This document shows positions 1 through 64,000 of a DNA stretch of 64,000 nt, piece after piece. Under the pieces are notes generated by a model. That model saw nothing but the letters and a program-made list of their open reading frames with translations, had not been told where the DNA came from and ran no database searches. How positions within the stretch are numbered: the first letter of the stretch is position 1; each line of letters begins with the position of its first letter. The stretch comes from an uncultured Lachnospiraceae bacterium (GTDB lineage: Bacteria > Bacillota > Clostridia > Lachnospirales > Lachnospiraceae): positions 1 to 64,000 of the forward strand of contig CATLGV010000021.1 of assembly GCA_949948735.1 (NCBI GenBank), given 5' to 3'. Made by a program: the position numbers and the translations under genes.

Positions 1-81
1 CCCGTAGAAGTTGACGGGCAGAAAATTCAACGACTTACTATCCATTACAAGTTCATAGGGGCACTGGAAACCCTTGAATAA
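1..81 (+). CDS. C-terminal end of a large serine site-specific recombinase (DUF4368-like C-terminus), partial
   Basis: Frame 1 reads PVEVDGQKIQRLTIHYKFIGALETLE* up to TAA at 79-81; resembles the C-terminal tail of ICE/transposon large serine recombinases (…QRI.IYYNFIG…). Confidence 0.7.
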   Translation, partial: PVEVDGQKIQRLTIHYKFIGALETLE

Positions 82-2832
82 TGGATATTTTCTAAGTCAC
101 CTATTCCAACTATCCAACAGACGCAGGCTGTAATGGGAAAGGAAAGGACGCTGGAGCCGCCTTTGCCGCTGCGTGCGCATAACCTGCTGTTTAGCGGCTC
201 CTTCTGCTTTGATGAAAACACGGTTATCGGCAAGGCAATGGACGCGCTGTTTGGAATCAGGCAGACACAGCTGGATATGTTCTTTGGGGCCTCAAAAGGG
301 GCGTTTAGCGGCCTGGTGCTGCTCCCGGTATTCCGGTCGGGTGCGCTCACGGCGGAAGAGCTGTATTTCGGAATCGGCTTCAAGGCGCATACGGTACAGC
401 TGCTGCTGTCAGGAACCTTTTCTTTTTCCTTTTTGGCGGGCGTCCTGTTCCGGGTGCAGTGTGAGCTGAGCAATCAGGGCTTTTGTATAGAAGCGTTTGC
501 CGCCATGGAAAAGCCAAAGCATTTGTTCCACACCTTTTCAATTGGAGATACCTGCCTTGCAATCGGATACCGCGGCGGGTTTCTGTTCCAGATGTTCTGT
601 AATCTGTATATGGGTGAAATCAAGCTGTTTGGCGCGCTGGGGCTGACCGTAACCGGCTCTGTGCCGGTGTTGGATTTGGTGTCGTGCGCATTGACGGACA
701 TCACGCTGCCGGTCTTTGTCAGAAGCATTACCGGAAAGCAGATAAACGGGCTGGAGGCATTTGACTTTATCCAGCTGCTGGGGCTGCCGATGGGCGTAAA
801 CGGCACGTTTCCGATTAAGGCGGATACGCCCCCGGAGGAGACGGCGCGGCTGTTTAACGAGCGCATCTCGGACAAGAGCTTTGCGCTGGAGGCGGACAGG
901 CTCCGGACGGAATCGTTTCAGGGCGGCGTTATTCTCACGGATAAAAAGAGAATGCGCCATTACTATATCCATAAAGACGGAAGACTGCAGCTGCAGGCAC
1001 AGTTTTATTACGCCATGAAAAACATGACGCTGGGAGATTATACGATTGCCAGAGGAATTTTCGCCTGCTGTACCATCCGTCTGTTCCGAAAGGTGGAATT
1101 CCAGGCGCTTCTTTCGCTTTCGGAGACGGACGGCGTCATGGCGTATGCCTGCATCCGGAACCTGAATCTGGGCTTTTTGAAGCTTGAGGGCTCAGGGATG
1201 AACACGCAGGGAAATAGTCCGCTTGCAAATCTGCCGTCAAACAGTCTGCTGCGGCAGTTTGTCAGTCCCGACGAAAAGGGCGCAGTGTTCTATTTGCGGG
1301 CAGGCAGCGCGGAGGTCAGCTTCTATATCGATGCAAAGCTGGAGCTGCTGGGCCTGTTCCGGTTTGCGGCGCGCATCTTGTACGCGAAGGGAATTGTCTG
1401 CATAGACACGCGGTTTTCCCTGGCGGGCTGTATAGAGGTGTCGCTGCACATCGGCGCAAATTACGCAAGCTTTACCGACGCGAATTTTTCCTTTGCGCTG
1501 GTGGTTGACTGTACGGGCCTGGAGAAAAAGCTGCGCGCGGTGCAGGAAAAAATCAACCGGGCGATTGATACGCTCAAGAATAAGGTCAACAGCGCGAAGC
1601 GGCGTCTAACGGAGGCGCAGAATCAGGTCAATGAGCTGTACGGGCAGATACGGCGGCTGGACAGCAATATTCAAAGCTGCAAAAATGCCATTAAGAACGC
1701 CAAGTGGTATAAGAAAGCGTTTGTTGCGATTGCAAAGGGCATTGAGATTGCGGCGTACGAGGTTGCAAAGGCGGCGATTTATGTGGCAATCGGCGTTGCC
1801 AAGGCCGCTCTGGAGGTTGCAAAGCAACTGGTCAATATCGGCGGTATCGTAGGGGAGGGCGTCCTGCGGGCGGTCAACGGAGCGATCAGTGCGACCCTGA
1901 ATTTGTTTTTTGTGCGTTATATCCGCCTTGCAGCCGGTGTGTCGGCGGCGCAGCAGGCGTTCGAGGCGGAAATCGAGTTTGTGGCGCTGGGCAAAACCTA
2001 TCACTATAAGACGCAAATCGGGAAGACGGCAATTGCGGGGAATCCGACAAAGGCACTTTCCGATAACATGAACAACCGCATGAACGATGATTTGAACAAC
2101 ATTGATAAAGGCGCCTTCAAGAGCAACCGCAGCCGCTACAGGCATGAAACCTACACGATTGCGCAGAACAAAGCGCAGCTTCGGGACGGTATGCTGCAGC
2201 TGCAGTCTGGCACCCGCCTGCTGTGCAGGATGCAGGAGAACTACATTGACGGCTGCGGAGAGAGTATGCCGGAATTTGAGGAAATGCAGGTATCTTACGG
2301 GCAGGCGGTAAATGACGTCTCAAGCCTTTTGGCGCTTGCGGACCGCTCCGTTGACTTCGGCGATATGAACGGCGCCGTGGCCATGGCGGAGCAGGAGCTG
2401 GAAAAACAGGATGAAAGGACAAGAGATACGGTATGTATACCGGTAAGACAGGCGATTGCCGACTATAAAGACGCGATGGGGCTTTTAAGCATGGTTGGGA
2501 GCAGCATGGAAAAAGTTCAGGAGCAGAATCGGATGCTGGAGACGCATGCCCAAATTATGAGGCAGAAGGAGGAGGCATACCGCAGGCAGGTCATCGAAAC
2601 CGGAGAGCTTCCGTCTGCGGATATGGTCCGGATATTGAACGAGACGGAGGAAATCATGTACGAGGAGTTTCCGGTTTCCAGAAATAAAAAGGGAATGATT
2701 AATCCGTCCAGAGAGCCGCTGCTTCATCAGTATCTCGACGAGGCGCGAAAGGCATTCGGCGGCGGGCAGACGGAGCATATCCAGAGGATGCGGACAAGGG
2801 CGTCGAAGGGAAGATATGAGAGCAGATTATAA
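82..2832 (+). pseudogene. 3' portion of a large uncharacterised protein (beta-rich N-terminal part, then coiled coil and hydrophobic Ala-rich helices), apparently 5'-truncated by element insertion
   Basis: Frame is open from codon 82 straight after the recombinase stop; the first ATG at 133 has no Shine-Dalgarno; 899 aa ORF in the track. Confidence 0.6.
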
Positions 2833-2852
2833 CATGAAAGGGAGGTATAAGC

Positions 2853-4790
2853 ATGGGAAAGGTCAAAAAAGGCAGCGCCATAGCGGCGCTGTGCAGTATT
2901 CTTGCGGTTGGCGGTGGTCTGACGGTAATGAATCAGAGAGCGCAGGAGCCCACAAGCACCATTTCGGTCTATGAAGCGCAAGCGAATCAAAAGGAATATA
3001 CCGTGATGGTTTATATGATCGGGAGTGATTTGGAAGCGGACGGGGACGAGCAGGCCGGCGCAGGCAGCGCGGATCTCCGGGAAATGGTGGACGTGATGGG
3101 CGGCGGGCACGCGCAGCGGATAAATGAAAGAATGAATCTGATAGTGGAAACCGGTGGCAGCGAGCGCTGGGATATAGATGCGCTGGCGGATATAAAGAAT
3201 GCAAGGTTTTGCATTGATGCGGACGGAATCGGCAGGCTGGAGACGCTGCCGGAGATTGATATGGGAGAGCCGGAGGCGCTCGCTGATTTTATCAATTACG
3301 CCGCCGGGAATTACCCGGCAGAAAATTATGTGCTTGTTTTGTGGAATCACGGAAACGGCCCGGTAGAAGGCTACGGGTACGATATGCTGTACGACGGCGA
3401 CAGTCTGACCTTAATGGAGCTGGATGAGGGAATTGCGGCCTCCGAGGTAACGCGGTTTGCGCTGGTCGGATTTGATGCCTGCCTGATGGGAAATATGGAA
3501 ACCGTCAACGTGATCAGCCGGTATGCGGATTATATGGTCGCCTCGGCGGATCTGGAGGCGCAGGACGGATGGGATTATTCCTGGCTGGAGATTTTTGCGC
3601 AGGAGACGCTTGACGCCGTCGGGATAGGGACGCGGATTGTGGACTGCTATGCGGACTTCTATTCGAAGAAAAAAGGGCAGGCAACGCTCTCCTGTTATGA
3701 TTTGGGCGCTTATCCGGATGTGCGGCAGGAAATGGAGATGTACAATATGCTGGTGTTTGAAAACGCGGACGCCGATTTGTACGAGACGGCATCGCGGATT
3801 CGGACAGGCGTGCAGGGCTTTGGCGATAAGCGGGCTGCGCTGGACAGCCCGGATCTGGTAGATTTTGTCGGATTTTATCAAGGCCTGTCGCCCGAGGCAT
3901 GGGCGGCGGCCGCCCTCGAACCGACGCTGGACGCCCTGGTGCTGTCCTCAAAATCGGTCGGATATGCGCAGGAGCCCTGCGGGATTAGCATTTACGTGCC
4001 CAGCGGCTCCGACTGGATGCTGGAGGAAAGCAATGCAAAATATCAGAAAAGCCTGTTTTTGGAGAGCTATCTGGAGTTTGTCCAGGGATATTCGTCCTAT
4101 ATTTTGACCGGGGATACGTCCGGACCGGACACCGCCGCGGTGGATTATCAGGAGAAAGACCAGACATTTACGATGACAATGGATGCGGAAGAGATGAACC
4201 GGGTTGCGGCGGCGTATCTGATTACCGCGGCGCCGATTGCGGAGCTGCCGGGATGCAGCCTTCTGTTGTCGACGGACAGCGCTTTGGAGATAGGGGCTGA
4301 CGGAAGGCTGGAGGCGGAGCCGGACGAGACCTGTGCGGGTCTGATGGGCGAACCGTTGTGCCTGATTGAGCAGTATAACAGTGAAGCGTATACGGAATAT
4401 CTGTCTCCGCTTCTTTATAATGATGAGCTGTGCCTGGCCAGAATACGGTTTTCCGACGAGAATCCGGATGGTGACGTGCTGGGCATCGTGCCGATGGACA
4501 ACGGCACGACCTCCTCAAAGAGAGAGTACCTGTTGGAGCCGGGGGTGTCGGTAACGCCGCTTTATCCGCTGATTACAGAAGCTGACATGGATGTCGTTTT
4601 GTTGACAGAGGAGAGAGGATTTTACAAGGGCGAATATTACACAGGCAATTCCCTTCAAATTGAGGAGGAATATGACGCTCTTCTGGAAACCGTGGAAATT
4701 CCTTTGCAGGACTGCCTGTTTGGATTTATGATACAGGACACGCGCCAGCAGCTTTGGTTTACGGAGCTGCTGCCGCAAACAGCACAGTGA
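2853..4790 (+). CDS. Clostripain-like (C11 family) cysteine peptidase, secreted or membrane anchored
   Basis: EYTVMVYMIGSDLE…, NYVLVLWNHGNG, ALVGFDACLMGNMETV motifs; N-terminal hydrophobic segment. Confidence 0.85.
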   Translation: MGKVKKGSAIAALCSILAVGGGLTVMNQRAQEPTSTISVYEAQANQKEYTVMVYMIGSDLEADGDEQAGAGSADLREMVDVMGGGHAQRINERMNLIVETGGSERWDIDALADIKNARFCIDADGIGRLETLPEIDMGEPEALADFINYAAGNYPAENYVLVLWNHGNGPVEGYGYDMLYDGDSLTLMELDEGIAASEVTRFALVGFDACLMGNMETVNVISRYADYMVASADLEAQDGWDYSWLEIFAQETLDAVGIGTRIVDCYADFYSKKKGQATLSCYDLGAYPDVRQEMEMYNMLVFENADADLYETASRIRTGVQGFGDKRAALDSPDLVDFVGFYQGLSPEAWAAAALEPTLDALVLSSKSVGYAQEPCGISIYVPSGSDWMLEESNAKYQKSLFLESYLEFVQGYSSYILTGDTSGPDTAAVDYQEKDQTFTMTMDAEEMNRVAAAYLITAAPIAELPGCSLLLSTDSALEIGADGRLEAEPDETCAGLMGEPLCLIEQYNSEAYTEYLSPLLYNDELCLARIRFSDENPDGDVLGIVPMDNGTTSSKREYLLEPGVSVTPLYPLITEADMDVVLLTEERGFYKGEYYTGNSLQIEEEYDALLETVEIPLQDCLFGFMIQDTRQQLWFTELLPQTAQ

Positions 4791-4798
4791 CAAAATGC

Positions 4799-4834
4799 TT
4801 TAAGAGACGCTTCGGGAAATGAAGCGTCCCTTAA
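4799..4834. terminator. Stem-loop, possible bidirectional terminator between convergent genes
   Basis: TAAGAGACGCTTC-gggaaat-GAAGCGTCCCTTA. Confidence 0.5.
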
Positions 4835-4860
4835 AACATGCCTTTTCGCTGCAAAAGGAG

Positions 4861-5079
4861 CTATTGCTCACTGTCGTGCCGGCTGCTGACATGCATGACA
4901 ATATCCTCAATGCCGCAATGAAACAATTCGCAGTAACGGTCGATGGTGCTTAAGGTAAAATTATGGTCGTTTTTCAGGCGGGATATTTCCGCAGGATTGA
5001 TATCGTATTTGTATTCCAAATCGTAGGTGCTGATACCGCGCCGCGCAAGCATATCCCAGAAGGGTGATAATTTCATCAT
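4861..5079 (-). CDS. Small XRE/HTH-type transcriptional regulator
   Basis: MMKLSPFWDMLARRGISTYDLEYKYDINPAEISRLKNDHNFTLSTIDRYCELFHCGIEDIV; HTH_26-like; SD ggaggt. Confidence 0.75.
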   Translation of the reverse strand: MMKLSPFWDMLARRGISTYDLEYKYDINPAEISRLKNDHNFTLSTIDRYCELFHCGIEDIVMHVSSRHDSEQ

Positions 5080-5177
5080 ATGTATACCTCCCAGATACAG
5101 ATTAATAAGGTTCACGGTGCGAAGCGGAGACAGGTCCGCTTACCGATAAGTTTATAATACTTACAATCGTAGTGCAA

Positions 5178-5247
5178 CGTAACTTACATCCGTGAAATTT
5201 GTCGAATAATGTTGAAAAACAACGAAAACACACAGGTGTAAGTTACG
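5178..5247. promoter_or_regulatory. Inverted repeat CGTAACTTACA … TGTAAGTTACG in the divergent intergenic region (candidate operator)
   Basis: Perfect 11-bp arms at 5178-5188 and 5237-5247, between the XRE regulator (-) and the endolysin (+). Confidence 0.5.
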
Positions 5248-5326
5248 CGGCCGCCGAAGCGGCGGTAAGATAAAAGCACTCACAAATTCTGCAGATACAA
5301 TGAGAAAACAATTCAGGAGGTGCACA

Positions 5327-6442
5327 ATGGAAATACTACAGAGCATTTTAGAAAAAAATCCCTGCTATCGGGCGGGGAAAAAGATTAAGGTTGGCGGACT
5401 GATGCTGCACAGCGTCGGATGCCCGCAGCCCTCCGCGGAAGTGTTTGTCAGAAAGTGGAATCAGGCGGAGGCCTCAAGAGCATGCGTGCATGCCTTTATC
5501 GACGGGAACACGGGAAGGGTATATCAGACACTGCCGTGGGATCATCGGGCATGGCACTGCGGATCCGGCACGAACGGTTCCGGGAACAATACGCACATCG
5601 GGGTTGAGATGTGCGAGCCGGCGTGTATCAAGTATGCCGGAGGAGCCGGCTTTACCTGCTTTGATACGGAGACCGCGCTGGCGGTGGTAAGACGCACATA
5701 TGAGGCCGCGGTAGAGCTGTTTGCGTTTCTCTGCCGCAAATACGAGCTTGATCCGCTGGCGGACGGCGTGATTATCAGCCATAAAGAAGGACATGAGCGG
5801 AAAATCGCCTCCGGGCATGCGGATCCGGAGCATTTGTGGAGCGGCCTTGGCTGTGGCTATACCATGCAGGGCTTTCGCGAAGCAGTGAAGGCGGCCATGG
5901 AAGGGCAGCCCGCGCAGGAGGCACAGCAGAAGGCGGCCGAAGCACAGGGAGCTTCCGAAGAGCCGGCAAAAACGCAGGAGAACTGCCGGCAGCCCGCGGC
6001 CTCCGCAGAGATGCATATTTCCGACCGCGGCGTGGAGCTGGTTGCGGGCTTTGAGGGCTGCCGGCTGGAGGCGTATAAATGTCCCGCCGGCGTCTGGACA
6101 ATCGGATACGGCCATACGGCGGGCGTCAATCCGGGGGACAGGCTTGGCTCACAGGAGGAGGCCAGGGCGCTGCTGAAAAAGGATTTGGAGCAATACGGCG
6201 GTTATGTCAATACCTGCGTGAGAAAGGGATTGATTTCGTTTGCGCTCACACAGAACCAGTTTGACGCCCTGACCAGCTTTTGCTATAACTGCGGAAACGG
6301 AAACCTGCAGAAGCTGGTATCGGGCAGGGATGCCGCAGTAATTGCGGAAAAGCTGCCCGCGTACAACAAGGGAGGCGGAAAGGTACTGCCGGGGCTTGTG
6401 CGGCGCAGGGAGGCGGAAAGGGCGCTGTTCTTAACGCCATAG
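5327..6442 (+). CDS. Endolysin-like fusion: N-acetylmuramoyl-L-alanine amidase (Amidase_2/PGRP) plus GH24 lysozyme
   Basis: N-terminal GLMLHSVG…HAFID…IGVEMCEP…; C-terminal ISDRGVELVAGFEGCRLEAYKCPAGVWTIGYGHT…; no signal peptide evident. Confidence 0.85.
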   Translation: MEILQSILEKNPCYRAGKKIKVGGLMLHSVGCPQPSAEVFVRKWNQAEASRACVHAFIDGNTGRVYQTLPWDHRAWHCGSGTNGSGNNTHIGVEMCEPACIKYAGGAGFTCFDTETALAVVRRTYEAAVELFAFLCRKYELDPLADGVIISHKEGHERKIASGHADPEHLWSGLGCGYTMQGFREAVKAAMEGQPAQEAQQKAAEAQGASEEPAKTQENCRQPAASAEMHISDRGVELVAGFEGCRLEAYKCPAGVWTIGYGHTAGVNPGDRLGSQEEARALLKKDLEQYGGYVNTCVRKGLISFALTQNQFDALTSFCYNCGNGNLQKLVSGRDAAVIAEKLPAYNKGGGKVLPGLVRRREAERALFLTP

Positions 6443-6560
6443 GCGCTTTACAGCCGCAAAAAGGATACTTTGCAGCCGCAAAAAGGGCGCTGCTCCTGAC
6501 GCTGCAGCGTGTTTGCGACAGGCGCGGCGGCGGATGCACAGAAACAGGAGGAGAATGGAG

Positions 6561-7508
6561 ATGAACGAGGACGGGCGGTATGGGGGAGAAGAGGATTTTG
6601 AGAGCGGCTATGATGAAGGCGGCTATGAAGACGGTTATGAAAATGATTATGAAAATGATTATGAAGACGACCGTGAAGACGGCTATAAGGGGCGCTTTGA
6701 AAACAGCTACGAGGACAGTGATTTTATCCCGCTCGATGATTTGGTCTATGCGCCGCTTCATGCGCTGGCCAAGTCCAACCGGCAGCTTCGCGCGCAGGTT
6801 GTGGATGCAATAAGAAGCATGGGAACCCTGTGTCAAAACGGATCGGAGGAGACCTTACGGCTGAACAATATCAATATTTCATACGACCAGGTACGGCCGG
6901 AGGCCGAGGAGGGCTGCAGTGTGGACAACCTGCAGCTCCAGGTGCCCCTGCTTTCCATTGTGCCGGTCACAAACCTCAATGTGGAAAAGGCGGAGATTGA
7001 TTTTTCCACGGAGGTCAAAGCGCAGCAGGAGGAAAACGGGCCGTGCCGCATTCTTGCCCGAATCTGCGCGCCCCAGCAGCGGGACAGCGATTTCCTGCCG
7101 CGCGTGACCTATAAGCTTCAAATCGAATCGCTGGCTGCGACAGAGGGCGTTATGCGGCTGACGGATATGCTCAGCGCCAGTCCGGTTGCAAAGAAGACCG
7201 ATACGACGCCTGTCGCGGTGGACGGGAATCCGGGCTCGCAGGAGCAGAAGCATACGAGGCTGGAGGTAGCAAAAATGCGTGCGAAGGTAAAGAAGCTAAA
7301 GCAGCTTTATCAGAAAATTTCCGATATGATCGCGGAGCAGGAGCGGCTGCAGCAGATCAGCCGGGAAGCCTTTGAAGAAAATACCTACGACTTTGACAGG
7401 GATCGGTATTTGATGGCTCAGGCGAATATTACAAACCGCATCATGGAATACCAGGAGAAAATAATGGACAAGGAGATTGCCTTCGGCCTTGACAGGGATT
7501 ATGAGTAG
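6561..7508 (+). CDS. DUF2589-like protein with acidic Tyr/Gly-rich low-complexity N-terminus
   Basis: LRLNNINISYDQV…LQLQVPLLSIVPVTNLNVEKAEIDFSTEVKA; shares VPLL(S/A)IVP(V/I).NL.V core with the 7850-8965 product. Confidence 0.65.
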   Translation: MNEDGRYGGEEDFESGYDEGGYEDGYENDYENDYEDDREDGYKGRFENSYEDSDFIPLDDLVYAPLHALAKSNRQLRAQVVDAIRSMGTLCQNGSEETLRLNNINISYDQVRPEAEEGCSVDNLQLQVPLLSIVPVTNLNVEKAEIDFSTEVKAQQEENGPCRILARICAPQQRDSDFLPRVTYKLQIESLAATEGVMRLTDMLSASPVAKKTDTTPVAVDGNPGSQEQKHTRLEVAKMRAKVKKLKQLYQKISDMIAEQERLQQISREAFEENTYDFDRDRYLMAQANITNRIMEYQEKIMDKEIAFGLDRDYE

Positions 7509-7566
7509 GGAGGACATAGATTATGCCCGCGCCCGAAGCCGCAGGGCATCCGGTATGGAGGAAGCT

Positions 7567-7812
7567 ATGACAGAGCAGGAGATTCGCAAAAGCGCGCAGG
7601 GACTGGCGGCGGAAATGAATTTCCGCCTGCTGTGCGAAATCAGGGGAGCGGATATTCCCTTTGAAACCATCCTGTGGGTGGACAGCGTTACGGTGACGGA
7701 TATCAGGTATCCCAGGCCGCGTCGCGGCATATTGTCCCGCCTTGGCAAAGCGCTTGGGCGGCTGGTAAAGCGGCTGAAACAAAAATACAGGGGCGTAAGA
7801 CGCAGGATTTAA
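7567..7812 (+). CDS. Small uncharacterised basic protein in the DUF2589 cluster
   Basis: ORF with SD ggagg before ATG 7567; between the two DUF2589-like genes. Confidence 0.55.
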   Translation: MTEQEIRKSAQGLAAEMNFRLLCEIRGADIPFETILWVDSVTVTDIRYPRPRRGILSRLGKALGRLVKRLKQKYRGVRRRI

Positions 7813-7849
7813 TGATTAAATCGAAAGCGGCGCAGAAACGGAGGAAGAT

Positions 7850-8965
7850 ATGGCAATAGCAGAACAATTTGCAGGATTACAGATGGATCAGCTGATAGGA
7901 GGGCCGCTGCGGGCGGCGGCGGATGCCAATGCGCATCTGGCAGGCTCTACGGCTGAATTTATTAACAAAGTAGGCTTTGACGCAAACGGAAGGGTAAATA
8001 TGGTATCGTTCGGCTATCAGGGGCGCAGCGTGAACGAGGACGGAACGAGCAATCTTGAGGAGATGAAGGTGGATGTTCCTCTGCTTGCGATTGTGCCGAT
8101 ACCCAATCTGCAGGTCGACGAGGTCAACATTCTTTTTGATATGGAGGTCAAGGAGAGCGTAAAATCGGAGAGCAGCACAGATATGAGCGCATCCGGAACG
8201 GCGGCGTTAAACCTTGGGCTTTTTAAGGTCAGCGTATCCGGAAGCGTCAGCGCGCACAGTACAAATACCCGGAGCACAGACAATTCGGCGAAATATCATG
8301 TGGATGTGCGCGCGGCAAACCACGGTACGCCGGAGGGGCTGGCGCGGGTGCTGGACATGATGGCGGCAAATGTGTCGCCGATGCTGATCGGCAGCACGGT
8401 AAAAGATGCAAACGGGAGAGACTTGCCGGAGGCGTCCAGAATCCGCGCCGAGCGCTTAAAAGCGCTGCGGCAGGAGATTGGAGAGATTGAAAACCGTTTG
8501 CAGACGGCGCGCAGGGGACTTGACAGTAATGTGCAGCTCTTAAAGAAAATAGCCTCCTCACAGCAGAATCTGTATCAGGGAAATATGATGAAAAAAATGA
8601 ATGCGCTTGACAAGGAGGACGACGACACGGCGGCGCAGTGCAGCCGTGTGATGGATGAGATCAATCAAAGCTGGAACGCGTTCCAGAATCAGGCGGCTGA
8701 TTTTATCAAGCTGCTTGCGGACAGCGGGGAGGAGCCGGCGGACGTTTCGGATATGTTTTCTTTAAAAGCGCCGGATGCCGAAAATACCCGAACAGCCGGT
8801 TACGGAGAGCAGGAGAACTATTACAAGGCGCTTCTTGGCGCGCAGAAGGGCGCGCTCGCGTCACAGCGCACTGTAAGCCGGATAGAGGAGGATCTGTTCA
8901 ACAAGAAATCCGAGTACAGCGATACCGCGGCGGGAGCGCCGTCCGCACAGGCGGACAGCCAGTAA
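7850..8965 (+). CDS. DUF2589-like protein with C-terminal coiled coil
   Basis: LIGGPLRAAADANAHLAGSTAEFINKVGF…VDVPLLAIVPIPNLQVDEVNILFDMEVK. Confidence 0.75.
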   Translation: MAIAEQFAGLQMDQLIGGPLRAAADANAHLAGSTAEFINKVGFDANGRVNMVSFGYQGRSVNEDGTSNLEEMKVDVPLLAIVPIPNLQVDEVNILFDMEVKESVKSESSTDMSASGTAALNLGLFKVSVSGSVSAHSTNTRSTDNSAKYHVDVRAANHGTPEGLARVLDMMAANVSPMLIGSTVKDANGRDLPEASRIRAERLKALRQEIGEIENRLQTARRGLDSNVQLLKKIASSQQNLYQGNMMKKMNALDKEDDDTAAQCSRVMDEINQSWNAFQNQAADFIKLLADSGEEPADVSDMFSLKAPDAENTRTAGYGEQENYYKALLGAQKGALASQRTVSRIEEDLFNKKSEYSDTAAGAPSAQADSQ

Positions 8966-8990
8966 AGGAGCATGACGGCGGAGGGATGAG

Positions 8991-9263
8991 ATGGACAGAA
9001 ACGAGAAAACCGTATTGGCGGACATCTGCTATGTGAAGCTGGTTCCCGTCGGAGGCATCAATCCCAATAATCCTCTTTCGGATGAGGCGCGCAACGCGCA
9101 GGCGGCGCTGCTCAACCGCTGCCTCAACGACTATCCCAGAGGGATTATCATCGGGAAGGACGTCGCGGTGGGCAGATACCGGCTTGGGGAGCATGATTTG
9201 ACGATGGAGAAAATTACATATCATGTGGGTTTTACGAGAAGGCCTGCATGGGAACAGGAATAA
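8991..9263 (+). CDS. Small uncharacterised protein
   Basis: 90-aa ORF in operon context, no recognised domain. Confidence 0.55.
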   Translation: MDRNEKTVLADICYVKLVPVGGINPNNPLSDEARNAQAALLNRCLNDYPRGIIIGKDVAVGRYRLGEHDLTMEKITYHVGFTRRPAWEQE

Positions 9264-9300
9264 GGCGCCTTATTCCCGTTACGGAAAGGACAGGGAGATT

Positions 9301-9621
9301 ATGACAGTAGAAGCATATAAAGAAGAAAAAAAGCTGATTTTAAAAATTGCGGGGCGGGTCGACAACACGACGGCCCCTCTGCTGGAAAAGGAGCTTCGGG
9401 ACAGGCTGGATTCGGATACGGCGGAGATTCTGCTGGACTTTTTCCTGCTGGACTATATCTCGTCGGCCGGGCTGAGAGTGCTGCTGACAATGCAGAAGCT
9501 GATGAACAAAAGAAACGGGAAAATGATCATTAAAAACGCAAACGCCATCGTGACGGAGACCTTTAAGATTACCGGATTTTTAAATATTCTTACGGTAGAG
9601 CAGGGCGGCCGGCCGCAGTGA
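9301..9621 (+). CDS. STAS domain anti-sigma factor antagonist (RsbV/SpoIIAA-like)
   Basis: EILLDFFLLDYISSAGLRVLL (conserved phosphoserine motif). Confidence 0.85.
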   Translation: MTVEAYKEEKKLILKIAGRVDNTTAPLLEKELRDRLDSDTAEILLDFFLLDYISSAGLRVLLTMQKLMNKRNGKMIIKNANAIVTETFKITGFLNILTVEQGGRPQ

Positions 9622-9649
9622 AAGTACTTTTAGAAAAGGTGGACGACGT

Positions 9650-12580
9650 ATGCATTGTCATAAAAAAAAATTGATTTTTGCCGGGTGTGCGGTGCTCCTG
9701 CTGCTGATGCTCTGGCACAGCCGCGGACTGCCGCGCCGGCCCCCGCTGCAGCCTGTGCACGCTTTTGAGTCCGTCAGCGAGGTGAGCATGGGCGTTCGGG
9801 GGAATACCTATGTGATAGACCGGGGGAAGAAGCGTCTGACCGTGGTGAATGAGAAACGCGAGGCGGTGCGGGTCATAGAGGGCGGCAGCAGGCAGGGCGC
9901 GTTCTATTATGCCTGCCGGGTATGCGATGATTCGTCGGGAAATATCTATGTCGCGGACATCGTATACGGGGACAGGGGGAACCGGATTGAACAGGAGAGA
10001 ATCATAAAGCTTGCCGGAGATAAGCGGACGGTGGTCTTTGCGGAGGATTATACGGAGTCGGCGAATCCGCCGCTGCAGTACGGCAGGATTCTGGAGCTGC
10101 AGACGTACCGGGACCAGGTCTGCTTCGTGAAGGTCGGGCAGGAAAAGCTGCTGTTGTACGGCCTCGACCTGCTGGGGAATGCACAGCTTCTCTCGGAGAC
10201 GGATTGCCCGTATGCGCTGAGCGATGCATCGTATGACGCTTCGACGGGAACCTTTGTGATCACGACAAGGCAGGGGGATATTTATGTCCGCTCCGGGAAG
10301 GATGCGCAGTGGCGCAGAATCCGGCAGGAGCAGCCGCAAAATATGCCGTGGGATGTCGTGGCGCGCAGCGGGGAGGTTTACTACACGGAGCTGCTGCGAA
10401 GAAGCATTATGCATTTTTCGATTGGCAGCGAGCAGGTGCAGGAAACGCTGTACCGGCAACAGGAGGCGCTCTACCGGCTGGATGTGTCTTCTGACGGCAG
10501 CAGGCTTGCGGCGACGGATTACAATGCGTTTTTTTATCTGTACGCCCGATACAACAAAGGCTCCGTCTCGGAATACTGTACGGCAGTGGAAAACCGCGAT
10601 TACCCGAAAGCCGCCCTTCTATGGGGCGCGGGACTTCTGGTATCGGCGGTACTGGCAGCAGCGGCTGTGCGTGCCGGTATCCGCCGGCTGCGGCAGATTC
10701 GGGATAAAAGCAATATATTCCGGGTAATGCTGGTGGTGGGCGCGGCAGTTTCGGTTTCGCTGACGGTCTCGTATTCCGCGCTGACGCAGATGATGGCAGG
10801 CCAGAGTGACATGCTGATACAGAATATGCTGCTGTTTGCGGAGCTTTTGCGGGAAGAGATTGATACGGAGGCGCTAAAGTCGGTAAGCGGCTGCAACGAT
10901 TACCACAGTGACGCCTACATGCGGGTGAAAGCCCCTCTGGACCGGATGATTGACGAGTCCTACGACCGGGAAATCTACTATTATTATCTGATTTATGACG
11001 CGGACGGGGATTACATCCGCTGCCTGATGGATTATGAGGATACCACCCCGTGCGGATATCCGATTTACGTGTACGGGGACAACGATTATACAAGGGCGCT
11101 GACACAGAATACGGAGATAGTGGTTGCCGATGATACAAGCTCCTACGGGGCATGGGTGTTTACGCTGCTGCCGGTGACGGACGACAAAGGGCAGGTCATT
11201 GCGGAGCTGGAGGTTGGTACAAGCCTCGACCGTATAACCGCGGAGAAAAAAGAAATCCTCTTTGAGCTTGTCTGTACAATATTTAACAGTGCGGCGGTCG
11301 TCGTGATGCTCCTGCTGGAGGTGCTGTTTCTGATCTCTTTTCTGGAGCGGCGCGCGAAAATCCCCGGACAGCAGCGCGGCCTTGCGGATCAGATACCGCT
11401 GCGCAGTATCGTATTTCTTTCTTATATGACAGATTCCATGCAGGACGCGTTTATCGTGCTGCTCTGCGACAGGCTCTATGACGGCGGACTGCCGGTTTCA
11501 AGAGAGGTTGCGGCCGCGCTGCCGATGTCGCTGCAGCTTCTTCTGGCGGCGGTCTTTTCCCTGGCGGGCGGCGGCCTTGCGGAAAGGCTCGGCGTCAAAA
11601 AGGTACTGTGCGCAGGCTTTATCGCGCAGACGGCAGGCTTTGTAATATGTCTGGCCTCCGGCGGTTATATGGGGCTTCTTATCGGAAAAGCGTGGATTGG
11701 AATCGGAATGGGCATGATTTATGTGAGCGCCAATACGGCGGCGTCGATGAGCGGCGCCGGACGGATGCAGGCAGCCTTTGCAGAGGTTGCGGCAGGCGTG
11801 CTGTCCGGGGTTACGATTGGCGTCGGCGTCGGTTCGCTTTTGCTCTCGGCGGGCTCTTATAAGCTGGTTTATCTGGCGGGCGCGGCGCTGCTTGCGCCGG
11901 GGCTTGCGATGGTGCTGCCTGCAAAGAACGCCGTTCCCCGGAGGGAGAAGCGCAGACGGCGTGCGGCGGAAACGGCGCGCTTCCTGTTTGACAGAAGGAT
12001 TATGGGCTTTTTTCTGCTGCTTTTGACGCCGTTTATGATCGCGCTCTCCTACCGGGAATATTTTTTCCCGCTGTATATGGAGCGCCTGGGTGTGGACGAG
12101 GTTCAAATCGGCCGGATGTATCTGGCCTGCGGGCTGGCGGCGCTTTATGCGGGGCCATATCTTTCCGGGCGGCTTCTGCGGACGCTGGGGGCAAAGAAAA
12201 GCGTTATGCTGGCAAGCCTCGCAATGGCAGCAGGCATGGGGATTTTTGTCCTGTTTCCGGGTGCGGCAAGCGTGACGGGAGGTCTGGTCGCGCTGTCGTT
12301 TACCATTTCGTTTGCTTATACCTGTCAGTATACATATTTTGAGCAGCTGCCGGCGTGCAGGGCGTTTGGAGAAGGAAGCGCCATGGGGATTTATTCGATG
12401 TTTGAGAGCCTGGGGCAGACGCTTGGCCCAGTCGTGTACGGTATGGCGCTGATGCGGGGGCAGCGCACGGGAATCGCGGTTTTGTCGGCGGCAATGGCGG
12501 GGCTGCTCGTCCTGTTTGCCCTGACCGCAATGGGGAAGAAGACGGGAAGGCGGCGGAAAAGAAAAGAGGAGTGTATATGA
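9650..12580 (+). CDS. Fusion: beta-propeller-like periplasmic/extracellular region, Cache-like sensor, 12-TM MFS transporter
   Basis: 976 aa; N-term NTYVIDRGKKRLTVVNEK…SSGNIYVADI repeats, TM, sensor region (LREEIDTEALKSVSG…), MFS (FLSYMTDSMQDAFIVLL… to C-term). Confidence 0.7.
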   Translation: MHCHKKKLIFAGCAVLLLLMLWHSRGLPRRPPLQPVHAFESVSEVSMGVRGNTYVIDRGKKRLTVVNEKREAVRVIEGGSRQGAFYYACRVCDDSSGNIYVADIVYGDRGNRIEQERIIKLAGDKRTVVFAEDYTESANPPLQYGRILELQTYRDQVCFVKVGQEKLLLYGLDLLGNAQLLSETDCPYALSDASYDASTGTFVITTRQGDIYVRSGKDAQWRRIRQEQPQNMPWDVVARSGEVYYTELLRRSIMHFSIGSEQVQETLYRQQEALYRLDVSSDGSRLAATDYNAFFYLYARYNKGSVSEYCTAVENRDYPKAALLWGAGLLVSAVLAAAAVRAGIRRLRQIRDKSNIFRVMLVVGAAVSVSLTVSYSALTQMMAGQSDMLIQNMLLFAELLREEIDTEALKSVSGCNDYHSDAYMRVKAPLDRMIDESYDREIYYYYLIYDADGDYIRCLMDYEDTTPCGYPIYVYGDNDYTRALTQNTEIVVADDTSSYGAWVFTLLPVTDDKGQVIAELEVGTSLDRITAEKKEILFELVCTIFNSAAVVVMLLLEVLFLISFLERRAKIPGQQRGLADQIPLRSIVFLSYMTDSMQDAFIVLLCDRLYDGGLPVSREVAAALPMSLQLLLAAVFSLAGGGLAERLGVKKVLCAGFIAQTAGFVICLASGGYMGLLIGKAWIGIGMGMIYVSANTAASMSGAGRMQAAFAEVAAGVLSGVTIGVGVGSLLLSAGSYKLVYLAGAALLAPGLAMVLPAKNAVPRREKRRRRAAETARFLFDRRIMGFFLLLLTPFMIALSYREYFFPLYMERLGVDEVQIGRMYLACGLAALYAGPYLSGRLLRTLGAKKSVMLASLAMAAGMGIFVLFPGAASVTGGLVALSFTISFAYTCQYTYFEQLPACRAFGEGSAMGIYSMFESLGQTLGPVVYGMALMRGQRTGIAVLSAAMAGLLVLFALTAMGKKTGRRRKRKEECI

Positions 12581-13131
12581 TAAGATATTCAGAAATCGTA
12601 CAGGGAGACATCCGGCAGGTGATTGGGCTGTACGAGCAGTATTTAAACAGCGGGGCATATATCCGCAGCGATATGCTGGAGGCGTTCTACGCCGGGGGAT
12701 ATATCGGGTACAAGGCGGAGGATGGCGGGAAAATTGTCGGAATGGTCTCCGGCAGAAGAGGAATTGCTTTTACCTATCCGCATCCGCAGCTGGAGAAGGA
12801 GCTGTACGGACATACGGGCGGCAGAAGCGTGTACACCGTGGATTCGCTGCTGGTGATTCCGGGCTGCCGCCGTCAGGGGATTGCGCGGAATCTGATATAT
12901 TATATACGCAGGCGGATGAAGGAGATAAAGACGGAGCTTGCGCTGGCGGAAATCTGGGTATATCCGGATGATGCCATACCGGCTGCCGCGGCCTTTTCGT
13001 ACCTGGGAAGAAGGACCTTCCGCCGCGTGATTCCAGGATTTTACAAGGATAACGCCGTGTACAAAATCGGCTGCCCGGTCTGTGGGGAAAGCTGCCGCTG
13101 CAAGGCAGCGGTGGAAATGTACTTATTATAA
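12577..13131 (+). CDS. GNAT family N-acetyltransferase
   Basis: VDSLLVIPGCRRQGIARNLIYYIRRRMKE…; ATGA overlap with upstream gene. Confidence 0.75.
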   Translation: MIRYSEIVQGDIRQVIGLYEQYLNSGAYIRSDMLEAFYAGGYIGYKAEDGGKIVGMVSGRRGIAFTYPHPQLEKELYGHTGGRSVYTVDSLLVIPGCRRQGIARNLIYYIRRRMKEIKTELALAEIWVYPDDAIPAAAAFSYLGRRTFRRVIPGFYKDNAVYKIGCPVCGESCRCKAAVEMYLL

Positions 13132-13191
13132 CGCAGCGCGCAGGAACAGCCTGTGGAAGGCCTGCTCCTGCGGGAAAAGGACGGTGAAGAA

Positions 13192-15252
13192 ATGAAGCAT
13201 GGACTGAGAGCGCGAATCAGTGTTGAGATAAGCTGCATGGTAATGCTGATGGGAATGGTGCTGATTGCACTTAGCTGTTATGCGTTTTATGACGCGTATA
13301 TCAGTTTTTACAGCGAGAAGGCGCAGGACATTGTGCGGATGCTGGCCCGGGAGGTGGATGCCGACGCGCTGAGCGGCTATCTGGAGAGCGGCAAAACGGA
13401 TGCGGCATATGAGCGGATGCTGGCGCATTTCAATAATGTAAAGGAGAACGCCGGCGAGCTGGGGTATCTCTATCTGTTTGTGCCGTATGAGGATCATTTT
13501 GTTTATATCCTTGACGCATATACGGCGGCGGACGATAAGCGCAATATCGCCCGTCTGGGCGATCAGTTCCGGTACGGGGAGATGGAGTACCGGTATCTTC
13601 TTGCGGATATCCGGGATAAAAAGCCCTCCACGGAGGTTATATTCGGGAAGGATGAGGGCTATGGGAAAACCGTATCGGCCTGGGCACCCGTGCTTAACGC
13701 GGAGGGGGAGCTTGCGGCGATGGTGGAGGCGGATTACGTGCTGGGGAACCTGCAGCGCAGAATCAACGCTTATATGATGGGAATCTCCGCATTCCTGCTG
13801 GTGGGCATGGCGGTGATTCTTTACGCGGTTCTCCATGTCCTCAAGAAAAACGTGACGACGCCGCTGGAAAGGCTGGCCGGATATGTCAATTCCTATGAGA
13901 ACGGGGAGGAACAGCCAGGGCCGTATCCGTTCTGCAAAAAGGACGAAATAAAGCTGCTGTCCGATTCGTTTCAGGGTATGATTGCGCGGACAAAGGACTA
14001 TATCGCGCGGATTGAACGGGCCGCTGCGGAAAAGGAGCGTATCGGGGCGGAGCTTTCCGTTGCGGCGCACATACAGGCAAACATGCTGCCCTGCGTCTTC
14101 CCTCCCTTTCCCGACAGGAGGGAGTTTACACTCTTTGCAACGATGAGGCCCGCAAAGGAGGTCGGGGGAGATTTCTACGATTTCTTTCTGATCGACGAGG
14201 ACAGGCTGGTGCTGGTGATTGCCGACGTATCGGGAAAGGGCGTCCCGGCGGCGCTGTTTATGGTCATTGCAAAGACCCTGATCAAGAATCACGCGCAGGG
14301 CGGCCAGACACCGGAAAAAATTTTTGAAAACGTCAATGCACAGCTATGCGAGAACAATGAGGAGGGAATGTTTGTGACGGCCTGGCTGGGCATCTTAAGC
14401 CTGTCGACAGGGAGTCTATCCTATGTCAACGCGGGACACAACATGCCGTTAATCAAGCGGCGCGGCGGGACGTATGAGTATCTCGAGACGGAGCCGGATT
14501 TTGTACTTGCCGGAATGGAAAATCAGCAGTACCGGCGCAGAGAGCTGACGCTGGAGCCGGGGGATATGCTGTATGTGTATACGGACGGCGCGCCGGAGGC
14601 GGTAAACGGAAAAAAGCAGCTCTACGGGGATGAGCGGCTCAGATACGCGCTGAACCGGAATAAGGAGGAGCCGCCGGAGGAGCTTCTGCCCGACGTCAGA
14701 GCGGATATTGACCGCTTTGCGGGAGAGGAGCCGCAGTTTGACGATATTACCATGCTGTGCCTTCGATATAACGGCGAATCCGAATCCGCGGATTCGCATG
14801 AGCCTGAAAAGCCGCAGGCGGCCGCGCCGCAAACAAGCGCGCTGCGGGTTCGGGCGGAGGACATGCAGCTTGAGACCGTGCTGGCGTTTGTCGACGCGCA
14901 GCTTGAAACGGCCGGCTGTCCGAGGCGTACGGCGGTGCAGCTTGCGATTGCCGTGGAGGAGCTTTTTGTCAATATTGCGCATTACGCATACGGCGGCGGG
15001 GTGGGAGAGGCTGTCATATCGATGGAGCTGCTTCCGGGCCAGAGCGGGGTATCGGTTACGCTCGAGGACGGCGGGATTGCGTATAATCCGCTGGAAAGGG
15101 CAGATCCGGATATTGATTTGGACGCCGGACAGAGGGCGGTCGGCGGACTTGGTATTTATATGGTCAAAAAGAGTATGGATGAAATGACGTATGAATACAG
15201 GAATCGGAAGAACCGGTTGACAATACGCAAGTACTGGACGGCAGAGCGGTAA
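13192..15252 (+). CDS. Sensor-HAMP-PP2C (SpoIIE/RsbU-type) phosphatase with C-terminal RsbW-like HATPase
   Basis: GGDFYDFFLIDEDRLVLVIADVSGKGVPAALFM…; C-term EELFVNIAHYAYGGG…EDGGIAYNPL…GGLGIYMVKK. Confidence 0.85.
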   Translation: MKHGLRARISVEISCMVMLMGMVLIALSCYAFYDAYISFYSEKAQDIVRMLAREVDADALSGYLESGKTDAAYERMLAHFNNVKENAGELGYLYLFVPYEDHFVYILDAYTAADDKRNIARLGDQFRYGEMEYRYLLADIRDKKPSTEVIFGKDEGYGKTVSAWAPVLNAEGELAAMVEADYVLGNLQRRINAYMMGISAFLLVGMAVILYAVLHVLKKNVTTPLERLAGYVNSYENGEEQPGPYPFCKKDEIKLLSDSFQGMIARTKDYIARIERAAAEKERIGAELSVAAHIQANMLPCVFPPFPDRREFTLFATMRPAKEVGGDFYDFFLIDEDRLVLVIADVSGKGVPAALFMVIAKTLIKNHAQGGQTPEKIFENVNAQLCENNEEGMFVTAWLGILSLSTGSLSYVNAGHNMPLIKRRGGTYEYLETEPDFVLAGMENQQYRRRELTLEPGDMLYVYTDGAPEAVNGKKQLYGDERLRYALNRNKEEPPEELLPDVRADIDRFAGEEPQFDDITMLCLRYNGESESADSHEPEKPQAAAPQTSALRVRAEDMQLETVLAFVDAQLETAGCPRRTAVQLAIAVEELFVNIAHYAYGGGVGEAVISMELLPGQSGVSVTLEDGGIAYNPLERADPDIDLDAGQRAVGGLGIYMVKKSMDEMTYEYRNRKNRLTIRKYWTAER

Positions 15253-15333
15253 TATTTTGTGCAATCTGCCGGATGAAAATCTATCCGCAAGACGCTATAC
15301 TATACATAAGAAAAGAAGACGGAGGCGGACGGA

Positions 15334-16662
15334 ATGCGGATACATTTGCCTGAAAAGGTAGGCTATATCATTCGACAATTGGAGCAGGCAGGCTATGAGG
15401 CCTACGCGGTGGGCGGCTGCGTGCGGGACTCGCTGCTTGGGCGGATCCCGGACGACTGGGATGTGACGACCCTGGCGACGCCGCAGCAGGTAAAGTCCGT
15501 ATTCCGGCGCACCGTCGATACCGGCATCGCGCACGGCACCGTAACAGTGCTGCTCGAGAAGGAAGGGTTTGAGGTTACGACCTACCGTATCGACGGTGAA
15601 TACGAGGACAGCCGCCACCCAAAGGAAGTCGTCTTTACGGCAAATCTGGCGGAGGATTTAAAGCGCCGCGACTTTACGATCAACGCGATGGCGTACAATG
15701 ACAGAAGCGGGATTGTGGATATCTTTGGCGGAACGCGGGACCTGGAGCGGGGAATCATCCGCTGTGTGGGAGATGCACGGGAACGGTTTACGGAGGACGC
15801 CCTGCGCATGATGCGCGCGGTGCGGTTTTCCGCGCAGCTGGGCTTTGATATTGAGGAGCAGACAAGGCAGGCCGTTACGGCGCTGGTACGGACGCTGGAA
15901 AACATCAGCGCGGAGCGTATTCAGACAGAGCTTGTAAAGCTTCTGTGCTCCCCGCATCCGGATTATTTGCGGGACGCATACCGTCTGGGCATTACGGGCG
16001 TGATTCTGCCAGAGCTGGACAGGACGTTTGCGACGGCGCAGAACAATCCGCATCATAGCCATACGGTGGGGGAGCATTTGATGAACTGCCTGCTCCATGT
16101 GCGGGACGACAAGGCGCTGCGCCTTGCGGCGCTTCTGCATGACATCGGTAAGCCGGACAAAAGAACCACGGACAATACGGGAATCGATCATTTCTACGGA
16201 CATGTGGAGCAGAGCGAGATCCTTGCCGTTCAAATTCTGCGGCGGCTGAAGTTTGACAACGATACAATACAGAAGGTGCGCCAGTATGTCCGGTACCATG
16301 ATTACGATGTCGAGCCGACGGCGAGGGCCGTGCGGCGTGCCGTCAACAAAATCGGTACGGCGTATTTTCCGCAGGTGCTGGAGCTCAAACACGCGGACGC
16401 GCTTGCGCAGAGCACGTATCAGCGGGAGGCGAAGCTTGCGCAGCTTACCCGGCTGGAGGCGCTTTATGGGGAAATTACGGCGCAGGACCAGTGCGTCTCT
16501 TTAAAGACCTTAAAAATATCGGGGGATGACCTGATTGCGCTGGGCGTACCCAGAGGAAAGAAAATAGGAGAGCTACTGCAGCTTTTGCTGGAGGATGTCC
16601 TGGAACAGCCCGAGCATAATGACAGGGCGTATCTGACGCAGGCCTGTAAAAGATTACTGTAA
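15334..16662 (+). CDS. cca: CCA tRNA nucleotidyltransferase with HD domain
   Basis: AYAVGGCVRDSLLGRIPDDWDVTTLATP; HD motif LLHDIGKP. Confidence 0.9.
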   Translation: MRIHLPEKVGYIIRQLEQAGYEAYAVGGCVRDSLLGRIPDDWDVTTLATPQQVKSVFRRTVDTGIAHGTVTVLLEKEGFEVTTYRIDGEYEDSRHPKEVVFTANLAEDLKRRDFTINAMAYNDRSGIVDIFGGTRDLERGIIRCVGDARERFTEDALRMMRAVRFSAQLGFDIEEQTRQAVTALVRTLENISAERIQTELVKLLCSPHPDYLRDAYRLGITGVILPELDRTFATAQNNPHHSHTVGEHLMNCLLHVRDDKALRLAALLHDIGKPDKRTTDNTGIDHFYGHVEQSEILAVQILRRLKFDNDTIQKVRQYVRYHDYDVEPTARAVRRAVNKIGTAYFPQVLELKHADALAQSTYQREAKLAQLTRLEALYGEITAQDQCVSLKTLKISGDDLIALGVPRGKKIGELLQLLLEDVLEQPEHNDRAYLTQACKRLL

Positions 16663-16668
16663 TAAAAG

Positions 16669-16716
16669 GAATCCCCGTTACATAAGATAGACTAGTATTT
16701 TATGTAGGGGGGATTC
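16669..16716 (+). promoter_or_regulatory. Stem-loop including the GGGGGG Shine-Dalgarno of the downstream gene
   Basis: GAATCCCC-gt-TACATAA…TTATGTA-gg-GGGGATTC; start codon TTG at 16720. Confidence 0.5.
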
Positions 16717-16719
16717 TCT

Positions 16720-17721
16720 TTGAATGACAGAACTGTTACTGTGCTGGAGCAGTATGATATGGAGGTATCGCGCACCTTTAAGGGCAGGGGCACCCTGATC
16801 TGCGATACGGATAAGGGAATGCGCGTGCTGAAGGAATATAAGGGAAAAACGGAAAAGCTGGAGCTCTTGAGCAGCCTGCAGCAGAATATAGACGATTCCA
16901 TCCGGACAGATAGGCTTGTGCGCAACAAGGAGAACGAACTTTTTGTCAGAGACGTCGACGGCAGCGTTTACATATTGAAGGAGCAGGTGGACGGAAGGGA
17001 GTGCAGCTACAAGAGCGAGGAGGACATCGCGAAAGCCTTCGATACGATGGCGAGGCTGCATCTGAGCCTTACGCTTGATGAGGCCGAGGCCGCGCAGGAG
17101 GAGATGCCCGTCTATTTTTATGCGGACGAAATGGAGAAGCACACAAGAGAGTGCCGCCATGTGCGCAATTATCTGCGAAAGCTGCGTGTGAAAACGGACT
17201 TTGAACGGGCGCTTCTGCGGGAATATGACTATTTCCTGGAAAAGGCGTGCGAGATTACCGAGCAGGCCGCAGGGGAATCCCGGCAGGACTATGAGGCCTA
17301 TGTCAGGGAAAACGGCCTGTACTGCCATGGGGATTATCAGTATCACAATGTCGTATATCCCAGGAACGACACGCAAGGCGGCGATGTCGGCGTCGTTAAT
17401 TTCGAGCACTTTGTGCACGACTGCGGGGCGCGGGATTTTTATCTGCTTTTCCGCAAAATCTCTGAAAAGAGCGACTGGTCCATCCCGCTCGGAGAAAAAA
17501 TGCTGGAGGCATATCAGCACAGGCGGGCGCTCGCACCCTGCGAATGGCGGGCGGTGGGGCTGCGGCTGGCGTATCCGGAAAAATTCTGGAAGATTATCAA
17601 TTTTTACCAGAATTCCAGGAAGTCGTGGATGCCCAACCGCAATTTTGAGAAACTGGATAATCTGATTCGGCAGGAAAAGTATAAGGAAAAGCTGATGAGG
17701 AAATTTTTTGGTCTTGTATAG
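16720..17721 (+). CDS. CotS-family spore coat protein (kinase-like fold)
   Basis: CotS/phosphotransferase-like sequence incl. GLYCHGDYQYHNVVY; TTG start. Confidence 0.8.
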   Translation: MNDRTVTVLEQYDMEVSRTFKGRGTLICDTDKGMRVLKEYKGKTEKLELLSSLQQNIDDSIRTDRLVRNKENELFVRDVDGSVYILKEQVDGRECSYKSEEDIAKAFDTMARLHLSLTLDEAEAAQEEMPVYFYADEMEKHTRECRHVRNYLRKLRVKTDFERALLREYDYFLEKACEITEQAAGESRQDYEAYVRENGLYCHGDYQYHNVVYPRNDTQGGDVGVVNFEHFVHDCGARDFYLLFRKISEKSDWSIPLGEKMLEAYQHRRALAPCEWRAVGLRLAYPEKFWKIINFYQNSRKSWMPNRNFEKLDNLIRQEKYKEKLMRKFFGLV

Positions 17722-17768
17722 ACAGGTGCGGACAGATATAATAAAGGAAAACAGATTTCGGAGGATAC

Positions 17769-19163
17769 ATGCGCGGCGGCGCGCAGACGGGAGTATACAT
17801 GAACGGACGAAAGATAGGAACAGGGCTGTGCGTACTGATTCTGGCGGGAGTGCTCACAAGCTGTAATATGCCGGTACAGACACCGGAGAGCGGGTCAAAC
17901 AGTGACAGCGGGGAAATGCAGACCCCGCTTGTTTCGACGAAAACGCCCGGGATATACGATTCGGAGGACACGGCGGTGGTGATAAAGAAGGACACGGAGG
18001 CGGGAACCGTCCAGCTTCAGAATATTGCCACCGCACGCCGATATACCCTGAGCTACAGCGGCGTTACAAAGCTGTATGACCGGTATGACGAGGCGATTTC
18101 CATGAACCAGCTCGAGGAGGGCAGCATTGTCACCGCGCGGTTTTACAAGGAGGATAAGTCGCTCTCCTATGCAAAGGCCTATGCGGACGGCATCTATTAC
18201 AGGGATCTCCAGAATTACAGTATTGACCTGAACCACGGCACGCTGCGCGCGGGCGGTGAGCTATATAATATCAGCAGCCATGTCGTCGTAATATCGGACG
18301 GCAGGGAATCCGATTTGATGAGCATTAACGAAATGGATGTGCTGAGCGTGTGGGGCTTCCAGAATATGATATACGGCATTCGTGTGGAGCGCGGGCACGG
18401 ATATTTGCGGCTTCAGAACGAGACGTATTTTCTGAACGGCTGGATCGATGTGGGCGACAGGGTGATTAAGCCGGTAAAGGAAGACATGCTGCTGATTGTG
18501 CCGGAGGGGACGTTTAAGGTCACGGTAAGCCACAGGGGCAGCAGCGCGACGCAGGAGATTACCTTTGCCCGCAACGAAGAAATGGCATGGGATTTGGGGG
18601 ATGTGGAGATTACGGTTCCGCAGACGGGCAGCGTGATTTTTACGCTCACGCCGCTGAACGCGGAGGTGGTCATAGACGGCAAAAAGGTGGACGTGTCAAG
18701 GCCGGTGGTGCTGGAATACGGGCTTCATAAGATGCGGATAACGGCAGAAGGATATGATACCATCGCACAGTACATCAAGGTCGGAGAACCGTCGGCCAGC
18801 ATTGCGATTGAGCTGGAGCCCAATGAGGAGGCAGCGCAGACAAACGCCTCCAGGAGCGGTACGTCGGATAGCTCCGATAAAAAGAACACGGAAAAGGACG
18901 ATGACGACGATGATGACGACACGGTGTCCGTCGTATCCGCAAACGCCAAATACAAGGTGTACATAGACGCGCCGGAGGGGGTTGAGGCCTATCTGGACGG
19001 CAGCTATATCGGGATAACGCCCGTTCATTTCTCAAAGGCGCCGGGCAATCATGTCATTACATTAAGAAAGGACGGATACCAGACAAGAAGCTACACGCTG
19101 CAGATAGATGACGAGGAGAAGGATGTGAACTATTCGTTTACGGCGCTGAGCGCGCTGGACTAG
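17769..19163 (+). CDS. PEGA-domain lipoprotein with poly-Asp linker
   Basis: Lipobox GVLTSC; two PEGA-like segments (NAEVVIDGKKVD…, VEAYLDGSYIGITPVHFS…); DDDDDDD tract. Confidence 0.75.
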   Translation: MRGGAQTGVYMNGRKIGTGLCVLILAGVLTSCNMPVQTPESGSNSDSGEMQTPLVSTKTPGIYDSEDTAVVIKKDTEAGTVQLQNIATARRYTLSYSGVTKLYDRYDEAISMNQLEEGSIVTARFYKEDKSLSYAKAYADGIYYRDLQNYSIDLNHGTLRAGGELYNISSHVVVISDGRESDLMSINEMDVLSVWGFQNMIYGIRVERGHGYLRLQNETYFLNGWIDVGDRVIKPVKEDMLLIVPEGTFKVTVSHRGSSATQEITFARNEEMAWDLGDVEITVPQTGSVIFTLTPLNAEVVIDGKKVDVSRPVVLEYGLHKMRITAEGYDTIAQYIKVGEPSASIAIELEPNEEAAQTNASRSGTSDSSDKKNTEKDDDDDDDDTVSVVSANAKYKVYIDAPEGVEAYLDGSYIGITPVHFSKAPGNHVITLRKDGYQTRSYTLQIDDEEKDVNYSFTALSALD

Positions 19164-19229
19164 GAAAAGGCTATGGCTGCGCCGTATGAATGCATCGCGC
19201 GGCAGATAAAAGAAAAAATGCATTTTTCC

Positions 19230-19258
19230 TTGACAAAACGGGGCTTTTCGGATATAAG
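19230..19258 (+). promoter_or_regulatory. Sigma-A type promoter of hup
   Basis: TTGACA (19230-19235), 17 nt, TATAAG (19253-19258). Confidence 0.65.
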
Positions 19259-19337
19259 TAGATATAGGCGTCCATGATGACGTTGAATCCGAAAAACAGG
19301 AATTCTCATTACTACAAGAAATAAGAGGAGGTTCACA

Positions 19338-19613
19338 ATGAACAAAACAGAATTAGTAGCAGCTATCGCAGAGCAGGCTGACATGACAAAGAAGGATGCA
19401 GAGAAGGCTTTGACAGCTTTCACAGAGGTTGTTGCAAAAGAGTTAAGAAAAGGCGAGAAAATCCAGTTAGTTGGCTTTGGTACATTTGAAGTAGCTGAGA
19501 GAGCGGCAAGAGAAGGCAGAAACCCGCAGACAGGCGCTCCGATGCCTATTCCGGCTTCTAAGGCACCGAAGTTCAAACCGGGTAAGGCTTTAAAGGACGA
19601 AGTAAACAGATAA
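19338..19613 (+). CDS. hup: HU family DNA-binding protein
   Basis: MNKTELVAAIAEQADMTKKDAEKALTAF…GRNPQTG. Confidence 0.95.
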   Translation: MNKTELVAAIAEQADMTKKDAEKALTAFTEVVAKELRKGEKIQLVGFGTFEVAERAAREGRNPQTGAPMPIPASKAPKFKPGKALKDEVNR

Positions 19614-19633
19614 TCGTTCCCATAAAATTCTTC

Positions 19634-19669
19634 AGGACAACCGATAACAACATCGGTTGTTCCTTTTTT
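19634..19669 (+). terminator. Rho-independent terminator after hup
   Basis: CAACCGAT-aacaac-ATCGGTTG then TTCCTTTTTT. Confidence 0.85.
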
Positions 19670-19719
19670 ACGCTGGCGCCCGGTTTTTTATAAAAGCCTG
19701 GGACAAACGGGAGAACAAT

Positions 19720-19959
19720 ATGAGATTAGACAAATTTTTAAAGGTTTCGAGGATTATAAAACGCCGCACGGTCGCAAACGAAGCCTGCGACGCGGGGCGC
19801 GTGCTTGTCAATGACAAGCCTGCGAAGGCCTCGACAAATGTGAAGGCCGGCGATGTCCTCACCATCCAGTTCGGCAATAAGGAGGTAAAGGCCGAAATCC
19901 TTGACGTGCAGGAGACCGTCAAAAAGGACGAGGCGAAGGAGCTTTTCAGATACCTTTAG
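19720..19959 (+). CDS. rqcP: S4 domain RNA-binding protein RqcP (YabO)
   Basis: MRLDKFLKVSRIIKRRTVANEACDAGRVLVN; synteny with yabP. Confidence 0.85.
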   Translation: MRLDKFLKVSRIIKRRTVANEACDAGRVLVNDKPAKASTNVKAGDVLTIQFGNKEVKAEILDVQETVKKDEAKELFRYL

Positions 19960-20046
19960 GGAGACGCTGATGAAAGCGCCTGCTCAGATTTTGGCATATA
20001 TGCGCCGCGCCCTTCATATGCTGTTATGAAGAAAGGGGCGTAGCGC

Positions 20047-20349
20047 ATGGATAATAGTATAAATTCGTCTCCAAACACAAATGCGGGAAAACACAGAATC
20101 AGCCTGGATCAGCGCCGCGACTGCAAAATGACGGGCGTGGTCGAGGTGCATTCCTTTGACGAGAACACGGTTCTGCTGGAGACGGTGGACGGCATGGTTA
20201 CAATTAAAGGAAACGGGCTCCATGTAAGCAGGCTGAATCTGGATAAGGGTGAAGCGGATGTCGACGGAAAGGTGGATGCGCTTGTGTACTCGGACCGCAC
20301 CACACTGGCAAAAAAGGGAGAAGGTCTTTTGACCCGTCTGTTTAGCTGA
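20047..20349 (+). CDS. yabP: Sporulation protein YabP
   Basis: Sequence and position upstream of yabQ/divIC. Confidence 0.85.
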   Translation: MDNSINSSPNTNAGKHRISLDQRRDCKMTGVVEVHSFDENTVLLETVDGMVTIKGNGLHVSRLNLDKGEADVDGKVDALVYSDRTTLAKKGEGLLTRLFS

Positions 20350-20840
20350 TGAGTGAGGAAATCATCAAGGATGGATATTTCTGGCTTTCCGCGGCCGCGG
20401 CAGGCTTTTCCATGGCGTTTGTGTATGACCTGCTCCGTCTTTTTCGCCGTGTAGTCCGGCATAAGAGAATTTTTGTCGATATAGAGGACATTCTGTTCTG
20501 GACGGCATGCTTTTTTGCCAGCTTTACGCTGCTGTACTATCAGAATAACGGTGTGATACGGTTTTCGGCAGTGCTTGGCGCCGCGGCAGGCATGTGGCTG
20601 CACAGCAGGACGCTTGGCAGGCTGCTTGCGCCGACGGCGCGGCTGATAACGCGGATAAAGCGCGGGGCCGCGAAAGCGCTTTTGCCGATTCACAGGAAAT
20701 ATCAGTTGACGACAGCGTCATTTCAGCATAAAATAAAAACAAGATACTTGTCCGCAAAACGGAAGGGGGAAAAGAAGCATGGCCGTTCAAGCGGGAGGAA
20801 AAAGAAAAAAGACGCCGGAGTTTCTCCGTGCCAGAAATGA
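20349..20840 (+). CDS. yabQ: Spore cortex biosynthesis protein YabQ
   Basis: Hydrophobic protein; synteny yabP-yabQ-divIC. Confidence 0.8.
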   Translation: MSEEIIKDGYFWLSAAAAGFSMAFVYDLLRLFRRVVRHKRIFVDIEDILFWTACFFASFTLLYYQNNGVIRFSAVLGAAAGMWLHSRTLGRLLAPTARLITRIKRGAAKALLPIHRKYQLTTASFQHKIKTRYLSAKRKGEKKHGRSSGRKKKKDAGVSPCQK

Positions 20841-21111
20841 AAACCGCCTGGGGATGACGGTCGCGGCGATTGCAATCATCATTATGGTCGCGGTGGTAGG
20901 CATTCATTCATTTTCCCTGAAGGAGAAGGAAGCAAAGTACGCGGCGCGGGAGCAGGAGCTTCTCGATCAGATAGATCAGGAGAATCGGCGCACGGGTGAG
21001 CTTCACGAGCTGGAAACCTACACAAAGACGAAGAAATACGCCGAGGAGGTTGCCAAGGATAAGCTTGGCCTGGTATACGAGAATGAGATCATTTTTAAAG
21101 AAACGGAATAA
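20779..21111 (+). CDS. divIC: Septum formation initiator family protein (DivIC/FtsL-like)
   Basis: Single TM followed by coiled coil; synteny. Confidence 0.8.
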   Translation: MAVQAGGKRKKTPEFLRARNENRLGMTVAAIAIIIMVAVVGIHSFSLKEKEAKYAAREQELLDQIDQENRRTGELHELETYTKTKKYAEEVAKDKLGLVYENEIIFKETE

Positions 21112-21119
21112 AAGGATAG

Positions 21120-21159
21120 CTGCATCCATTTACTTTCTGGGTAATCGGATGCAGTTTTT
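21120..21159 (+). terminator. Rho-independent terminator after divIC
   Basis: CTGCATCC…GGATGCAG-TTTTT. Confidence 0.8.
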
Positions 21160-21285
21160 GTCAATAAAAAACCATAAAAAATACAAAATCACAGCATAAA
21201 TTTGACAAAAAATTATGAGGACGCCCTTTATACTAGTAGTCACCGGACAAATCCGGCGATTAGCAGAAAAGAGGAGTTGGTCATA

Positions 21286-22497
21286 ATGATATTAAAATTA
21301 AAGGAAAATAATAAAATAGATGGATACCTGCTTACCGGATACAGCCAGAAGAAGCTTCACTGCCTGTCCGAAACCTACGAGGAGCTTGCCAGACTATACC
21401 GGAGTATTCCGCAGGAGGAAGCTGCCTGTGAGAACAGAAGGGACATGCTTTACCGCAGGCAGCTCCAGGAGGCAAAGCAGATATTTGCCAACCATCTTGA
21501 CGAAATTTCGGACGCTTTTGCGGAGGTGGCGGACACGGTGGTGCATGCAAGTGTTCCGGTACAGCACAAGCGCCGGGCGCTTATTCAGTATCTGAAAAAG
21601 CAGGGAATCCTTGTCAAGGAGCTGCTGTTTCTCGAGGGAGGCAGCGGGCTGCTGCCCGAGGAGGGACTTTGCAGCAGAATCAGCATCCAGGCGAGGGCAA
21701 TCGGCAGAAGGACCGTGCCGGTATCGACGCTTAGCGGACTTTTGTCGGTGTTTTTTGGCCGCAGGCTGATACCCTCCCTTGACAGTGCGACGCTGTTAGA
21801 CAGGAATTACGACGTCTTTATTTTTGAGGACGAGCCGCAGTTTTGCGTTATGAGCGCTGTGTCCCGCGCGGTTAAGGAGAATGAAAAAATCTCGGGTGAC
21901 AATTTTTCCTTCGAGGAATATAATCAGAATCAGGCAATAATGATGATTGCGGACGGCATGGGCAGCGGAGAACAGGCGTGCAGGGACAGCCAGTCGGTAA
22001 TAGAATTTATGGAGAAGTTCCTGGAGGCCGGATTCAGCAAGGAAAAGGCGTTTTCCATGGTCAACAGCGCCATTGCGTCGCAGACGCAGTGCTGCAATAT
22101 GACGACGCTGGACGTCTGCGCAATCAATCTCCTGAACGGAGATGCGGAATTTCTCAAGGCAGGGGCTGCGCCAAGCTATCGCAAGCGGGGCGGCTATGTC
22201 GAGGAGATTTCCGTGGATACGCTGCCGCTTGGCAGCATTGACGAGCTGTGTCCCATGGTGCAGACGGTAAAGCTTGTTGATTCGGACATGCTGATTCTGT
22301 TGTCGGACGGCGTTGCGGACGCGCTCGAGGGAGCGGGCGGCAGACGGCTGCGGGATATTATCGCAAGAACGGATACCGCAAATCCCAAGGAGATGGCCAA
22401 TCATCTGCTGCAGTGCGCGATAAACTGCCAGGGCGGCCATATTATGGACGATATGACGGTGCTGGCATGCTCTGTCCGGTACAATCGCAGAGGTTAG
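21286..22497 (+). CDS. spoIIE: SpoIIE-like PP2C phosphatase lacking the N-terminal membrane domain
   Basis: Phosphatase motifs AIMMIADGMGSGEQA…, LLSDGVAD; position between divIC and tilS; SD GAGGAG before ATG 21286. Confidence 0.7.
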   Translation: MILKLKENNKIDGYLLTGYSQKKLHCLSETYEELARLYRSIPQEEAACENRRDMLYRRQLQEAKQIFANHLDEISDAFAEVADTVVHASVPVQHKRRALIQYLKKQGILVKELLFLEGGSGLLPEEGLCSRISIQARAIGRRTVPVSTLSGLLSVFFGRRLIPSLDSATLLDRNYDVFIFEDEPQFCVMSAVSRAVKENEKISGDNFSFEEYNQNQAIMMIADGMGSGEQACRDSQSVIEFMEKFLEAGFSKEKAFSMVNSAIASQTQCCNMTTLDVCAINLLNGDAEFLKAGAAPSYRKRGGYVEEISVDTLPLGSIDELCPMVQTVKLVDSDMLILLSDGVADALEGAGGRRLRDIIARTDTANPKEMANHLLQCAINCQGGHIMDDMTVLACSVRYNRRG

Positions 22498-22572
22498 CGG
22501 ATTGACACGTTTGGAGATGAGCACGTCGTTATACCGGCCGCCGGGCCGGGGAGGGATACGGAAGCAGGGCAA

Positions 22573-24045
22573 ATGATAAACAGGGTAATTGCGTATGTAA
22601 ACGAACATCATATGTTTGACGAGGACGATTATGTAGTGGCAGGGGTGTCCGGAGGCGCGGATTCCGTCTGCCTCCTTTTCATGCTCCTTGAGCTTCGGAG
22701 GGTGATTCCGATCAGGCTTCATGTTGTGCATGTCAACCATCTGCTCCGGGAGGAGGCAGGTGCGGAGGCCGCGTATGTGGAGAGGCTCTGCGCCGAACAG
22801 GGGCTGCCGTTTACGCTGATAGAGCGGGATGCGGCGGCGGTGGCTGCACAGCGGCATATGTCCACGGAGGAGGCCGGACGCAGCATCCGGTATGAAGCAT
22901 TTTACGGGGTATTGGGAGAGAATAAGGGGAAAATCGCAGTGGCCCACAACAAAAATGACAGCTGCGAAACCTTTTTGTTTCATCTGTTTCGCGGGAGCGG
23001 GCTCAGGGGTCTTGCGGGAATCCGTCCCGTGCGCGGGCAGATTGTCCGGCCGCTGCTGTGCGTGGAGCGGGAAGAGATCGAGGCGTTCCTTGCGCAGCGT
23101 GGGATTGCGTTCTGCATAGACCGTACAAATTTGGAAGATAATTATACAAGAAATAAAATCCGTCATCATATAATGGAAACGGTGGGAAAAGAAATCAGTC
23201 CCGCCGTGGTCGAGCATATAGGGGATGCATGCACGCGCGTCGGCGAAGCATATGATCTGATAGCCGATATGGCGGCGCAGGCATATGAAAAATGCGTTAC
23301 CCGCACGAAAACCCAGGGCAGCCCCGTCTATTATCTGGACGCGGCGGCTTTTGAGTCCCTGCACCGCACCATACAGGGCTATGTGCTTATGGAGCTGCTG
23401 TCGCGGGCCGCGGGAAGCGCAAGGAATCTTGCGGCCGTGCATGTGGAGCAGATAAAAAGGCTGCTGTCGATGCAGTGCGGCAGGCAGATAAATCTGCCCG
23501 GAAATCTTACGGCAGTGCGGGATTATGCGGGACTGTATATCCAAAGCGCGTCGGCGCAGCGCGGCGGGAGGGAGCATGCCGCGCAGGAGACAGTTCTTGC
23601 GGAACGGGAAATGCGCGTTCTTCTGGCAGGCGGACGGCTTACCATTCCGTGGCGGGAAGGAACGGCGCTGGAGTTTATACTACAAAAAGCGGGAGATTTA
23701 CAAAATATTCCGCAAAAAAAGTATACGAAATGGTTCGATTATGGTAAAATAAAAAATAGTATTGTCGTAAGAACCCGTAAAGCGGGGGATTACCTTACAA
23801 TAAATGCGGCAAATCAGAAAAAGACCCTAAAGGCATATTTCATCGACCGGAAAATCCCCGGCAGGGAGCGGGAGGAGATTTGCCTGGTGGCCGAAGGCAG
23901 CCACATTATTTGGGCTGTCGGGGAGCGGATCAGCAGCTTTTATAAGGTCTCCTCCCATACGGAAACCATTTTGCAGATTTCGTTTATCAGTGAAAACCAA
24001 GGAGGAAATCAGGATGGCGGAGCATATCAGAGTCATGTTGAGTGA
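22573..24045 (+). CDS. tilS: tRNA(Ile)-lysidine synthetase
   Basis: VVAGVSGGADSVCLLFML (PP-loop); overlaps hpt. Confidence 0.9.
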   Translation: MINRVIAYVNEHHMFDEDDYVVAGVSGGADSVCLLFMLLELRRVIPIRLHVVHVNHLLREEAGAEAAYVERLCAEQGLPFTLIERDAAAVAAQRHMSTEEAGRSIRYEAFYGVLGENKGKIAVAHNKNDSCETFLFHLFRGSGLRGLAGIRPVRGQIVRPLLCVEREEIEAFLAQRGIAFCIDRTNLEDNYTRNKIRHHIMETVGKEISPAVVEHIGDACTRVGEAYDLIADMAAQAYEKCVTRTKTQGSPVYYLDAAAFESLHRTIQGYVLMELLSRAAGSARNLAAVHVEQIKRLLSMQCGRQINLPGNLTAVRDYAGLYIQSASAQRGGREHAAQETVLAEREMRVLLAGGRLTIPWREGTALEFILQKAGDLQNIPQKKYTKWFDYGKIKNSIVVRTRKAGDYLTINAANQKKTLKAYFIDRKIPGREREEICLVAEGSHIIWAVGERISSFYKVSSHTETILQISFISENQGGNQDGGAYQSHVE

Positions 24046-24538
24046 AAAGGAAGTAGATGCCAGAATACAGGCGATAGGAGAGCAGATAAGCCGCGATTAT
24101 GCCGGAAGGCAGCCGCATCTGGTGTGCGTGCTGAAGGGAGGCAGCTTTTTTATGTGCGAGCTGGCCAAGCGCATTACCGTACCGGTGTCGCTGGATTTCA
24201 TGTCGGTATCGAGCTACGGCGGGAATACCAAATCGAGCGGCGTGGTAAAGATTGTGAAGGATCTGGACGAACCGTTGAAGGACAAGGATGTCATTATCGT
24301 GGAGGATATTGTGGACTCGGGAAGGACGCTCAGCTATCTTATGGAGCTGCTGCAGCAGCGCGGCCCCAGAAGCCTCGCCCTGTGTACGCTGCTTGACAAG
24401 CCGGAGCGGCGCGTGGTAGAGGTGAATGTAGATTACACCGGATTTGAGATACCGGATAAGTTTGTGGTCGGCTACGGGCTGGATTATCAGCAGCGTTATC
24501 GGAATCTTCCCTATATCGGCGTGGTGGAGCTGGAATAG
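24014..24538 (+). CDS. hpt: Hypoxanthine phosphoribosyltransferase
   Basis: VLKGGSFFMCELAKRI…VIIVEDIVDSGRTL. Confidence 0.93.
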   Translation: MAEHIRVMLSEKEVDARIQAIGEQISRDYAGRQPHLVCVLKGGSFFMCELAKRITVPVSLDFMSVSSYGGNTKSSGVVKIVKDLDEPLKDKDVIIVEDIVDSGRTLSYLMELLQQRGPRSLALCTLLDKPERRVVEVNVDYTGFEIPDKFVVGYGLDYQQRYRNLPYIGVVELE

Positions 24539-24575
24539 GTTCGGAGGAAAATAGAAGGATAGAAGGAGACGGAAA

Positions 24576-26399
24576 TTGGGAAAAGGTTCAAAGGGAATTA
24601 ATCTGACATTTATGATAATTATGATTCTTGTCGTCGCCACGGTGTGGGCCAGCACCATGCGGGGGAGTCAGGGATCCTATACAAAGGGCGAGCTGATTGC
24701 GCAGCTTGAGGCGGGCGAGGTCGTTGACGTTGAGATTCATCCGAACGCGCAGGTGCCTACCGGCACAGTATATATTGCCCTGAAGGGAAACCAGCAGAAG
24801 ACGCTGTATGTTTCCGACGTAGTAGAGATACAGGCGCTTCTGGCCGAGTATAACATTGACCCGGTGGTGGAGGACGTGCCGCAGGAAAACTGGTTTTTGA
24901 CGGAGCTGCTGCCGCTTTTGATGCTTGTGGTTGTGGTTATTTTTATGTTCAGCATGATGAGCGCGCAGAATGCCGGGAATAACGGCGGCGGGAAAATGAT
25001 GAACTTCGGAAAAAGCAGGGCGCGCATGACCACCAGCGGAGAGATCACATTGAAGGATGTGGCGGGGCTCCGCGAGGAGAAGGAGGACCTGGAGGAGATC
25101 GTTGATTTTCTCAAGGATCCGGCGAAATTTACCAGAGTGGGCGCGCGAATCCCCAAGGGCGTGCTTCTGGAGGGCGCGCCCGGTACCGGTAAGACGCTGC
25201 TTGCCAAGGCGATTGCGGGAGAGGCGCATGTTCCGTTCTTTTCGATATCCGGCTCTGACTTTGTGGAAATGTTTGTCGGTGTCGGCGCCTCCCGTGTGCG
25301 GGATTTGTTTGCGGACGCGAAGAAAAACGCCCCGTGCATCGTATTTATAGATGAGATTGACGCGGTTGCCAGACGCCGCGGTACCGGTATGGGCGGCGGC
25401 CACGACGAGCGCGAGCAGACCCTGAATCAGCTGCTTGTGGAGATGGACGGCTTCGGTACGAACGAGGGGATTATCGTGATGGCCGCGACAAACCGGGTGG
25501 ATATTCTGGATCCCGCGATTCTGCGTCCGGGACGCTTCGACAGGAAAATCAGCGTGGCTCCGCCTGATGTAGGCGGCAGGGAGGAAATCCTCAACGTGCA
25601 TGCGAAGAACAAGCCGCTGTCGGAGGACGTGGATCTGAAGCAGGTCGCGCAGACAACGGCCGGCTTTACAGGGGCTGATTTGGAGAATCTGCTCAATGAA
25701 TCCGCGATTCACGCGGCAAAGGATAACCGGGCTTATATCGTGCAGGAGGATATCCGCAAGGCGTTTATCAAGGTCGGTATCGGTACGGAAAAGAAAAGCC
25801 GGATTATTTCCGACAAGGAGAAGAAAATCACGGCTTACCATGAGGCGGGACATGCGATTCTGTTCCATGTGCTGCCGGATGTAGGGCCGGTGTACACCGT
25901 TTCGATCATTCCGACGGGGCTTGGCGCAGCCGGCTATACGATGCCGCTGCCAGAGCGGGACGATATGTTTAATACCAGGGGCAAGATGCTGCAGGATATT
26001 ATGGTTTCACTTGGCGGGCGGATTGCGGAGGAGATTATCTTCGACGATGTGACAACGGGCGCTTCGAGCGATATTAAGAAGGCGACCAAGGTGGCAAGAG
26101 CGATGGTGACGCGCTACGGCTTTTCGGAGAACATCGGCGTGATCAATTACGACGAGGACGACAACGAGGTGTTTATCGGGCGCGATCTTGCGCATGCCAA
26201 GAATCATTCCGAGGCGGTTTCCGGTGAGATTGACATAGAGGTAAAGGCGATTATCGACGACTGCTACCGGAGGGCAAAGGCGATTATCATGGAGCAGGAG
26301 AAGGTGCTCCATGCCTGCGCAAAGCTTCTTCTTGAAAAGGAAAAAATCGGCAGGGCGGAGTTTGAGGCGCTGTTCGAGGAGAAGGCGGAGGAAAACTGA
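24576..26399 (+). CDS. ftsH: ATP-dependent zinc metalloprotease FtsH
   Basis: [23 protein letters not shown]…; HEAGH zinc motif; TTG start. Confidence 0.95.
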
Positions 26400-26487
26400 C
26401 GGCATTGTTGGTAAAAATACACAAATAAATATGGTAAAACTTGTAAAGTTTGTAGAATGTTCGAATGGATTTTCGACGGAGCTATGC

Positions 26488-26629
26488 TATAATAATATGT
26501 GTAACCCCCAATATATTATATAGTTTTGCTATATCCCATAAGAAGAAATACCTTCTCTAAAAGAGACAGCATGTAACGGCTGTCTCTTTTTATCAAGTAG
26601 CAGCAAGGGTTTATCAGGAAAGGAAACGA
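26488..26629 (+). promoter_or_regulatory. Long 5' leader of the DEAD-box helicase gene with internal intrinsic terminator
   Basis: TATAAT at 26488-26493; terminator stem within the leader. Confidence 0.5.
26559..26592 (+). terminator. Intrinsic terminator/attenuator upstream of the DEAD-box helicase
   Basis: AAAGAGACAGC-atgtaacg-GCTGTCTCTTTTT. Confidence 0.8.
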
Positions 26630-28240
26630 ATGAAAACAATCAACTTTGACGAACTGAATTTATGTAACGAGATTTTGCGCGGTGTGCGGGAGATGGGCTT
26701 TGAGGAGGCTTCCCCGATACAGGCGCAGGCAATACCGGTCGCAATGGAGGGCTGGGATATTATCGGGCAGGCGCAGACCGGAACCGGTAAAACGGCCGCG
26801 TTTGGCATCCCGATATTGGAAAAGGTAGGCCGCAGGAAGGACGTGAAGCACCCGCAGGTGCTGGTGCTGTGCCCGACAAGGGAGCTTGCGGTGCAGGCGG
26901 CGGAGGAAATCCGGAAGCTTGCAAAATATATGCACGGGGTGAAGGTGCTCCCGATTTACGGCGGGCAGGATATCAGCAAGCAGATTCGCGCGCTGAAGGG
27001 CACGCAGATTATTATCGGCACGCCGGGGCGTATTATGGATCATCTGCGCAGAAAGACAATCCGCTGCGACCACGTGGATACAATCGTGCTGGACGAGGCA
27101 GATGAGATGCTGAATATGGGCTTCCGTGAGGACATCGAGACGGTGCTGGAGTATATCCCGAATACGGAGCGCCAGACCATCCTGTTCTCCGCCACCATGC
27201 CCGGCCCCATTCTGGAAATCACCAAGAATTATCAGAAGCCGGATGCGAAGCTGATTAAGGTGGTAAAAAAGGAGCTGACGGTGCCCAAAATCGAGCAGTA
27301 TTATCTGGATGTGAAGCGCAAGGACAAGGTAGAGGTGCTCACAAGGCTGTTTGACTTCTACGAGCCGAAGCTTTCGCTGGTATTCTGCAATACCAAAAAG
27401 ATGGTGGACGACCTGACCGAGGTGCTCAAGGGCAGGGGGTACTTTGCGGAAGGGCTGCACGGCGATATGAGCCAGGCGCAGCGCGACCGTGTGATGAAGA
27501 GCTTCCGCAACGGCAAGACGGACATTCTGATTGCGACGGACGTTGCGGCGCGCGGGATTGACGTGGACGATGTGGAGGCGGTCTTTAATTTCGACATTCC
27601 GCAGGACGACGAGTACTATGTACACCGTATCGGGCGTACCGGCCGTGCGGGCCGTACCGGCCGTTCCTTCACCTTTGTAAGGGGGAAGGAGGTCTACAAG
27701 CTAAAGGACATCATGCGTTACGCAAAGACGAAGATTTACGCGATGCCCGTGCCTTCCCTGAACGACGTCAACCATGTGAAAATCGAGAAGATTATGGATA
27801 AAATCGGAGCCATGATCGAAGAGGAGGATTTGACGGCCATGATCAATACGATTGAGCGGCAGGTCAACGAGTCCGACTATACCGCGATGGACATCGCCGC
27901 GGCGTTTCTCAAGCTGTATATGGGGCAGTTCAATGAAAACAGCGAGGCGGCCGGCGCAGGCGCCGACTTTGACTTTGAAAATACGGGCGCCGAGGAGGAA
28001 GGCATGGTGCGTCTGTTTATCAATATCGGCAAGGCGCAGAAGGTAAAGCCCAAGGATATTCTGGGCGCGATTGCGGGAGAGGCAAATATCCCCGGAAATC
28101 TTGTGGGCGCAATCGACCTGTACGACAAGTATACCTTTGTCGAAGTGCCCAAGGAAAACGCGAGAGATGTATTAAAGGCGATGAAAAACGTAAAAATTAA
28201 GGGAAAGGCAATTAATATTGAGCCTGCTAACGCAAAATAG
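26630..28240 (+). CDS. DEAD/DEAH-box RNA helicase with C-terminal DbpA-type RNA-binding domain
   Basis: AQTGTGKTAAFGIP, VLDEADEMLNMGF, SATMPG, HRIGRTGRAGRTG. Confidence 0.93.
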   Translation: MKTINFDELNLCNEILRGVREMGFEEASPIQAQAIPVAMEGWDIIGQAQTGTGKTAAFGIPILEKVGRRKDVKHPQVLVLCPTRELAVQAAEEIRKLAKYMHGVKVLPIYGGQDISKQIRALKGTQIIIGTPGRIMDHLRRKTIRCDHVDTIVLDEADEMLNMGFREDIETVLEYIPNTERQTILFSATMPGPILEITKNYQKPDAKLIKVVKKELTVPKIEQYYLDVKRKDKVEVLTRLFDFYEPKLSLVFCNTKKMVDDLTEVLKGRGYFAEGLHGDMSQAQRDRVMKSFRNGKTDILIATDVAARGIDVDDVEAVFNFDIPQDDEYYVHRIGRTGRAGRTGRSFTFVRGKEVYKLKDIMRYAKTKIYAMPVPSLNDVNHVKIEKIMDKIGAMIEEEDLTAMINTIERQVNESDYTAMDIAAAFLKLYMGQFNENSEAAGAGADFDFENTGAEEEGMVRLFINIGKAQKVKPKDILGAIAGEANIPGNLVGAIDLYDKYTFVEVPKENARDVLKAMKNVKIKGKAINIEPANAK

Positions 28241-28268
28241 CAAAGAGTATGATCTGCGCTTGTTCCGT

Positions 28269-28754
28269 CTATTTAATCGTATCTGCTAACAGGGACAGAA
28301 AGGCTTTCTCTGTGCCCTCCTGAAAGCCTTTTTTATCAAGCGCCAGCGTCATGCTTCCCTTTATGAAAAGCACAATCAGATTTCTGGTTTGGATATAGCT
28401 TTCGACGTCTGAAAACTGAATGCGGTTATTCCCCTTTGGGGAAGTAACACAAATATCCTCGCCAACCTCCACGCGATAGGATAAGGGCAGGCTGCGAAAC
28501 AGGACGTCGACTCGCTCCTGCTCCAGTTGAATCGCTTTCTTTCTCTTGAGCCTGAATAGCACCATGATCAAAACCGGGGCAAGCTCAGCCAACAAAAGGA
28601 CGGGCCGTTTCGCAACGATTGACAGCACTGCAAGCAGAATGATTACCATCAACATGGAGCGGTATCCGGCCTTAAACTTGTAATCCCACCATGCTCCTAC
28701 GCTTTCCTCGAGAATATCCGGCGTGTATTCATACTCATTGACAAAATGCGGCAT
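28269..28754 (-). CDS. YcxB-like membrane protein
   Basis: Two TM segments then NRIQFSDVESYIQTRNLIVLFIKGSMTLALDKKGFQEGTEKAFLSLL. Confidence 0.65.
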   Translation of the reverse strand: MPHFVNEYEYTPDILEESVGAWWDYKFKAGYRSMLMVIILLAVLSIVAKRPVLLLAELAPVLIMVLFRLKRKKAIQLEQERVDVLFRSLPLSYRVEVGEDICVTSPKGNNRIQFSDVESYIQTRNLIVLFIKGSMTLALDKKGFQEGTEKAFLSLLADTIK

Positions 28755-29037
28755 ATCGTTTCCTCCATATTCTGAATTATACATTAGATTATAAGATATT
28801 TGTCCATCCTCTGCAACGCTTATTTAGGGGCGCACATCCATATATTCCCGGGAGCAGCGGGCCAAACGGCTGCCTGCGGGCATTCGATTTAAATCCACAA
28901 TCATAGTATATACCCGGGATTTGAAAAGCTGATAAAAAATGATATAATATACAATAAAGCAGACGCAACAGATTCCGGGAAGCGCGGAAGACGGGACCGG
29001 ATATATAAGCCGCAGGAGGCAGTTGGGAGGAAATAAC

Positions 29038-29865
29038 ATGTTAGAATTACCGGAGAGCTATACAATATCCAGGCAGATAAAGAAGAGCCTGACTGGAAAG
29101 AAAATAAGTAAGATTGAAGTCTTACAAACACCGCACCGGTTTGCGTTTTTCCATGGGGATACGGAGGGCTATGGAGATTTATTGAAAGGACAGACTGTTA
29201 TGGACGCGGCCTGTCATGGCGGTATGATTGAAATGGATACGGAGGACTGTATGATAGCGCTTTCCGACGGCGCGTATCCTAAATATTATGAGAATAAAAA
29301 GAAATTTCCCAAAAAGCATCAATTGGCCATTTATTTTGATGATGAAACGGCGGTTTTTGTGTCAATACAGATGTATGGGATTATCTTTATCTTTCCGAAG
29401 GGGAAGTGCACGGAGGGCTATTATATATCATCCAGCAGTAAGATAAACCCGCTGTGTGATGCGTTTACCTTTGAATATTTTCGGAGTCTCTATCTGGATA
29501 ACCATAAAAAATTAAGCGCAAAGGCGTTCCTTGCCACAGAGCAGAGAATACCGGGTCTTGGAAACGGCGTATTGCAGGACATCCTGTGGGACGCCGGCAT
29601 AGATCCACGCTTTGACATGAGAGAAGCGTCCGAGGCAGACTTTACGGCGCTGTATACCTCCGTAAAGAAGGTGCTAAAAGAAATGTGTGAAAAAGGCGGC
29701 CGGGATACGGAAAAGGACTTATTTGGACAGAAGGGAGGATATATTACCCGGTTAAGCAAAAATACATTGTTCGAGCCCTGCATCAAATGCGGACATGAAA
29801 TCCATAAAGCAAATTTTATGGGCGGGACAGTGTATTATTGTGAGAATTGTCAAAAGAAGCAGTGA
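29038..29865 (+). CDS. Fpg/Nei family DNA glycosylase-like protein lacking the N-terminal catalytic proline
   Basis: MLELPES; H2TH RIPGLGNGVLQDILWDAGIDP; zinc finger CIKCGHEI…YYCENCQ; SD gggagg. Confidence 0.8.
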   Translation: MLELPESYTISRQIKKSLTGKKISKIEVLQTPHRFAFFHGDTEGYGDLLKGQTVMDAACHGGMIEMDTEDCMIALSDGAYPKYYENKKKFPKKHQLAIYFDDETAVFVSIQMYGIIFIFPKGKCTEGYYISSSSKINPLCDAFTFEYFRSLYLDNHKKLSAKAFLATEQRIPGLGNGVLQDILWDAGIDPRFDMREASEADFTALYTSVKKVLKEMCEKGGRDTEKDLFGQKGGYITRLSKNTLFEPCIKCGHEIHKANFMGGTVYYCENCQKKQ

Positions 29866-29920
29866 AAACGCGATGCGAAGAGCCGGAGAAAACAGCCTGG
29901 CTTCTGACAGGGAGGTCATT

Positions 29921-30559
29921 ATGAAATACGCCGATATTGTAAATACTTTAAGGGAGGTTGGGCAAAACAACTCCAGAGAGTGGTACATGGAGCACAGGGA
30001 GCTTTTTAAAGAAATCCATATGGTTTTAAATGATATGTATTTTAAAGTGGGTAATAAGCTGCGCGAGGAGGCGGAAATAGATATCGCCCCCGCAAAAAGC
30101 ATATCAAGGCCGTACAACGACCAGCGATTCGGCAATAAGCCGTATTTAAAAGAGGCGTTGTGGATAACCTTTCAGTCAAACGCCGTTCCTGCGCCTGCGT
30201 TTTTCACGGAGTTTTCGCCCTTTGGGATACGGACGGGCATGGGATATTATGCCGCAACGCCCGCACAGATGAGGGATCTGAGAAAGAAGATTGACGATGC
30301 GCCGGAGGTGTTTTCGGACAGGATAGAGGAGGCGCTGGCGGATAAGGATATCGAGATGATCGGGGAAGCGTACAGGAAAAAATTTGCGTCCGATTATGAA
30401 GGCGTGCTGGAGAAATTATACAATTATAAAAGCGTTTATTTTCAGAAAATTGTTCCGGCGGATGATTGGGAGCGCCTTGAGCAGATTTCGACGGATACTT
30501 TTTCGAAGCTCGCCCCGCTTTACAGGCTGTTCCGGTCCTGCCAGGGAAATGCCGATTAA
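29921..30559 (+). CDS. DUF2461-like protein
   Basis: NNSREWYMEHRELFKE…DIAPAKSISRPYNDQRFG. Confidence 0.65.
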   Translation: MKYADIVNTLREVGQNNSREWYMEHRELFKEIHMVLNDMYFKVGNKLREEAEIDIAPAKSISRPYNDQRFGNKPYLKEALWITFQSNAVPAPAFFTEFSPFGIRTGMGYYAATPAQMRDLRKKIDDAPEVFSDRIEEALADKDIEMIGEAYRKKFASDYEGVLEKLYNYKSVYFQKIVPADDWERLEQISTDTFSKLAPLYRLFRSCQGNAD

Positions 30560-30687
30560 AGCGTTTACTCGGAGCTTTTGGTACAGGAATATATTGACGG
30601 CACCCCGGCTTAAGCTTATAATTTATCCACACAGGGACAGAAAATCATCCGCCAAAGGAGCGGTATTTGAGGGGCGTGGCAGAGGAT

Positions 30688-31419
30688 ATGCGGGTAGCAG
30701 TTTGTGATGATGAGACGGCGCAGCAGCAGCTGATGGAAAAATATCTGAGAGAGTGGGGCGGGCAGCGCGGCATTCGGATGGATACCGTAATGTTTCCGGA
30801 CGGGGAGAGCCTGCTGTTTGCATGGGAAGAGGACAAGGCGTTTGACCTGTTGATTCTGGATATAGAGATGCGCAAAATAAACGGTATGGCGCTTGCGCGG
30901 GAGATTCGCAGGACGGACGCGACGGTACCGATATTGTTCGTCACGGGCTATGACGAATATATGGCGCAGGGCTATGAGGTTTCGGCGCTCCATTATCTGT
31001 TGAAGCCTGTGAGCAGGGAGAAGCTTTTCGGAACGCTTGACCGTCTGCAGGACAGTGTCAGAAGCGAGGACAAATTCCTCTTTAAGATAGGGGAGGCAGC
31101 GGTATCGCTGCTGGAATCCAGAATCTGGTATATCGAGGCCTGCGCGCACAAATGCATTCTTTATACGGAAGATGCGCACTATGAGCTGCGCCGGAGCATT
31201 ACGGAGATAGAGGCGTATCTGACGAAATCGGCGCAGAAGAGCACGCCGGCGTTCATGCGCTGTCATCGTTCTTATCTCGTCAATCTCCGACACATATCCG
31301 GTATTGCAAAAAATGATCTGATACTGGATAATGGAGTCAGGCTTCCTGTCAGCAGGAATGCCTATAAGGAGATGAATGAGGCGTTTATTCAGCGGCATGT
31401 AAAAGAACCGCGCGAATAG
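30688..31419 (+). CDS. LytTR family response regulator (AgrA-like)
   Basis: REC domain (DLLILDIEMRKINGM) and LytTR domain (FMRCHRSYLVNLRHI). Confidence 0.9.
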   Translation: MRVAVCDDETAQQQLMEKYLREWGGQRGIRMDTVMFPDGESLLFAWEEDKAFDLLILDIEMRKINGMALAREIRRTDATVPILFVTGYDEYMAQGYEVSALHYLLKPVSREKLFGTLDRLQDSVRSEDKFLFKIGEAAVSLLESRIWYIEACAHKCILYTEDAHYELRRSITEIEAYLTKSAQKSTPAFMRCHRSYLVNLRHISGIAKNDLILDNGVRLPVSRNAYKEMNEAFIQRHVKEPRE

Positions 31420-31463
31420 GACGCCTGGCCATACCGGTATAGAAGGAGAGGCAGGTTATTCAA

Positions 31464-32225
31464 ATGGGGGGGATATTTTATCCGGTTATCGCGGGAATTG
31501 TGCTTTTGATTGCCGCCAATCTGGCTGCATGGCTTTTGCTTCTGCCCCGGATTGTCAATCGGAAAATCAGCCGGTTCCAGAATGAACTGGTAAATTGTCA
31601 TTATGATGAGGTCGACGTGATGTACCGCAAAATGCGGGGATGGCGGCATGATTATCACAATCATATTCAGGCGCTTAAGGCATATATGGAGCTTGCGCAG
31701 TACGACGAGGTAAAGAAGTATATCGATATGCTGGAGGAGGATCTGAGTGCGGTAGACACGGTGCTGCGCACGGGAAACGTTATGGTGGACGCTATTCTCA
31801 ACAGCAAGCTGACCCTGATTCGCGAAAAGGGGATTGACGTATGCGCGACGGCGGTCGTGCCGGAGGACATTGCCGTTTCCGGCGTTGATTTATCCGTGCT
31901 TATCGGGAATCTGCTGGATAACGCGATGGAAGCGTGTATGCGGATTCCCGATGAGGAGAGACGTTTCATCCGCATATATATCGATATTGTCAAAAAGCAG
32001 CTCTACATCTGCGTCACAAACACCATGGCCGGGCGGGCGGTAAAAACGGCCGGTATTTTTCGAACGACTAAGACGGGTGACGGAAGCGAGCCGCGTGTTC
32101 ACGGCTTTGGCCTGATCAGCATTGACCGCATTGTATCAAAATACAACGGATATATAAACAGACAGACGGAAGACGGCGTATTTGCAACTGAGGTGATGCT
32201 GCCGCTCTCCCCGCTTCAGACATAA
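31464..32225 (+). CDS. GHKL sensor histidine kinase (AgrC-like) with a short single-TM input region
   Basis: RKMRGWRHDYHNHIQ H-box; LIGNLLDNAMEAC N-box; HGFGLISI. Confidence 0.85.
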   Translation: MGGIFYPVIAGIVLLIAANLAAWLLLLPRIVNRKISRFQNELVNCHYDEVDVMYRKMRGWRHDYHNHIQALKAYMELAQYDEVKKYIDMLEEDLSAVDTVLRTGNVMVDAILNSKLTLIREKGIDVCATAVVPEDIAVSGVDLSVLIGNLLDNAMEACMRIPDEERRFIRIYIDIVKKQLYICVTNTMAGRAVKTAGIFRTTKTGDGSEPRVHGFGLISIDRIVSKYNGYINRQTEDGVFATEVMLPLSPLQT

Positions 32226-32259
32226 AGAAACGCAGGCCGCCGGGCTTGCGTTTCTTTTC
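32225..32259 (+). terminator. Rho-independent terminator after the histidine kinase
   Basis: AAGAAACGCA-ggccgccgggct-TGCGTTTCTTTTC. Confidence 0.8.
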
Positions 32260-32357
32260 GTGCATGTATTTCTACTACTCGTGCCAAAAGGATTATACGC
32301 AGAAATGTTATGATATGATAAGACGTGTAGGAATACGCATACGATTGAAGGGGAAAA

Positions 32358-32394
32358 GATTGAAAAATAAGTCTGATGACCTTATTTTTCAATC
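32358..32394 (+). promoter_or_regulatory. 14-bp perfect inverted repeat upstream of the ABC exporter pair
   Basis: GATTGAAAAATAAG-tctgatga-CTTATTTTTCAATC. Confidence 0.55.
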
Positions 32395-32427
32395 GGAAAT
32401 TTGTGACGCTTCGGAATGGAGGGAATT

Positions 32428-34314
32428 ATGTTTCATAATAATGCACGCATCGAGAAGAGCGCTGGAAAATACAGTGTCGCCAGTAATCTGTTGTACCATT
32501 TTAAGAACCTGCTCCGGTGGGAGCCGGGCCTGTTCTGGGCAGGTATGCTGCTGCCGATTCCGATGGTGCTGTCCAACATGGCGGGGAACTATCTGCCGGC
32601 GCTGATTGTACGGGGGCTTGAGGAGAAATGGGCGTTTGGCCCGTATCTGACGGGGATTGCCCTGCTCCTTGCGGGCATGTGGATATGCAATGTCCTGTTC
32701 GGCCTGGGAGAAGTCTACTGTGAGGAGGGCAGGGTTCTCTACAGCAGGCATTACATGATGCCCTATATTGAGAAGCGGATGTCTGTGGATTACGATAAGC
32801 TGGAGGAAAAGCGCTTTCAGGATAATTCCGGCATTGCGTATAACGCGATTTTTAACGGGCGGGGACTGCGTCAGGCGATTTACAATCTTCCGATGAGCAT
32901 CGCGCATCTTGTCCCTGCTGTGGTTTACGGGATTTTGCTGACGCGTATCAGCATATGGATTTTGGTGCTGGTGTGCGCAAGCGCCTATATCCAGATAAAG
33001 ATGCTGGCGTGGGCAAGGAAAAAGCACAGCGCGGAACAGCCTGTATTGTCCGATTACGCCAAAAAGATGGAGTACCTGACGACACAGACGACCGACCCGC
33101 CGGCGGGAAAGGATATCCGGCTGTATCATATGGCGGAGTGGCTGATGAGCCGCTACGAGAAGACGCTGGACGCCATGAACAAAAAATTCGAGGAGGTGCA
33201 CATCTGGTATTTCCGGCGCGGCCTCACGGACGCGGCGCTGGATCTTCTGCGCAACGGCATCGTATATCTGTATTTGATTTATCTGGTGACGCAGGGCACA
33301 CTGAGCGTTTCGGAATTTGTGCTGTACTTCGGATTCTGTAACAGCTTTGCGTCCCTGAGCTTTGTAGGGTTGCGCGAGATGCTGCACATCGGTATTATCA
33401 GCAATACCTTCAACGGCATACGGGAGTTTCTGGAAGCGCCCGATCACAGGAACGGGGATGAAAGGCTTGCGGACGCGCAGATAGCGGACTTTCGCAAAAA
33501 AGCGGCGACCGTGGAGCTGCGGGATGTAAGCTTTACTTACCCGGGAAGCGAACAGCCGATTATCTCCCATATGAATCTGAAGATTACCGAAGGGGAAAAG
33601 CTTGCGATTATCGGGTTAAACGGCGCGGGCAAGACGACGCTGGTAAAACTGATTTGCGGCTTTTACCAGCCGACGGAGGGAGAAATCCTCTTTAACGGAA
33701 TCAATGTGGAGCGCTTTGAGCGGCGGCAGTATTACAGCCTGATATCCGTGCTGTTCCAGGACTATGTGCTGCTTCCGGTCACAGTGCGGGAAAATATTTC
33801 CTCGCTTCCGCCTGACAGGACGGATGAGGAAGCGCTTGTCCGGGCGATGAAGCGGGCGGATTTTCTGGAACGCTATGAACGTCTGCCGGATAAGGGAGAC
33901 AGCCTTCTGGGACGCGAAATCAACGAGAACGCAGTGGATTTCTCCGGCGGCGAACGGCAGAAGCTTTTGCTCTCACGCGCGCTCTATAAGGAAGCGCCGC
34001 TGCTCATTCTGGACGAGCCGACGGCGGCGCTCGACCCGATTTCGGAGAATGAGATTTACATGAAATACGGTGAGGCGACGGCAGGGAGGACCTCCGTTTA
34101 TATTTCGCACAGGCTGTCCAGCACGCGGTTCTGCGACCGCATTATCCTGCTGGAGGACGGGCAGATTGCCGAGAGCGGGACGCACGATTCCCTGATGGCG
34201 GCGAACGGAAAGTACGCAAATCTCTATGAGCTGCAAAGCCAGTATTACAGAGATGAGGAAAAGGAAAAGCAGCGCCGCAGGGATATGGGAGAGGAGGTTT
34301 GTGAAAATGAGTGA
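32428..34314 (+). CDS. ABC transporter, fused permease/ATP-binding protein
   Basis: GLNGAGKTTLVKL; FSGGERQKLLLSRAL; LLILDEPTAALDP. Confidence 0.88.
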   Translation: MFHNNARIEKSAGKYSVASNLLYHFKNLLRWEPGLFWAGMLLPIPMVLSNMAGNYLPALIVRGLEEKWAFGPYLTGIALLLAGMWICNVLFGLGEVYCEEGRVLYSRHYMMPYIEKRMSVDYDKLEEKRFQDNSGIAYNAIFNGRGLRQAIYNLPMSIAHLVPAVVYGILLTRISIWILVLVCASAYIQIKMLAWARKKHSAEQPVLSDYAKKMEYLTTQTTDPPAGKDIRLYHMAEWLMSRYEKTLDAMNKKFEEVHIWYFRRGLTDAALDLLRNGIVYLYLIYLVTQGTLSVSEFVLYFGFCNSFASLSFVGLREMLHIGIISNTFNGIREFLEAPDHRNGDERLADAQIADFRKKAATVELRDVSFTYPGSEQPIISHMNLKITEGEKLAIIGLNGAGKTTLVKLICGFYQPTEGEILFNGINVERFERRQYYSLISVLFQDYVLLPVTVRENISSLPPDRTDEEALVRAMKRADFLERYERLPDKGDSLLGREINENAVDFSGGERQKLLLSRALYKEAPLLILDEPTAALDPISENEIYMKYGEATAGRTSVYISHRLSSTRFCDRIILLEDGQIAESGTHDSLMAANGKYANLYELQSQYYRDEEKEKQRRRDMGEEVCENE

Positions 34315-36133
34315 CTTTCAGGTATTGAGACGGCTTTATGCCCTGTATGCGAAAAACTGTAAGGACAGCATCGTTGCCTGCGTGGTTACGTCGCTGTTTG
34401 CGGGGATTAAGCCCTATATTCTGCTGGTTTTATCGAGTATTCTGATAGAAGGAATGATATCGGGCACGGATTTTATAACATTGGTTCAATATGCGGCGGC
34501 AGGCCTTGCGATAAACTTTATCGTCGGCGCTGTGGAGGCCAAAGGCAGGGAGGTTTTAAACGGAAGCATCGAGAACTGTCTCGAGCGTGAGAACCGGGAT
34601 CTCAATGAAATCAGTATGCAAATCGATTACGAGAACCTTGAGAATAAAGAAAAGCAGGAGAAAAAGCGCAGGCATGAACAGCTTGTCAATACAAGAGGCG
34701 GAATCTACTGGATGCTGATATGGCCGCTGGATAAGGGACTGACGGCAGTGATCAGCATTATCACGACGGCTGTCGTTGCGGTTCCGATGTTCTTCGGGGA
34801 GAATGCGGTGGAGGCGCACGGCTTCTGGGCGTCGCCCGTGCCTGCCGCGCTGCTGTTTGTGCTGATTGCGCTGTGTATTTTTGGCACGAACAAATCAAGT
34901 ACCGTGACCAACAAAATCGGCGGCCGGTATTTTGACGGCTATAACGATGCGAGTAAGCTGTTGGATTATGTTGTCCACAATATTCTGAACCGAAGCGAAA
35001 CGGAAAAGGACCTGCGGATATTTGCGCAGGAGGATATGATAAAAAATACCTGTTTTTCCAAAAGCGAGGAGGGAATCGCCTGTCTGCGCAAGTCACGGCG
35101 GATATTTGCCCTGCAGGACCTGTGTCAGAGGAGCTTTTCCGACTTCTGCCTGATTGCGGTATACCTGTATGTCGCAGTGCGCGCATATATGGGCTATATC
35201 AGCATCAGCAACGTGGTGCTCTACGCCAGCGCGATTGTCAAGTGCATCGATTCGCTGCAATACCTGACATGGGCGATATTGGGCTGGAACCGTGCCATTG
35301 AGTTTGGCAGGGATTATCTGGATTATCTGGACTTTGACAACAGGCAGTATAAGGGGACCCTTCCGGTGGAAAAGCGGCGGGACAACCGGTTTCTTTTGGA
35401 ATTTGATCATGTATCCTTTAAATACCCGGAGAGTGACATTTATGTCATAAAGGATCTTACAACCACACTGGACATTGGCGGAAAAATGGCGATCGTGGGG
35501 AAAAACGGTTCGGGCAAAACGACGTTTATCAAGCTGATTTGCCGTTTGTATGACGTGACGGAGGGAGAAATCCGGCTCAACGGCATTGATATCCGCAAAT
35601 ACGACTATGAGCAGTATATGCGGCTGATTTCGGTGGTATTTCAGGACTACAGAGTCTTTGCCCTGCAGCTTGGGGAGAATATTGCCGCGTCAGAGGAGGT
35701 TGATGAGAAGCTGGCCCGGACAGCGCTGGAGAAGGCGGGGCTGGCGGAGCGCCTTCAAACGCTGACGGACGGCCTGAATACTTATGTGGGAAAGGAATTT
35801 GAGAACGACGGCGTGCTGTTTTCAGGCGGCGAGCGCCAGAAAATGGCGATTGCGCGCGCCATCTATAAGGATGCGCCGTTTGTCATCATGGATGAGCCGA
35901 CGGCGGCGCTGGACCCGATATCGGAATGCGAGGTATACGCGGGCTTTGACAGGATGGTGGGCTCCAAGACGGCAATGTATATTTCACACCGGCTTGCCTC
36001 CTGCCGGTTCTGCGAGGACATTCTGGTCTTCGACGGGGGACGGATCGTGCAGCGCGGCAGCCATGACAAGCTTGTCGGAGAGGAAGGGCTGTATCGGACG
36101 CTTTGGGATGCGCAGGCAAAATATTATGCGTGA
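34307..36133 (+). CDS. ABC transporter, fused permease/ATP-binding protein (heterodimer partner)
   Basis: GKNGSGKTTFIKL; FSGGERQKMAIARAI; FVIMDEPTAALDP; ATGA-type overlap with upstream ABC gene. Confidence 0.88.
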   Translation: MSDFQVLRRLYALYAKNCKDSIVACVVTSLFAGIKPYILLVLSSILIEGMISGTDFITLVQYAAAGLAINFIVGAVEAKGREVLNGSIENCLERENRDLNEISMQIDYENLENKEKQEKKRRHEQLVNTRGGIYWMLIWPLDKGLTAVISIITTAVVAVPMFFGENAVEAHGFWASPVPAALLFVLIALCIFGTNKSSTVTNKIGGRYFDGYNDASKLLDYVVHNILNRSETEKDLRIFAQEDMIKNTCFSKSEEGIACLRKSRRIFALQDLCQRSFSDFCLIAVYLYVAVRAYMGYISISNVVLYASAIVKCIDSLQYLTWAILGWNRAIEFGRDYLDYLDFDNRQYKGTLPVEKRRDNRFLLEFDHVSFKYPESDIYVIKDLTTTLDIGGKMAIVGKNGSGKTTFIKLICRLYDVTEGEIRLNGIDIRKYDYEQYMRLISVVFQDYRVFALQLGENIAASEEVDEKLARTALEKAGLAERLQTLTDGLNTYVGKEFENDGVLFSGGERQKMAIARAIYKDAPFVIMDEPTAALDPISECEVYAGFDRMVGSKTAMYISHRLASCRFCEDILVFDGGRIVQRGSHDKLVGEEGLYRTLWDAQAKYYA

Positions 36134-36202
36134 TATGGAAAAGCGCATAATAATAAATCGGAAGCTGACGCCGATGAAAATGAATGAAAAGAGAGAACAT
36201 CT

Positions 36203-36958
36203 ATGCTCAATGCAGGAAGCAGAATAGTAAATAATTGGATATACCCTATTGACAAGGGCTATGTACTGATAGATACAGGGTATGAAAACGGATTTGCACA
36301 TTTAAAAAAGCAACTGGCAAGGATGCAAATAGCCCCTCAACAAATACGATATATTTTTTTGACACATGCTCACGATGACCACGCAGGCTATCTGAATGAA
36401 ATACTCTCGGAATGCCCTGACGTTCAAATCGTTATGAGTGACAAGGCGTTAGAAAGATTATATAGAGGGCAAAACTCTTTTGATGGCGGTTGCACAACCA
36501 GGATTGCCTTGTTCTTTTGCTTCTTAATGAAGCTTGTTGGCAAGGGCAGGCATTTGTTTCCTCCAATAAAGCAGGAATATCAGTGCAGATGTATTCAGGT
36601 GACCGAACAAAACCGTAAGCAGATGGAGCTTTTACTACAAGGAAAAATCATTGATACGCCCGGTCACACTGTCGATTCTGTATCTCTTTTACGAAACGAT
36701 GGTTCTCTATTTTGCGGCGATGCTGCTATGAACGGCTTGCCAAGTCTGCACAGAATAACCATTTGGGCGGAGGAGAAAACGGCTTTTCTGAAATCCTGGG
36801 AAACAATCATTGCTCTTAGACCAAATCGAATATATCCGGGACATGGCAAGCCGTTTGGATATATTGATCTTAAAATAAATCTAAGGCGGGCAAAAAATAT
36901 GAAATTGCTGCCGATTCAAGAACCTCCGATTTTGAAAAAATGCGGCTCCGAAAAATAA
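36203..36958 (+). CDS. MBL-fold metallo-hydrolase
   Basis: YIFLTHAHDDHAGYLNE; DTPGHTVDSVSL; YPGHGKPF. Confidence 0.88.
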   Translation: MLNAGSRIVNNWIYPIDKGYVLIDTGYENGFAHLKKQLARMQIAPQQIRYIFLTHAHDDHAGYLNEILSECPDVQIVMSDKALERLYRGQNSFDGGCTTRIALFFCFLMKLVGKGRHLFPPIKQEYQCRCIQVTEQNRKQMELLLQGKIIDTPGHTVDSVSLLRNDGSLFCGDAAMNGLPSLHRITIWAEEKTAFLKSWETIIALRPNRIYPGHGKPFGYIDLKINLRRAKNMKLLPIQEPPILKKCGSEK

Positions 36959-37240
36959 ATAAGTGCGGTCAAATGCTTTTAGGACACCAAAGAACGGAAT
37001 TTTTTGAACAGGCAGCTGATGATACAGTGCGGCTGGTGCAAGAGAGGAATGCGTTTATGGAAATTCAATTTCAGTCACATTGGTTTGAGAAATGTATCAG
37101 GGAATATTTGGGTATTGCAGACAGGATGCTAACGGTGGTTGACCAATCTGGAAGTGGTGCGTCTGATGTCGTGCGAGACAGAGATTCATAGTCTGGCATT
37201 TTTAAAGGCGCTGCCCGGACTTGAAAAATTATGTATATGA
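36940..37240 (+). pseudogene. Remnant of a leucine-rich-repeat protein (frameshifted)
   Basis: HWFEKCIREYLGI… in one frame, then TNLEVVRLMSCETEIHSLAFLKALPGLEKLCI* in another. Confidence 0.5.
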
Positions 37241-37337
37241 GCCAATTAATGTTTATAACAGATGATTTTCAGAAAATATTTGCTTTTTCCCGTCAAATAT
37301 GATATAAATATGAACAGGAAAAAGCAATATTGTATAT

Positions 37338-37419
37338 GGGTGGATTCCCGAGTGGCCAAAGGGGACAGACTGTAAATCTGCTGCATCATGCTTCGGTGGT
37401 TCGAATCCACCTCCGCCCA
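37338..37419 (+). tRNA. tRNA-Tyr (GTA anticodon)
   Basis: Acceptor GGGTGGA/TCCGCCC, anticodon loop ctGTAaa, T-arm GGTGG-TTCGAAT-CCACC, variable arm; CCA not encoded. Confidence 0.93.
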
Positions 37420-37422
37420 TTT

Positions 37423-37445
37423 AAGTACCGTCCGGTACTTTTTTC
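37423..37445 (+). terminator. Rho-independent terminator of tRNA-Tyr
   Basis: AAGTACCG-tc-CGGTACTT-TTTTC. Confidence 0.8.
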
Positions 37446-38271
37446 ATTTCATCATATGCAGCACTGCCTTTGCCCACTCCCGAAACGGGAACCAATGCGC
37501 GGAAACATTTTCATCGATAATCCGTTCTATTGCCGCGTAGTCGAACTGCCGCGTCTTGCTGACCTCCTCGTACACCTCGCCGGCCGCATGGCTGAACCCC
37601 AGCGCAATCCGCCCGTATGCTTCATCGCCGACCGCGATTTGCCTGCCATAGGACAGTGCGCCAAAACAAAATTCTCCAAAGTTTACGGCGCCCATACAAA
37701 AAATCCCTACGGTTATCGCGCCAAATGCGATACAGCCCACGGCAAAGCTGCCGAAGCTGATAAAGCCCGCCGCGACGGTGCCAAGAGCCAGGAGCAGCCC
37801 TGCCGTAAGGACGCCGACGCTGACAATGCCCGCCGAGAGCAGCCCGACTGCGACAACGCCGCCTGCAAGGTTGCCGATGGCGATAACGCCCTTAGCCCGA
37901 TAAAACCCCGTGCCGAGATTTATATGCACAAGAGGGAGGCCCCGAAAGCTCCTTTTACTTTTATATTCATAGTGAACGCTTGCCGTTTCGAAGCGGCCAT
38001 GGCAGTTCCCTGCCGTCGATTCTGCCGGAATGCCCTGATTCTCCTGCGGAGAGAGGACGCCTTGCTTTAGCAGGTAATCCGTGCTGACCGCAAACAACTC
38101 GCTCAGTGCGACAATCTTTTCCAGATCCGGCACAGACTGGTCGGTTTCCCACTTTGATACAGACTGTCTCGATACGCCCAGCTGCAGGCCGAGCATTTCC
38201 TGGGAAAGTCCCTTTTGGGTTCTTAGCTTATAAATCTTTTCTCCAAGTGTCATAAAATCCTCATTTTTCAT
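37444..38271 (-). CDS. XRE regulator fused to a Gly/Ala/Val-rich short-period repeat domain
   Basis: HTH LGVSRQSVSKWETDQSVPDLEKIVALSELFAVSTDYLL; then GVIAIGNLAGGVVAVGLLSAGIVSVGVLTAG…. Confidence 0.8.
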   Translation of the reverse strand: MKNEDFMTLGEKIYKLRTQKGLSQEMLGLQLGVSRQSVSKWETDQSVPDLEKIVALSELFAVSTDYLLKQGVLSPQENQGIPAESTAGNCHGRFETASVHYEYKSKRSFRGLPLVHINLGTGFYRAKGVIAIGNLAGGVVAVGLLSAGIVSVGVLTAGLLLALGTVAAGFISFGSFAVGCIAFGAITVGIFCMGAVNFGEFCFGALSYGRQIAVGDEAYGRIALGFSHAAGEVYEEVSKTRQFDYAAIERIIDENVSAHWFPFREWAKAVLHMMK

Positions 38272-38516
38272 ACGAACCTCCATTCCCTCTCACGCATTCG
38301 ATTAAATGTACGGTTATTTTATCGCATTTAAGAAAAATAAGCTACCAACACGGCTTGGAAATGTGTCAACTGCCGGTTGCGGGCATTGATTTCTGCGGAT
38401 ACCTTCCCCGTAATAGTTGGTACCTTTTGAAGTATATAAATTGGCAAAGGCACGCAGGCCTTTGCCGGTTAAGTATAGCATCATTTTGAAAAAATGGCTG
38501 CAGCTTTGGCCGTATC

Positions 38517-39251
38517 CTACGCCCGCCGTGCCTTCCGTGTGAGAAGGACGGCGGTAAGATAAAGGCATAGGGCGCCGGCGGCCAGATACAGCAGGCGGGC
38601 CGCGCAGAACGAAGCGGTCAGCGCAAAGGCCGGTTCGCCGTCCGCACCGACGGGCAGCGCAAGCGGACGGGATGAAAAATATCCCGCGCCGAACAGGTCG
38701 AACGCCGTTTTCGGCCCGCAGTATCCCAGTACAAACGAGACCGCCGTCAACAGATAGAGAAGGCTTCGGTGCAGCCCCGCGAGGAGCTGCCCGAGTCCCG
38801 CAAGAAAGAGGAAGCAGGGCAGCGCAAGCAGGAGTGCGGGCAGCAGAAACGCTGCAAAGCCCGTAAAGTGAAAAAGCGCTGTATAGAAGTATGCGGCAAG
38901 GCCGGCTGTGACCAGGAAAATCAGCAAAAAGCATACGCCGGCTGCCGCCGTCCGCAGCAGCATCTGGCGGGCGGCCGTAACGGGCGCTGCAAGCGTGAGC
39001 GCTTCGACCTGCCGCTGCCTTCTGCCGTAATAGGAGGAGAGCAGAAGCAAAACCGCGGCCATTGCAGGCGGCAGCGTTTTACCGACGTACGTGCACCAGC
39101 TCCATACAGAAAAGGGCGCGGTATACGCGATACCCTGAATGATGTCCAGCGACAGGACAAACCAGGCAAACAGGCCGTTTACGGCAAGCAGTCCCCAAAA
39201 GCTCCGGTTCCAAAGCATTCTTTTCAGCTCATAATAAAATATCTTACTCAA
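38517..39251 (-). CDS. ABC-2 type transporter permease
   Basis: Six-TM-like hydrophobic protein, overlaps upstream permease/peptidase gene. Confidence 0.7.
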   Translation of the reverse strand: MSKIFYYELKRMLWNRSFWGLLAVNGLFAWFVLSLDIIQGIAYTAPFSVWSWCTYVGKTLPPAMAAVLLLLSSYYGRRQRQVEALTLAAPVTAARQMLLRTAAAGVCFLLIFLVTAGLAAYFYTALFHFTGFAAFLLPALLLALPCFLFLAGLGQLLAGLHRSLLYLLTAVSFVLGYCGPKTAFDLFGAGYFSSRPLALPVGADGEPAFALTASFCAARLLYLAAGALCLYLTAVLLTRKARRA

Positions 39252-41448
39252 GGCACAACTCCTCCTCCGTCAATCCGCAGTAGCGCAGAAAATCCTGATA
39301 TGTGAAGCGGTTCTCCGAAAACAAAGCCCTGTCGGCGTACATCTGCCGCAGAATCGCGTCCATTTGCTCTTCGCCGCCGACCAGCGATTCTGCCTTTAAA
39401 ATCATTAACGGCATGCGGTCGTAATGGTTGATGCCGCTGTTTGCCAGCTTTAGCCGGGTCTGGTACAGCTCTGGCAGCAGCGCGGTATATTCTGGATGGC
39501 GGTTATAGAAGCTCCGGTCCTGCATCTCCACGGCGTTTTTCCAGACATCGACATAATACTGCCGGGCGTATGCTTCGCCGTAAAGCTCCTTGACCAGCCG
39601 ATAGGTGGAGTACACAGTCAGCCCTTCCGCGCTCCAGCGCTCATCCTCCGCAAAGTCAAGCCCCAGTCCGCCCCACCACTGATGAATCATCTCATGGATA
39701 AAGACCTCCGTTGCGCTGGCGCCCTTGTCGGGATCGCTTAGGGTATCGGGCGCAAGCACCGTCTCAAACCACTGTGAGACGCCCGGCAGCGCATAACCGC
39801 CCATGACCATAGAGCTTCTCTGCTGTAAAAGCAGGCGTCCGTCCTTTGCCCAAGGCAGCGTGCCGTAGTGCGCGCCGCAATAAGTAAAGACGTCGACAAT
39901 TGCCTGCCGGACATTGCTCTGCTCGACAATATCCTGATAGGCGCTGCCGTAAACAAAATCAATAACAAAATCATCCATGGGAATCGTGTCAATCACATAA
40001 TCGGCCGCCGTAAAGTTCATCACATACCGGGCGCACGCGGCGCGCCATGTTCTGGTGCCGTCCGCATTGTCGGTAAAATCGGTCATCGGGACATAGTTCA
40101 GAAGCGGCGTCAGGTGTGCGGGAATGGTAATGTCCACCGTTGCGGTATTGCTTCTGGAATAGTAATTGTCCAGCACGGGAATAAGCGACGCAGTGCCAAG
40201 GGATATATAATCCGGGTCAACGCAGTCCTCCACGCGGTAGGAGGAGGCAAAGCGGGCAAGAGAGGGAAAGCCCTCGTATTCGATGACCAGCGTCTTCCCG
40301 TGCTCGCGGGGAAGCTCAAAATAAGTGGGACGCCAGCCGTTGAGATCCTCCTCTACGGTTCGGAATGCGACATCCTCGCCGCCATAGCTCATTTTTGTGA
40401 TTCGATAGCCGGGACTTATCGCAAATTTGGATTCTCCCGGACAGGGGCTTTGAATATCATACTCGGCCCTGCCGGAAATGCGTCCCAGAAGGGGATCTGT
40501 CCGGATGCTGTAGCGGATGGAGCGGATAAAGTGTATGGATGCCTCGTCCTGTTCGATATTCGCGTCAACAATATATTCGCGGGGGCCGTGGTCTATAAAG
40601 GGCTGGAAACGCCACAGGAATATTCCGGCCAAAATCAGGGCAAGCGCGGGCAGCAGGACAAAGCCCCGCCGCAGGCTGCGCACAAAGGAAAAAATAAGCC
40701 CGCGCTGGTATCTGCGTACGCACAGGGTGGAAACCAGCCAGAGGCCGGCGCTGATGCCAAGCCAGATCAGCCGGGTATAAAATCCCATGCGCAGGGGCCA
40801 GACAGAGGAAAAGCCGTCCGAGTAGGAGACAATCCGGGGATTAATCCAGCTCATAAAATAATCGGAGAAGGCAATACCTGCGACACTGATGCAGACAAGG
40901 CCCAGATAGAGCGCGGCGGAAAGCTCGGCGCGGCGTGTAATCTGGTAAAGGGCCTCCGCAAACAGGACGGAGATCCACCATGTCGGCAGCATGAATATCA
41001 GGAAATTTACAGCGTAAAAGTCCGCGGCAAACAGATACGCCATTTTGCCCGCCGTATAAGGCAGGTAAACCAGCGCGGCAAGCGTTGTCACAAGCAGGCA
41101 GTCTGTCAATAACGCAAGCGTCCTTGCAGCCGGAAGGCTTGCGGGAGAGGCCGCGGCGTCTGTCAGCACGCAGATACCGGCACGGTGCGGACGGTCGGCC
41201 TCCATAATGGCGAGTACAGCCCAGAATACGGCGCCGGCTGCGGTTCCTGCCAGAACGGGATTGGCGATATAGCGGCCCGACATGGTGCGGGAATCGCTGA
41301 AATACGGCAGCGCATACCCCAAAAGCGGCGCGAGCAGGCATAAAGCCGTGACGGCCCATGCAGACTTTGATAACAGCAGGCGCCGAAGCTCGACGCGGTA
41401 TAGAGAAAATATATTTCTGCGAACAGTTTTTTTACGAAACGGTTTCAT
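39244..41448 (-). CDS. ABC permease fused to M1 family aminopeptidase domain
   Basis: N-terminal multi-TM ABC-2 region; C-term HEMIH-x18-E (HEMIHQWWGGLGLDFAEDERWSAE). Confidence 0.85.
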   Translation of the reverse strand: MKPFRKKTVRRNIFSLYRVELRRLLLSKSAWAVTALCLLAPLLGYALPYFSDSRTMSGRYIANPVLAGTAAGAVFWAVLAIMEADRPHRAGICVLTDAAASPASLPAARTLALLTDCLLVTTLAALVYLPYTAGKMAYLFAADFYAVNFLIFMLPTWWISVLFAEALYQITRRAELSAALYLGLVCISVAGIAFSDYFMSWINPRIVSYSDGFSSVWPLRMGFYTRLIWLGISAGLWLVSTLCVRRYQRGLIFSFVRSLRRGFVLLPALALILAGIFLWRFQPFIDHGPREYIVDANIEQDEASIHFIRSIRYSIRTDPLLGRISGRAEYDIQSPCPGESKFAISPGYRITKMSYGGEDVAFRTVEEDLNGWRPTYFELPREHGKTLVIEYEGFPSLARFASSYRVEDCVDPDYISLGTASLIPVLDNYYSRSNTATVDITIPAHLTPLLNYVPMTDFTDNADGTRTWRAACARYVMNFTAADYVIDTIPMDDFVIDFVYGSAYQDIVEQSNVRQAIVDVFTYCGAHYGTLPWAKDGRLLLQQRSSMVMGGYALPGVSQWFETVLAPDTLSDPDKGASATEVFIHEMIHQWWGGLGLDFAEDERWSAEGLTVYSTYRLVKELYGEAYARQYYVDVWKNAVEMQDRSFYNRHPEYTALLPELYQTRLKLANSGINHYDRMPLMILKAESLVGGEEQMDAILRQMYADRALFSENRFTYQDFLRYCGLTEEELCLE

Positions 41449-42325
41449 GGGCAAAATCCCCTTTCCCGGTACGGCCGAAGGCGTGAATGCAGTACAGATA
41501 GGCGTCCTCGAGCGTGGGCTCGACAGTCTGCGCGCAGGCGGGAAGCCGCTCTGCCACAATCCGGCACCGGATTCCCTGCGCGGTATGAATCTTGGAGACG
41601 AGCTGGCAGCCCTCGGGCACGGGGGCGTCCGGCTGCGTAAGATACACGCCGACATGCTTTTCGGTCTGCGCAATCAGCGCGGCGGGGAGTCCGTCAAAAA
41701 GAAGCTGCCCGCCGTGTATGACCAGCACCCGGCTGCAGACAGCCTGCACGTCTTCGACAATATGCGTGGAGAGCAGGACGATCTTATCCTGTGCCATTTC
41801 GGAGAAAATATTGCGGAACTTTACGCGTTCCTCGGGGTCAAGGCCGACCGTAGGCTCGTCCAGAATGACAAGCTGCGGGCTGCCCAGCAGCGCCTGCGCA
41901 ATGCCGACGCGCTGCCTCTGTCCGCCTGAAAGATTGCGGATTCGCGTACGCTTAAGCCCGGTCATGCTTGTCTGCTCGAGAACCTCCTCAATAGCCGCTT
42001 TACCCTTGATGCTTTTGAGCGCAGCCATGTAATCCAGAAACTGCCATACGGTCAGCTCCTCGTAGAGTCCGAAGCTCTGCGGGAGATAGCCCAGCTGTGA
42101 CTTCAGGTATTGCTCCTGCGCGGGCAGCGGCTTATCGTCAAGCAATATCTCGCCCTTTGTGGGCAGAAGTCCTGCGATTAACAGCTTCATCAGCGTTGTC
42201 TTTCCCGCACCGTTTGGCCCCAGGATTCCGATAAAGCTGGGACTCTTTGCATGGACGGAAACATCCTGCAGCGCCTTTTTGCCGGAAGGATATATCATGG
42301 TAATATGGTTGACGTCGATTTTCAT
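41432..42325 (-). CDS. ABC transporter ATP-binding protein
   Basis: GILGPNGAGKTTLMKLL; NLSGGQRQRVGIAQALLG; LVILDEPTVGLDP. Confidence 0.92.
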   Translation of the reverse strand: MKIDVNHITMIYPSGKKALQDVSVHAKSPSFIGILGPNGAGKTTLMKLLIAGLLPTKGEILLDDKPLPAQEQYLKSQLGYLPQSFGLYEELTVWQFLDYMAALKSIKGKAAIEEVLEQTSMTGLKRTRIRNLSGGQRQRVGIAQALLGSPQLVILDEPTVGLDPEERVKFRNIFSEMAQDKIVLLSTHIVEDVQAVCSRVLVIHGGQLLFDGLPAALIAQTEKHVGVYLTQPDAPVPEGCQLVSKIHTAQGIRCRIVAERLPACAQTVEPTLEDAYLYCIHAFGRTGKGDFAHETVS

Positions 42326-42502
42326 AAGGTCTCCTCCATTCCTGCCAGAGAGCTGCCGGCCGGGGTAGAAATCCGTCAGGCGGCAGCTTTCTTTGGTATA
42401 TGTCGTTGTCCATGATTTTATCACAGATGGGCGCGGACGTGTGTGGAGATCGCGTGGAGATTGTGTGGACAGGGAAAGGAGGGAGCGGAACGTTTTACGG
42501 TT

Positions 42503-43906
42503 CTATTCCCCGGAAGTCAGGAATTGTGCTGCCGAAATCCCGTCAAAAACTGCCGTAAAGCGCACCCCGTCTTCTGTATTTTCTATAGAATGCGGGATAT
42601 GATACGTTTCCAGAATCATGCGCGTGATATAAAGCCCCAGCCCGCTGCCCTGCCCGGCAGAGCGGTCGGCGCGGTAAAAGGCTTCAAACAGATGCGGCAG
42701 ATGTCTGTCGTCGATATGTGCGGGCGTGTTGCAGACACGAAGCGTTGCTTTACCGCCGGAGAGGGAAAGCGACACCGTTACTGTACCGTGCTGCGGCGTA
42801 TGCAGTACCGCGTTTCCGATAACGTTGCCAAGCGCCTTTTTCAGGAGCGCGGCATCGCCATATACGTGTATATCCGGGGGAAGGCTCAGCGTAACGGTAA
42901 TCGCGGACAGCTCGGCGCAGCCGGCGTAATCATCGGCCGCAGCCTCGAGAAGCTGTGACAGGCAGACCGGCTTTGAAGGCTCCTGCGTCTCAAGATCAAG
43001 ATGGGAAACAGAAAGGACCTCCCGAAGGAGGCTGCTTAAGGACTGCAGAATTTCTTTGCTGCGGGCAAGATACTTTTCACGGTCCTTATAGACGCCGATT
43101 TGCGCCTGCATGCCCTCGAGCTGCCCGATGACAATGGCAATCGGGGTCTTCAGCTCATGGGAGACGCCCGAAAAGAAGAGCAGCCGGCGGCGCTCCCGCT
43201 CCTTTTCAAGAGATATTTCATCTTCCAAAAGCGCGTTGCGGCGGTAGATTTCGTCAAGCGCCGCGTGCAGCTTGTCGGAGAGCTCGTTGATGCTCTGTGA
43301 GAGCGCGCCGATTTCGTCGTCGCGGATATCCGGGCAGTACCAGCTAAAGTCGAGATTGGCGATTCTGTCCGCGATTTTGCCGATACGGAGAATCGGCAGC
43401 GTGGTATAATGCGAGAACAGAAATGCGCTGGCAGACGACAGCAGGAGGATAATGAGGAGTACATACGGGACGGACCGGCGCATTGCGTGGGTGATTTCGT
43501 CGAATCGTGCCGGATTATAGCGGATAATCAGGATATACTCCTGTGTGGAGCCGTCAAAGCGAAAGGGGCGGCGTGCAGCCGCAGGGGTCTGCCCGCCGGA
43601 CGTCATGTCAAACGACGCATCGCCTGGCGCAAAGGTAAAAGGGCTGATGCACTGTCCCCGTTCGTCGAGCAGGAGTATGTCTGCGCCTGTTTCGCGCAGA
43701 AAGGCGGTAAAGAGCGGCTCGCTGTCGGACTGCGCCGTGGTTCTCAGGGCGTCCGCAAATTCAGAGGATTTCCGCTCGAGCGCAAGCTGCGCTTTTTTCT
43801 CGCTTGCGTAAGGGAGAAAAATCCAGATGCAGCCGTACGCAGAGAGCAAAACAAACAGGGAAAGCGCCAGAAGCAGTACAAAGGTCCGCAGCGTAAGCTT
43901 TTTCAT
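42503..43906 (-). CDS. Sensor histidine kinase (HAMP/HisKA/HATPase)
   Basis: FFSGVSHELKTPIAIVIGQLEGM; GNVIGNAVLHTP; GSGLGLYITRMIL. Confidence 0.92.
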   Translation of the reverse strand: MKKLTLRTFVLLLALSLFVLLSAYGCIWIFLPYASEKKAQLALERKSSEFADALRTTAQSDSEPLFTAFLRETGADILLLDERGQCISPFTFAPGDASFDMTSGGQTPAAARRPFRFDGSTQEYILIIRYNPARFDEITHAMRRSVPYVLLIILLLSSASAFLFSHYTTLPILRIGKIADRIANLDFSWYCPDIRDDEIGALSQSINELSDKLHAALDEIYRRNALLEDEISLEKERERRRLLFFSGVSHELKTPIAIVIGQLEGMQAQIGVYKDREKYLARSKEILQSLSSLLREVLSVSHLDLETQEPSKPVCLSQLLEAAADDYAGCAELSAITVTLSLPPDIHVYGDAALLKKALGNVIGNAVLHTPQHGTVTVSLSLSGGKATLRVCNTPAHIDDRHLPHLFEAFYRADRSAGQGSGLGLYITRMILETYHIPHSIENTEDGVRFTAVFDGISAAQFLTSGE

Positions 43907-44622
43907 TGTGACTGCCCGCCTTTCTGCGCGGGCCCGGGCATATCGGATCTTGCGCGCAGCCGATAGCCGACGCCCCGGACGGTTTCAATGCAGTCCGCCG
44001 CGCCCAGCTTTTTGCGGATATTTTTCATGTGGGTATCGACAATCCGCGTATCGCCGTAGAAGTCGCAGCCCCAGAGCTTCTCAATCAGCGCTTTTCTTGT
44101 CGTCACCGCGCCGGGAGCCTGTAAAAGCTCCAGCAGGATTTCAAATTCGCGCAGTGTAAAATCGACATACGTGTCAGAAACACGGACGGTATGCGTGCGC
44201 AGATTCAGAGAAATATCCCCAAAACACAGTGCGTCCTTTGCGGATTGCTCCGCCGGGGGCATTGTCCGGCGAAGAACGGCTTCTACCTTGTGCAGCAGCA
44301 GCGCCATAGAGACCGGCTTGGTGATATAGTCGTCGATTTGCAGCTCATAGCCCCGCATCTGGCATTCCTCATTATCCAGAGCGGTCAGCATAATCACCGG
44401 GACCGCGGGATGCTGCGCCCTGATATGGCGGCAGACAGCAAAGCCGTCGGCGTCCGGCAGCATAATATCGAGCAGAATCAAATCAAATGAACGCACGGCG
44501 AGCAGCGCAAGCGCCGCCGCCGCATCATCTGCGGTGTTTACGCTGTGCAGGGCGCTTTCCAGAAAATTCTGCAATAATTCCCGGTAATCGGGATTGTCTT
44601 CCACAATGAGGATGTGTGCCAT
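43903..44622 (-). CDS. OmpR-family response regulator
   Basis: REC plus winged helix; ATGA-type overlap with kinase. Confidence 0.92.
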   Translation of the reverse strand: MAHILIVEDNPDYRELLQNFLESALHSVNTADDAAAALALLAVRSFDLILLDIMLPDADGFAVCRHIRAQHPAVPVIMLTALDNEECQMRGYELQIDDYITKPVSMALLLHKVEAVLRRTMPPAEQSAKDALCFGDISLNLRTHTVRVSDTYVDFTLREFEILLELLQAPGAVTTRKALIEKLWGCDFYGDTRIVDTHMKNIRKKLGAADCIETVRGVGYRLRARSDMPGPAQKGGQSQ

Positions 44623-44816
44623 GGCGCGGCCTCCTTATATTTTTATACGCAGAGTATAACACAAATCTGTAGGAATTGTGAACAGATTGTGGTATTCTGA
44701 TAGCAATCCGGTGCGCGGCGCGAAAGATGCGTGCCTTGCCAAACGGGAAACAGCTGGTGCGGCTGGATTTTACAGCAGACGCGAAATAAAAGTACGGTAT
44801 AATACGGAGGAGCAGG

Positions 44817-45476
44817 ATGAATTTTCTTGAGGAACGGATACTGAGGGACGGCGTGGTAAAGGAGGGCAATGTGCTCAAGGTGGACAGCTTTCTGAACCAC
44901 CAGATGGATATTGCGCTGTTTGAGCGGATGGGCATGGAATTTCTGCGCCGCTTTCAGAACGAAAAAATTGACAAGATCCTGACGATTGAAGCGTCGGGAA
45001 TCGGCATAGCCTGTATTGCGGCGCGGTATTTTAACGTGCCGGTCGTCTTCGCCAAAAAGGCAAAGAGCGTCAATCTTGACGGGGAGACATACACCGCGGA
45101 GGTGGAGTCCTTTACGCATAAATGCAAAAATCAGGTAATCGTGTCAAAGAAATTCCTGTCGGCAGGAGAACATATCCTGATCATAGACGATTTCCTTGCA
45201 AACGGATGCGCGCTGCAGGGCCTGATTTCTATTGTGAAGGCAGCGGGGGCAAGCGTTGACGGTATTGGTATCGCCATCGAAAAAGGGTTCCAGATGGGAG
45301 GAAGCGTTATCCGCAATCTTGGATACCATCTGGAATCCCTCGCCATTATCGAATCAATGGATGCCGCTGCCGGAAAAATCGTCTTTCGGGAACAGCCGGC
45401 GCGAAGCTACTCCTCCAGCGTGGAAGTGCAGTGCGGACACCGCGTTGCCTCCAGCGGGATTTCGGACCTGCAATAG
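44817..45476 (+). CDS. xpt: Xanthine phosphoribosyltransferase with extended C-terminus
   Basis: [49 protein letters not shown]. Confidence 0.9.
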
Positions 45477-45820
45477 GGACATTTTTTTGTCGTAGGCGCT
45501 GCGGGCGGCTCGTCCTTGTGGAGTCTCGCAGAAGCGGTATTCATGGCCTTTACGATGATAAATACGACCAGGGCCATAATGAGGAAGTTGACCACCGCGG
45601 TGATAAATTTGCCGTAATACAAGGTGACGTCGCCGGTGATATTCCATGCGAACTGGCTGAAGTTCATACCGCCAAAGAGGCCCAGCACCGGATTGATAAT
45701 GTCCTCTACCAGGGAGGAGACAATGCTGGTGAAGGCGCCGCCGATAATGATACCGACCGCCATATCCATAACGTTCCCCTTGCTGATAAAGCGCTTAAAT
45801 TCTTCAAAAAATTTTTTCAT
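45407..45820 (-). CDS. mscL: Large-conductance mechanosensitive channel with C-terminal zinc ribbon
   Basis: [27 protein letters not shown]…; [18 protein letters not shown]. Confidence 0.93.
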
Positions 45821-46016
45821 GGGAAATTCCGCCTTTCTTGTGTTGTTCCTTCTATTATATCCGGCGGGCCGCCGCGTGACAAGGCCGTGCTTTAAAAGAA
45901 AATTATCTGAAAAATCGCGGACGACTTTGTGCGGATTGTCCTATTGTAGTCCGGGGGGATTTCTGGTAGACTACAAGAGACACACATAGTAAGCATATTT
46001 ATGAGGGAGAACACGA

Positions 46017-46997
46017 ATGAGCAAGATCACAAAGAATTATCAGCAGCTTGCCGCGGGAATCGGCTTTGGTTATGATGAGCCGAGCAACTGCCTGTATGGG
46101 GTAAGGAACGGCTACGAGATTTTGATTTATGCAAACGATCCGAGATACCCGTATCTCTTAACCGCGACCACCTCCGCCAGAAGCGGGAGCTGTACCATCG
46201 GAAAGGAAGAAAATAAGGAATTCAGCAAGAGCGTGAAGCCGGCAGCGGCGATAACACAGAAGGACAGCCTGATTACGGTGGTTTCCAAGAACACGGGCGC
46301 CAATATGGACAAGGCGCGGGACAGCGTGAATTATCTGTTAGACGCCATGACCGCGTTTCTGCATGAGAGAGGCTTCGAGCCGTGCTGCCAGACCTGCGGG
46401 GCGTCTTCGCAGACAGTCGGGTTCGCGGTGGAGCAGGCACGCATGCATTTGTGCCCGAACTGTGCGGCGCGTCTCAGGAGCGAGAATGAAGTCAAGTTCC
46501 AGCAGGATGAAAAGAAGAGCGGCAATATCGTGGGCGGTATTGTGGGCGCGTTCTTTGGGTCCCTGATTGGCGTTCTCTGTATCATCCTGATCAGCCAGCT
46601 TGGTTACATAGCGGCCATTTCAGGCGTAGTTATGGCAATCTGTACCGTGAAGGGCTTTGAGCTGCTTGGCGGCAAGCTGGACAAAATCGGCATTGCCATC
46701 TGCTGTGCGATTATGGTGGTGATGACCTACATAGGAAACCGTCTTGACTGGGGTGTGTTGATTTCAAAAGAGCTTGGAATGAATATATTTGACAGCTTCC
46801 AGGCGGTTCCGATGTTCCGTGCGATGGGAAGGATCGAGGACACCTCCTATTTCTATAACCTTGGCATGATTTACCTGTTTACCATCGGCGGCGCGATACC
46901 GACGATTATGAACGTGGTGCGCAATAAAAAGGATAAAAACCGCGTAGCGCAGATAGGGAATGCGCCGATACAGAACAACAACAGCAATAACTTTTAG
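46017..46997 (+). CDS. Uncharacterised membrane protein with zinc-ribbon-like CxxC pairs
   Basis: CCQTCG…LCPNCAARL followed by TM segments. Confidence 0.55.
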   Translation: MSKITKNYQQLAAGIGFGYDEPSNCLYGVRNGYEILIYANDPRYPYLLTATTSARSGSCTIGKEENKEFSKSVKPAAAITQKDSLITVVSKNTGANMDKARDSVNYLLDAMTAFLHERGFEPCCQTCGASSQTVGFAVEQARMHLCPNCAARLRSENEVKFQQDEKKSGNIVGGIVGAFFGSLIGVLCIILISQLGYIAAISGVVMAICTVKGFELLGGKLDKIGIAICCAIMVVMTYIGNRLDWGVLISKELGMNIFDSFQAVPMFRAMGRIEDTSYFYNLGMIYLFTIGGAIPTIMNVVRNKKDKNRVAQIGNAPIQNNNSNNF

Positions 46998-47003
46998 GGA
47001 ATA

Positions 47004-47031
47004 AACCGGAGCGCCGCTCCGGTTTTCTTTT
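47004..47031 (+). terminator. Rho-independent terminator
   Basis: AACCGGAGCG-CCGCTCCGGTTTTCTTTT. Confidence 0.8.
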
Positions 47032-47145
47032 GAAAAAATCCTTTTAAAAAGTTGTTACCCGTGGAAAAATAAGTTATAATGGAAATGCAGGAAATTTTTA
47101 GGTACCCTGAATCAAAACAGAAAGCGATATAAAGGAGGTTCCGCA

Positions 47146-48219
47146 ATGATAAAAATTGGTTTGTTGACAAGCGGCGGCGACTGTCAGGCCCTGAACGCAG
47201 CGATGCGCGGCGTGGCAAAGGGACTGCTCAATTCAAAACAGGAGGTAGAGCTGTTCGGGTTTATTGACGGTTATAAGGGCCTTATCTACGGTAACTATAG
47301 AATGCTGGGCATGTCGGATTTTTCGGGAATCCTGACAAAGGGAGGCACGATTTTGGGCAGCTCGCGGATGCCCTTTAAGAATATGCGGGAGCCGGATGAG
47401 AACGGCCTGGATAAGGTTGAGGCGATGAAGCACAACTACTACAAGCTCAGTCTGGACTGTCTTGTGATTCTCGGCGGCAACGGGACACATAAGACGGCGA
47501 ACCTGCTTCGGGAGGAGGGGCTCAATGTTGTGACGCTTCCCAAGACAATCGATAACGATTTGTGGGGAACCGATATGACCTTCGGCTTTCAGAGCGCCGT
47601 TGATATCGCGACACAGTGTATTGACCAGATTCACACAACGGCGGCTTCGCACGGGCGTGTGTTTATCGTAGAGGTTATGGGACATAAGGTCGGCTTCCTG
47701 ACCCTGAATGCAGGAATGGCCGGCGGTGCGGACATTATTTTGATTCCGGAGATTCCTTACGATATTGACAAGATAATCGGCGCGATTAAAAAGCGCTCCG
47801 AGAGAGGCAGCAAGTTTACTATTCTTGCCGTGGCGGAGGGCGCTATTTCCAAAGATCTGGCGAAGCTTTCCAAGAAGGAATACAAGAAATACATGCAGGA
47901 CTACAAATACCCAAGCGTTTCGTATGAGATTGCGGAGCAGATTACCAAAAAGAGCGGCATGGAGGTGCGCGTGACCGTTCCGGGACACACGCAGCGCGGC
48001 GGCAGCCCCGATTCCTACGACCGCGTCTTTGCGAGCCGTCTGGGCGCGGAGGCAGCAAAGCTCATTCTCAAGGGCGAGTACGGGTATATGGTAGGCTACA
48101 AGAACCGTGAAGTGGTAAAGGTGCCGCTTGAGGATGTTGCCGGCAAGCTCAAGATGGTAGATCCGGAGTCCTCCATCATCGAGGAGGCCAAGATGCTCGG
48201 CATCAGCTTTGGCGATTAA
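47146..48219 (+). CDS. 6-phosphofructokinase
   Basis: IGLLTSGGDCQALNAAMRG; LGGNGTHKTA; PKTIDND. Confidence 0.9.
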   Translation: MIKIGLLTSGGDCQALNAAMRGVAKGLLNSKQEVELFGFIDGYKGLIYGNYRMLGMSDFSGILTKGGTILGSSRMPFKNMREPDENGLDKVEAMKHNYYKLSLDCLVILGGNGTHKTANLLREEGLNVVTLPKTIDNDLWGTDMTFGFQSAVDIATQCIDQIHTTAASHGRVFIVEVMGHKVGFLTLNAGMAGGADIILIPEIPYDIDKIIGAIKKRSERGSKFTILAVAEGAISKDLAKLSKKEYKKYMQDYKYPSVSYEIAEQITKKSGMEVRVTVPGHTQRGGSPDSYDRVFASRLGAEAAKLILKGEYGYMVGYKNREVVKVPLEDVAGKLKMVDPESSIIEEAKMLGISFGD

Positions 48220-48257
48220 GCGCCTGTATTGCTTTGGCAGGGAAGGAAGTACTATCA

Positions 48258-48893
48258 ATGGAAAAGAAATGGCCGGACAGGGAGGAAGCGGAGCGGCTGC
48301 TGGACGACGCGGAGCGCTGCAACCCCGGACCGTGGGCGGACCACTGCAGATATACCGCCAGGTGTGCGCAGCGGATTGCCGCGCGGTGCGCCGGCATGGA
48401 CGCAGACAAGGCGTATGTGCTGGGGCTGCTGCACGACATCGGCAGGAAATTCGGCGGGAAGCATTTGGGGCATATCTATGACGGGTATCAGTATATGCGC
48501 GGGCTGGGCTATGAGGACGCGGCGCGGATCTGCCTGACCCATTCGTTCAGCATTCAGACCATCCGCGATTATATCGGGAATTTCGACATTCCGCAGGCAC
48601 AGCAGGAGGAGCTGGAGGAAGCGCTGCGGGCGGTGTCCTATGACGATTATGACCGGCTGATACAGCTCTGCGATTCCCTGGCGGGCGCGGAGGGTATAAT
48701 GAGAATCGAGGAGCGCATGGCGGACGTAAAGAGACGCTATGGCAGCTATCCCCAGGAAAAATGGGATAAGAATATTGCGCTGAAGCATTTATTCGAGGAA
48801 AAGGCGGGAGGAAATATCGATGATATTGTCCGGCACGACATTGCCGGAAACAGCAGAACCCGCGAAAAGAAGGCTGCCGGCCCGCAATCATAA
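48258..48893 (+). CDS. HD domain protein
   Basis: DHCRYTARCAQRIA…VLGLLHDIGRKFG. Confidence 0.75.
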   Translation: MEKKWPDREEAERLLDDAERCNPGPWADHCRYTARCAQRIAARCAGMDADKAYVLGLLHDIGRKFGGKHLGHIYDGYQYMRGLGYEDAARICLTHSFSIQTIRDYIGNFDIPQAQQEELEEALRAVSYDDYDRLIQLCDSLAGAEGIMRIEERMADVKRRYGSYPQEKWDKNIALKHLFEEKAGGNIDDIVRHDIAGNSRTREKKAAGPQS

Positions 48894-48914
48894 TGGAAAG
48901 AGAGAGCCAGAACC

Positions 48915-50483
48915 ATGTCATATACAGCGTTATACCGCAAATTCCGTCCGGATATATTTGAAGACGTAAAGGGGCAGGAGCACATCGTAACTACCCTGAT
49001 AAACCAGATCAAGGCAGAGCGTATCGGACACGCCTATCTCTTTACCGGTACGCGCGGCACAGGCAAGACCACCATAGCCAAGCTGTTTGCAAAGGCGGTA
49101 AACTGTGAAAAGCCCGTGGACGGCAGCCCCTGCGGAGAATGCCGCAGCTGCCGGACCATTGCCTCCGGCGCGAGCGTCAACGTCATAGAAATCGATGCCG
49201 CCTCCAACAACGGCGTTGACAATATCCGTGAGATTGTGGATGAAGTGTCTTATTCGCCGGTAGAAGGAAAGTACAAGGTTTACATTATAGACGAGGTGCA
49301 TATGCTCTCCATAGGGGCGTTTAACGCGCTGCTCAAAACGCTGGAGGAGCCGCCCTCCTATGTCATATTTATCCTTGCGACAACGGAGGTGCATAAGCTT
49401 CCGATAACCATTTTGTCCCGCTGCCAGCGGTATGATTTTAAGCGGATATCTATCGAGACCATCGCGGGCCGCCTGCGGGAGCTGATGGAGCAGGAGCAGG
49501 TAGCGGTGGAGGAAAAGGCGCTGCGCTACATCGCAAAGACGGCGGACGGCTCGATGCGTGACGCGCTGAGCCTGCTCGACCAGTGCATTGCCTTCCATTT
49601 CGGGGAGGAGCTGACCTATGACAAGGTGCTTGACGTGCTTGGCGCGGTGGATACGGCAGTTTTCGGACGTCTGCTGGAGCTGCTGCGGGCGCAGGACGTG
49701 ACGGGCTGTATCGGGCTGCTCGAGGAGGTCGTCATGCAGGGACGTGAGCTGACGCAGTTTGTGACGGATATTGCATGGTATCTGCGCAATCTTTTGCTTG
49801 TGAAAACCTCGGACGGAGCCATAGAGGACGTCATAGACGTCTCGAGTGACAATCTTGCGCGCCTGCGGGCGGAAGCGGACAGCATGGAGGCGGAGGAAAT
49901 CATGCGCTATATCCGTATTTTTTCGGAGCTGTCCGGCCAGATAAAGTATGCGACACAGAAGCGCATCCTGATAGAAATGACGCTGATTAAGCTTTGCCGT
50001 CCCCAGATGGAGACGACGAATGACGCGATGGCGGCCAGAGTCAGGACGCTTGAAGAAAAGATAGAAAAGGGCGTAATACAGGCCGCTCCCGCGGCAGCGC
50101 CTGCGGCGCAGACAGACAGCGGGCCGCAGACGCCGGTTCTGCTTCCTAAGGCAATACCGGAAGACATTCGGGAGATTGTAAACAACTGGCCGGGAATTGT
50201 ATCGGATGCGGCGCCGCCGCTCAAGATATATCTTAAGGGCGCGCGGCTGAGCCTTGGCGGTGAGAACCGTCTGCTGCTTGTGGTGGAAGACGGGCTGGCC
50301 TATGATTACCTGAGCGAGGCGGAGAATCATAAGCGGGTGGAGGATATGATTTCCGGTTTCCTGCAAAAGGAGGTCTCGGTTCAGATACAGAGCCTGTCTG
50401 CGGACAGCCGCTTTGAGGACAGCTATATTGATCTTTCCAGGGTGATTAATATGGATATCGAGATAGAAGAAGATTCGGAGTAA
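48915..50483 (+). CDS. dnaX: DNA polymerase III subunit gamma/tau
   Basis: ALYRKFRPDIFEDVKGQEHI…GTRGTGKTTIAKLFAKAVNC. Confidence 0.95.
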   Translation: MSYTALYRKFRPDIFEDVKGQEHIVTTLINQIKAERIGHAYLFTGTRGTGKTTIAKLFAKAVNCEKPVDGSPCGECRSCRTIASGASVNVIEIDAASNNGVDNIREIVDEVSYSPVEGKYKVYIIDEVHMLSIGAFNALLKTLEEPPSYVIFILATTEVHKLPITILSRCQRYDFKRISIETIAGRLRELMEQEQVAVEEKALRYIAKTADGSMRDALSLLDQCIAFHFGEELTYDKVLDVLGAVDTAVFGRLLELLRAQDVTGCIGLLEEVVMQGRELTQFVTDIAWYLRNLLLVKTSDGAIEDVIDVSSDNLARLRAEADSMEAEEIMRYIRIFSELSGQIKYATQKRILIEMTLIKLCRPQMETTNDAMAARVRTLEEKIEKGVIQAAPAAAPAAQTDSGPQTPVLLPKAIPEDIREIVNNWPGIVSDAAPPLKIYLKGARLSLGGENRLLLVVEDGLAYDYLSEAENHKRVEDMISGFLQKEVSVQIQSLSADSRFEDSYIDLSRVINMDIEIEEDSE

Positions 50484-50502
50484 ATGAGAGGAGTGAAGCT
50501 GT

Positions 50503-50853
50503 ATGGCAAAAAGAGGAGGATTTCCGGGCGGCATGGGCATGCCCGGCAACATGAACAATCTGATGAAGCAGGCACAGCGGATGCAGCGTCAGATGGAGGA
50601 GGGCCAGAAGGAGCTGGAGGAGAAGGAATTCAGCGCAAAGGCCGGCGGCGGAGCGGTTGAGGTGGTCGTTTCCGGAAAGAAGGAGGTGCTCAGGATGACG
50701 CTCTCCGAGGAGGTGGTTGACCCTGAGGATATCGAGACCCTGCAGGACATTATTATAGCGGCGGTCAATGAGGCGCTGCGTCAGGCTGAGGAGGCGAGCA
50801 ACGAGCTGATGGGCAAAATGACAGGCGGCCTTGGCGGAGGATTTCCCTTCTGA
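50503..50853 (+). CDS. YbaB/EbfC family nucleoid-associated protein
   Basis: Between dnaX and rec[28 protein letters not shown]. Confidence 0.92.
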
Positions 50854-51449
50854 TGGAGCTTTACAGTGGACATATTAATAAGCTAATAGAGCAGTTTGCC
50901 AAGCTGCCCGGCGTGGGCAGCAAGTCCGCGCAGCGGCTTGCGCTGCACGTGATTAACATGCCGCCCGAGCATGTGGAGCGGTTTGCGCAGATTATGGTGG
51001 AGGCGCGAAGGAACATACATTACTGTAATGTATGTTATACGCTTTCCGACAGGGAGATCTGCCCGATATGCGCCAATCCCGGACGCAACCACGGCGTGAT
51101 TATGGTTGTGGAAAATATCAGGGACCTGGCTGCGTACGAAAAGACAGGCAAATTCGAAGGCGTATACCATGTGCTGCACGGCGCGATTTCACCGATGCTT
51201 GGAATCGGTCCCAATGATATCCGGCTTAAGGAGCTGATCAAACGTCTCGAGGGGGATGTCGAGGAGGTTATTATCGCTACCAATTCCAGTCTCGAGGGGG
51301 AGACGACCGCGATGTATATCTCCAAGTTGATCAAGCCTACGGGCGTGCGGGTTACGCGCATTGCCAGCGGTGTGCCCGTAGGCGGCGACTTGGAATGCAT
51401 CGACGAGATGACCCTGCTGCGCGCGCTTGAGGGCAGGATAGAATTATAG
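50853..51449 (+). CDS. recR: Recombination protein RecR
   Basis: [25 protein letters not shown]; zinc finger and Toprim motifs. Confidence 0.95.
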
Positions 51450-51504
51450 GATAATCAATTATCAAAAGCAAAGCGGTTAAAGCAACGCGGAAATGGAGAA
51501 GAAA

Positions 51505-52548
51505 ATGGGAATAACAACAAGAAGCTTTGGCAATGCGCCCGACGGAAGGGCCGTAACCATCTACAGCATAAAAAATGACAATAATGTCACTGCAGAGGTC
51601 ATGGATTTCGGAGCGATTTTGGTGAACCTTTATGTGCCTGATAAAAGCGGGAAAGTGCAGGATATCGTTCTCGGGTATGATAAGCTTGACGGATATTTTG
51701 CAAACGGCTGCTTTTTCGGCGCGACAATAGGGCCCAGCGCAAACCGTGTCGATAACGCGGGCTTCGAGATCGACGGCACGTCCTATCAGCTTGCCGTAAA
51801 CGACGGGACAAATAATCTGCACAGCGACGACGACAAGGGGTACCATAAGAGACTGTGGAATGCCGCCGCAAATGGAAACAGCGTTGTGTTTTCTCTTGAA
51901 GACGCGGACGGCTCCATGGGCTTTCCGGGAAATAAAAGGGTGCAGGTAACCTATACGCTTACGGATGAGAACGAGCTGAAAATAGAATATCATGCGACCA
52001 GCGATAAGAAGACGCTTATTAATATGACAAACCATACATATTTCAACCTTGCGGGGCATGCCTCCGGCAGCATAGAGACGCATCGGCTTTTCATCAACGC
52101 GTTTCATTATACGCCGATATTTGAGCGCTTAATCCCCACCGGCGATTTTGCTCCGGTGCAGGGAACGCCGTTCGATTTCCGTCAGATGAAGCCTGTCGGG
52201 AAGGACATCGGCGCGGACGACATTCAGCTTCGGTACGGGCAGGGCTATGATCACAACTGGGTGATCGACGGATTTGACGGGTCGCTTCGGAAGGCGGCTG
52301 AGGTTGAAGCGCCTGATGCACAGAGAAGGATGGAGGTTTATACCGACCAGCCGGGCATCCAGTTTTATGCGGGCAACTGCATTACGCCGCAGACCGGAAA
52401 GGAGGGCGCCGCTTACGGAAAGCGGAGCGGACTCTGCCTCGAGACGCAGGCGTACCCGGACTCCGTTCATCAGGAGCATTTTCCGGATGTCATCTACGGG
52501 CCCGAACGGCCGTACCACACAACAACGGTCTACAAATTCATATGGTAA
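51505..52548 (+). CDS. galM: Aldose 1-epimerase
   Basis: ATIGPSANRVDNAGFEIDG…TNHTYFNLAGH…. Confidence 0.9.
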   Translation: MGITTRSFGNAPDGRAVTIYSIKNDNNVTAEVMDFGAILVNLYVPDKSGKVQDIVLGYDKLDGYFANGCFFGATIGPSANRVDNAGFEIDGTSYQLAVNDGTNNLHSDDDKGYHKRLWNAAANGNSVVFSLEDADGSMGFPGNKRVQVTYTLTDENELKIEYHATSDKKTLINMTNHTYFNLAGHASGSIETHRLFINAFHYTPIFERLIPTGDFAPVQGTPFDFRQMKPVGKDIGADDIQLRYGQGYDHNWVIDGFDGSLRKAAEVEAPDAQRRMEVYTDQPGIQFYAGNCITPQTGKEGAAYGKRSGLCLETQAYPDSVHQEHFPDVIYGPERPYHTTTVYKFIW

Positions 52549-52554
52549 AAACAG

Positions 52555-52590
52555 GGCATGCGGCGCGGCAGCGGTGCATGCCTTTTTTTG
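52555..52590 (+). terminator. Rho-independent terminator after galM
   Basis: GGCATGC…GCATGCC-TTTTTTT. Confidence 0.85.
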
Positions 52591-52625
52591 TCTTGTAGAA
52601 AATCGTGGAAAATAAAAAGAAGCTA

Positions 52626-52654
52626 TTGACAACTTTTCTTGTCATCTGTATAAT
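52626..52654 (+). promoter_or_regulatory. Consensus sigma-A promoter
   Basis: TTGACA (52626-52631), 17 nt, TATAAT (52649-52654). Confidence 0.9.
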
Positions 52655-52707
52655 GGCGTTAAAACGGATGACAAGAAAAGTTGTCAAAGTGACAAAATAA
52701 CTTGTCA
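52627..52707. promoter_or_regulatory. Three-copy operator array TGACAA-N6-TTGTCA
   Basis: Copies at 52627-52644, 52669-52686, 52690-52707; start-to-start 42 and 21 bp; first overlaps the -35. Confidence 0.85.
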
Positions 52708-52756
52708 GATTTGAGATTCACAGCTCCGGGAAATCGTAAAAGAGGAGGAAGCAACG

Positions 52757-52965
52757 TGCCGTTATATAATCGATTAAAAGAATACCGGGCGCGCATTGAT
52801 GTGAACCAGCAGGAGATGGGGAGGCTGGTAGGCGTCTCCAGACAGACAATCAGCCAGATCGAGCGGGGAGATTACTCTCCTTCGGTGTCTCTGGCGCTGA
52901 AGCTCGCGAAGGCACTGGACGCGCGGGTTGAAGATATTTTTACTTATGAAGAGGATACAGAGTAG
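52757..52965 (+). CDS. XRE-type HTH regulator
   Basis: LKEYRARIDVNQQEMGRLVGVSRQTISQIERGDYSPSVSLALKLAKAL (start approximate). Confidence 0.88.
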
Positions 52966-53017
52966 GACAGGGGCGCTGCCCTGGCGGTCGGGGTTAAACA
53001 GGAAAGGGAGAGAACAA

Positions 53018-53857
53018 ATGCGGCGAGGAGAACCGGAGGATATCAGGACAGAGAATACGGAATCAAAGACGGATACCGTGAAGACAATTTTGGCGGAGGA
53101 TAAGCGGAGGAAGAAGAGCTTCTTTCTGCTGCTGGCACTGAGCATGCTTGTGGGCGGCATGGTAGGCTTTGCGATGGGCTTTACGCGGTACAGCCTGGGG
53201 GATATTCAGGCAGCTGTGGAAGCGGCGGCAGCCGTTGTCAATGAAGGCAGCTGTTATGCGAATCTTGTATTGGTGTGCGTGGAGCTGCTGCTGTTCCTGC
53301 CGTTATACCGGAGCAGCCGCCGGCTGTATGCCGCGTGGGACGGTGAGGACGAGGCGGTTATCAACAAGATTGAAAGCAGGCTGGAGCTTGCGACGGGCAT
53401 TGTGTCCGTAAATAAAGTGCTGGTGCTGGTTTTTACGGTGCTCAGCGCGCAGAGCATGGTCAGGATGACCGATGACGGCCTATTCCCCGTACATATGGCG
53501 GTTTGCTTTCATGCCGGATGGATTCTTGCGCTGATATTTATGATGTCGGCAAAGAAAATGGCGGTAAATTTTGAAAAGGAGATTAACCCGGAAAAGCGGG
53601 GGAGCGTGTATGATATGCGGTTCCAGAAAAAGTGGTTTGACAGCTGTGATGAGGCGGAGAAGCTCAAGGTGTACCGCGCGTCCTATGCGTCACGCCGGGT
53701 GACGGGAATTGTCTGCACATGCCTTTGCTTCTTCTGTATGTTTGGAACCATCCTGTGGGGGCTTGGTCCGCTGCCAATGTGTATTGTGGGCACTATCTGG
53801 GTGACAGATACCATTGCATACTGCGTTGCCGGGTACCGCCTCAGCCGCGGCAGATAA
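53018..53857 (+). CDS. DUF3169-like membrane protein
   Basis: TM segments; position downstream of XRE regulator and upstream of ABC genes. Confidence 0.65.
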   Translation: MRRGEPEDIRTENTESKTDTVKTILAEDKRRKKSFFLLLALSMLVGGMVGFAMGFTRYSLGDIQAAVEAAAAVVNEGSCYANLVLVCVELLLFLPLYRSSRRLYAAWDGEDEAVINKIESRLELATGIVSVNKVLVLVFTVLSAQSMVRMTDDGLFPVHMAVCFHAGWILALIFMMSAKKMAVNFEKEINPEKRGSVYDMRFQKKWFDSCDEAEKLKVYRASYASRRVTGIVCTCLCFFCMFGTILWGLGPLPMCIVGTIWVTDTIAYCVAGYRLSRGR

Positions 53858-53934
53858 GCCGGGGAAATTCCGGCGGCGCACAGGCGGTGTCCGCCGCAGC
53901 TATTTAAGGTATCAGAGAAAGGGAGGAGAAAAAG

Positions 53935-54711
53935 ATGATAGAAGCATTCAATTTATGCAAGCAGTTTGAACGCAGCGTGCGGAAGGGAAGGAAGACGGTA
54001 AAGGAAGAGTTTTTTGCGGTGAGGGATGTATCGCTGCGGGCGGACTCCGGCGAGATTGTAGGCATTCTGGGGCCAAACGGCGCAGGAAAGACAACGCTGC
54101 TGCGTATGCTGGGGATGCTGATGACGCCCACCTCCGGCGAGATAAAAATGACAGATGTGTCAGGAAAACGCATTGACACGCTGACGGAGAAAAAAGGAGC
54201 AATCGGATATCTTTCGGGCAACACAAAGCTTTACCCGCGGTTTTCCATACGGGAGTATCTGCAGTTTCTGGGAAAGCTGTATGAGCTTTCCGCGGAGGAA
54301 TCGGACAAACGCGTGAAGGAGATCATCCGCGTGCTGAATATGGACTCCTTTGCGGATAACCAAATCGGCAAGCTTTCTACGGGCCAGACGCAGCGGGCGT
54401 CGATTGCCCGCTGTCTTATGGCCTATCCGGAGCTTTATATTCTGGATGAACCAACGCTTGGGCTGGATATCCTGAGCGCGGACGCGATTATCCGTTTTAT
54501 GAAGGAACAGAAGGAGAACGGGAAGACCGTCCTCTACTCCACGCATTATCTGGAGGAGGCGGAGGTGCTCTGCGACAGAATCTATATGATCTGCGACGGG
54601 CGCATTGCCGCGGAGGGAACGCCGGCGCAGTTAAAGGAGCGGACGGGCAGCGCCAACCTCAGGGAGGCCTTTCACGCGGTTTATGACAGCGCTTCGGCGG
54701 CAGAAAACTGA
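53935..54711 (+). CDS. NatA-like ABC transporter ATP-binding protein
   Basis: GILGPNGAGKTTLLRMLGML; LSTGQTQRASIARCL; LYILDEPTLGLD. Confidence 0.92.
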   Translation: MIEAFNLCKQFERSVRKGRKTVKEEFFAVRDVSLRADSGEIVGILGPNGAGKTTLLRMLGMLMTPTSGEIKMTDVSGKRIDTLTEKKGAIGYLSGNTKLYPRFSIREYLQFLGKLYELSAEESDKRVKEIIRVLNMDSFADNQIGKLSTGQTQRASIARCLMAYPELYILDEPTLGLDILSADAIIRFMKEQKENGKTVLYSTHYLEEAEVLCDRIYMICDGRIAAEGTPAQLKERTGSANLREAFHAVYDSASAAEN

Positions 54712-54747
54712 AAGCAGCCACGGCCCGGATTCGCGGGCTGAGCAGGA

Positions 54748-56772
54748 ATGGAGATCAATATGAAAAAAATAGGAATTTTAGCAAAAAAAGAAATTATGGA
54801 AATTCTCAGAGATAAAAAGACATTGATCATTATGATTGTAATGCCGATGCTGCTTTATCCGACGCTGCTGATCGGTTTGTCGCTGGGGATGGCCATGATT
54901 ATGCAGTCTCAGATGGAGAATGCGCATACTGTGGGATATCGCGTCGGAGATGAGGCATACGTCGATTTGTTAAAGGATATTTACGAAGAGAATAAAGAGG
55001 AGCTGGACTTTGAGCTTATATGGGAGCCGATGGAAAGCGGCGGGGCGGACGCACAGCTCTGGTTTGCCGAGGATGCGGACGGTATTCATATGAAGGTGAC
55101 ATATTCGTCGACCGACCAGGGCTCCGACTATACGGAAGGCGCGCTGGCAGAGCTGGCGGAGCTTTACCGTGAAAAGCTTCTGCGTGCCAATCTGGCGCAG
55201 GAGGGGCTGACAGAAGACTTTTTGTATCCGGTGACCTATAAGAGCGAGGATTCTGCCAGCGCTTCGGAGAGCATGGGCTTTAACCTCGGCGGCTCCATCG
55301 GCATGCTGCTGATTACGATGATTTTGCTGGGTGCCTTTTACCCGGCGGTGGACGTTACGACGGGAGAAAAGGAGCGGGGTACGCTGGAGACGCTGCTGAC
55401 GCTTCCGGTGACGAATTTCCAGATGATTATGAGCAAGTACATTTCGGTGTCGCTGTTTGCCTGCGTAACCGCTGTTGTCTCCGTCATTTCACTGGGGGGA
55501 AGCGTTCTGTTTCTGATGTTCGGGCTTCCTGCCGAGCTTTCAGGGGAGATGGGACAGATTCCGGTAGGAACGTTTTTAAGCTATATTCCCATGCTTCTGG
55601 CAGCGGTTGTCGCGACGGCGATGCTGATAACGGCGATTTGCATGTGCTTCTGCATTTTTGCCAAGAGCACAAAGGAAGCCAACAACTACATGACGCCTAT
55701 TATGCTGGTTATAATGTTTGCGTCGATGATCGGGATGATTCCCACCGTTACGCTGGATTATAAAATGTCGCTTATTCCGCTTGTCAATGTGTCGCTGCTG
55801 ATAAAGCAGGTGCTTGCGCAGCAGGTAAACTGGGTGATTGCGGGGATTACCATACTGGTAAATATCGGCTACAGCGTGATTGCGATTTGGGTGATTGCCA
55901 GAATGTATGACAGCGAGGACATTTTGTTTACGGACGGCTTTCACAGCTTCCGCGTTCTGCAAAAGCGTTCCGACATCCGGCCCGGAACGATTCCCGCAAC
56001 GGGCGATTTGCTTATGAGCATTGCCATCCTGCTGCTGGGAATGATATATATAGGGAATATTGTCGGCGCCCGCAGCCTGTTTGCCGGAACGGTTGTAAAC
56101 CAGATTATGATTCTGGCAATGCCGCTGCTGATCACATGGTATATGAAGTCCGATGTCAAGAAGCTGTTCCATGTGAACGCCCCGAAAGGAAAACCGGTTA
56201 TCGGAAGCCTGATTTTTTATGTCGGCATTTATCTCATTGTGATTTTGGCAAGCGCGTTTCTGTCGATGCTCTTTAAGGAGAGCGCGCAGAATGTCGGCGA
56301 TACCTTTAACGTGCTTGTGCAGCAGCCGATTCCGCTTGTAGTGCTTGTGATCGCGGTCATGCCCGCCATCGGTGAGGAGCTGATGTTTCGGGGCCTTATA
56401 TACGGAAGCCTGCGGTCAAAGTTCAATGCGGGGAGGGCAATCCTGATCTCGTCGCTGATATTCGGCTTGTTCCACATGAGCCTGGTGAAGCTGATACCGA
56501 CGGCGCTGCTGGGAGCATGTCTGGCGATTGTTGTCGAAAAAGGAGGAAGCATTTTCGTATCGATGCTGCTGCATTTTATCAACAACTTCATATCCGTTAT
56601 CGGGCTGTGTTATCCCGAAGCGCTGGAAAAGGTTCTTCCGTTTTTGAACAGGGACAGCTTTTCCGTCGCGGAAGCAGGCATTATGCTTGTCGTGGCGGCA
56701 GTCTGTATAACCGCGGGATATGCGCTTCTGACACATCCGCAGAGAGCGCGCGGCGAAACGGCTGCAAAATAA
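54748..56772 (+). CDS. NatB-like ABC permease fused to CPBP (Abi-type) intramembrane protease
   Basis: N-term ABC-2 permease; C-term EELMFRGLIYGSL…FGLFHMSL…HFINN. Confidence 0.9.
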   Translation: MEINMKKIGILAKKEIMEILRDKKTLIIMIVMPMLLYPTLLIGLSLGMAMIMQSQMENAHTVGYRVGDEAYVDLLKDIYEENKEELDFELIWEPMESGGADAQLWFAEDADGIHMKVTYSSTDQGSDYTEGALAELAELYREKLLRANLAQEGLTEDFLYPVTYKSEDSASASESMGFNLGGSIGMLLITMILLGAFYPAVDVTTGEKERGTLETLLTLPVTNFQMIMSKYISVSLFACVTAVVSVISLGGSVLFLMFGLPAELSGEMGQIPVGTFLSYIPMLLAAVVATAMLITAICMCFCIFAKSTKEANNYMTPIMLVIMFASMIGMIPTVTLDYKMSLIPLVNVSLLIKQVLAQQVNWVIAGITILVNIGYSVIAIWVIARMYDSEDILFTDGFHSFRVLQKRSDIRPGTIPATGDLLMSIAILLLGMIYIGNIVGARSLFAGTVVNQIMILAMPLLITWYMKSDVKKLFHVNAPKGKPVIGSLIFYVGIYLIVILASAFLSMLFKESAQNVGDTFNVLVQQPIPLVVLVIAVMPAIGEELMFRGLIYGSLRSKFNAGRAILISSLIFGLFHMSLVKLIPTALLGACLAIVVEKGGSIFVSMLLHFINNFISVIGLCYPEALEKVLPFLNRDSFSVAEAGIMLVVAAVCITAGYALLTHPQRARGETAAK

Positions 56773-56804
56773 AAAATCCATAATCATCCCCCTGTTTCGA
56801 CAAA

Positions 56805-56841
56805 ATATTCTTTCCCGTCGTGCTATGATGGGAAAGAATAT
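56805..56841. promoter_or_regulatory. 12-bp perfect inverted repeat upstream of the LysM protein gene
   Basis: ATATTCTTTCCC (56805-56816) … GGGAAAGAATAT (56830-56841). Confidence 0.55.
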
Positions 56842-56865
56842 ACAGGGAAGGCAGGGAAAGATAAA

Positions 56866-58137
56866 ATGGAAATACAATACAACACATCTCAGATTCCGAT
56901 AAACACACGCACAGTAGGCACGCCCGGCGGCATATACATATTATATCTTGAGGATTATGTACATACTTTTATCAAAAAACTGCTCCCGCAGCAGGCCGAA
57001 ATAACACTTTTGGGAAAGCGCTATGAGGAGGACGGAAGAAGCGTCCTTGTCGTATCGGGAGCGACGCAGCAGGCATTTTCGGAGGAAGAGCCGTATTCGC
57101 GGAAATATTTTCCGGGCTGTGATTTCCTGGGAACGGCGAAAATAGGGCTGAACAAGGACGGCGGCCTGCGTCTGGAGCTTGGGCTCAGGAATACGAGCGT
57201 TGTCCTGGACGACTTTTATATTTATTATGATCAGAATGAGGAAATGCAGAATTATCTGGTGGAGTGGAATCTGAATCATAAAGACAGACGTCCATGCGAA
57301 GAGGAAAACGAGCCGCAGCCGGTAAGACGTGCGGAACGGGGATATCAGACAAGGGCGGAGACGGACGACGCCGTGCGGCTTGGACGGATAGCGCAGGCAT
57401 ATAACCGTGAGGAGGCAAAGGTAAGCTTCATGTGGAATGTGATGAACGTGCTGTGCCTTGGCTTTGTCATGTGCGTGATGGTATACGGTATCATCTCTGT
57501 CAATAATTACCACAAAATGCAGGACATGCAGGAAACAATTGACTACTGCGTGGCGTTCATAGAACAAAATATGCATTGGGGCGTCCGTGAGGATACGGCG
57601 GTACCGACGAGCGCGCCTGTTTCCGTGAACGGCGGGCAGCAAAGCGGTATCCAAAGCACCCCGGGCGCTTCTCCGGACACGGCGGCGCAGGAGGGAAGCG
57701 CGCAGCAAAACGCGGTTCAGGATATGGGGGCCGCACAGCAGGATACCGCTTCAGATGTTCAGAGCATGGAGACTGTGCAGCAAAATACCGCTTCGGCCGT
57801 CCAGAGCACAGAGGCTGCACAGCAAAATACCGCTTCGGACGTCCAGAGCACGGAGGCTGCACAGCAAAATACCGCTTCGGACGTTCAGAGCATGGAGACT
57901 GTGCAGCAGGACAGTACCCCGAATACGGAAAATGCCCTGCAGAGTACACAGACTGCGGCGCAGCAGGAAAGCACGGCTTCTATTCCGCAATATTATGTTG
58001 TGGAGCGGGGCGATACGCTCCGAAGCATAAGCTATGCGGTATACGGCAATTATTCCATGGTGGATGAGATCTGTGAATGGAACAAAATTGAAAACCCCGA
58101 CAGCATTCTTTGCGGACAAAGGCTTTTACTTCCGTGA
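56866..58137 (+). CDS. Membrane protein with C-terminal LysM domain and tandem-repeat linker
   Basis: One TM; YYVVERGDTLRSISYAVYGNYSMVDEICEWNKIENPDSILCGQRLLLP. Confidence 0.85.
   Translation: MEIQYNTSQIPINTRTVGTPGGIYILYLEDYVHTFIKKLLPQQAEITLLGKRYEEDGRSVLVVSGATQQAFSEEEPYSRKYFPGCDFLGTAKIGLNKDGGLRLELGLRNTSVVLDDFYIYYDQNEEMQNYLVEWNLNHKDRRPCEEENEPQPVRRAERGYQTRAETDDAVRLGRIAQAYNREEAKVSFMWNVMNVLCLGFVMCVMVYGIISVNNYHKMQDMQETIDYCVAFIEQNMHWGVREDTAVPTSAPVSVNGGQQSGIQSTPGASPDTAAQEGSAQQNAVQDMGAAQQDTASDVQSMETVQQNTASAVQSTEAAQQNTASDVQSTEAAQQNTASDVQSMETVQQDSTPNTENALQSTQTAAQQESTASIPQYYVVERGDTLRSISYAVYGNYSMVDEICEWNKIENPDSILCGQRLLLP
57733..57900 (+). repeat. Four tandem 42-bp units encoding (A/V)QQ(N/D)TAS(D/A)VQS(M/T)E(T/A)A-like 14-aa repeats
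   Basis: Units at 57733, 57775, 57817, 57859; partial fifth follows. Confidence 0.9.
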
Positions 58138-58160
58138 AATTAGTGTTATACTGTATCTAT

Positions 58161-58198
58161 CATTCATTGACAAGCGCATGCGCTCTTGTCAATGAATG
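58161..58198. promoter_or_regulatory. 14-bp perfect inverted repeat with palindromic centre
   Basis: CATTCATTGACAAG-cgcatgcgct-CTTGTCAATGAATG; no T-run. Confidence 0.6.
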
Positions 58199-58221
58199 GT
58201 ATTCAGAGCTGAAATCGGGGT

Positions 58222-59469
58222 ATGGTAATGGCAGAAATAAAAAATTTTAATCGGAATCAGTACCTTCTGAAAGGAAGTAAACATACAAACAGCGCATATG
58301 ATGACGATGATGAGAAAGAAAACAAATCCCTCAACAGTATGCTTGCGAGGCACAGGCAGATTAAGCTCTATACGGTGCTGGGGGTAGTGGCAGCCATTAT
58401 CGTTGCGGCGCTGTGTCTTTATTTTAACTGGAAAAATGCGGTATACACAGATTATGAGGTGGTACAGCAAAATGAGTGGATACGCGCCGGTGAGACGAGA
58501 TGCCTGAATCTCGGCGGGGCGTTGTTTACATACAGCAATGACGGTATGAGCTGCACGGACACCAGAGGAAAGGTGATTTGGAATCAGACCTATGAGATGC
58601 AGAATCCGATTATTCGGACATGCAGGAATACCGTTGCGGTAGGCGATTATAACGGCAGAAGCATTTATGTGGCCAACACACAGGGCATACTCGGGACAAT
58701 CGACACGGCTATGCCTATTCGTGATTTCTGCGTATCCGCCAACGGTATTGTCGCCGCTGTTCTGGACGATTCCTCCGTAACGGCGATATATGTGTACAGC
58801 ACGGCGAAGGCAGACCCTCTTGTGTACTTTAAGACTACGATGAGCAAATCCGGCTATCCGGTTGCACTGGATATTTCCGCCGACGGGACGCGGATGGCAG
58901 TTTCCTATTTAAAGGCAGAAAACGGCAAGGTAACCTCGAGCGTGGGCTTTTACAATTTTTCGAAGGTGGGGCAGAATTATACCGACAACATGGTCGGCGG
59001 CTACGGCTACTCCGACGCGGTGGTTCCGCTGATTCACTTCATGGAGAACGATACCGTGTTTGCGGTGGCAGACAACGGCCTTATGTTTTACCGCGGCAGG
59101 CAGATACCTGAGAATATAATGAATATAGCCATATCAGAGGAGATACAGAGCGTTTTTTATAATGACACGCATGTCGGTCTGGTGTTCTATAACCCGACAG
59201 GGGAGACTACCTACCGGCTGGAGGTATATGATACGAACGCCAAAAAGGTAAGTGAGATTTCGTTTAACGTAGATTATACGGACATTCTTTTTGATTCGGC
59301 GGGGATTATGATTCGAAGCGACAGCGAGCTGCTGGTATATGATTGGGATAACCGGCTGAAATACGAAGGCGGCTTCAAGGAGCGTATTGCGTGCCTGCTT
59401 CCCTCCGGAAATATTTCGAAATATACCATTGTCACGGATGATACGATACAGCAGATAACATTGTATTAG
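58222..59469 (+). CDS. DUF5711-like membrane-anchored beta-propeller protein
   Basis: One TM then repeated beta segments typical of WD/NHL-type propellers. Confidence 0.7.
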   Translation: MVMAEIKNFNRNQYLLKGSKHTNSAYDDDDEKENKSLNSMLARHRQIKLYTVLGVVAAIIVAALCLYFNWKNAVYTDYEVVQQNEWIRAGETRCLNLGGALFTYSNDGMSCTDTRGKVIWNQTYEMQNPIIRTCRNTVAVGDYNGRSIYVANTQGILGTIDTAMPIRDFCVSANGIVAAVLDDSSVTAIYVYSTAKADPLVYFKTTMSKSGYPVALDISADGTRMAVSYLKAENGKVTSSVGFYNFSKVGQNYTDNMVGGYGYSDAVVPLIHFMENDTVFAVADNGLMFYRGRQIPENIMNIAISEEIQSVFYNDTHVGLVFYNPTGETTYRLEVYDTNAKKVSEISFNVDYTDILFDSAGIMIRSDSELLVYDWDNRLKYEGGFKERIACLLPSGNISKYTIVTDDTIQQITLY

Positions 59470-59512
59470 TGTGCGGGCGCTGCCGGCATGCTAAACGGAG
59501 GAATAAGCGGAT

Positions 59513-59980
59513 ATGAATACTTTACTGGCAATTGTCATTATCATACTGGCGGCAGGCGCGATTTGCGGCTATCGCCGCGGATTTTTGGAGAGCGTTGTGC
59601 GGATAGTATCCTGTATTCTGGGAATATTCGTGGTCATTATTGTCGCCAAGGGAATCGGCAGCTTCATGCAGGGAAGCTTTTTCAGCGTTCTAATGGCCCT
59701 GATACTTTTGGTCGCAATACGGATTATTCATAAGCTCGTAAAGCTTTTGATCGATTCGCTGAAGCTGGTGCGGGCGCTGCCGGCCGGCCGGCTGGTGGAT
59801 AAGCTTATCGGCGCCGTTATCGGCTTTGCCGAGGCGGTTTTCGTGATATGGCTCCTGTTTCTGCTGATAGGAAGCTTTGACCTGATGCATTTAAACGCAT
59901 GGGTGAACGAGCAGGTAGCGCAGAGCCGGCTTTTGAGGCTGCTGTACTATTCAAATTATATCGTGCTGTTGTTAAAGTAA
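59513..59980 (+). CDS. CvpA family protein
   Basis: AICGYRRGFLESVVRIVSCILGIFVVIIVAKGIG…. Confidence 0.8.
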   Translation: MNTLLAIVIIILAAGAICGYRRGFLESVVRIVSCILGIFVVIIVAKGIGSFMQGSFFSVLMALILLVAIRIIHKLVKLLIDSLKLVRALPAGRLVDKLIGAVIGFAEAVFVIWLLFLLIGSFDLMHLNAWVNEQVAQSRLLRLLYYSNYIVLLLK

Positions 59981-60114
59981 AGCAGCGTCCCCGACTGCCA
60001 AAGACCATTCAAACTGCCGACCGGCCGGCGTTTGATTTCCGCGAGCAAAGCGCCAGACGGCATTCGCGTGTGGCATCAGAAGCTGCAATAAATCCGCGAA
60101 AATCCCGCCTGGAA

Positions 60115-60570
60115 CTATATCGTTGTAAGAGGGAATTTTTTATAGCCTCTGGCCTTCTTGATCTGCTTGAGGTCCTTTCTGGTGAGCTCGGAGGCCACGA
60201 GCATTTCCTCGCCGGAAAGCGCGTCCTTTATCCAGAACTGATAGCTGTTGTCCTTCGACATAAGGCCGGACGGCTTATTGGCAGTAATATGCTTTGCGTA
60301 AGGCTGCAATTCCTGACAGCATCCGTCGCCGCTTGACATTTCCGCCTTTGCTTCTTTATTTTTCAGCTCCACGCCTCTTCCGCATACCGGACACATTTTA
60401 AAATATTTAATTTTCACAGGGAAAAGCGGTATGTACTCCAAATGTGCCCATATTGTGTTCTTTACATATCCTTTTTGGTAGGTCTTCTGGCAGAAGGGAC
60501 ATTCCTCCTTCGGCCCGAAATACCCCGCCAACTTCGTAAAAACATGAGTTCCGTAAACAATGACTGCCAT
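60115..60570 (-). CDS. Zinc-ribbon domain protein
   Basis: CPFCQKTYQ…FKMCPVCGRGVEL. Confidence 0.65.
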   Translation of the reverse strand: MAVIVYGTHVFTKLAGYFGPKEECPFCQKTYQKGYVKNTIWAHLEYIPLFPVKIKYFKMCPVCGRGVELKNKEAKAEMSSGDGCCQELQPYAKHITANKPSGLMSKDNSYQFWIKDALSGEEMLVASELTRKDLKQIKKARGYKKFPLTTI

Positions 60571-60712
60571 GGTGAGTGCTCCTTTTCAAAATTGATGTTC
60601 ATCCGGCATAGCGGTGAATAGTTGATTCGTGCAAATGCATGCACATACGTAAAGTATAGCATGCCCTGCGGCTTTCTGTCAAAAAATGTTTATACCCTCA
60701 ATTGCAAAGGCA

Positions 60713-60742
60713 CAAAAAAGCTCCTGCCGTGAGGGCAGGCTA
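60713..60742 (-). terminator. Terminator-like hairpin on the minus strand
   Basis: Minus strand AGCCTGCC-ctcac-GGCAGGAGCTTTTTT. Confidence 0.5.
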
Positions 60743-60833
60743 AAAAGCGCAACAGATCAGGATTGATTTGATGGCTTCGCCGTAGTATACTCGGTGGTGT
60801 CAGCGAAAAATCAGAATCGGTGGAGGAATAGCT

Positions 60834-61421
60834 ATGAAAGACTTCATATTTATTACGGGAGCAAGCGGTATAGGTAAGACCACTTTGGCAAATGGACTCC
60901 TTGAACACTATAGAACGACATGCGTAGAGCAGCATATGATACCTGAGTTTATTTCACGGGACGGCGTTGAGGAAATGACCGGCGAGCTGGAAGAACGTAC
61001 TTGCTGGGAAAATCAGGTAGCAATGCTCATGTGTTTTCATCGGCTTGGTTATAAGAATATAATCGCATCCGATATCGATGACTTAAGAACGGCTGATATC
61101 CCTATTGTATTTAAGGGAACTGATTTTATCACTATAAAGCTTATATCCGGTGATTTGCAGCAGATCAGGGAACAGATGAGAAACCGCCCCAATAACGGAC
61201 TGATAGATTTTGAGCTGCAGAGAAAAATGAACGAAAAGAATATCAGGCGGGCTCCCCTTATAAACGAGGTTGAAATTGATGTTGCAGGCAAATCCATACG
61301 AGAGGTGTTTGAGCAAGCCATAAATATCATAGAAACTACGTCTTCCGTTTTGGAATATGAATACACAAAACCGCCAAAAGAGATGTTTTATTCCTGGGTC
61401 TTTGCAAACGGATTGAGGTAA
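60834..61421 (+). CDS. P-loop kinase-like protein
   Basis: FIFITGASGIGKTTLANGLLEHY. Confidence 0.65.
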   Translation: MKDFIFITGASGIGKTTLANGLLEHYRTTCVEQHMIPEFISRDGVEEMTGELEERTCWENQVAMLMCFHRLGYKNIIASDIDDLRTADIPIVFKGTDFITIKLISGDLQQIREQMRNRPNNGLIDFELQRKMNEKNIRRAPLINEVEIDVAGKSIREVFEQAINIIETTSSVLEYEYTKPPKEMFYSWVFANGLR

Positions 61422-61572
61422 ATTCCCGTTTGTACGATTTTTCCATAAGCTTCCTGTAAGCACCAATGAAAAATGTAAGAAACACCGAAGAAAAATATGG
61501 AGAAAGGCACAAAAGCGGGAAGAAAGCATATACAAACGGTTACAGAAGGATCAGGCAGAAAAGGCGGACATT

Positions 61573-61848
61573 TTATAACTGTTCAAGTACGCTTCCAATG
61601 TCGCCGTTGATACATACGGATTGTGTTTCGATTTCTGCCGGACAGAACGCGTCCCCATTGTTGATACACGCATAAACTGCTTTAGGATTCCCTGCGGTCA
61701 GCCGCCAAAACAGATATTTAATAATGGCGGGGGTATTATAGCCAGTACCAAGCTCATACAGATTTTCATAAACAGGTCTGTCCGTATTCCGATAACGGTT
61801 GACTTTAATATAACGGCTCCAATACGCCCAGTGCTCCTCACGCCATAA
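61573..61848 (-). pseudogene. Start-less 91-codon reading frame (gene remnant)
   Basis: LWREEHWAYWSRYIKVNRYRNTDRPVYENLYELGTGYNTPAIIKYLFWRLTAGNPKAVYACINNGDAFCPAEIETQSVCINGDIGSVLEQL*; no ATG/GTG/TTG start found. Confidence 0.5.
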
Positions 61849-62794
61849 TTATTACAATCTTACCGTTTATTTTTCCATTCTCCATATCCTCACACGCCTT
61901 TGCAATATCCGCAAAAAGGTAGCGTTTTCCGATACGAGGGGTAAGGTTATGTGTATCCAGAAAAGTAAATAGCTCATTGATTGTTTCCTGTGCAGGCGTG
62001 TTGCTGAAGAAGCCTGTCAAATAAATACCGTTTGGAATGTCTTTGATCGGGTCAAAACCATTCCATGTGTATACGCCGCCCAAATTGCCCGTATTACAGA
62101 CTATTCCGCCTTTTTCCATACAGGACAGGGTACTTTTAAGCGTCTTTATTCCAACCAGCTCCAGGGCTTTTGTAATGCCCAAAACCTGCCCCTTTAATGA
62201 GCCATTGTCGAGCAAAACTACGTCTGCCCCGCAGTCGGTCAACAACTGCATTTTGCTTTCTCTATGGGTGGTTGCTGTAACTTTACAGCCTAAAGCCTTT
62301 GCAATCTGAATAGCCGCATAGCCTAAAGCGCAGGTGCCGCCCCGGACGAGCAGATGGTCGCTGCTTTTTAAGGAAAGACATTCAAAGAGAGAACCCCATG
62401 CGGTAAAGTAGGTTTCGGGTATCGCCGCAAGCTGCTCCCATGACAGGCTCGTGTCTACCGCAAAAACATGGTGCGCGGGAAGCAGGGCGTATTCTGCATA
62501 GCTGCCATGAAACTCTCGCCCCATGCCGCCCATGAGGGCAATTACCTTCTGCCCGGTTCTAAAAGCAGTATTGGAAGCGTCCGCAATCTCCCCGACACAT
62601 TCAATACCGGGAATAATGGGTTTTTGAATATATGGGGCGGATATTTCTGATTTCCGTAATATCTGCTCGGAATGGTTCATGCCAAATGCCCTGATACGGA
62701 CAAGCACCCAGCCGGGCTTTACTGCAGGTGTGGGATATACCGCTATTTTTACCTCTGTACTTTCCGTGGGTTTTGTCAAAATGACTGCTTTCAT
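61838..62794 (-). CDS. Zinc-binding-type alcohol dehydrogenase/quinone oxidoreductase (MDR family)
   Basis: MKAVILTKPTESTEVKIAVYPTPAVKPGWVLVRIRAFGMNHSE…; start placed at 62794, ORF-track extension upstream not accepted. Confidence 0.85.
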   Translation of the reverse strand: MKAVILTKPTESTEVKIAVYPTPAVKPGWVLVRIRAFGMNHSEQILRKSEISAPYIQKPIIPGIECVGEIADASNTAFRTGQKVIALMGGMGREFHGSYAEYALLPAHHVFAVDTSLSWEQLAAIPETYFTAWGSLFECLSLKSSDHLLVRGGTCALGYAAIQIAKALGCKVTATTHRESKMQLLTDCGADVVLLDNGSLKGQVLGITKALELVGIKTLKSTLSCMEKGGIVCNTGNLGGVYTWNGFDPIKDIPNGIYLTGFFSNTPAQETINELFTFLDTHNLTPRIGKRYLFADIAKACEDMENGKINGKIVIIMA

Positions 62795-62835
62795 TTTTCT
62801 TTTTTTCCTTTCCGCTATGTTTTGCTTTGCTGCAT

Positions 62836-62965
62836 CGAGCCATGCCAGGTTCAATTCCGCTTCGCTGCAGTTCACTTGACGGCTGTCGCCGTATAGTACA
62901 GCCGTCATAAATATGGCTGTGAGCAGGCTCCCGCCATATTTACGCCTGCTGTCCTGCATGGCTCG
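62836..62965 (-). other. Compact structured element: closing stem, hairpin and H-type pseudoknot potential
   Basis: 62836-62849 pairs with 62953-62965; hairpin 62878-62906; interleaved stems 909-917/933-941 and 922-928/944-950 (+62000). Confidence 0.6.
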
Positions 62966-64000
62966 TAGCTTTCCAACATTGCGGGTCTGCGCCATAGAAA
63001 CTGCCGTTTGTGCCATATGCTACGGCGGGGCAGCCACGGCAAAACCTTAACAGCTCGCAGCTTGCACATTTTTCGAACTTTCCATAATCCCGGTAGCTCT
63101 CCATGCTTTTACCTGTCCAGACATCAGCGATTCTGTCAGTAAAAACATTTCCCACTTTGCTTTTTAGCCTCCGGCAGGCATATATATCCCCCGTAGGTAA
63201 AATCGTCAAATGGCAGTTGCCGCAGTTGCAGCCGCCGTATATCATATCCGGCTTTGCGTCTTCCGGGATTTTGAAAATTCCTTTTTCATACAGATACAGC
63301 GTCCAAAGGTGGTCTTTTAAATTAAAATATGTTTCACACCCTGCTTCTTCACAGGATTTGAATTTTGTATAGCAGGTATCTAATAATGTCCTGTATTCCA
63401 GCGGGGTCATTCCCGTTTCTTCCTCCCCGGCAGCCGGCTGTCGTTTTGTGGGACAGTAGCGGGCAAATGCGAACACGTCTACCTTGTGTTTTACTACGGT
63501 GTCAATAATATCGGGGATTTCAGAAATATTTGTCCCGGATACGGTTGTCATAATGACGGAACGCATTCCTGCTTTTTTGATACACGGTATTTTTTCCAGT
63601 GTACAGTGAAAAGAGCCGGGTTTGCGAAACCAGTCATGCGTTTTTTCCATGCCGTCAAGGGACATTTGATATTTTTCGCAGCCCATGTCTTTTAGCTTTC
63701 TGCATACCTCATCATTCAGGTGAAACGGATTGCCAAGTATTGTAAAGGGTACTCCGTTTTCTTTGAACAGATTTAGCAGCTTCCAAAAATCGGGGTGCAG
63801 GATCGGATCGCCGCCAGTGAGGTAAAAATAAGGCAGGCGGTTGTATTTATTGCACATTTCAAGGCAGTTTTCAAAGACAGACTGCATTTGTTCCCAAGAC
63901 ATACTATCTAATGCCTTACAGTTGTTTTCAGAAAAAATGTAACAGTGCTTGCAGCGTTGGTCGCACTCGTCCGTGATGTGCCATTGAAAAGCGAAGTATT
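62940..64000 (-). CDS. Radical SAM/SPASM peptide maturase-like protein (possibly ACGX-system family), 5' end beyond window
   Basis: Frame is open to the window edge upstream of ATG 63902: …YFAFQWHITDECDQRCKHCYIFSENNCKALDSMSWEQ (CxxxCxxC); C-term SPASM-like cysteines. Confidence 0.8.
   Translation of the reverse strand, partial: YFAFQWHITDECDQRCKHCYIFSENNCKALDSMSWEQMQSVFENCLEMCNKYNRLPYFYLTGGDPILHPDFWKLLNLFKENGVPFTILGNPFHLNDEVCRKLKDMGCEKYQMSLDGMEKTHDWFRKPGSFHCTLEKIPCIKKAGMRSVIMTTVSGTNISEIPDIIDTVVKHKVDVFAFARYCPTKRQPAAGEEETGMTPLEYRTLLDTCYTKFKSCEEAGCETYFNLKDHLWTLYLYEKGIFKIPEDAKPDMIYGGCNCGNCHLTILPTGDIYACRRLKSKVGNVFTDRIADVWTGKSMESYRDYGKFEKCASCELLRFCRGCPAVAYGTNGSFYGADPQCWKATSHAGQQA

Follow-up and report, generated by a model that had tools for sequence, protein, structure and literature searches.

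The window, as we call the whole 64,000-nucleotide stretch of Lachnospiraceae DNA analysed here, carries near its start a gene cluster in which a sequence-only reading had recognized a C11 peptidase, a lysin, a pair of DUF2589 proteins and STAS, MFS, GNAT and PP2C-HATPase proteins, all confirmed by domain searches. The centre of this cluster is, on comparative grounds, a conserved unit, to which we refer as the module. Its downstream neighbours in the window are genes for a CCA-adding enzyme, TilS, FtsH and a DeaD-type protein. Genes are on the forward strand unless stated otherwise.

Positions 1-78 of the window are the end of a mobile element that also opens contig C16. The 899-residue protein of the sequence-only reading follows as a β-rich and coiled-coil open reading frame (133..2832), which is present but turns out to be a truncated remnant, the 3' part of a broken gene that encodes about 1070-1080 residues in two relatives and whose first ~163 codons lie on a separate contig (G000:C27:828-1304); to judge from these pieces, it was cut by the mobile element. 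Next is the C11 (clostripain family) peptidase (2853..4790, Peptidase_C11 E-value 6.5e-38). Both proteins had been proposed as members of the system, yet the first lies near the module in only 1 of 34 loci and the second in 2 of 38, neither exceeding chance adjacency among the Lachnospiraceae loci. We therefore reject the 899-residue protein, which is lineage-specific, as a core component, and by the same kind of comparison the peptidase is classed as a lineage-specific neighbour.

The C11 gene and the lysin are separated by a Cro/C1-type HTH gene (4861..5115, reverse strand, HTH_26 E-value 8.8e-13) that runs divergently from the lysin and encodes what is probably a local regulator in the window lineage. 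Upstream of the lysin, sequence comparison revealed an inverted repeat, CGTAACTTACA...TGTAAGTTACG (5178..5247), whose arms are separated by 36 nucleotides and which is conserved in the two nearest relatives; it is a candidate operator or RNA stem. Rfam gave only sub-threshold chance matches in the window leader.

The module begins with the lysin (5327..6442), whose start we set at 5327 because of an AGGAGG site and the starts of its homologues. Numbered along the 380-residue frame that starts at 5300, it comprises an Amidase_2 domain (residues 31-177, E-value 1.5e-18) and a Phage_lysozyme/GH24 domain (residues 250-373, E-value 1.9e-38). The GH24 residues E252, C261 and T267 and the amidase residues H37, E103, H161 and D175 show little or no variation among 37-38 relatives, and this two-domain, endolysin-type protein has no signal peptide. 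Domains, catalytic residues and synteny mark it as a core member and, at the level of sequence, as a peptidoglycan hydrolase of the endolysin type with intact active sites.

The two DUF2589 proteins, both core, exceed the PF11655 gathering cut-off of 23 bits. DUF2589a (6561..7508, its start at 6555 or 6561 being uncertain) scores 56.6 bits (E-value 5.1e-15) and has an omega of about 0.10; DUF2589b (7850..8965), which has a C-terminal coiled coil, scores 136.8 bits (E-value 1.0e-39). An AlphaFold model of DUF2589b (alignment A1 of 43 sequences, pLDDT 61.8) is confident for the C-terminal helices alone and unreliable for the N-terminal DUF2589 domain, and a structural search with it gave no meaningful matches. 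DUF2589 occurs in bacteria and has also been reported from Archaeoglobus; the literature we searched describes no function for it.

Each DUF2589 gene is followed by one for a small protein, neither of which has any family match. The first, s99 (7567..7812, start uncertain within 7501-7567), was assigned by BLAST to a family that is core in Lachnospiraceae. Its C-terminus is cationic, with a mean net charge of +7.3 over the last 38 residues; since this charge is strong but amphipathicity barely exceeds that of shuffled sequences (median p 0.19), we left the notion of s99 as a holin as a weak idea. The second, s90 (8991..9263, 90 residues), is core by synteny and homologues and the best conserved of the small members, with the motif NPNNP...LNRCL...YHVGF.RKP. 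Structure prediction, which had been suggested for the small proteins, yielded a confident fold for s90 (pLDDT 89) but no significant structural match: Foldseek returned nothing significant from viral models or from PDB, where Alba proteins ranked first (E-value 0.065, TM below 0.5), and a PDB profile search gave no match.

Regulatory genes close the operon. The first encodes a STAS protein resembling anti-sigma-factor antagonists (9301..9621; STAS E-value 8.1e-15, TIGR00377 7.1e-20, above cut-off), the last a membrane sensor with a SpoIIE-type PP2C domain (E-value 1e-50) and HATPase_c_2 (E-value 1.6e-19; 13153..15252). With all three elements present, this last protein is, by domain content, the hub of a partner switch. 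The RsbU-RsbV-RsbW and SiaA systems likewise combine a PP2C phosphatase, a HATPase_c_2 kinase and a STAS antagonist; here, however, a single sensor protein carries both the phosphatase and the kinase. The two genes in between are accessory: a lineage-specific fusion of a sensor with an MFS transporter (9650..12580, 976 residues, MFS_1 E-value 1.2e-26) and a GNAT acetyltransferase (12571..13131) found by domain search. The fusion had been counted as a member of the system, but in sister loci its place is taken by a GNAT-like gene (F5) or by f17 and EamA genes. F5, whose length is unrelated to that of the window GNAT, lies near the module in 30 of 47 sister loci.

We collected 56 Lachnospiraceae loci, each count below referring to those whose flanks permit scoring. 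The recurring order is lysin, DUF2589a, s99, DUF2589b, s90, STAS and SpoIIE/HATPase phosphatase. The lysin adjoins DUF2589 in 46 of 50 loci; DUF2589a is found in 52/54, s99 in 48/54, s90 in 50/52 and STAS in 43/50, and PP2C lies close to the module in 41/46. From lysin to PP2C, this neighbourhood is far above chance expectation, and omega values of 0.06-0.29 across the genes tested indicate purifying selection. The sequence-only reading had named unconserved gene pairs as evidence against itself; what we found is ordered co-occurrence over dozens of genomes. No transmembrane segment was predicted in the core proteins (including 126 DUF2589, 41 s90 and 40 s99 sequences). Small transmembrane reading frames lie near just 18 of 69 loci and share no family, leaving no recognizable holin in the operon; no spanin was found at the module. 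Neither a conserved ATPase, sorting or membrane component nor tail, sheath or spike genes accompany the core. A known anti-phage defence system was rejected, since no PADLOC model matched the lysin, DUF2589, s90, s99, STAS or PP2C.

In 24 related loci an inverted-repeat switch precedes the operon. Its near-consensus promoter is directed away from the lysin in 24/24, as read from consensus assemblies, which for metagenome-assembled genomes give the majority orientation only. TTGACA lies at a fixed distance from the left arm (22 exact, two with one mismatch), and inversion is predicted to yield TTGACA-N17-TATTAT/TATAAT directed at the lysin. Shuffled sequences contained no repeat pairs of this type, and a tyrosine recombinase adjoins the switch in 17 of 19 recombinase-bearing loci. 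Judged by its architecture, the switch consists of inverted repeats around a promoter, inverton-like and in the OFF orientation. Invertons of gut bacteria share the repeats around a promoter and the adjacent tyrosine recombinase, and their orientation sets expression of the downstream operon (PMC8748976, PMC11892184); here, by contrast, the -35 element lies in the putatively invertible segment and the -10 element in a repeat arm, and the predicted target is a cell-wall hydrolase operon, for which we found no invertible promoter in the literature searched. Upstream of the window's lysin the sister-type repeats are absent, and we rejected an inverton in the window's own genus, where three matches are single sites.

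Phage-like wall hydrolases linked to a DUF2589 pair are found in dozens of gut Firmicutes and several other phyla. Lacrimispora amygdalina PI-S10-A1B (L078) is a carrier available in culture. A cell-wall hydrolase is present in 6 of 7 DUF2589 contexts outside Bacillota, so the association recurs in other phyla, with enzymes of the GH24, GH108, N-acetylmuramidase and SLT families. A GH24 lysozyme gene overlaps DUF2589a in Burkholderia, an N-acetylmuramidase accompanies DUF2589 pairs in Deltaproteobacteria and a pair on a faecal contig, and SLT enzymes accompany DUF2589 on two Vibrio plasmids. An IMG/VR contig (L101) keeps the order lysin, DUF2589a, DUF2589b, s90 exactly, with a non-homologous GH108 enzyme as lysin. 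Homologues of s90 adjoin DUF2589b there, in Deltaproteobacteria and in two Vibrio. No hydrolase lies near DUF2589 at loci L089, L091-L093, L100, L130, L058 and L071. The absence of phage structural genes held up: no capsid, tail or packaging genes lie beside the module, and among the cluster proteins the lysin alone has a clear PHROGs match (lysis). Apart from the IMG/VR contig, DUF2589 occurs in one of 50,697 records of phage collections, an unverified 4-kb scaffold; with DUF2589 nearly absent there, we rejected a phage origin of DUF2589 and s90.

That many relatives carry the module behind an OFF-set switch suggests a costly programme of self-lysis or release in a few cells. Our leading reading, to which we give somewhat less than an even chance, regards the core as a domesticated lytic module, distinct from a phage cassette, that serves tightly gated lysis or release by a minority of cells. 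Weighing against it are the DUF2589 loci with no hydrolase nearby, the missing holin and spanin and the lack of a conserved cargo. The release or lysis role already proposed from the sequence gains support from the OFF-set promoter of the sister loci, but not from the window, which is without the switch. Conserved order, active sites, selection, lack of transmembrane segments, the partner switch at the operon end and the invertible sister promoter are read directly from sequence; we infer lysis and cargo, as well as what DUF2589 and s90 do. The endolysin-type hydrolase would be made together with DUF2589a/b and the two small proteins from an operon presumably silent in most cells. A minority of cells would express it. 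Sister species would do so by flipping the promoter and the window lineage through a different regulator, for example the HTH protein, and STAS/PP2C would transmit a signal from the envelope or on nutrients. The producer's wall would then be opened by its own lysin, freeing cytoplasmic DUF2589 assemblies and, in some species, cargo encoded nearby. The enzyme would have to cross the membrane without a recognizable holin, a step for which s99, with its cationic tail, is at most a candidate.

Protein release through lysis of a subpopulation is a known strategy. Lytic type 10 secretion (Yersinia entomophaga YenLC, PMC10847048) shares an endolysin-type enzyme, tight control, an expected subpopulation and, as proposed here, the freeing of cytoplasmic protein; it has a holin/endolysin/spanin cassette, whereas our module has no recognizable holin or spanin, has an invariant DUF2589 pair with s90, is under predicted partner-switch and, in sister loci, recombinase control and has no fixed toxin partner. 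TcdE-type toxin release (PMC3369941, PMC6200909) also reuses a phage-derived lysis gene off the phage in Firmicutes, but TcdE is itself a holin beside an endolysin remnant, whereas here the endolysin is intact and the holin missing. No single cargo is conserved across loci, and toxin-likeness of candidates is mostly weak, as for one resembling CNF1 (L062; Pfam E-value 0.06, PDB 0.49). A motif-based idea of cargo family f22 as a nucleotidyl-cyclase toxin was dropped, Pfam and PDB profiles giving no support.

The interchange of several hydrolase families beside the DUF2589 pair would also fit an envelope-building role, in which DUF2589a/b and s90 would assemble on the wall or span it, with peptidoglycan opened locally by the hydrolase and the resulting surface structure varied by the inverton. 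Specialized lysins likewise open the wall for pili or secretion machines, gut invertons often adjoin cell-surface genes (PMC11892184), and one operon (L034) contains a jacalin-like lectin. The core proteins, however, lack transmembrane segments, the lysin is of endolysin type without signal peptide, and conservation with the core does not extend to any ATPase, sorting or membrane component; we consider this reading unlikely. Slightly less probable still is antibacterial delivery, with the hydrolase as effector on a DUF2589/s90 particle that would be released or secreted and aimed at other cells: exchangeable hydrolases look like effector modules and effector-like neighbours exist (an eCIS_core protein at L038 and, at L128, genes of the Exo_endo_phos nuclease and Peptidase_C70-like kinds that follow the same type of recombinase switch), but particle genes of the tail, sheath or spike kind are absent and no immunity protein tracks the lysin type; s90 is kept whatever the lysin and is therefore not a lysin-specific immunity protein. 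The SpoIIE phosphatase and STAS at the operon end recall a sporulation-like or stress programme such as mother-cell lysis, which is improbable given like modules in non-sporulating Vibrio and Burkholderia and a random flip-switch unusual for obligate development. That the genes adjoin by chance or are what is left of a decaying phage, as the phage-like lysin domains might suggest, is already contradicted, as far as sequences tell, by order conserved over dozens of species, purifying selection and the rarity of DUF2589 in phage collections, and we give it next to no weight.

Returning to minority lysis or release, we hold with more reserve its broader form, that DUF2589a/b, s90 and an interchangeable hydrolase constitute an undescribed system across phyla that works without a classical holin and that in Lachnospiraceae a phase-variable recombinase switch would keep off in nearly all cells. 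The tie of DUF2589 to cell-wall hydrolases, together with an OFF switch in gut bacteria, would give DUF2589 a first testable function, and may point to a new means of self-lysis among gut commensals, or of protein release into the gut.

We searched one genome per species for relatives of DUF2589b, the second of two PF11655 (DUF2589) paralogues at the locus, and obtained 56 loci, nearly all from Lachnospiraceae MAGs and two from cultured isolates (Lacrimispora amygdalina and Lachnospiraceae bacterium COE1). We assessed gene co-occurrence by ORF clustering and tblastn-based counts, taking as denominators the loci whose flanks allow counting. By the tblastn-based counts, the first paralogue, DUF2589a, is present in 52 of 54 loci, the small proteins s99 and s90 in 48/54 and 50/52, the lysin (5327..6442, plus strand) in 46/50, the STAS protein in 43/50 and the SpoIIE/HATPase phosphatase (PP2C) in 41/46. 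The sequence-only reading had suggested a candidate system in one cluster, to be checked by conservation of its gene pairs across genomes; for these genes, found at most countable loci, that conservation was seen. A GNAT-like family (F5) occurs in 30/47 loci and a tyrosine recombinase in 19/41 by the same counts.

The lysin is a single two-domain protein, replaced in some species by two adjacent genes for the amidase and GH24 parts. Its GH24 residues Glu252, Cys261 and Thr267, arranged E-x8-(D/C)-x5-T, and its amidase residues His37, Glu103, His161 and Asp175, all of which we take to be active-site positions, are kept in 36–38 of the 37–38 sequences with a residue there. For the genes compared, dN/dS against the nearest relatives is 0.06–0.29. 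A simple hydropathy scan found no transmembrane segment in 126 DUF2589, 41 s90, 40 s99 and 31 STAS proteins.

Seven contexts with DUF2589 pairs came from outside Bacillota; in these the type of hydrolase varies and its presence is near-constant. A GH24 lysozyme gene overlaps DUF2589a in Burkholderia stagnalis; DUF2589a, DUF2589b and s90 adjoin an SLT transglycosylase on plasmids of Vibrio tubiashii (divergently) and Vibrio sp. 16, and have an N-acetylmuramidase 2 kb downstream on a plasmid of Deltaproteobacterium Smac51. A faecal contig (L102) carries two DUF2589 genes with a PG-binding N-acetylmuramidase, and an IMG/VR contig (L101) has a GH108 lysin, DUF2589a, DUF2589b and s90 exactly in the Lachnospiraceae order; adjoining the latter module on the opposite strand are provirus genes (475-8355, minus strand) that include a P2-type coat protein gene (PF18628/PF25513). 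Across these phyla, 18 positions of s90 are invariant. The association with a hydrolase is thus strong, yet not universal, because a Streptomyces plasmid has two DUF2589 genes and no hydrolase, and none lies near the Bacillota DUF2589 loci L091–L093 (genomes G004, G025 and G027), L089 (G023) and L130 (G246).

All genes listed in the sequence-only reading are present in the window, with Pfam support for C11, Amidase_2 plus Phage_lysozyme, two DUF2589, STAS, MFS, SpoIIE plus HATPase_c_2, and GNAT; s99 and s90 match no family in Pfam, PHROGs or NCBIfam. The reported absence of phage structural genes also stands for the window, where clear PHROGs matches are limited to the lysin. Both DUF2589 copies of the genome are at this locus, and the relatives found are Lachnospiraceae. 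Housekeeping genes follow downstream (CCA-adding enzyme, from translation, TilS, FtsH and DeaD); a second SpoIIE-type phosphatase gene (21202-22497) precedes tilS and ftsH.

Two proposed members dropped out: by tblastn-based counts, the C11 peptidase (2853..4790, plus strand) was seen in 2/38 loci and the 899-aa protein (133..2832, plus strand) in 1/34, its gene being broken and not core. Relatives of the latter protein have about 1070–1080 residues, and a search of 60 related genomes found homologues in 2, the window's genome apart. The window opens contig C21 of a draft genome of 3.2 Mb; the missing first ~163 codons sit on contig C27, where they run into non-homologous sequence, and window bases 1-78 are identical to the beginning of contig C16. 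A multi-copy mobile element (window 1-132; C27 1-828; C16 1-78), a repeat at which the contig breaks, has therefore split a ~1070-aa gene. The break is probably recent, since the 3' part retains similarity to relatives at low omega (0.09–0.13). The last ORF of the element resembles a recombinase C-terminus.

By their domains, the STAS and SpoIIE/HATPase_c_2 proteins make up a textbook partner-switch set. The genes between them vary: a sensor-MFS (9650..12580) and a GNAT (12571..13131) gene in the window, F5 in many others, or DUF3574-like and EamA genes.

In 24 sister loci, related loci with the module, we found perfect inverted repeats, ATACGATAT ... ATATCGTAT, spaced about 110–470 bp, between recombinase and lysin or immediately 5' of the lysin operon; Markov-shuffled loci gave zero such pairs. 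TTGACA is present as its reverse complement, TGTCAA, eleven bases inward of the left arm (exact at 22 loci, with one mismatch at 2); with a -10-like hexamer in that arm (TATTTT/TATTAT, once TATTAA) and a 17-bp spacer it gives a predicted sigma-70-type promoter directed away from the lysin. Facing the lysin, the right arm carries TATTAT or TATAAT, in no case with a -35, so that inversion would form TTGACA-N17-TATTAT/TATAAT towards the operon. All 24 loci are in this OFF orientation. The repeats are present at 17 of 19 recombinase-bearing loci, counting L031 with one mismatch. The same recombinase-plus-switch type, likewise OFF, precedes a different operon at L128 (G463:C1, 12005-12193), which suggests a transferable phase-variation cassette. 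The operon there comprises an Exo_endo_phos nuclease gene, a paralogous pair (271/305 aa) and a Peptidase_C70-like gene, with no lysin.

The window lineage is without the switch; it has a divergent Cro/C1-type regulator and an inverted repeat (window 5178-5247; L087 2158-2220; L082 5263-5326) whose arms, GTAACTTACA/TGTAAGTTAC, are conserved and whose interior has diverged. This repeat may serve as an operator or belong to a leader RNA; each copy seems to hold its own small hairpin. In other species, a LytTR regulator lies 5' of the lysin.

In some species, extra genes stand beside the lysin: the f22 family, DUF6765, a jacalin-like lectin and a weakly CNF1-like protein. The f22 genes (about 310–350 aa; L045 6982-8040, L047 6879-7934, L079 6987-8009, L028 6499-7434, L071 11534-12562), inside or next to the lysin–DUF2589 operon, share the motifs KPH, GDYD and QHG.x.NY. 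At L038, a 1236-aa eCIS_core (PF13699) protein (1450-5160) is encoded two genes 5' of the module, immediately ahead of the recombinase gene. These accessory genes are suggestive of released cargo; no single one is conserved across loci.

The open-licence PubMed Central papers searched mention DUF2589 once, incidentally, and PF11655 not at all, and we found there neither the repeat sequence nor any DUF2589 inverton. They also give no description of DUF2589a, DUF2589b, s90 and an interchangeable hydrolase as a unit, although one may exist elsewhere. The apparent novelty lies in this unit; the control elements, inverton and partner switch, are of known kinds.

Read from sequence, the module is a fixed set that includes an intact cell-wall hydrolase of cytoplasmic type; its control is tight and varied, and a switch would store it silent. 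We tentatively propose that it serves lysis and release, a model to which we give somewhat less than an even chance; its main rival is that the hydrolase opens the wall locally for a surface structure. A known parallel to the proposed lysis is the lytic type 10 secretion that frees Tc toxin from specialised Yersinia entomophaga cells (PMC10847048). We do not place the module in that class, because the holin that defines it was sought by hydropathy scan and not found. Under the lysis and release model, expression of the module would be costly and restricted to a minority of cells, in which the hydrolase would open the wall and a DUF2589/s90 assembly or cargo would then be set free.
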